From positions 1-24,260 of IMG/VR virus record IMGVR_UViG_3300001679_000329: a stretch of 24,260 nt of DNA; one strand, 5' to 3'. The DNA comes from a virus. Shown one piece after another: positions 1 to 24,260 of this stretch. The position numbers and the translations under genes are program-made. The notes beneath the pieces are model-generated. The model had not been told where the DNA came from. It saw only the letters and a list, made by a program, of their open reading frames with translations, and made no database searches. Position 1 is the stretch's first letter; every line of letters starts with the position of its first letter.

Positions 1-54
1 TGGTGGGATGGTTTCCCTGATACATCTAATTGGCATGGATACAAGAACTCATGA
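1..54 (+). CDS. C-terminal end of an unidentified gene (partial)
   Basis: Frame 1 is open from the window edge to a TGA at 52-54 and encodes a 17-residue tail beginning WWDGFPDTSN. It is rich in aromatic residues and glycine. Too little is present to recognise a family. It lies directly upstream of a late promoter, so it may end a separate transcription unit. The reading frame is inferred only from openness and from the tight fit to the downstream promoter. Confidence 0.4.
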   Translation, partial: WWDGFPDTSNWHGYKNS

Positions 55-80
55 GTGAAGAAACAGACTATTGGAAGTAG

Positions 81-88
81 TATAAATA
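81..88 (+). promoter_or_regulatory. T4-type late promoter box (TATAAATA)
   Basis: The octamer matches the T4 late promoter consensus TATAAATA exactly. It sits in the short non-coding gap 24 bp before the first oxygenase start. In T4 this element is read by RNA polymerase carrying gp55 and activated by the clamp gp45; both proteins are encoded in this window. A GAGG ribosome-binding site follows at 101-104. Confidence 0.75.
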
Positions 89-111
89 AATTTATATAAT
101 GAGGATATATT

Positions 112-1116
112 ATGAAACATAAAATAACAACACATCAAATACCATTAGGCAACCCAATATTTAGGAATCTTGCTGAATGGCTACCCCTCCAAGATTGGTA
201 TATCGGTTCTACAGGTTCTGGACCTAAAAGCAGAGCTGACAAACTTGATCAATCATATCATAATGCTGGAGTTGTACATACAGAAGAAGGTATAGCAAAA
301 GCTGATTATAATAAAGAGCGTTGGGGTGGTGGATTAAAAGCTAAATTGAATCCTAATGGATCAGTAAAAGATAGTTCATCTTGGGATCAATTTCCAGATG
401 TATCTGGTGTATGGAGAAGTCCCTTTGGTTGGAGTGATGAAAGTGTACAACGCAGAGCTCCATTAGTATGGAATTTATTTGAATATATTAATAGTAACTT
501 CTTTAATAACGCATTTACCCTAGACGGCTTTCCAGAAGAGATTGGTGCAACTAGGCCGATGTGGAGTACTAAATATGGTGAAGATGATACTATTCCAGGA
601 TTCGGTACTTTACCAGAAGCTGGTGGAATGCATCCAATATGGACATGTTATGCCATTGGAAAAACTGGTGGTGTATTATTCGAAGGTAGTCAAAAACATA
701 TGAAAGACCGTGTTCGAATGATGAAACTTAAAAATGGTAGAAGACGTTCTGGATCTGTAGGTATTCATAGAGACGCCAACGTTACTGATATGGTTGATGC
801 TGATGGATACTTTTCAATTTTAGTTAATATGAATGAACATTGGAAACCAACATGGGGTGGTGATCTGTTATATTATGAGACGGTGGATAATCCTGAAGAA
901 GCAGATGAAACCCATTGGAAACGTGGATACGGTATTGGATATGCAGATACAGTAGTTCCCCACAAACCTGGATCTGTAATACTATGTCCAGCAGCCGCCT
1001 TACATACTGCAGCGAATGACAAATATGATGCTAGGAGATCAGATTATCTTCGAAGAATTATGTTTAGGGTTAGATATAAAGATTTACTTAATGATGATTT
1101 AGATGAGACAGTATGA
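112..1116 (+). CDS. 2OG-Fe(II) oxygenase-like protein, copy 1
   Basis: This 334-residue protein looks like a 2-oxoglutarate/Fe(II)-dependent dioxygenase with a double-stranded beta-helix core. Visible candidate iron ligands are the HxD pair H219/D221 (GIHRDANV) and a distal histidine H298 (ALHTAA). Arginines shortly downstream (R314-R321, LRRIMFRVR) could bind 2-oxoglutarate. The segment WGGDLLYYE and the turn PGSVILCP between the ligands are typical of this fold. The first ~200 residues are unfamiliar, making it longer than minimal prolyl-hydroxylase-like phage enzymes. The substrate is unknown. The start follows GAGG (101-104) and a late promoter, so late expression is likely. The TGA overlaps the ATG of a clear paralogue, and the two share the same motif order and N-terminal patterns such as FPEEIG. 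Confidence 0.7.
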   Translation: MKHKITTHQIPLGNPIFRNLAEWLPLQDWYIGSTGSGPKSRADKLDQSYHNAGVVHTEEGIAKADYNKERWGGGLKAKLNPNGSVKDSSSWDQFPDVSGVWRSPFGWSDESVQRRAPLVWNLFEYINSNFFNNAFTLDGFPEEIGATRPMWSTKYGEDDTIPGFGTLPEAGGMHPIWTCYAIGKTGGVLFEGSQKHMKDRVRMMKLKNGRRRSGSVGIHRDANVTDMVDADGYFSILVNMNEHWKPTWGGDLLYYETVDNPEEADETHWKRGYGIGYADTVVPHKPGSVILCPAAALHTAANDKYDARRSDYLRRIMFRVRYKDLLNDDLDETV

Positions 1117-2162
1117 GTATACCAACCATTATAGAATACAATTTAAATCCAAAGGATCCAATTCTTAGAAAGGCTGATGAAGCCATTAAAGATGGGTATT
1201 GGTACTTAGGAGCATCTGGTGCTGGTGCAAAGACAGCATGTGGTGTTAATCCAGATCAAGAAGCTATTCGTAGAGAGATGTATTATGGTACTTACAATGA
1301 AGGTGGTAAAAACGTATTAAAGTGTAAACTAAATGCTAATGGTACTGTTCAAGATAGTATGGATTGGGAGACTGTACCTAATGCGTCAGGAGTATGGCGT
1401 CAACCATTTGCTTGGTCTGATGAAAGTTTAGAAAGGAGAGCTCCTGCGATTTGGGCATTATTCGATCTTGTCAATAAAGAATTCTTTAATAATGAAATGA
1501 CATGTGATGGGTTTCCAGAAGAGATCGGTGGTACTAGACCAATGTTTAGTCCTAAGTATGGCGAAGATAAAACTATACCTGGTTATGGTGTAGTACCAGA
1601 TATTGGTAATCCTCCAGCAATATGGACAGCATATTGTACAGGAAAATCAGGTGGTATATTACTAGAAAATCCAAAGGGGAAAAAACCTAGGAAGGCAATT
1701 AAAAAAATGAGAGGATCCGCCGGGCCACATCGCGATGCTCCTGTTATTAGAGAGTCTGATGGTGAAGGATATTATTCAATTGTGTGTGTTATGAATCCAG
1801 TATGGAAACCATCATGGGAAGGTGCGGCACATTATCATGAAACAATTGATCCAACTGAAGCAGAAGAAGTTCATTGGAAAAGAGGATATGGTATTGGGTT
1901 TCCAACATCAGTACATCCACAAAGGCCTGGTGCTGTATACTTAGTCCCATCTACAGCAGTTCATACTGGTATGGATTTACCTATACCAAATAGACCAACA
2001 TATCAAAGAAGATTACTGTTTAGAGTTAGACGTAAATCCACTCCAAAATATATTCAACCAGAAGTTGATTGTCCTAGTGTAAGTTGCGATTGGCATGGTG
2101 TAGTATCAGCTGACGGACATTGCCCTGTGTGTAATCACTACTTGGATTTGACGTATAAATAG
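1113..2162 (+). CDS. 2OG-Fe(II) oxygenase-like protein, copy 2, with C-terminal Cys4 motif
   Basis: A 349-residue paralogue of the preceding gene, starting in an ATGA overlap. Shared blocks include SGVWRQPFAWSDES, GFPEEIGGTRPMF and the catalytic-type core. Candidate iron ligands are H206/D208 (PHRDAP) and H284 (AVHTGMD), with basic residues after them (QRRLLFRVRR). Unlike copy 1 it carries a C-terminal extension with four cysteines, C320, C325, C337 and C340 (C-x4-C-x11-C-x2-C). That spacing resembles a zinc ribbon and may contact nucleic acid or protein. The substrate is unknown. A late promoter box lies across the last codons and serves the next gene. The family call is good; the reaction is not determinable from the sequence. 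Confidence 0.7.
   Translation: MSIPTIIEYNLNPKDPILRKADEAIKDGYWYLGASGAGAKTACGVNPDQEAIRREMYYGTYNEGGKNVLKCKLNANGTVQDSMDWETVPNASGVWRQPFAWSDESLERRAPAIWALFDLVNKEFFNNEMTCDGFPEEIGGTRPMFSPKYGEDKTIPGYGVVPDIGNPPAIWTAYCTGKSGGILLENPKGKKPRKAIKKMRGSAGPHRDAPVIRESDGEGYYSIVCVMNPVWKPSWEGAAHYHETIDPTEAEEVHWKRGYGIGFPTSVHPQRPGAVYLVPSTAVHTGMDLPIPNRPTYQRRLLFRVRRKSTPKYIQPEVDCPSVSCDWHGVVSADGHCPVCNHYLDLTYK
2154..2161 (+). promoter_or_regulatory. T4-type late promoter box (TATAAATA)
   Basis: An exact TATAAATA octamer overlaps the last codons of the upstream oxygenase gene and lies 27 bp before the uvsY ATG. A Shine-Dalgarno sequence (GAAAGGA) sits between the box and the ATG. Its placement immediately upstream of uvsY-uvsW matches the late expression known for these genes in T4. 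Confidence 0.7.
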
Positions 2163-2188
2163 TATTATATCATGAAAGGAATTATATT

Positions 2189-2635
2189 ATGGACGTACAA
2201 GAAATACTTGATATGTGGCAAGAAGATTGCCAAATCGATCAATTAAAATTAGATGATGCAACTATAAAAATAGCATCGCTTCACTCTAAATATCTAGGGC
2301 TAATTACAGTAGCCAAAATCAAGAAGAAAGACAAAGACCTTAAATTTAAGATACTGCTTAAAGATAAATGGTTATACTACAACGGTAAAATGGATAAACA
2401 GCAAATGGATACGAAGTCTTGGGACTATGATCCGTTTAATGGTTTAAATAAACCTCTTAAAGGTGATATGAATTATTACTATGATGCTGATACTGATATT
2501 CAAAGATATCAGGCAGAAATTGCATATATGCAAACACTTATAGATACCCTTAAGGAGATTATGGATACTATAAGATGGAGACATCAGAGTATTAGCAACA
2601 TCATCAAGTGGAGAAGTTTCGAAGCGGGCGTGTAA
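2189..2635 (+). CDS. uvsY: UvsY-like recombination mediator
   Basis: This 148-residue protein matches the size of T4 UvsY (137 residues) and ends in a closely similar signature (WRSFEAGV here, MRAFEAGK in T4). The N-terminal helical part and the lysine-rich middle are also compatible. UvsY loads the UvsX recombinase onto gp32-coated single-stranded DNA during recombination-dependent replication. The stop codon overlaps the uvsW start (TAATG), and the uvsY/uvsW neighbourhood is as in T4. AAGGA precedes the ATG at a normal distance, and the gene is the first after a late promoter box. UvsX and gp32 are not in the window. Confidence 0.8.
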   Translation: MDVQEILDMWQEDCQIDQLKLDDATIKIASLHSKYLGLITVAKIKKKDKDLKFKILLKDKWLYYNGKMDKQQMDTKSWDYDPFNGLNKPLKGDMNYYYDADTDIQRYQAEIAYMQTLIDTLKEIMDTIRWRHQSISNIIKWRSFEAGV

Positions 2636-4134
2636 TGGAAATCAAAATAGCAGTAAAGAATAATGTGTTTCTAACAGTAGATTGTGAGGATAAAGGAATC
2701 TTGCATGAACTAGCTGAATTCTTTACATTCTATGTTCCTGGATACAAGTATATGAACGCATTCCGCAATAAGATGTGGGATGGCAAGATTCGTTTATTAG
2801 ACTTAAGAACCCAAACAATATACGCTGGTCTATATCAATACATTAAGGAGTTTGCAAATGAGCGAAATTACTATATTACTATCGATGATTCTAATTCACA
2901 TTACTACGATAGACCTGACATCTATCATGATGACAATGTAGATTGGATTGATGCTCTTCCGTTATCATCTAACGGCAAAAAGATTGAACCTAGAGATTAT
3001 CAAAAAGAAGCTGTAGCTTATGGTTTAAAAAATAGAAAAGGTCTATTAATTTCACCTACAGCCTCAGGCAAGTCATTAATAATTTACTTATTAATTAGAT
3101 ATTTTTTAGAATACAATAAGAAAAAAGTATTATTAATAGTACCTACCACAAGTCTTGTTAAGCAAATGTATGGTGACTTTAAAGACTATTCACAGTTCGA
3201 TGAAACCTTTGATGAAGATCAATGTCATCAGATTATGGCTGGTTGTGATAAGAATAATAATGATAAAGACATCTATATTAGTACATGGCAATCAATCTAT
3301 AAAATGCCATCGAAATACTTTCAACAATTTGGTATGGTTATAGGTGATGAAGCCCATAACTTTAAAGCTAAATCTCTTACAAGCATTTTAACTAAATGTA
3401 CTCAAGCCATATACAGATTTGGATTAACTGGTACGTTAGATGGAACACAAACCCATAAATTAGTGCTTGAAGGCTTGTTTGGTCCTATTAGAAATATTAC
3501 AACCACTAGAGCCTTGATGGATGCCGATCATTTGGCTGATATAGATATATCTGTAATCCTCCTTAAGTATCATCATGAGTTACGTAAGAGCCTAACTAAA
3601 ATGAAATACCAGGATGAAATGAATCATATTGTGGGATATGCTCCGCGTAATAAATTTATTACTAATTTAGCATTAGATCAAGATGGTAATACATTAGTAT
3701 TATTTCAATACGTAGAAAAGCATGGTGTACCTTTATTTAAGTTAATAGAAGATAAAGCCCATAAGAATAGAAAGGTATTCTTTGTATCTGGTAATACCGA
3801 TGCTGAATCTAGAGAAGAGATTAGAAAACTAACAGAGAAAGAAAACGATGCAATTATTGTGGCTTCATTAGGCACATTCTCTACCGGTATTAATATTAGA
3901 AATCTACACAATATTATTTTTGCAAGTCCATCTAAGTCTCAAATTAGAATATTACAATCTATTGGCAGAGGATTAAGAAAGAGTGATGATGGTTCAACCA
4001 CTAAAGTATTTGATATTGCTGATGATATTCATTGGAAGAAAAATAAGAATTTCACTCTAAGACACGCAGCTGAAAGGATAGCTTTATACGCTAAAGAGAA
4101 GTTTAAATTTAAAATATACGAGATTGAAATATGA
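2635..4134 (+). CDS. uvsW: UvsW-like DNA/RNA helicase
   Basis: A 499-residue superfamily 2 helicase, close to the 503 residues of T4 UvsW. The N-terminal domain has the UvsW pattern (NKMWDGKIRLLD). Helicase motifs follow in order: Walker A ASGKS around K146, DEAH at 238-241, GLTGT (motif III), and QSIGRGLR (motif VI). UvsW branch-migrates and unwinds R-loops and stalled forks, shifting replication from origin-dependent to recombination-dependent mode. I place the start at ATG 2635, overlapping the uvsY stop, because T4 UvsW begins MDIKV and this begins MEIKI. An in-frame GTG at 2608 would add nine unconvincing residues inside uvsY. Transcription is probably from the late promoter before uvsY. 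Confidence 0.93.
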   Translation: MEIKIAVKNNVFLTVDCEDKGILHELAEFFTFYVPGYKYMNAFRNKMWDGKIRLLDLRTQTIYAGLYQYIKEFANERNYYITIDDSNSHYYDRPDIYHDDNVDWIDALPLSSNGKKIEPRDYQKEAVAYGLKNRKGLLISPTASGKSLIIYLLIRYFLEYNKKKVLLIVPTTSLVKQMYGDFKDYSQFDETFDEDQCHQIMAGCDKNNNDKDIYISTWQSIYKMPSKYFQQFGMVIGDEAHNFKAKSLTSILTKCTQAIYRFGLTGTLDGTQTHKLVLEGLFGPIRNITTTRALMDADHLADIDISVILLKYHHELRKSLTKMKYQDEMNHIVGYAPRNKFITNLALDQDGNTLVLFQYVEKHGVPLFKLIEDKAHKNRKVFFVSGNTDAESREEIRKLTEKENDAIIVASLGTFSTGINIRNLHNIIFASPSKSQIRILQSIGRGLRKSDDGSTTKVFDIADDIHWKKNKNFTLRHAAERIALYAKEKFKFKIYEIEI

Positions 4135-4499
4135 TAAATAGATATATGGATGATGAAAAAATACTAGATATTAGCTTAAATGATCTTAATGTAAAATATT
4201 TCAAGCTAATGAATGGTGAATCAATTATATCATATGTGCGAAATGACTTAAATAATCTTGATGATGGTGCTGTGGTATATTTAGAAGAGCCAATGAAAGT
4301 ATCCATGGATCATAACAATCAATATCAATTATCAAGTTGGTTACCATTCTCTTCTGAAATTGTACACAAGTTAGATGTATACAATATTGTTATGGAAGCT
4401 TCAATTGATGATGATATCAAAGCACACTACCTTAAAATTATCTTAGAGGATCATGATCAAAGAGAGATACCTGATCCTGAAACTAAAACAAGACACTAA
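4131..4499 (+). CDS. Sm-like small protein, copy A
   Basis: A 122-residue acidic protein starting in an ATGA overlap with uvsW. It contains a short beta-rich pattern, FKLMNGESIISYVRN, then EEPMKVSM and WLPFSSE, ending in a helical region. This resembles the Sm-like (Hfq/LSm-fold) proteins known from cyanophage-type genomes, which begin with 'KLxxGExI'. A second, shorter protein with the same order of motifs is encoded at 18460-18735. An RNA-binding or RNA-matchmaking role is inferred from fold resemblance only. No Shine-Dalgarno sequence is obvious, so translation is probably coupled to uvsW. A downstream ATG at 4146 is an alternative start. Confidence 0.5.
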   Translation: MINRYMDDEKILDISLNDLNVKYFKLMNGESIISYVRNDLNNLDDGAVVYLEEPMKVSMDHNNQYQLSSWLPFSSEIVHKLDVYNIVMEASIDDDIKAHYLKIILEDHDQREIPDPETKTRH

Positions 4500-4642
4500 C
4501 CTCTGTATCCAGTATCCCCCAGAACATAGTTCTATTATACACTGAAACCACCTACTTGTACACATCTCTAAAGGGATGTATCTATTACATGTAAATTGTG
4601 TTATAATATATCTAATAACACTTTTTAATTAGGAAACATACC
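4500..4642 (+). promoter_or_regulatory. Intergenic region with two hairpins and an extended -10 promoter for gene 55
   Basis: This is the largest gap in the window. It holds a short inverted repeat AGAAC-ATA-GTTCT (4521-4533). It also holds a 7 bp stem, ACATCTC/GGGATGT with one G-T pair and a TAAA loop (4562-4579). The promoter-like TGtTATAAT has its -10 hexamer at 4602-4607. The hexamer 17 bp upstream (TATCTA) is a poor -35, so the TG extension may compensate or an activator may be needed. AGGAAA precedes the gp55 ATG. Neither hairpin is followed by a T-run, so I do not call an intrinsic terminator. Confidence 0.55.
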
Positions 4643-5224
4643 ATGACTGTAAAGATAAAACCTAGAGATAAACCACATTATGTTAACAATAGAGATTTTT
4701 CGTATGCTGTAGTAGACTATGTAAGGGAATGTGTTGTAGCAGAAGAAGAGAATTTGCGTCATCCAAAAGTAACAGATTATATCGCAACATGCTTTATGAA
4801 AATCTGTGAAGGACTATCACATAAACCTAACTTTGTAAGATATACATATAGAGATGAAATGGTAATGGATGGTGTAGAAAACTGTTTACGTGCTGTACAT
4901 AACTATAATATTGATGCTGCAACTAGAACAGGTAAGCCTAATGCATTCTCATATTTTACACAGATAGCATATTTTGCTTTTATCAGACGTATAACTAAAG
5001 AAAAGAAACAAGCAGATATCAAATTTAAATTCATGGCACAAGCTGATATAGAATCATTTATGTGCGGTATTGATCAGAATAGTCCAGTAGATCAATCATT
5101 CATTGATACACTTAGAGATAAAATTTCTAAGATTCATATGAAAGATGAAGCTGTTAAAGAGTTTGGTAAACAAGAGAAAGAAAAAGAAAAAGAAAATAAG
5201 AAAGGAGTGGAATTATTTACATGA
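4643..5224 (+). CDS. 55: Late sigma-like factor gp55
   Basis: A 193-residue protein (T4 gp55 is 185). It matches gp55 through the N-terminal KPHYVNNRDF, then ICEGLSHKPNF, YRDEMVMDGVENC, and the core-polymerase-binding stretch NAFSYFTQIAYFAFIRRI followed by KEKKQ. gp55 replaces the host sigma factor and directs RNA polymerase to TATAAATA late promoters, helped by gp33 and the sliding clamp. The C-terminus is a lysine/glutamate-rich run ending GVELFT. The hydrophobic last residues could serve as a clamp-contacting tail as in T4 gp55, but the match is short. Two late boxes found in this window (81 and 2154) are plausible targets. The TGA overlaps the next ATG. Confidence 0.92.
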   Translation: MTVKIKPRDKPHYVNNRDFSYAVVDYVRECVVAEEENLRHPKVTDYIATCFMKICEGLSHKPNFVRYTYRDEMVMDGVENCLRAVHNYNIDAATRTGKPNAFSYFTQIAYFAFIRRITKEKKQADIKFKFMAQADIESFMCGIDQNSPVDQSFIDTLRDKISKIHMKDEAVKEFGKQEKEKEKENKKGVELFT

Positions 5225-5484
5225 AAATATTACATAAAAACGTATTAATTAAACAGATGGAAACTGCAGAAGCAATAACTGAATCAGGATTAATTCTTAC
5301 GGGAACTTCAGAAGAAGGTATATTTCAAAAAGCGGAAATCATTTTGGTTGGAGCTGATGTTGAGTCTGATATTAAACCAGGAGATATTGCATTAGTTGCA
5401 AAAGGTTCAGCACAAGCTATTAAAGGTGATGATGGTGTAGAATATCTGTTATGTGCAGATAATAATATAGCAGCTATTCTGTGA
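5221..5484 (+). CDS. GroES-like co-chaperonin
   Basis: An 87-residue protein with the Cpn10 layout. It has an N-terminal strand VLIKQ, a mobile-loop-like segment with the hydrophobic tripeptide LIL at residues 24-26 (SGLILTG, compare GGIVLTG in GroES), the KPGD turn, and a C-terminal strand ending NNIAAIL. Bacterial GroES is about 97 residues, so this is slightly short. It probably caps host GroEL so that phage proteins fold, as gp31 of T4 does for the capsid protein, although gp31 itself is quite divergent from GroES. It starts in an ATGA overlap with gene 55, with AAGGAG at 5202-5207 inside gene 55, so the two should be co-expressed. Confidence 0.8.
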   Translation: MKILHKNVLIKQMETAEAITESGLILTGTSEEGIFQKAEIILVGADVESDIKPGDIALVAKGSAQAIKGDDGVEYLLCADNNIAAIL

Positions 5485-6236
5485 AATTAGGTATAGTAGG
5501 ATATGGTATACTTGGTAGAGCCGTATACGAGGCTTTAAAAGATTACCATGACATAACTATTATCGATCCACCAGCTGGATATGGTAATGGTATGCAATTT
5601 GGGTTTGATGCATACGTATTATGTTTGCCTACGCCATCAGACAAAGATGGTAATTGCGATTTTTCTTTAATTAGCTTTTATTTAGATCACATAACTAGTT
5701 ATGATAAAGAGACTCAAATATTGGTTAAATCAACTATACCACCCTCCGATTTACTTAGCTTAGAAAAGCAATATGATTTCTCTTATTCACCTGAATTTCT
5801 AAGGGCTGATAGTAATATAGCAGATTTTCAAAGGCAAGAGTTTGCTATCTTTGCAGGTAATGATCCAATATTTTGGTATAATCTATTGATTGATGCTAAG
5901 GTCTATATAGACAAGGTTATGTTTACTAATATGAATACAGCATCATATATTAAATATGGGATTAACACATTTTTAGCCACTAAAGTTATGTTCTTTAATG
6001 AATTAGAAGATTTGTTTGATGGTGAATTGGAAGATATTACTGGTGCCATGGCATTCGATCCACGTATAGGAACTAGTCATATGCAAGTACCAGGGCCTGA
6101 TGGTAAGAAAGGATTTGGTGGTATGTGTTTTCCTAAAGATACCAAAGCCTTTGCACTATACGCCAGGAACCAAGGTAAGCCTTTAGAGATACTTGAAAAG
6201 GTAATTGAGATTAACGAAAAAATACGAAAATGGTAG
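5481..6236 (+). CDS. Short UDP-glucose/GDP-mannose dehydrogenase-like protein
   Basis: A 251-residue member of the UDP-sugar 6-dehydrogenase family. The N-terminal Rossmann motif is GYGILG (G7, G9, G12). Family blocks STIPP, SPEFLR and YIKYGINTFLATK follow, and the catalytic-cysteine block is GGMCFPKD with C216. Such enzymes oxidise a nucleotide-linked sugar twice to the uronic acid using NAD. Full-length relatives are about 390-450 residues. This one keeps the NAD domain, the central helix and the catalytic cysteine but ends soon after, so the C-terminal nucleotide-sugar-binding domain is missing. It may act as a different kind of sugar dehydrogenase or need a partner. The start is GTG in a GTGA overlap with the GroES-like gene. 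It is the first gene of a three-gene sugar cassette. Confidence 0.8.
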   Translation: MKLGIVGYGILGRAVYEALKDYHDITIIDPPAGYGNGMQFGFDAYVLCLPTPSDKDGNCDFSLISFYLDHITSYDKETQILVKSTIPPSDLLSLEKQYDFSYSPEFLRADSNIADFQRQEFAIFAGNDPIFWYNLLIDAKVYIDKVMFTNMNTASYIKYGINTFLATKVMFFNELEDLFDGELEDITGAMAFDPRIGTSHMQVPGPDGKKGFGGMCFPKDTKAFALYARNQGKPLEILEKVIEINEKIRKW

Positions 6237-6928
6237 GATTCACCTGCAGTTCATTTGATTTATTACATGCTGGTCATGCCATGATGCTTAAAGAATGTGC
6301 TGATAATTGTGATAGATTAATCGTAGGATTGAATGTTAATCCAGTTAAGGATAATAAATATCCAGTTCAAAGCGTGGTTGAAAGGTATACACAACTAGAA
6401 GCAATTGCATATATTGATCAGATTATACCATATAATACTGAGAAGGAATTAATAGATATTCTACAACTATATCCAATTGATATTAGATTTATTGGTGATG
6501 ACTATAGAGGCAAACCGTTTACAGGTGATACTTTACCGATTGATATCTTCTATAATAGAAGGCAACACACATTTTCATCTAAAGAATTAAAAGAACGTGT
6601 GCGTAATCAAGCTGATATACTAGAAGGTAATACTGTAAAAGATAACGATACGTATAAACTAATAGACAATACAACCTTAGAAGCTATGACTATATCAACT
6701 ACTACATTGCATCCAAAGCAATCAACTAATGGACATTCACATAGCATGGAAGAAGTCTATCATTTTTTGTCTGGGACAGGTATAATATCAATTAATGATA
6801 TAGATCATTGTGCTGAAGCCGGCAAGACATTTGTAATTAAACCAGAAGAATTTCATCGAGTAAGTAATGTTAGTGCTCATGATGATTTAGCATTCTTTTG
6901 CGTATTTTCAGGAGTAAGAGACCATTGA
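6230..6928 (+). CDS. Cytidylyltransferase (TagD-like)-cupin fusion
   Basis: A 232-residue two-domain protein. Residues 1-~130 match glycerol-3-phosphate cytidylyltransferase-type nucleotidyltransferases. They contain the HxGH-type motif FDLLHAGH (residues 9-16), CDRLIVGLN, VERYTQL, IPYNTEKEL, FIGDDYRGKPFTG and RRQHTFSSKELKERV, which lines up with the C-terminal nucleotide-binding motif. Residues ~145-232 form a cupin with the canonical metal ligands H169, H171, E175 and H209 (GHSHSMEEVYHF and EEFHRVSN). The first domain should activate a small phosphorylated alcohol or sugar with CTP. The cupin could be a sugar isomerase/epimerase or a binding module. It overlaps the dehydrogenase before it and the SDR after it. 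The fusion is unusual in my experience; substrates are unknown. Confidence 0.82.
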   Translation: MVGFTCSSFDLLHAGHAMMLKECADNCDRLIVGLNVNPVKDNKYPVQSVVERYTQLEAIAYIDQIIPYNTEKELIDILQLYPIDIRFIGDDYRGKPFTGDTLPIDIFYNRRQHTFSSKELKERVRNQADILEGNTVKDNDTYKLIDNTTLEAMTISTTTLHPKQSTNGHSHSMEEVYHFLSGTGIISINDIDHCAEAGKTFVIKPEEFHRVSNVSAHDDLAFFCVFSGVRDH

Positions 6929-7638
6929 ATATATTAATGACAGGTAGCGATGGCTATATAGGATCACATTTAAAACCAGCCTTAGAAAAAGAAGGTTATA
7001 CCGTATTTGAGTTTGATGGTGATATTAGTGAATTTAAGATAGCATCATTAATATATATTGATATGGTTATCCATTTGGCTGGTAGAGCTGGTGTTAGAGA
7101 ATCATTCGATAAACCAGAAGAGTATTATAAGGTTAATGTTGAAGGATCTAAAGCGGTATTTAAAGCTTGCCATATAACAGATGTTCCAGTGATATATACA
7201 TCTTCATCTAACGCAGCAGAATGGTGGACTAATCCTTATGCTACTACAAAGAAGATTATGGAAGAAATAGCTCCTAAAAATTCATTAGGAGTGAGACCTC
7301 ACACAGTATATCCTGGCAGAGAAGACATGTTATACTGGAAGCTTAATAATGATATTGAATCAATCAAGTATATTAATACTAGACATTACAGAGACTTCAC
7401 TCATATTGAAGATTTTTGCTCTGCCCTATGTACTTTAGTCGCAAACTATGATATAATAGAACCTAGAGTTGTTGATATTGGTACTGGCCATGCTGTTAGA
7501 GTTATGTCTGTGGCTAAGAAATTTGGTTGGAAAGGCGAAGGAAGAATCGATCTAACACCAAAAGAAAGAGAAGTTACAATTGCCGATATTACAGTATTAA
7601 AAGAATTAGGATGGATAAATAAACATTACATTATATGA
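6925..7638 (+). CDS. Short NAD-dependent epimerase/dehydratase (extended SDR-like)
   Basis: A 237-residue protein with the extended-SDR pattern. The glycine motif is TGSDGYIG (G7, G10, G13), followed by MVIHLAGRAGVRES. The active-site tyrosine and lysine are Y105-A-T-T-K109, preceded by the serine-rich strand YTSSSN. The later block DFTHIEDFCSAL resembles that of UDP-glucose 4-epimerases and UDP-glucuronate decarboxylases. These enzymes act on nucleotide sugars, but this one is about 70 residues short, mainly in the substrate domain. I choose TTG 6925 as start, in a TTGA overlap with the cupin gene, because AGGAG at 6910-6914 is well placed and the Rossmann strand begins immediately (NILMTG). 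Upstream in-frame codons would add nine residues inside the cupin gene. Confidence 0.8.
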   Translation: MNILMTGSDGYIGSHLKPALEKEGYTVFEFDGDISEFKIASLIYIDMVIHLAGRAGVRESFDKPEEYYKVNVEGSKAVFKACHITDVPVIYTSSSNAAEWWTNPYATTKKIMEEIAPKNSLGVRPHTVYPGREDMLYWKLNNDIESIKYINTRHYRDFTHIEDFCSALCTLVANYDIIEPRVVDIGTGHAVRVMSVAKKFGWKGEGRIDLTPKEREVTIADITVLKELGWINKHYII

Positions 7639-8702
7639 AGATAGCTATATTAAATGATACCCACTGCGGAGTTAGAAACTCATCTGAAATCTTTATGGAT
7701 TATCAGGAGAGCTTTTACCGAGACGTATTTTTCCCATATTTGCATGAAAATGGAATATCTCAAATCATTCATTTGGGAGACTACTACGATCATCGTAAGA
7801 ATATTAATTTCAAAGCATTACATCATAACCGTAAGATATTCCTTGAGCCTATGAAAGAGAAAGGTATTAAAATGGATATCATTCCAGGCAATCATGATGT
7901 ATTCCATAAGAATACTAATGATCTTACATCCCTTAAAGAACTATTAGGATATTATACTGCTAACGTTAATATTGTTACTAAACCCACATGTATCAATTAC
8001 GATGGTTTAGATGTACATTTGATACCATGGATTAATAAAGAAAACTATAATGAATATACGAATTATATAAAAAATAATGATGGTATACTTATGGCCCATT
8101 TAGAATTGAAAGGATTTAAGGTCCTAAAGAATTTTGAACAGAAACATGGTATGTCAGCAACGTTATTTGATCATTATGATATGGTGTTATCTGGCCATTA
8201 TCATACTAAATCTAGTAATAAGATTGTTAGATATTTAGGATCACAAATGGAATTTACATGGAATGATGCTCATGAAGAGAAGCATTTCCATATTTTAGAT
8301 ACAGAAACAAAAGAAGTAACTCCGGTACTTAACCCATTGACCTTATTTAGAAAGGTATATTATGATGATGGACCAACCAGTAAGACTGACTATAACACTT
8401 TAGATATATCTAATTTGGATTATAAGTTTGTTAAGGTTATTGTTGAGAACAAAACTAATCCGTTTTTATTTGACAAATTCGTAGATCGAATTGCAGATTT
8501 AAACACACACGAACTGAAAATAATAGAAAACTTCCAGGAGTTTTTAGGTGAAAACGTAACTACATCTTTAGAGGATGTAGAGAATACCCAAGAATTAATG
8601 GATAACTATATTGATTCAGTGACAACAGATCTCGACAGAGATAAACTTAAAACATTAATGAATTCATTATATAATGAAGCAATAGACGAGGAAATACAAT
8701 GA
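7635..8702 (+). CDS. 47: gp47-like recombination endonuclease subunit (Mre11/SbcD family)
   Basis: A 355-residue calcineurin-like phosphoesterase, close to T4 gp47 (339). Metal-binding motifs appear in order: NDTHCG (D8, H10), GDYYDHR (D49), GNHD (85-88), MAHLELKG, and SGHYHT with H188/H190. With gp46 it forms the nuclease that resects double-strand ends so that UvsX can initiate recombination-dependent replication. It overlaps the sugar-epimerase gene by ATGA and the next small gene by ATGA. In T4, 47 and 46 are near neighbours with a tiny gene between them; here a small exported protein occupies that position. Confidence 0.94.
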   Translation: MKIAILNDTHCGVRNSSEIFMDYQESFYRDVFFPYLHENGISQIIHLGDYYDHRKNINFKALHHNRKIFLEPMKEKGIKMDIIPGNHDVFHKNTNDLTSLKELLGYYTANVNIVTKPTCINYDGLDVHLIPWINKENYNEYTNYIKNNDGILMAHLELKGFKVLKNFEQKHGMSATLFDHYDMVLSGHYHTKSSNKIVRYLGSQMEFTWNDAHEEKHFHILDTETKEVTPVLNPLTLFRKVYYDDGPTSKTDYNTLDISNLDYKFVKVIVENKTNPFLFDKFVDRIADLNTHELKIIENFQEFLGENVTTSLEDVENTQELMDNYIDSVTTDLDRDKLKTLMNSLYNEAIDEEIQ

Positions 8703-9100
8703 GTTATAAAACTAAAACTAATTATCTATTAGAAACCTTTACAATATTAGCACTAGCAGCTATATTTGTATTTAGCTATCCAAAGACGGCAGAGGCATCA
8801 CACCACGAACGTCACCCAGCAAGTACTCATCACTTCAATATTGAAGATGCAATGAATAATAAGGAGATTGTATTAATGGCTATTGGCACAGCGGTATATT
8901 ATCGTGAGTACTGTGCAGGCCTAACTAATATTGGTATGTCATATCTTGATAAAGCGATTGCTCAACATAAGATAAATGTACATACAATGTCTAAAGAAGC
9001 ACAATATAAAGTTGGCTATAAACTAGCAGAGAGTTACCCAACATGTGGCAAGCTTAGATTTGCAATTTCAGATGCAGGTCTTGGAGCTATGATCCGTTGA
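8699..9100 (+). CDS. Small exported protein of unknown function between 47 and 46
   Basis: A 133-residue protein I do not recognise. It has a short positively charged N-terminus (MSYKTKTNY) and a hydrophobic segment at residues 10-27. A likely signal-peptidase site AEA (31-33) is followed by a histidine-rich stretch (HHERHPASTHH). The mature part is mainly helical, with two cysteines (C72, C116) that could form a disulfide after export. This suggests a periplasmic or membrane-anchored product, unlike the cytoplasmic nuclease subunits around it. It overlaps both neighbours by 4 bp (ATGA, TTGA), so it is translated with them. A role in membrane attachment of recombination complexes or in altering the host envelope would be speculation. 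Confidence 0.65.
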   Translation: MSYKTKTNYLLETFTILALAAIFVFSYPKTAEASHHERHPASTHHFNIEDAMNNKEIVLMAIGTAVYYREYCAGLTNIGMSYLDKAIAQHKINVHTMSKEAQYKVGYKLAESYPTCGKLRFAISDAGLGAMIR

Positions 9101-10788
9101 TTAAATTTAAATTTGTGTCATGGCAGAATTTTCTATCTGCTGGTAATAATGAAATTCGAATTGACTTAGATAGATCTAAATCAACTCTAATTGTAGGACA
9201 CAACGGAGCTGGAAAATCTACGTTATTAGATGCTCTTTCCTTTGGGCTATTTGGCAAACCTCATAGATCAATTAAAAAGAATCAGTTAATAAATTCTGTT
9301 AACATGAAAGGTGCAAAGGTAACGATTGAATTCGAAACTGCAGGTCATACCTTTTTGATTATACGTACCATTAAACCTAATGACTTTAAAATTTGGCAAG
9401 ATGGTAAATTTATAGATCAAACAGCATCAGCCAGGGATTACCAGAAATTCTTAGAACAGAATATTCTTAAGCTTAACCACAAGTCATTCCATCAAATTGT
9501 GGTACTTGGATCATCGTCATTTGTACCATTTATGCAATTACCAGCACACCACAGACGTGAAGTGATTGAAGATTTATTAGATGTATCGATATTCGGTAAA
9601 ATGAAAAATATCCTTAAAGATAGAACTACAGAAACTAAATCTAACTTAAAGAAATACAAAGGATTAATTGATACTGAAAAGGGCAAAATACAATATCAAA
9701 AGAAGTATATTGATAAAATGGAAGCTTTAAACGAAGCAGCAGATGCTGACGTTGAAGAAACTAATAAAGGTATAGATCAAAAAATAGATAAATTGACTAC
9801 AAAGGGTATTAGTCTTATGGAAGATCTAGGTAAGTATCCACAAGAGATTCATATGGATTTGACATCTTTATTAATTGATAAAGACGAATTAGTTGCCAAA
9901 TTAGCTGATATCAAATGTACAATTGAGAATGCCACAGAAGAACATCTATTCTATATGAATAATGATTCGTGTCCTACATGCTCACAAGATATCACACAAG
10001 CTCTTAAAGATACTAGAGTTACTACATTAAAAGAAGCGGCTAAATCTATATTAAAAACTAGAGAAGAAGTCATTAGTGACATGGGTGAAAACACAGATCT
10101 TATAGCAGATATGCAGAATACATTAAAAGAAATTAGTAATACCAGTAATGAAATGCAACGTACCCAAGCATTAATTGAACAGTTGAAAACATCTAAGTTA
10201 GTTAAAAAGGATAAGGTAGATCTAACGAAATCATATGAAGAACTAAAGACATTAATAACGGCTATGGATGAACTTAGAGATGAGTTAGATTTATTATCAG
10301 AAAGATTACTATATAATGATACTGCTACTGCCATGTTAAAAGACACAGGTATACGTACTAAAGTCGTTAGAGAATATCTACCAGCAATGAATATGTTAAT
10401 TAATAACTATCTGCAAACCCTAGACTTCTTTGTATCATTTAACCTTGATGAGAACTTTAACGAAACAATTAGAAGTAGACACAGAGATACATTCGTCTAT
10501 GCTAACTTCTCAGAAGGTGAAAAGCAACGTATTGATTTGTCATTGTTATTTGCATGGAGACAGATTGCTAAGATGAAGAATTCTACAAATACCAATTTGT
10601 TATTACTTGATGAGACCTTCGATTCATCATTAGATACTGATGGTGTAGATAATCTTATGAAGATACTATATAGTTTAGATGATAATACAAATACATTTGT
10701 CATATCGCATAAGCCAGACCTGTTAGAATCAAAGTTAAAATCTAAAATCGAATTCAAAAAAATAAACAACTTCTCTATGATAGCGTAA
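9097..10788 (+). CDS. 46: gp46-like recombination endonuclease subunit (Rad50/SbcC family)
   Basis: A 563-residue SMC-like ATPase, equal in size to T4 gp46 (560). It shows Walker A GHNGAGKST (34-42), a coiled-coil middle interrupted by a zinc-hook CPTC (C292, C295), ABC signature SEGEKQR (472-478), and Walker B LLLLDE with D505/E506. It pairs with gp47 to resect DNA ends. The start codon is TTG in a TTGA overlap with the upstream exported-protein gene. The second codon onward (IKFKFVSWQNFLSAG) aligns with the conserved Rad50 N-terminus, so the non-ATG start is well supported. The next gene is separated by the first copy of the stem-loop/promoter cassette. Confidence 0.95.
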   Translation: MIKFKFVSWQNFLSAGNNEIRIDLDRSKSTLIVGHNGAGKSTLLDALSFGLFGKPHRSIKKNQLINSVNMKGAKVTIEFETAGHTFLIIRTIKPNDFKIWQDGKFIDQTASARDYQKFLEQNILKLNHKSFHQIVVLGSSSFVPFMQLPAHHRREVIEDLLDVSIFGKMKNILKDRTTETKSNLKKYKGLIDTEKGKIQYQKKYIDKMEALNEAADADVEETNKGIDQKIDKLTTKGISLMEDLGKYPQEIHMDLTSLLIDKDELVAKLADIKCTIENATEEHLFYMNNDSCPTCSQDITQALKDTRVTTLKEAAKSILKTREEVISDMGENTDLIADMQNTLKEISNTSNEMQRTQALIEQLKTSKLVKKDKVDLTKSYEELKTLITAMDELRDELDLLSERLLYNDTATAMLKDTGIRTKVVREYLPAMNMLINNYLQTLDFFVSFNLDENFNETIRSRHRDTFVYANFSEGEKQRIDLSLLFAWRQIAKMKNSTNTNLLLLDETFDSSLDTDGVDNLMKILYSLDDNTNTFVISHKPDLLESKLKSKIEFKKINNFSMIA

Positions 10789-10877
10789 TAGACACACTAT
10801 CTGTGTGAAAAGTAACCACATAAAAGGCTAAAACTATGATATAATGGTACCATAAACAATTGATTAAGGAAACAATT
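10789..10877 (+). repeat. Stem-loop/promoter/leader cassette, copy 1
   Basis: First of three related ~90 bp intergenic modules (the others are at 11349 and 13519). Order: TAGACACACTATCTGTGTG with a CACAC/GTGTG stem (10793-10797 with 10803-10807), then GAAAAGTAACCACATAA, an extended -10 ATGATATAAT (hexamer 10840-10845), and a leader containing ATAAACAATTG and a purine-rich ribosome-binding site. The layout matches the 'promoter early stem-loop' (PeSL) cassettes described in T4-type phages. The -35 position holds CACATA, a weak match, as in copy 2. The stem has no following T-run, so termination is doubtful. Confidence 0.8.
10817..10845 (+). promoter_or_regulatory. Early-type promoter in cassette copy 1
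   Basis: The extended -10 is TGATATAAT with hexamer at 10840-10845. The hexamer 17 bp upstream is CACATA (10817-10822), a weak -35. The sequence AAACTATGATATAAT is shared with the promoters before the CobS-like gene, gene 43 and the 23084 gene, supporting a real host-polymerase promoter. Confidence 0.7.
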
Positions 10878-11351
10878 ATGTACAAATATTTCACTGAAAA
10901 GCTAACTGAAAGTGTTTTTAATAATAATGATGATATGCAAAGACAAGCTACCGCGTTTTGTGGTGAGCATCTAGTTAAGAGATTTACTAATGGTAACATT
11001 AGACATATCTCTGGATATGATGTACAAGGTGCCAACGGCAAAACGTATGAAGTAAAATCAACTAATCGTCCAGATGCTAGATCAATGAGAATTGGTAACC
11101 TACTTAGTAAAAAAGATAAGTGTGATTTTATTGCTATTGTTGATTTTAACAGCAAAAAATTATCTTTAATTCCACACGATGTTTTCTTTGATGACGAATT
11201 AGTTTACCTTTGTACTACTAGTAATAAGAAAGGCAGATTTAGTTGGAGCGCATCTTATAATGAAACAGATAAGTTAGCAACTAAGAACACTGCAATTTTC
11301 AAACAGTACGAAGTAGATGCATCAGATTTGTTTAAAGAGATTTTACAATAG
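10878..11351 (+). CDS. PD-(D/E)XK-like nuclease fold protein, copy A
   Basis: A 157-residue protein with a candidate restriction-endonuclease-type active site. E30 lies in an N-terminal helix (CGEHLVKRF), D48 in GYDVQG, and E58-x-K60 in TYEVKST. A protein at 22560-23045 has the same spacing of these four residues (E-x17-D-x9-E-x-K). Known families with this core cut or resolve DNA, so a phage DNA-processing role is plausible but not shown. I choose ATG 10878 with AAGGAAAC upstream over an in-frame TTG at 10860 inside the leader. The gene is flanked on both sides by the repeated stem-loop/promoter cassette. Its own TAG stop is the first three bases of cassette copy 2, which makes it look like a discrete inserted module. 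Confidence 0.6.
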   Translation: MYKYFTEKLTESVFNNNDDMQRQATAFCGEHLVKRFTNGNIRHISGYDVQGANGKTYEVKSTNRPDARSMRIGNLLSKKDKCDFIAIVDFNSKKLSLIPHDVFFDDELVYLCTTSNKKGRFSWSASYNETDKLATKNTAIFKQYEVDASDLFKEILQ

Positions 11352-11438
11352 ACACACTATCTGTGTGAAAAGTAACCACATAAGTGCTACGTTTCATGAT
11401 ATAATATACATATAAACAATTGAAAAGGACATTAGATT
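11349..11438 (+). repeat. Stem-loop/promoter/leader cassette, copy 2
   Basis: Second module copy. Its first 38 bases or so are nearly identical to copy 1 (TAGACACACTATCTGTGTG, then GAAAAGTAACCACATAA). After a variable spacer it carries ATGATATAATATACATATAA with the -10 at 11400-11405, then ACAATTGAAAAGGACA, which is shared with copy 3. The TAG at its left end is the stop codon of the upstream gene. Confidence 0.85.
11377..11405 (+). promoter_or_regulatory. Early-type promoter in cassette copy 2
   Basis: Extended -10 TGATATAAT (hexamer 11400-11405) with CACATA 17 bp upstream (11377-11382). The weak -35 is the same as in copy 1. The leader to the ATG at 11439 is about 30 nt and has AAAAGGACA as ribosome-binding site. 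Confidence 0.7.
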
Positions 11439-13514
11439 ATGAATTTTAACTCTCAAGAATATTTAGCTAAGTTACTTGCTAAAGAAAATCTTACGGTTCA
11501 GCACGGTAATTATCAAACAGCATCATTTGACGTTGTTAATCGTGTGCTGAGACTACCATTATGGAAAGATCAAGGTAAAGACGTTTACGACCTTTTAGTT
11601 GGTCATGAAGTCGGCCATGCTCTTTATACTCCAGCAGACGGCTGGCACGACTCGGATAAAGAGATCCCAGGCGTTCCACGCTCATATATAAATATCATCG
11701 AAGATATTAGAATCGAAAAGATGATTCAAAGAACGTATCCAGGTATTGTTCGTGCATTTAAGAGTGGTTACAAGAAATTATTTGATAGCAACTTATTCGG
11801 TACTGATGATCGTGATATTAATAAAGCATCATTTATGGATCGAGTGAATGTTCACTCTAAAGGCCGTGGATATCTTCCTGTTGAGTTTACTCAACTTGAG
11901 CAGTTATTTGTTGATATGGCTATGGCTGTTGAGACGTGGGATGATGTGCTTAACGCATGTCGTGAGATTAATGATTTTGTTAAGGCTAAAGAAGACTATG
12001 AAGATGAAGATAAGGAAGAGTGTAGCCAAGGCACGCCAAGTGAAGATGGCCTCGAAGAGGAAAATGAAACAGAGGGAATGTCTCAAGATGATTCAGGAGA
12101 TGAAAGCGATGATTCAGGAAGTTCTGAAGGACAATCGGGATCGATAGGTGATGGCGAAGAAGCTGAGCCTGAGTCTGATACATTTACTGATGACGCTTTC
12201 CGTGAAAACCAAGAACAATTATTAGAGCAAGACGAAAATGGTCGTGCCCCACAATATTCTACTGGTATTTCAGACAACCGTTTAAAAGACATGCTTGTTC
12301 CATACGCAATGTTAAAAGAAGCGAGACTTGAAAATAGGTGGAAAGTTTCAGAGTGCTACAGTCACGCTGACAGTTATACTCAGTATGACGCATTAGTTAA
12401 AGAGGTTAAGCCAATAGTTAATTTAATGGCTAAAGACTTCGAACGTAAAAAGGCTGCGTGGGAATATTCTCGTTCTTCTGAAGCTAAAAAGGGTTCATTG
12501 AATGTCAATAAACTTCACCAATATCAATATTCTGAAGATATTTTCTTGACCGTTCAGCAACTTGCTCAAGCTAAGTCGCACGGTATTGTTATGTTAGTTG
12601 ACTGGTCTGGCTCTATGCAAGATATTGCACTAGACACGATCAAACAAACTATCATGATCGGAATGTTTTGTAAGCGTGTAAATATTCCGTTTGAAGCTTA
12701 TTCATATACTACAGGCAAGAATTTAGGTGCAACGTGTAGTGAGTTAGGTGATAACGAAATGGAAAACACACACAATACTAAGATTGTTCAGGTTTTGTCA
12801 TCGTCAATGAAAAAAGTTAACTTTGATGAAGCAGCCCGTCACTTATATGCCACCGCTCTAGCTGTCACATATAGAGGACCTTTTAGATATCAAGATGTAT
12901 GTGCGTTCGATCGCATGGGCTCAACGCCTACAATTCAAACGCTAGTTGCTAGTGCAGATATTCTTACTGACTTTAGAAAAAAACACGGAGTTCAAAAGTT
13001 AAATGTTATGTTATTAACTGACGGCGCTGCTGATAGCTACTGGATCAATAATGATTATGATCGTGATCGTGCTAAAACAACAAGTGAGATCATGTTTAAA
13101 TTCAAAAACAAATCCGTTCGTGGTGACAATTCTGCGGAACTTGTTGCTGGTACTATTCAAGCGTTAAAAGAAATTACCGGTGCCAACGTTCTTGGGTTTT
13201 TCTTAGCTAAAGACAAACGTGACTTCGCATGGGCATTCCGTTCGTATGTTCGCATATATGATTCTGTCATATACGATAAAAATCTTAAAGAATTCAATAA
13301 AAACGGCGTTGTTACTTATAATAATGTTGATGGTTATAATGAATTCTTTATCGTTAAACTCACTAACAGACAAGTCGTCGATGAGTTTGAGGTTAAAGAC
13401 AAAGGACACGGCATTGAAATTAAAGATATTAAACGTGAGTTTCGAAAGTTCAACAAGAACCGCAAAAACTCTAAGCAACTTGTCAATAAGATTACCAATG
13501 CTGTTGCTGCTTAA
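11439..13514 (+). CDS. Metallopeptidase-VWA domain protein (phage 'CobT-like')
   Basis: A 691-residue protein in three parts. The N-terminus has a zinc-peptidase motif HEVGH at 56-60 with glutamates E88/E93 (NIIEDIRIE) that could be the third ligand. Residues ~184-252 are a very acidic, Ser/Gly-rich linker. The C-terminal half is a von Willebrand A domain with the MIDAS signature D388-W-S390-G-S392 and the downstream block MLLTDGAAD. CobT of the aerobic cobaltochelatase also pairs an acidic region with a VWA domain, hence the common 'CobT' label. The HExxH head is not part of the classic chelatase and suggests a regulated peptidase. It is followed by a CobS/MoxR-type ATPase, the usual partner of such VWA proteins. 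Arginine codons are mostly CGT, unlike the AGA-rich neighbours. Confidence 0.8.
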   Translation: MNFNSQEYLAKLLAKENLTVQHGNYQTASFDVVNRVLRLPLWKDQGKDVYDLLVGHEVGHALYTPADGWHDSDKEIPGVPRSYINIIEDIRIEKMIQRTYPGIVRAFKSGYKKLFDSNLFGTDDRDINKASFMDRVNVHSKGRGYLPVEFTQLEQLFVDMAMAVETWDDVLNACREINDFVKAKEDYEDEDKEECSQGTPSEDGLEEENETEGMSQDDSGDESDDSGSSEGQSGSIGDGEEAEPESDTFTDDAFRENQEQLLEQDENGRAPQYSTGISDNRLKDMLVPYAMLKEARLENRWKVSECYSHADSYTQYDALVKEVKPIVNLMAKDFERKKAAWEYSRSSEAKKGSLNVNKLHQYQYSEDIFLTVQQLAQAKSHGIVMLVDWSGSMQDIALDTIKQTIMIGMFCKRVNIPFEAYSYTTGKNLGATCSELGDNEMENTHNTKIVQVLSSSMKKVNFDEAARHLYATALAVTYRGPFRYQDVCAFDRMGSTPTIQTLVASADILTDFRKKHGVQKLNVMLLTDGAADSYWINNDYDRDRAKTTSEIMFKFKNKSVRGDNSAELVAGTIQALKEITGANVLGFFLAKDKRDFAWAFRSYVRIYDSVIYDKNLKEFNKNGVVTYNNVDGYNEFFIVKLTNRQVVDEFEVKDKGHGIEIKDIKREFRKFNKNRKNSKQLVNKITNAVAA

Positions 13515-13518
13515 TAAA

Positions 13519-13609
13519 TAGACACACTATTTGTGTGAAAAGTAGTTGTACAAGGACTACAAACTATGATATAATATACATATAAACAATTGAAAAGGAC
13601 AACTATATA
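13519..13609 (+). repeat. Stem-loop/promoter/leader cassette, copy 3
   Basis: Third module copy. It starts TAGACACACTATTTGTGTG, with one loop change that leaves the CACAC/GTGTG stem intact, then GAAAAGTA. The middle differs from copies 1 and 2 and contains TGTACA. It ends with AAACTATGATATAATATAC and a leader ATATAAACAATTGAAAAGGACA shared with copy 2. Conservation at both ends with a divergent centre suggests spread by copying or recombination followed by local change. Confidence 0.85.
13547..13575 (+). promoter_or_regulatory. Early-type promoter before the CobS-like gene
   Basis: TGTACA (13547-13552), a 17 bp spacer and an extended -10 TGATATAAT (hexamer 13570-13575). This is the best -35 among the three cassettes and matches the promoters at 15683, 21298 and 23030. 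Confidence 0.78.
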
Positions 13610-14770
13610 ATGAATAAGAAATTAATTGAGGCGTTAGTCGCCAAATATCCAGAGCGTACAGAATTTACTGCTAAAGAAATTGCTGCCGTTACTAAAACTG
13701 TTGGTTTAAATACTTCTAAGGTTTACCACGAAGTTAAAAACAACTATCCAAAAGTAAGACGTGGAGTTTACAATCTTGAAACTGCGTTATCTCCATACGG
13801 TAAAGTTAAAACAGCCGGTGTTGTTAAAAACATCGGTGTTACTTCCGTTTCAAATGATGAGGTTTTTGTCCCTGAAGCGGATAAAACTTTCGTTGAGTGG
13901 GGAAACTTTAGAGACATTTACAAGATTGTTAAATCAAGAATGTTTTATCCTACTTATGTTACTGGAATGTCTGGTAACGGTAAGACGTTTATGATCGAAC
14001 AAGCGTGTGCCAAAGCTGGACGTGAATATGTTCGTGTTCAGATCTCTCCTGAGACTGATGAAGATGATTTGATTGGCGGCTTCCGTCTTTTAAATGGTGA
14101 GACTGTTTTCCAAAAAGGCCCAGTTATTAAAGCTATGGAACAAGGTGCTTTACTTCTAATCGATGAGATTGATCGTGGAACAAATAAGATCATGGCTCTT
14201 CAAGGTGTTTTGGAAGGTAAGCCAGTTCTAATTAAGAAGACAGGCGAAGTGATCACACCACAGCCTGGCTTTAACATTATCTCTACTGCCAATACTAAAG
14301 GCAAGGGCTCTGATGACGGACGTTACTCTGCTGCTACAATTATTGATGAAGCATTCTTAGAGCGTTTCACAATTACTGTTGAGCAAAAATACCCTACCGC
14401 TTCGATTGAAAAGAAAATTCTTAAGAAGCACATGGAAAAATTTGAGTGTGTTGATGAAGAGTTTTCAAACCTTCTCGTCGGTTGGGCTGATACGATTCGT
14501 AAGACGTTCGAAGATGAAGGTGTTGATGAGGTTATTTCAACTCGTCGTTTGTGCCACATCATTCAGACATACTCAATCTTTGGAAAACGTGATAAAGCAA
14601 TTGCGCTTTGTGTGAATCGTTTTGATGATGATACTAAAGAGGCTTTCATTGACCTTTACTCTAAGGTTGATGCCACTGTTAATTACGGTGAGGAAGCTGA
14701 AACAAACACTGACGCGTCAACCGACGTTGATGAAATTACATACGCAAAGGAGACATATGAAACTAAGTAA
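13610..14770 (+). CDS. cobS: CobS/MoxR-type AAA+ ATPase
   Basis: A 386-residue AAA+ protein. The first ~60 residues form a small helical, possibly DNA- or partner-binding head (TAKEIAAVTKTVGLNTSKVY). The ATPase core has Walker A GMSGNGKT (119-126), the CobS-like block ETDEDDLIGGFRL, Walker B LLLIDEID with D185/E186, a sensor strand ISTANT, and a second region DEAFLERF. In bacteria CobS works with CobT and CobN to insert cobalt during cobalamin synthesis. Phage homologues are widespread in marine T4-type phages, but no CobN is present here. With the VWA-peptidase just upstream it more safely reads as a MoxR/VWA-type chaperone pair. It overlaps gene 45 by 14 bp. CGT arginine codons dominate, as in the VWA gene. 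Confidence 0.82.
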   Translation: MNKKLIEALVAKYPERTEFTAKEIAAVTKTVGLNTSKVYHEVKNNYPKVRRGVYNLETALSPYGKVKTAGVVKNIGVTSVSNDEVFVPEADKTFVEWGNFRDIYKIVKSRMFYPTYVTGMSGNGKTFMIEQACAKAGREYVRVQISPETDEDDLIGGFRLLNGETVFQKGPVIKAMEQGALLLIDEIDRGTNKIMALQGVLEGKPVLIKKTGEVITPQPGFNIISTANTKGKGSDDGRYSAATIIDEAFLERFTITVEQKYPTASIEKKILKKHMEKFECVDEEFSNLLVGWADTIRKTFEDEGVDEVISTRRLCHIIQTYSIFGKRDKAIALCVNRFDDDTKEAFIDLYSKVDATVNYGEEAETNTDASTDVDEITYAKETYETK

Positions 14771-15443
14771 AAGTACTGTAGAAGTCTTAAGAAACTTCTC
14801 AAATATTAATAGCAATATCGCAATTGGCGATTCCGGATCCGTCCGGACAGTTGCGATCGCTAAGAACCTAATGGGCAAAGCGGAGATTCCAGAGGAGTTT
14901 CCGTATAAGTTCGGGATCTATGATCTCAATGAATTTTTGTCTTGTTACAGCATGTTCGATGATCCTTCATTAGGATTTGACGACAATCAAAAATTTGTTA
15001 CAATCACGGATGGAATTTCTGCAGTTAAGTATTTCTTTTCTGATATTGATAATTTAACTGTAACTGATAAAGATGTAACTATGCCAGACACGGTAGTTAA
15101 TTTCACCATTACAAATGACGAATTGAATAAGATCCGCAAAGCTTCAGCCGCATTAAAAGCAAATGACTTAGTGGTTACTAAGAATACTGATGGTGGCGTA
15201 TGGACAAAGTTAACTGTGACTGATAAAGAAAACCCAACATCCAATGAATTTAGTCTTAATATTGCTAATTGTAATATTGATACTGATGAGAACTTTGAAT
15301 TTGTATTTAATATAAACAACTTCAAGTTTAATGCAACTGATAAATATACATTTGAAATAGCGTCAAAACTTATTTCAGCAGTAAAAGCCGGCGACACCAA
15401 TTACTGGTTAGCCTTAGAAAAAACATCTACATACGGAGTATAG
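14757..15443 (+). CDS. 45: Sliding clamp gp45
   Basis: At 228 residues it has the same length as T4 gp45. It matches the clamp pattern from its N-terminus (MKLSKSTVEVLRNFSNIN) through FGIYDLNEFLS and the acidic strands to the final YWLALEKTSTYGV. The trimeric clamp tethers gp43 to DNA and, in T4, also activates late transcription through gp55. I place the start at ATG 14757 with AAAGGAGAC upstream, inside the end of the cobS-like gene. The longer in-frame opening from 14622 is an out-of-frame shadow of cobS. It is followed after 3 bp by a small gene, then the clamp-loader operon. Confidence 0.92.
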   Translation: MKLSKSTVEVLRNFSNINSNIAIGDSGSVRTVAIAKNLMGKAEIPEEFPYKFGIYDLNEFLSCYSMFDDPSLGFDDNQKFVTITDGISAVKYFFSDIDNLTVTDKDVTMPDTVVNFTITNDELNKIRKASAALKANDLVVTKNTDGGVWTKLTVTDKENPTSNEFSLNIANCNIDTDENFEFVFNINNFKFNATDKYTFEIASKLISAVKAGDTNYWLALEKTSTYGV

Positions 15444-15446
15444 ATT

Positions 15447-15665
15447 ATGCCAGAACAACAAGAAGAGATCCAACTAAGCTTGCAAGATATTGCAGCATGT
15501 ATTCATATCATTGATATTGTGTCAAAACGCGGAGCGTTTGAAGGACCAGAATTAGGTGATGTTGGTACAGTACGAAACAAATTAGCAGCATTCATTGAGG
15601 CTAATAAGCCAGCTGAAGAAGAGCCTACAGCAGATGCTGGCGGATCCGCAGAAGACGGCGGCTAA
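15447..15665 (+). CDS. Small acidic protein between 45 and 44
   Basis: A 72-residue protein beginning 3 bp after gene 45. The core IQLSLQDIAACIHIIDIVSK, then RGAFEGPELGDVGTVRNKL, resembles small conserved proteins at this position in cyanophage-type T4 relatives. No function is known to me. The C-terminal ~20 residues are low-complexity acidic and glycine-rich. The conserved-looking part is a helical pair that could bind the clamp or loader, but that is only inferred from position. Confidence 0.7.
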   Translation: MPEQQEEIQLSLQDIAACIHIIDIVSKRGAFEGPELGDVGTVRNKLAAFIEANKPAEEEPTADAGGSAEDGG

Positions 15666-15682
15666 AAAAGATTCGAATAAGG

Positions 15683-15711
15683 TGTACATTTGTATCAAAA
15701 TATGATACAAT
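15683..15711 (+). promoter_or_regulatory. Early-type promoter before gene 44
   Basis: TGTACA (15683-15688), a 17 bp spacer and extended -10 TGATACAAT (hexamer 15706-15711). It lies in the 76 bp gap after the small acidic gene. A GGAG ribosome-binding site precedes the gene 44 ATG. Confidence 0.75.
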
Positions 15712-15741
15712 AGTACTATACTATTATATCATGGAGAGTAA

Positions 15742-16677
15742 ATGAGAGATGATTTCTTATGGGTGGAAAAGTACCGCCCAAAAACTATTGACGAGTGTGT
15801 TTTAGATGATTCATTAAAAAATACATTTAAGAGTATAATCGACGGCGGGGAACTGCCTAATATGATGTTTACAGGAACTGCGGGGGTAGGTAAAACTACT
15901 GTAGCACGTGCTTTGTGTGAAGAACTTGAACTTGATTATATTGTTGTTAATGGTTCGGAGGACGGAAACATCGATACACTCCGTGGTAAAATTAAACAGT
16001 TTGCTTCAACTGTTTCACTCCAAGGTGGATATAAGGTAGTCATATTAGACGAAGCTGATTATCTTAATCCACAATCTACACAACCTGCCTTAAGGGGTTT
16101 CATCGAAGAGTTTTCTAATAATTGCCGGTTTGTCCTTACCTGTAATTTTAAGAATAGAATCATCGAGCCCCTCCATAGCAGGTGTTCCATCTATGAATTT
16201 AATGTCAGTGGCAACAAAGCCAAATTGGCAACCCAGTTCATGGATCGGCTAAAGTATATTCTTGATCTCGAGAATATCAAATCAAACGATCGAGTTCTTG
16301 CCGAGCTTATAATGAAGTACCTACCCGATTGGCGTCGTGTAATCAACGAATGCCAACGTTACGGGATGTCTGGTACTATTGATACTGGAATATTAGTGTC
16401 CCTTTCAGAGACCAGTATCAAAACATTAATGAGCGATTTAAAAGGTAAGAACTTTAAGAATATGCGTAAATGGGTTGCTGATAATATCGATGTAGAGTCT
16501 GCAAAATTATTCAGAATGGTATATGACCATATGAATTCATATGTGGATCCTGCGTCGATACCTCAATTAGTAATGATTCTTGCTGACTACCAATATAAAG
16601 ATAGCTTTGTCGCAGATCATGAAATAAATGTTGTTGCTTGTTTTACTGAAATTATGTCTTCAATTAAATTCGAATGA
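15742..16677 (+). CDS. 44: Clamp loader large subunit gp44
   Basis: A 311-residue AAA+ clamp-loader ATPase (T4 gp44: 319). It begins with the loader signature DFLWVEKYRPKTIDE. It has Walker A GTAGVGKTT (45-53), Walker B VVILDEAD (D103-D106) and the SRC arginine-finger motif S146-R147-C148. It forms a complex with gp62 and opens gp45 for loading on primer ends. The start at ATG 15742 follows GGAG. A five-codon ATG reading frame at 15731 is ignored. It ends in an ATGA overlap with gene 62. Confidence 0.95.
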   Translation: MRDDFLWVEKYRPKTIDECVLDDSLKNTFKSIIDGGELPNMMFTGTAGVGKTTVARALCEELELDYIVVNGSEDGNIDTLRGKIKQFASTVSLQGGYKVVILDEADYLNPQSTQPALRGFIEEFSNNCRFVLTCNFKNRIIEPLHSRCSIYEFNVSGNKAKLATQFMDRLKYILDLENIKSNDRVLAELIMKYLPDWRRVINECQRYGMSGTIDTGILVSLSETSIKTLMSDLKGKNFKNMRKWVADNIDVESAKLFRMVYDHMNSYVDPASIPQLVMILADYQYKDSFVADHEINVVACFTEIMSSIKFE

Positions 16678-17078
16678 AGAATACAAATGCATTAACAAGC
16701 AATCCGTTTAGTTACTTAAACGCTATTAATAATAATGTACATTATCACTTTCGTGATGATGTTATTTTAAACAAAGACTATAATGCTTTTATGATTAACA
16801 GGGGTTTATCTTACTTTCCTGATACAGTACTGTATGCAAATGAGATGAACAAATACCACCATCTAGATGGGAAACTACAATTTGACTTTCTTATAAATAT
16901 AGTTAGAAAGCGTAAAAGATTTTCCAAATGGCATAAGTCGTCTGAGTCAGATGATATTAATGCAATCAAAAGTTATTATGGATATAGCAACGAAAAGGCT
17001 CGTGATGTTTTACCGCTCTTCAATATGGATCAATTGAAAATTATAAAGGATACGGTAAATCATGGTGGAACAAAATGA
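16674..17078 (+). CDS. 62: Clamp loader small subunit gp62
   Basis: A 134-residue protein directly after gene 44 and before regA, the position of T4 gene 62. The blocks NPFSYLNAINN, FMINRGLSYFPDTVLYANEMN and IVRKRKRFSKWHK are typical of gp62-like proteins in the T4 superfamily. T4 gp62 is 187 residues, so this is a compact version. It should be the non-ATPase subunit of the gp44/62 loader. An exact TATAAATA occurs inside the gene at 16892-16899, which may be chance in AT-rich DNA. Confidence 0.85.
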   Translation: MKNTNALTSNPFSYLNAINNNVHYHFRDDVILNKDYNAFMINRGLSYFPDTVLYANEMNKYHHLDGKLQFDFLINIVRKRKRFSKWHKSSESDDINAIKSYYGYSNEKARDVLPLFNMDQLKIIKDTVNHGGTK

Positions 17079-17478
17079 TGAAATAGTGAATTGGAATTCA
17101 GAGATGATGTTAGAAGTTATATTAATGCAACCAGATGATTTTTTAAAAATCAGAGAGACCTTAACCCGAATGGGTGTAGCGTCTAAACAAGATTCAAAGT
17201 TATATCAATCTTGTCATATACTGCACAAACAAGGCAGATACTTTATCACACACTTTAAAGAACTATTTTTATTAGATGGAAAACCTTCTAATTTAACAGT
17301 TAATGATGTTGGTAGACGTAATACTATTGTGCAATTATTGTCTGATTGGGGACTATTAGAAATTGTAGATCATTCTGCAGTTGCTGATAAGACACCTCTA
17401 AATCAGATCAAGATTATTTCGCACAAGGATAAAATTAATTGGGAATTATGTCCCAAATATAATATCGGTGTAAAATGA
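17062..17478 (+). CDS. regA: RegA translational repressor
   Basis: A 138-residue protein with strong similarity to T4 RegA (122). Shared blocks include PDDFLKIRETLTRMG, SKLYQSCHILHKQGRYFI, HFKELFLLDG, DWGLLEIV and CPKYNIG. RegA binds early mRNAs near their start codons and represses their translation, including clamp and loader genes in T4. The start at 17062 adds about 14 residues before the region aligned with T4. AAGGAT lies before it; ATGs at 17101/17104 would match the T4 N-terminus better but lack a clear ribosome-binding site. It overlaps gene 62 by 17 bp and the transporter gene by ATGA. Confidence 0.92.
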   Translation: MVEQNDEIVNWNSEMMLEVILMQPDDFLKIRETLTRMGVASKQDSKLYQSCHILHKQGRYFITHFKELFLLDGKPSNLTVNDVGRRNTIVQLLSDWGLLEIVDHSAVADKTPLNQIKIISHKDKINWELCPKYNIGVK

Positions 17479-18446
17479 TTAAGGCCTTTTTCCAGGGCTA
17501 TGATCGAGTCTATGCCTGGTGGACTCTAACATTCCTGGCTTTAATAGTCGGGTTTCAAGCTTACCTTACACGTCAATTCAATGATTGGTATAAAGTCTTC
17601 TATGATGCATTAGAAGACAAAGACCAAGCAGCATTCTTAGAAAGCTTTATTAATCGAGGCGATTTTCTATTATACGACGTCACGACATGGGGATTTATTC
17701 CCCTGGCTCTATTGGCAATTCTATTGTTTGCATATACTCAGTTCATAGGCAATCGATTCAGCTTTAGATGGCGTGAAGCTATGACTAAAGAATATTTGCC
17801 TAGATGGAAGATGATGGATAACCATACAGAAGGTGCAAGTCAACGTATCCAAGAAGATACTAGGAAATTTGCATGGTACATTTGGATATTAGGAGAAGGC
17901 TTCATTAAAGCCATTATGATCTTAGTATTCTTCCTTCCAGTCTTATGGACATTAAGCGAAGGGTTTGATATACCTGGATATCTTATTTGGATTGCACTAG
18001 GAGTGAGTGTTGGTGGCCTTGGCATATCAACCATCGTTGGACGCAAGTTACCTAGACTTGAGTATAATAATCAGGTTGTTGAAGCAAGACTTAGAAAAGC
18101 ATTAGTACGGTGTGAAGATAATAAAGAGGCCCATACCAATAAACATATATTAGAGGTATTTGCTGAGATGAAAGTGAATTACTATAGGTTGTATGACAAC
18201 TATAAGTACTATTCATTATGGGAAAACCTATACTTTCAGGCTGGTGTAGTAATTCCTTACTTAATTGCAAGTCCTCAGTATTTTGCTGGACTAATCACAT
18301 TAGGTACCTTAGTACAAATTGGTAATGCCTTTGATAAGATCCATGAGTCTATGAGCTTCTTCACAGATAATTGGATGACAGTAACAGAACTTAAATCAGT
18401 GATAATTCGTTTAAAAGAATTTGAAGATGATATTAATATAACTTAG
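17475..18446 (+). CDS. SbmA/BacA-like inner-membrane peptide transporter
   Basis: A 323-residue membrane protein with the SbmA/BacA family signature FRWREAM (97-103) followed by EGASQRIQEDT (119-129). Compare FRWRTAM and EGAAQRVQEDT in E. coli SbmA. Likely membrane segments are near 14-32, 72-90, 140-160, 168-188 and 253-280. The C-terminal block DNWMTVTELKSVIIRL also matches. SbmA is ~406 residues; this lacks roughly its first 80-90 residues but retains the family core. Cellular relatives import proline-rich peptides, microcins and bleomycin using the proton gradient. A phage copy is unexpected. It could change host uptake of peptides or block a rival. It lies between regA and 43, starting in an ATGA overlap, so it is probably expressed with replication genes. 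Confidence 0.88.
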   Translation: MIKAFFQGYDRVYAWWTLTFLALIVGFQAYLTRQFNDWYKVFYDALEDKDQAAFLESFINRGDFLLYDVTTWGFIPLALLAILLFAYTQFIGNRFSFRWREAMTKEYLPRWKMMDNHTEGASQRIQEDTRKFAWYIWILGEGFIKAIMILVFFLPVLWTLSEGFDIPGYLIWIALGVSVGGLGISTIVGRKLPRLEYNNQVVEARLRKALVRCEDNKEAHTNKHILEVFAEMKVNYYRLYDNYKYYSLWENLYFQAGVVIPYLIASPQYFAGLITLGTLVQIGNAFDKIHESMSFFTDNWMTVTELKSVIIRLKEFEDDINIT

Positions 18447-18459
18447 ACTATGGAGAATT

Positions 18460-18735
18460 ATGGAAATAAAAATTATTAGATTATTAAGCGGCGAAGAAAT
18501 CCTAACTGGATGGAATGAGGAAGCCAATATAGTAGACACCCCGATCGGAATGGTAACTACACCGGAAGGCCAAATTAACTTTACACCTTACGTACCTTAT
18601 TCAGATTCAACTGAAATGGAGATACCAGATAGATCGATTCTGTGGATCGTTAATCCAACACAAGAGTTAGTAGACAAATACAAGGAGATGACAGGGCAAA
18701 TTGTAACACCGCCATTACAAAAAATAGTTGTATAA
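18460..18735 (+). CDS. Sm-like small protein, copy B
   Basis: A 91-residue protein with a strand pattern similar to the protein at 4131-4499. It has KIIRLLSGEEILTGW, then VDTPIGMV, YVPYSD and a C-terminal helix (TQELVDKYKEM). The 'xKLLxGExI' opening is characteristic of Sm-like proteins of marine phage origin. An RNA-binding role is inferred from fold resemblance. GGAG precedes the ATG. It sits 13 bp after the transporter and just before the gene 43 promoter. Confidence 0.55.
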   Translation: MEIKIIRLLSGEEILTGWNEEANIVDTPIGMVTTPEGQINFTPYVPYSDSTEMEIPDRSILWIVNPTQELVDKYKEMTGQIVTPPLQKIVV

Positions 18736-18739
18736 AAGG

Positions 18740-18768
18740 TTTACTTTTGCAGTAAACTATGATATAAT
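18740..18768 (+). promoter_or_regulatory. Early-type promoter at the gene 43 start
   Basis: TTTACT (18740-18745), a 17 bp spacer and extended -10 TGATATAAT (hexamer 18763-18768). The predicted transcription start, about 18774-18776, is only 1-3 nt before the gene 43 ATG at 18777. A transcript from here would be essentially leaderless. Confidence 0.78.
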
Positions 18769-18776
18769 ATACCTAT

Positions 18777-21293
18777 ATGAATGAAAACTTTTACTCGAAT
18801 GCCTATCGGTTTGGCAGAAATATCCGATATCTTGGTTATGAAAATGGAAAAAGGGTGCAGAGAATGGTACCCTTTTCTCCCTCCTTATACATAAAATCAC
18901 CTAAACCAAACACTAAATGGGCTTCACTGGATGGAATTCCAGTAGAACCTATTGTCTTTTCAACTATGAAAGAATCAGGAGACTTCGTAAAACAATACGC
19001 AGATGTCCCTGGCTTTAACGTATATGGCAATACGAACTACGTAGTTCAATACTTAAATGATATGTTTCCAGGTACAATCGAATGGGATCGTAACGTAATC
19101 AATGTGACTGCAATTGATATTGAAACTAAATTTGAGAATGGTTTCCCACATCCTGACATAGCTGATCAAGAAGTCACAGCTATCACATGTAAGAATAATA
19201 TTGATGATACGTATTACGTGTTTGGATGTGGTGAATATGATACAGAAAAATCTATCATGCAAACGTCTGCAGTAGAATATAAACAATGTAATGACGAACG
19301 TGAATTACTCATGAGATTTGTTATTCATATGTCAACAGTAGATATTATTACTGGTTGGAACGTAGAGTTTTTCGATATACCGTATCTAGTAAATAGAATT
19401 GGTAAGATATGTGGTCCAGATGTTCTTAAGAAGTTATCCCCATGGGGTGACATCAAGGATAATACACAACGACCTAATGCGTTTAATCCAAAGCCTAGAC
19501 CACAATTTAAGCTTATGGGTGTTACCATTTTAGATTACCTTGATCTATTTAAGAAGTTCGGTTATTCGTATGGCCCTCAAGAATCATATAAGTTAGATCA
19601 TATTGCTTCGGTAGTGCTCGGTGAACGTAAGTTATCTTATGAAGAGTTTACTGACTTGAATGATCTGCATGATAATAACTATCAAAAGTTCATTGACTAT
19701 AACATCAAAGACGTAGAAATTATCGATCGATTAGAAGATAAGATGGGTCTCATTACTCTTGCCTTAACTATGGCTTATAAGGGTGGTGTTAATTACGGTG
19801 ATGTAATGGGTACGGTAGCCATTTGGGATTCAATCATTTATAGAGATTTATCTGAACAACACATTGCTATTCCACAAAACACTGAATCATTTAAAGGTGA
19901 TTATCCTGGCGGTTACGTAAAAGAACCTCAAGTAGGAATGCATGATTGGGTATGTTCGTTTGACTTAAATTCACTATATCCATCTATTATTATGCAATAT
20001 AATATGAGTCCTGAAACTATCATTGATGGATTGGAAAGCAGTGTAAATGTGAAGTCTGTGTTAAATAAGCAGATACAGAATAATATTCCTAATACTGCAT
20101 TGGCTTGTAATGGTGTACGATTCTCTACTTCAAAGATCGGTGTACTTCCGAAAATTATCGAAGGTATGTACGGTGAACGTGTAGGCATTAAAAAAGAAAT
20201 GTTAGATGCCCAACAAAAGAAAGAGAGTGTTGACAAAACAGACATAACCGCTTTATACGCAATTGAAAAGAAGATTGCAATTGCTGAGAATAAGCAAATG
20301 GCTATTAAGATTCTACTTAACTCATTGTATGGTGCAATGGGTAATAAGTGGTTTAGATATTTTGATATGCGAATTGCAGAGGGTATTACACTTACTGGAC
20401 AAACAACTATTCAATGGGCGGAGAAACATTTAAATGGATATCTTAATAAACTACTGGATACCAATACTGATTATATCATTGCTATCGACACTGACTCTGT
20501 TTACGTTGGTCTCGGTGATCTTGTTCGTAGGGTCAATCCTAATAACCCTGTCGATTTCCTTGATAAGGTTTGTGGTGACAAATTGGAAGGTGTCCTTACT
20601 GATTGTTATGCTGATTTATATTCTCGGTTGGGCGGTAGGGCTAATAAAATGGTCATGGGTAGAGAAGTTATTGCTGATAGAGGTATTTGGACAGCTAAGA
20701 AACGGTACATATTAAACGTACATGATAATGAGGGTGTACGTTATGCCAAACCTAAGTTAAAGATTATGGGTATCGAAGCAATCAAAAGCTCAACCCCTGC
20801 CATCTGTCGACAATCTCTGAGAGATATATTCCTAACCATTATTGAGAAGGAAGAGGTTGATGTACAAAGAGAGATTGCTCAATTCAAAATAAAATTTAAC
20901 AAAGCTTCGCCAGAAGAAGTATCATTCCCACGTGGCGTAAATGATATTCGTAAGTGGGTAGATAAGAAGACTGTGTATAAGAAAGGTACACCAATCCACG
21001 TTAGAGGATCAATTCTACACAACCGTTTCATAAAGGATAAGAACTTAGGGAAAAAGATTAATAACATTGAATCTGGTGATAAGATTAAGTTTACCTATCT
21101 TAAGAAGCCAAACCCCATTAAAGAAAACGTAATTTCTTTTATAGACTTCCTTCCAAAAGAATTCAAGTTAGATCAATACGTTGATTATAATCTTCAATTT
21201 GAAAAGACATTTTTGTCTGTAATTGATCCTATCCTATCATCTGTTGGTTGGACAGCCGAGGAAGAGATATCATTAGAAGATTTTTTTAGTTAA
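18777..21293 (+). CDS. 43: Family B DNA polymerase gp43
   Basis: An 838-residue replicative polymerase (T4: 898). The 3'-5' exonuclease motifs are AIDIET with D114/E116, TGWNVEFFDIPYL, and DYNIKDVEIIDRLE. Polymerase motifs are A FDLNSLYPS (D396), B KILLNSLYG (from K511), and C IDTDS (D571, D573). The C-terminus, EEISLEDFFS, resembles the clamp-binding tail of T4 gp43. The N-terminal FYSNAYRFGRNI matches the family start, so ATG 18777 is right even though no Shine-Dalgarno sequence precedes it. The promoter -10 lies only 9 bp upstream. No intein or split is seen. Confidence 0.97.
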   Translation: MNENFYSNAYRFGRNIRYLGYENGKRVQRMVPFSPSLYIKSPKPNTKWASLDGIPVEPIVFSTMKESGDFVKQYADVPGFNVYGNTNYVVQYLNDMFPGTIEWDRNVINVTAIDIETKFENGFPHPDIADQEVTAITCKNNIDDTYYVFGCGEYDTEKSIMQTSAVEYKQCNDERELLMRFVIHMSTVDIITGWNVEFFDIPYLVNRIGKICGPDVLKKLSPWGDIKDNTQRPNAFNPKPRPQFKLMGVTILDYLDLFKKFGYSYGPQESYKLDHIASVVLGERKLSYEEFTDLNDLHDNNYQKFIDYNIKDVEIIDRLEDKMGLITLALTMAYKGGVNYGDVMGTVAIWDSIIYRDLSEQHIAIPQNTESFKGDYPGGYVKEPQVGMHDWVCSFDLNSLYPSIIMQYNMSPETIIDGLESSVNVKSVLNKQIQNNIPNTALACNGVRFSTSKIGVLPKIIEGMYGERVGIKKEMLDAQQKKESVDKTDITALYAIEKKIAIAENKQMAIKILLNSLYGAMGNKWFRYFDMRIAEGITLTGQTTIQWAEKHLNGYLNKLLDTNTDYIIAIDTDSVYVGLGDLVRRVNPNNPVDFLDKVCGDKLEGVLTDCYADLYSRLGGRANKMVMGREVIADRGIWTAKKRYILNVHDNEGVRYAKPKLKIMGIEAIKSSTPAICRQSLRDIFLTIIEKEEVDVQREIAQFKIKFNKASPEEVSFPRGVNDIRKWVDKKTVYKKGTPIHVRGSILHNRFIKDKNLGKKINNIESGDKIKFTYLKKPNPIKENVISFIDFLPKEFKLDQYVDYNLQFEKTFLSVIDPILSSVGWTAEEEISLEDFFS

Positions 21294-21297
21294 GCTA

Positions 21298-21326
21298 TGT
21301 ACTTTTACATTGGTTTATGATATAAT
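21298..21326 (+). promoter_or_regulatory. Early-type promoter before the MazG-like gene
   Basis: TGTACT (21298-21303), a 17 bp spacer and extended -10 TGATATAAT (hexamer 21321-21326), starting just after the gene 43 stop. The leader is ~17 nt and carries CAGGAGAAA as ribosome-binding site. Confidence 0.8.
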
Positions 21327-21348
21327 ATACTTAATACAGGAGAAAAAG

Positions 21349-21756
21349 ATGAGTATGAATTTTAGTTTAGATATGCATAAAATGCATGACAAGTATGGTG
21401 TTGGTGAAGTAATAGGAAAGATGAATCCATCTGATTTATCAGCCTTTGTTAGATTCCGCCGTGATTGTATTCAAGAGGAAGTAGATGAATTCTCTGAAGC
21501 TATTGACGATGCTGATGCAGACGAGATGGTTGATGCCTTAATTGATATTTGTGTATTTGCCATTGGTACCTTAGATCTTATGGATGTAGATATTGGTGAA
21601 GCTTGGAGTGAGGTACTTGATGCTAATATGAATAAGTCTGTTGGTATTAAAGAAGGAAGACCTAATCCCATGGGTTTACCTGACTTAGTTAAGCCAGAAG
21701 GGTGGACAGCCCCGGATCACTTAGGAAATCATGGAAATTTCGTTTACGTTATTTAA
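21349..21756 (+). CDS. MazG-like nucleotide pyrophosphohydrolase
   Basis: A 135-residue all-alpha NTP pyrophosphohydrolase-like protein. The metal-binding pattern is ExxE (E44-E47, EEVDE) followed by ExxD (E59-D62, EMVDALID). The C-terminal GRPNPMGLPDLVKPEGW and DHLGNHG is shared with phage phosphoribosyl-ATP-pyrophosphohydrolase-like proteins. It should cleave a nucleoside triphosphate to the monophosphate and pyrophosphate. T4 gp56 (dCTPase) has the related all-alpha fold, so a role in removing dCTP is possible given gp42 downstream, though specificity cannot be read from the sequence. The start is ATG 21349 after CAGGAG. The longer frame from 21310 would start inside the promoter. Confidence 0.75.
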   Translation: MSMNFSLDMHKMHDKYGVGEVIGKMNPSDLSAFVRFRRDCIQEEVDEFSEAIDDADADEMVDALIDICVFAIGTLDLMDVDIGEAWSEVLDANMNKSVGIKEGRPNPMGLPDLVKPEGWTAPDHLGNHGNFVYVI

Positions 21757-22642
21757 AAGCATATATGATAACAAAACTACTAAAGGTATGAGCCTTGGTG
21801 GTTTTGGTGAATTCGAGCAATTACTATATTCATTATCTAAAGAATATCGTAAGGACAAAGCTGCAGCTCAATTAATATCACCAGCAACATATATCGAAAA
21901 TACCACTAGAGCTAATGCCAATGTAATCAATTGGGCAGGTTGGGCTGCAGTTGATGTTGACGAGAATACCGAAGAGGTATTATCTAACTTAACAAAAGAG
22001 TTATATTATGTTTGTTATAGTACTGCATCATCCACCGTAGAAAATCCTAAGTTTAGATTGGTATTTCCATTAACAACTGAAGTACCAGCGGATAAGATCA
22101 AACACTTCTGGTATGCTTTAAACAAAGAGCTTGGTGATATTGGTGATGCTCAAACGAAGGATCTATCTAGAATGTATTATATACCTGGATTATATGAAGG
22201 TGCTAATAATTTCATTTGGACTAACGAAGGTGCTTACATTGATCCAAACGTATTAATGCGTAGGTTTACCTACATAGAAAAAACTGGTAGCTCATTCTTA
22301 GATAAGTTACCACCTGAAGTTCGAAAGCAAATGCTGGCTCATCGCAAAAACACAATGACTAATACATCTATTAGCTGGAGTTGTTATAGGGATTGCCGAT
22401 TTGTTAATAAGAGAATGGTTAATGAATATAGACATATTACTGATACCGGCTGGTATTCTAAAATGTATGCCATTATGGTTAACATAGCAGGAAATGCCAT
22501 TAAACAAAAATACCCCATTACAGCTGGGGAAATAACTACATTATGTAAGGAGATTGATAATGACACTGGATGTTGGTATAAAAACAGACCTTTTAATAAA
22601 GAAGCTGACCGGGCAATTGAGTTTGCATACGGAAACATTTAA
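21731..22642 (+). CDS. Archaeo-eukaryotic primase (AEP)-like protein
   Basis: A 303-residue protein with features of phage AEP/prim-pol domains. These are an acidic pair D75-V-D77 (AAVDVDENTEE), a strand-turn block STASSTVENPKFRLVFPL, and a later KDLSRMYYIPGLYEG with D144, S146 and R147. The C-terminal ~100 residues resemble the helical PriCT-type tail (TAGEITTLCKEID). AEP enzymes make primers, but the usual 'SxH' of motif II is not apparent; serines stand where the histidine is expected, so activity is uncertain. It is preceded by AGGAAA and overlaps the MazG-like gene by 26 bp. T4 itself uses the unrelated primase gp61, which is not in this window. I hold the family call as probable, not certain. 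Confidence 0.55.
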   Translation: MEISFTLFKSIYDNKTTKGMSLGGFGEFEQLLYSLSKEYRKDKAAAQLISPATYIENTTRANANVINWAGWAAVDVDENTEEVLSNLTKELYYVCYSTASSTVENPKFRLVFPLTTEVPADKIKHFWYALNKELGDIGDAQTKDLSRMYYIPGLYEGANNFIWTNEGAYIDPNVLMRRFTYIEKTGSSFLDKLPPEVRKQMLAHRKNTMTNTSISWSCYRDCRFVNKRMVNEYRHITDTGWYSKMYAIMVNIAGNAIKQKYPITAGEITTLCKEIDNDTGCWYKNRPFNKEADRAIEFAYGNI

Positions 22643-23045
22643 CATACGTGATTTAGATAGCGATAAACTATTAGCTCGAGCCAATGCAGAAGCACGCAAA
22701 ATCTATAGTAAATCATCTACACGTAACTATAGAAGTTTAAACAAAGTAGTTCAAGATTGTCTTAAGGGTCAAACAGCTGAATTATTTCTAATTGACTTAT
22801 GTGGATACAGAGATAATCCTGAACCATATATGGACCTGTATACTCCAGGTGGTGCTGAATTAGAAGTTAAGGTTACTGAGAAAGCAACCAATGCTGTTTT
22901 CATTTTGAATAAACTTAATGAACGTAAAGCCTGGGGTAACGTGGCTAATTTAGTTTACATATATATTTTAGATAATAAGTCTGGTGATATTAATTTCCTA
23001 TCTGAATACAAATATAATGGTCAAAGGTATGTACTTTGCACTTAA
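22560..23045 (+). CDS. PD-(D/E)XK-like nuclease fold protein, copy B
   Basis: A 161-residue protein carrying a candidate nuclease core. E74 lies in a helix (GQTAELFLIDL), D92 in YMDLYT, and E102-x-K104 in AELEVKVT. The spacing is identical to the protein at 10878-11351. The C-terminal half continues with strand patterns VANLVYIYIL and GDINFLSEYKYN. The start is uncertain. ATG 22560 has a good AAGGAG at 22547-22552 but implies an 83 bp overlap with the primase-like gene. TTG codons at 22617/22623 would shorten the overlap but lack a clear ribosome-binding site. The promoter for the next gene begins inside its last codons. Confidence 0.6.
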   Translation: MTLDVGIKTDLLIKKLTGQLSLHTETFNIRDLDSDKLLARANAEARKIYSKSSTRNYRSLNKVVQDCLKGQTAELFLIDLCGYRDNPEPYMDLYTPGGAELEVKVTEKATNAVFILNKLNERKAWGNVANLVYIYILDNKSGDINFLSEYKYNGQRYVLCT

Positions 23046-23058
23046 ACTATGATATAAT
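23030..23058 (+). promoter_or_regulatory. Early-type promoter before the 23084 gene
   Basis: TGTACT (23030-23035), a 17 bp spacer and extended -10 TGATATAAT (hexamer 23053-23058). The -35 lies inside the preceding gene. An AGGAG site at 23073-23077 precedes the ATG. Confidence 0.78.
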
Positions 23059-23083
23059 ATACTATATAATATAGGAGTACATA

Positions 23084-23416
23084 ATGAAATTTGATGAAGG
23101 AAGACCACCGATGCACTTAGTGCCACCGGAGGCAATTAAAGAAATAGCTGAAGTATTTGCTTTTGGAGCAGATAAATATGCAGAGAATAACTGGAGATTT
23201 GATGGATCCACAACCAACCATTCAAGAACTTATGCGTCTATTCAACGACATCTTAATTCTTATTGGAGTGGAGTAGACTTAGATCCAGAGAGTGGCAAGA
23301 TGCATTTATCACATGCCCTCACCCAAACTATCATTCTATTAATACATATAATGGATAATCCTGAGATGGACGATCGTTACTCAACTTTAAAGGAAAAGCA
23401 TGATAGGAACAGTTAA
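23084..23416 (+). CDS. dATP/dGTP diphosphohydrolase-like protein
   Basis: A 110-residue protein matching the N-terminal domain family annotated as dATP/dGTP diphosphohydrolase in many phages. The opening is KFDEGRPPMHLVPPEAIKEI, then FAFGADKYAENNWR, RHLNSYWSGVDLDPESG and HLSHALTQTIILL. The histidine/aspartate-rich middle is compatible with metal-dependent nucleotide hydrolysis. It probably adjusts dNTP pools, but substrate preference cannot be read from sequence. AGGAG and an early-type promoter precede it. It overlaps gene 42 by 17 bp, which supports a joint role in nucleotide metabolism. Confidence 0.75.
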   Translation: MKFDEGRPPMHLVPPEAIKEIAEVFAFGADKYAENNWRFDGSTTNHSRTYASIQRHLNSYWSGVDLDPESGKMHLSHALTQTIILLIHIMDNPEMDDRYSTLKEKHDRNS

Positions 23417-24095
23417 GAATATAAGAGATGCCTTTAAAGGTATGTTGATGGCCGAAGACTTTACCATTGATAAAACTGGAGCTAAGACCATTGAGTTAAT
23501 TGGCACTTCATTTATTGCTAATGAACCAGCAATATTTGGAGAACCCTCTGAAGCTTATATTGCTAAAGAGATTGAATGGTATAAATCACAATCAACTAAT
23601 ATCAATGACATATATGGCGAGGAAAGAGATGCTCCGGCAGCATGGAAATATGCTGCAGATAAACATGGTAATATTAACTCCAATTACGGTAAGCTAATAT
23701 TCTCTAAGGAATATCACAACCAATACGCAAATGTTATTGATGAACTAAGAAATAACCCTGATGGCCGTAGGGCCGAGATGGTTTACAATAGACCTTCTAT
23801 TTGGGCAGAGTTTGACAAAGGTGGTATGTCTGACTTCATTTGTACTAATGCTGTTACCTATTACATTCGTGGAGATAAACTACATTGTGTAGTGCAAATG
23901 AGATCTAACGATGTGGTCTTTGGTTATAAGAACGATTACGCTTGGCAAAAATGGGTATTAGATGCATTGATCCATGAGATCAATGTCTTTACTGATTATG
24001 ATGAATCACGCGAAAAAGAGCTCACCGCTGGTAATATCTATTGGCAAGTTCAGAATTTACATGTATATGAAAAACACTTTGGATTAGTCAAATGA
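23400..24095 (+). CDS. 42: Deoxycytidylate 5-hydroxymethyltransferase gp42
   Basis: A 231-residue thymidylate-synthase-fold enzyme clearly closest to T4 dCMP hydroxymethylase. Shared blocks are DKTGAKTIELIGTSF, EIEWYKS, NINSNYGKLIFS, RPSIWAEFDKGGMSDF, ICTNAVTYYIR, MRSNDVVFGYKNDYAWQKWVLD and QNLHVYEKHFGLV. The nucleophilic cysteine is C148. D179 occupies the place where thymidylate synthases have an asparagine; in T4 this Asp is the residue linked to dCMP rather than dUMP use. It converts dCMP and methylene-tetrahydrofolate to 5-hydroxymethyl-dCMP, the precursor of hydroxymethylcytosine DNA. It is ~15 residues shorter than T4's 246, lacking the extreme C-terminus. AAAGG precedes ATG 23400. The TGA overlaps the next ATG. 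Confidence 0.93.
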   Translation: MIGTVKNIRDAFKGMLMAEDFTIDKTGAKTIELIGTSFIANEPAIFGEPSEAYIAKEIEWYKSQSTNINDIYGEERDAPAAWKYAADKHGNINSNYGKLIFSKEYHNQYANVIDELRNNPDGRRAEMVYNRPSIWAEFDKGGMSDFICTNAVTYYIRGDKLHCVVQMRSNDVVFGYKNDYAWQKWVLDALIHEINVFTDYDESREKELTAGNIYWQVQNLHVYEKHFGLVK

Positions 24096-24260
24096 TAGTA
24101 GGATTAATAGAAAACGTTCCTAAGCTTAAGTATTCCCATAACCGTGGGTACGCTCAAATATGGGCAGATCTTCTTAAGGATAATATTCAATATGCTATGC
24201 CTACAACAGGTAATGGTGAGAAGCTATATCTTTATATGGGCATTAATTACAGTGGGACAT
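24092..24260 (+). CDS. Unidentified gene, 5' part only
   Basis: An open frame starting in an ATGA overlap with gene 42 and running off the window. It encodes at least 56 residues (MIVGLIENVPKLKYSHNRGY onward, with LYLYMGINYSGT near the edge). The beginning looks like a Rossmann-type strand, and the protein is not one I recognise. Direct coupling to gp42 makes a role in base modification or nucleotide metabolism possible, including glycosyl transfer, but the visible part shows no diagnostic motif. Confidence 0.6.
   Translation, partial: MIVGLIENVPKLKYSHNRGYAQIWADLLKDNIQYAMPTTGNGEKLYLYMGINYSGT

Follow-up and report, generated by a model that had tools for sequence, protein, structure and literature searches.

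The window analysed here, a virus record of 24,260 bp taken in full, carries a gene of the SbmA/BacA family within a T4-like replication block. We consider it the best reading, with a probability of roughly 0.55, that this gene encodes a phage short-form SbmA/BacA (SLiPT) importer of peptides or related nutrients, driven by protons through an altered glutamate ladder. The family membership of the product is clear, and its divergence from standard members is equally so.

A short-form SbmA/BacA gene in a T4-like replication block

The replication block comprises clamp loader genes (44, 62), regA, a family-B DNA polymerase gene and 46/47-like genes. The sbmA-like gene lies between regA and the polymerase gene:

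17062..17478, + strand: regA translational repressor, upstream neighbour (PF01818, E=1e-42)
17475..18446, + strand: phage sbmA-like gene, short-form SbmA/BacA, clade V1, 323 aa, ATG start
17475..17478, + strand: ATGA, in which the stop codon of regA overlaps the start codon of sbmA (from the sequence)
18460..18735, + strand: small DUF6561-like ORF (phrog_527), downstream neighbour, not an ATPase (E=7e-6, just under the cut-off)
18777..21293, + strand: gene 43, family-B DNA polymerase (PF00136)

The ATGA overlap makes translational coupling of regA and sbmA possible, and the preceding ORF overlaps sbmA by a similar 4 bp in L138 and L139. The window locus is found again, with a 100% identical protein, in other IMG/VR records (L001, L002 and L015), and its arrangement recurs at 79-96% protein identity in L003, L004, L009 and L011. 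The surrounding T4-like genes and this repetition bear out the view of an earlier note on this DNA that the gene resides in a phage. Elsewhere in the window, two tandem ORFs at 112-2162 (334 and 349 aa) resemble each other and, by eye, 2OG-Fe(II) oxygenases; a Pfam search at E 0.001 returned no match for either. At 5481-7638, a block of sugar-nucleotide genes lies between gene 47 and a chaperonin-10 gene (Cpn10, confirmed by profile match); it holds a dehydrogenase-like gene, an rfaE-like adenylyltransferase gene with a cupin-like end (a phrog_7878 match) and an epimerase-like gene.

The family signature that the earlier note had recognised is confirmed by profile and structure-based comparisons. 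The Pfam profile SbmA_BacA (PF05992) matches the window protein at E=4e-77 (260 bits; cut-off 24) with nearly the whole profile covered, and a phmmer search of the PDB returns E. coli SbmA at E=3e-50, spanning SbmA residues 83-393. ABC_membrane_2 is a weaker Pfam match (E=6e-15). An AlphaFold2 monomer model, generated from an alignment of 34 phage and bacterial relatives, is all-helical with a mean pLDDT of 84. When this predicted model is compared with the PDB by Foldseek, the top five matches are SbmA chains (TM-score by query length 0.68-0.85), followed by Rv1819c and other type IV ABC membrane domains, and the modelled fold is that of a type IV ABC-like membrane domain. This domain covers all 323 aa, leaving no fused nucleotide-binding domain. 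In the tree, which contains long branches, the window protein falls on the SLiPT side of the split from the ABC relatives YddA/BclA with support of 100/100. It thus shares with SbmA of E. coli and BacA of Sinorhizobium (SLiPT, PF05992) a common family, the predicted fold, five of six ladder glutamates and the lack of an ATPase domain. In contrast to them it is encoded by a phage, lacks TM0, and carries Trp at the E203 position with an extra Glu four residues on. Because its glutamate ladder is incomplete, we regard it as a divergent phage variant and not as a standard SLiPT member; by its fold and most of its residues, it is predicted to work like a SLiPT.

The phage form had been described in the earlier note as lacking the first ~80-90 residues of the bacterial protein. 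SbmA residues about 7-80, which form helices TM0a and TM0b, are indeed absent, but this absence is not specific to phages. Among the matches listed, TM0 is also missing from most of the closest bacterial homologues, which makes it unsound as a defining feature of SLiPTs. Most of these homologues, again among the matches listed, are 317-350 aa long and begin with a similar M-x-[KR]-[SA]-FF motif, and the closest are about 40-48% identical to the window protein. The short forms listed come from Pelagibacteraceae, SAR86, Comamonadaceae, Desulfobulbaceae, Thiomicrorhabdus, Campylobacterota and candidate-phylum bacteria. E. coli SbmA has the starting motif too, with TM0 placed between it and TM1. 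A careful tree places the TM0-bearing proteins in a single clade (100/99) that lies within the short forms, and since short SbmAs surround that clade, TM0 was apparently gained once. Judged from these sequences, the TM0 helices are probably a later addition to the SbmA/BacA family, and the phage gene bears no sign of shortening after capture. The short bacterial SbmAs around the TM0-bearing clade are those of L203, L206 and L211. A truncated bacterial protein was likewise rejected as a description of the phage gene, the short forms being widespread in bacteria and the long form looking derived. Short-form bacterial SbmAs are, among the matches listed, the nearest relatives of the window protein, equal to it in length, with the same N-terminal start and likewise without TM0; unlike it, they keep E203 (82 of 82 sampled). 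We know of no short-form bacterial SbmA that has been characterised. In the neighbourhoods compared, the bacterial short sbmA genes show no conserved operon beyond close relatives.

Phage lineages and an altered glutamate ladder

Scans of IMG/VR combined with trees, which carry out the phage survey and the phylogeny proposed at the outset, reveal that sbmA is widely shared among uncultured marine phages. Three sets were distinguished: V1, which holds the window gene (17 loci in one scan), V2 (about 50 loci) and V3. V1 and V2 branch deeply and are virus-only in the sample, with no bacterial member; each has a long stem and is monophyletic at 100/100. More than one branching order of V1, V2 and the bacterial clade fits the data (AU p 0.30 and 0.50), and long-branch attraction to the outgroup is possible in the SLiPT tree. 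V3 proteins, in contrast, keep E203, are 52-83% identical to their best bacterial match and, except for L338, are nested among bacterial short forms, which suggests repeated capture of sbmA from marine bacteria. The V3 loci, L338 and L343-L403, lie on phage or phage-classified contigs. The T4-type capsid protein Gp23 is encoded on the V2 records of L142 and L172 and on the V3 records of L338, L358, L373 and L403, with a weak match on that of L395, so at least these belong to true phages; a bacterial origin is possible for other V3 contigs. Two contigs of about 10 kb from one Rhodospirillaceae MAG (L120 and L121) carry a similar sbmA that groups with the V3 phage copies, and may be binned phage contigs.

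A search of GenBank phages found no cultured phage with sbmA. Four GenBank 'phage' hits were discounted, namely an Acinetobacter contig of bacterial appearance that was deposited twice, and two contigs that are neither annotated nor verified. These phage-labelled entries (CAKLQH020000002, CAKLQF020000003, OR850887 and MT839843) are bacterial-looking or unverified in the stretches seen, and the Acinetobacter record has threonine dehydratase, gatB and similar genes around sbmA. No earlier report of SbmA/BacA in viruses was found in the open-access PMC papers searched.

The cryo-EM structure of SbmA defines a ladder of six glutamates, E193, E203, E269, E276, E287 and E378, and losing any conserved one of them leaves SbmA inactive or severely impaired (PMC13316013). 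E203, which is required for SbmA activity, is the proposed first binding site of the proton, and protonation of E193 is tied to movement of the gate (PMC13316013). Five of the six are kept in the window protein, with Trp137 in place of E203:

17853..17855, + strand: Glu127, equivalent to SbmA E193, kept (alignment)
17883..17885, + strand: Trp137 (TGG) at the SbmA E203 position, ladder residue lost (sequence, alignment)
17895..17897, + strand: Glu141 (GAA) at the SbmA V207 position, acidic only in V1 (sequence, alignment)
18060..18062, + strand: Glu196, equivalent to SbmA E269, kept (alignment)
18081..18083, + strand: Glu203, equivalent to SbmA E276, kept (alignment)
18114..18116, + strand: Glu214, equivalent to SbmA E287, kept (alignment)
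18387..18389, + strand: Glu305, equivalent to SbmA E378, kept (alignment)

Inspection of the alignments reveals Glu at the E203 position in 110 of 110 cellular SLiPTs and in 0 of 20 ABC-type relatives. The ten distinct V1 proteins all have Trp there, the 39 distinct V2 proteins have Gln (34), Glu (4) or Asn (1), and all V3 proteins inspected have Glu, where sequences from one clade are non-independent observations. V3, found in the wider scan, contradicts a general lack of E203 among phage copies. The tree requires two Glu/non-Glu changes at this position, which could be either two losses or a single loss plus a reversal. E193, E269, E276 and E287 are Glu throughout V1 and V2; at E378, V1 has Glu and V2 mostly Asp. 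That is to say, the loss of essential residues from all phage homologues, named at the outset as the outcome that would speak against transport, holds for E203 in V1 and most of V2 but not in V3, and the other five residues are mostly kept. The full ladder is also not universal in bacteria, where E269 is replaced in 15 of 27 long forms and E378 in 6 of 109 proteins besides EcSbmA. Tyr368 of the central gate is Phe in the window protein, as is common in bacterial members. The V207 position is Glu in 10 of 10 V1 proteins and acidic in no sampled cellular protein; four residues correspond to about one helical turn, and Glu141 may for that reason stand in for E203.

That V1 and most V2 proteins have lost E203 could be the mark of a disabled transporter. 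The phage protein would then act as a decoy or dominant-negative partner that pairs with or replaces the host short-form SbmA and lowers uptake, which would shield the infected cell from antimicrobial peptides or save proton motive force. Likely marine hosts, such as Pelagibacteraceae and SAR86, do encode a short-form SbmA. The remaining ladder residues are kept, however, Glu141 has been gained and is invariant in V1, V3 retains E203, and an identity of about 40-48% to the bacterial short forms (among the matches listed) makes mixed dimers uncertain, so that we regard this explanation as unlikely. The same loss, at the proposed site of proton entry (PMC13316013), could instead yield an uncoupled channel or proton leak that alters host energetics or excludes superinfecting phages, and a MotA/ExbB-type proton-channel gene is also frequent at V2 loci. 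Against such a leak, which we hold to be decidedly unlikely, E193 is invariant and the predicted fold is that of a transporter.

A half ABC transporter, in which the membrane domain works with a host or phage ATPase in the manner of YddA/BclA/Rv1819c, is very improbable. Those transporters have a related six-helix membrane domain, the weaker ABC_membrane_2 match points toward them, and the V1 and V2 branches are deep. In contrast to the window protein, they possess a nucleotide-binding domain, and they have no counterpart of E203 and in most cases none of E287 (PMC13316013). The E287 position is Glu in the window protein, as in all cellular SLiPTs sampled, and is rarely so in ABC relatives, which mostly have Arg. 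In addition, the SLiPT side of the tree is chosen at full support, the protein holds no ATPase domain, and none was recognised in its immediate neighbours (regA and the DUF6561-like ORF).

Spread between phages and gene neighbourhoods

The gene had been said to interrupt the regA-43 neighbourhood; it does lie between these genes in the window, but that neighbourhood is not fixed. Copies 81-83% identical to the window protein sit directly after gene 46 in L005, L010 and L017, whose 46, 47, peptidase, cobS-like and clamp proteins are just 32-49% identical to those of the window. In L006-L008, an 82% identical SbmA occurs in a phage with a family-A DNA polymerase and a gene 46 product of 25% identity. 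Conversely, UvsW and gp47 of L026-L031 are 58-73% identical to the window's, yet their SbmA is 39% identical and encoded elsewhere in the genome. Further copies follow topoisomerase and ligase genes (L138) or overlap a queC gene (L139). In another phage, the regA-43 interval holds other accessory genes, for example hsp20, and is therefore a general insertion site. sbmA has thus spread between unrelated phages, with regA-43 as one of several sites. The dN/dS of the window copy is 0.04-0.08 in unsaturated comparisons, the range of regA and gene 44, and the gene is under strong purifying selection. As a recurrent accessory phage gene under such selection, it is a candidate auxiliary metabolic (nutrient-uptake) gene. 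An assembly contaminant, recent in the wording of the earlier note, or a decaying passenger gene is scarcely credible: such errors exist, as the four GenBank hits illustrate, but identical junctions in several records, phage neighbours, Gp23 on V2 and V3 records and the absence of bacterial relatives above about 48% identity among the matches listed oppose contamination, and locus recurrence with low dN/dS indicates neither contamination nor decay.

The V2 loci, about 50 in all and exemplified by L158:5046-7979, present a recurrent cassette of c1, c4, c2, c3 and c5 around sbmA, in which c3 is a membrane protein and c5 is small; some loci add the ClpP c6 (a PF00574 match). In 49 of the 50 loci having an upstream ORF, the gene immediately before sbmA is c1. 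The AlphaFold2 model of its product (pLDDT 85) combines a long N-terminal helix with a domain for which ClpP structures make up all of the best PDB matches. Ser175 and His198 are invariant in 27 of 27 c1 members, and the c1 profile aligns with the phage ClpP-like c6 (probability 93, E=3e-7). One hydrophobic helix and the charge pattern suggest that the c1 domain is periplasmic and membrane-anchored. c4, c2 and c3 are near sbmA in 31 of 50 loci. c4 matches MotA_ExbB in 22 of 22 members, and c2, for which profile searches returned no significant family match, has one predicted helix with an invariant Asp just before it, in outline like ExbD/MotB-type partners. No cassette gene was found near sbmA in the bacterial loci compared, and searches for c1 and c4 found none in cultured phages and none in V1 records, which are fragments. 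By its neighbourhood, a ClpP-like protein beside a peptide importer suggests peptide scavenging.

V1 loci have other neighbours. Several of their source metagenomes presumably sample hydrothermal plumes or vents. L132 has a TctA permease gene (PF01970, E=3e-87) whose start overlaps the stop of sbmA; the ORF after it, which has no Pfam match, resembles a periplasmic binding protein by eye. In L003 and L009, too, sbmA is followed by TctA. This adjacency favours uptake as a theme at the V1 locus. In SUP05 single cells, tctA was listed as an auxiliary gene of viral contigs (PMC4164917), and pstS and amt are phage-borne importer auxiliary genes (PMC6359870). These are likewise importers of marine phages, tctA even adjoining the sbmA of V1 relatives, but they belong to families other than SbmA/BacA. 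Separately, L132:11683-16005 and L139:2036-8001 carry 7-deazaguanine-type genes beside sbmA, namely FolE (PF01227), QueD/PTPS (PF01242), QueC (PF06508) and a phrog_19058 protein that is DpdA-like by eye, which probably serve DNA modification.

Proposed role of the phage transporter

Under the importer reading, the SbmA-like protein would probably be made together with the replication proteins and enter the host inner membrane as a dimer, as SbmA does. There it may import small molecules, of which short peptides or nutrients resembling peptides are the likeliest, and so keep the infected cell feeding phage synthesis. Protons would drive this transport through the ladder altered in V1, with Trp137 for E203 and Glu141 one turn on. 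Import of nutrients or peptides had been among the roles first put forward, and as a putative function it gains from the purifying selection, the spread between unrelated phages, TctA downstream in V1 and the ClpP-like protein upstream in V2. We also count in its favour that T4-type phages carry a bacterial-type sbmA with a full ladder (V3). Trp at E203, Phe at Tyr368 and V1 records without a ClpP-like partner count against it. For the further suggestion that the gene sensitises the host to a competitor's toxin, no support was found.

More tentatively, V1 and V2 could be old virus-only SLiPT lineages with rebuilt proton coupling, V2 encoding a peptide-scavenging unit for amino acid supply; we see this extension as possible but rather doubtful. 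The unit would consist of a membrane-anchored periplasmic ClpP-like protease, the SbmA-type importer, a MotA/ExbB-type channel with its one-helix partner and sometimes ClpP. A cell infected by a V2 phage would be made to digest periplasmic or external protein and to import it as amino acids for phage production.

SbmA/BacA has as yet no clear natural role (PMC13316013), and strong selection on the transporter in unrelated phages argues for a nutritional one. The phage variants at E203 offer a natural test of the proton-ladder mechanism. Phage SbmA also bears on what phages gain from peptide import and, if import is true, peptide uptake would join the functions that marine phages supply to infected cells.
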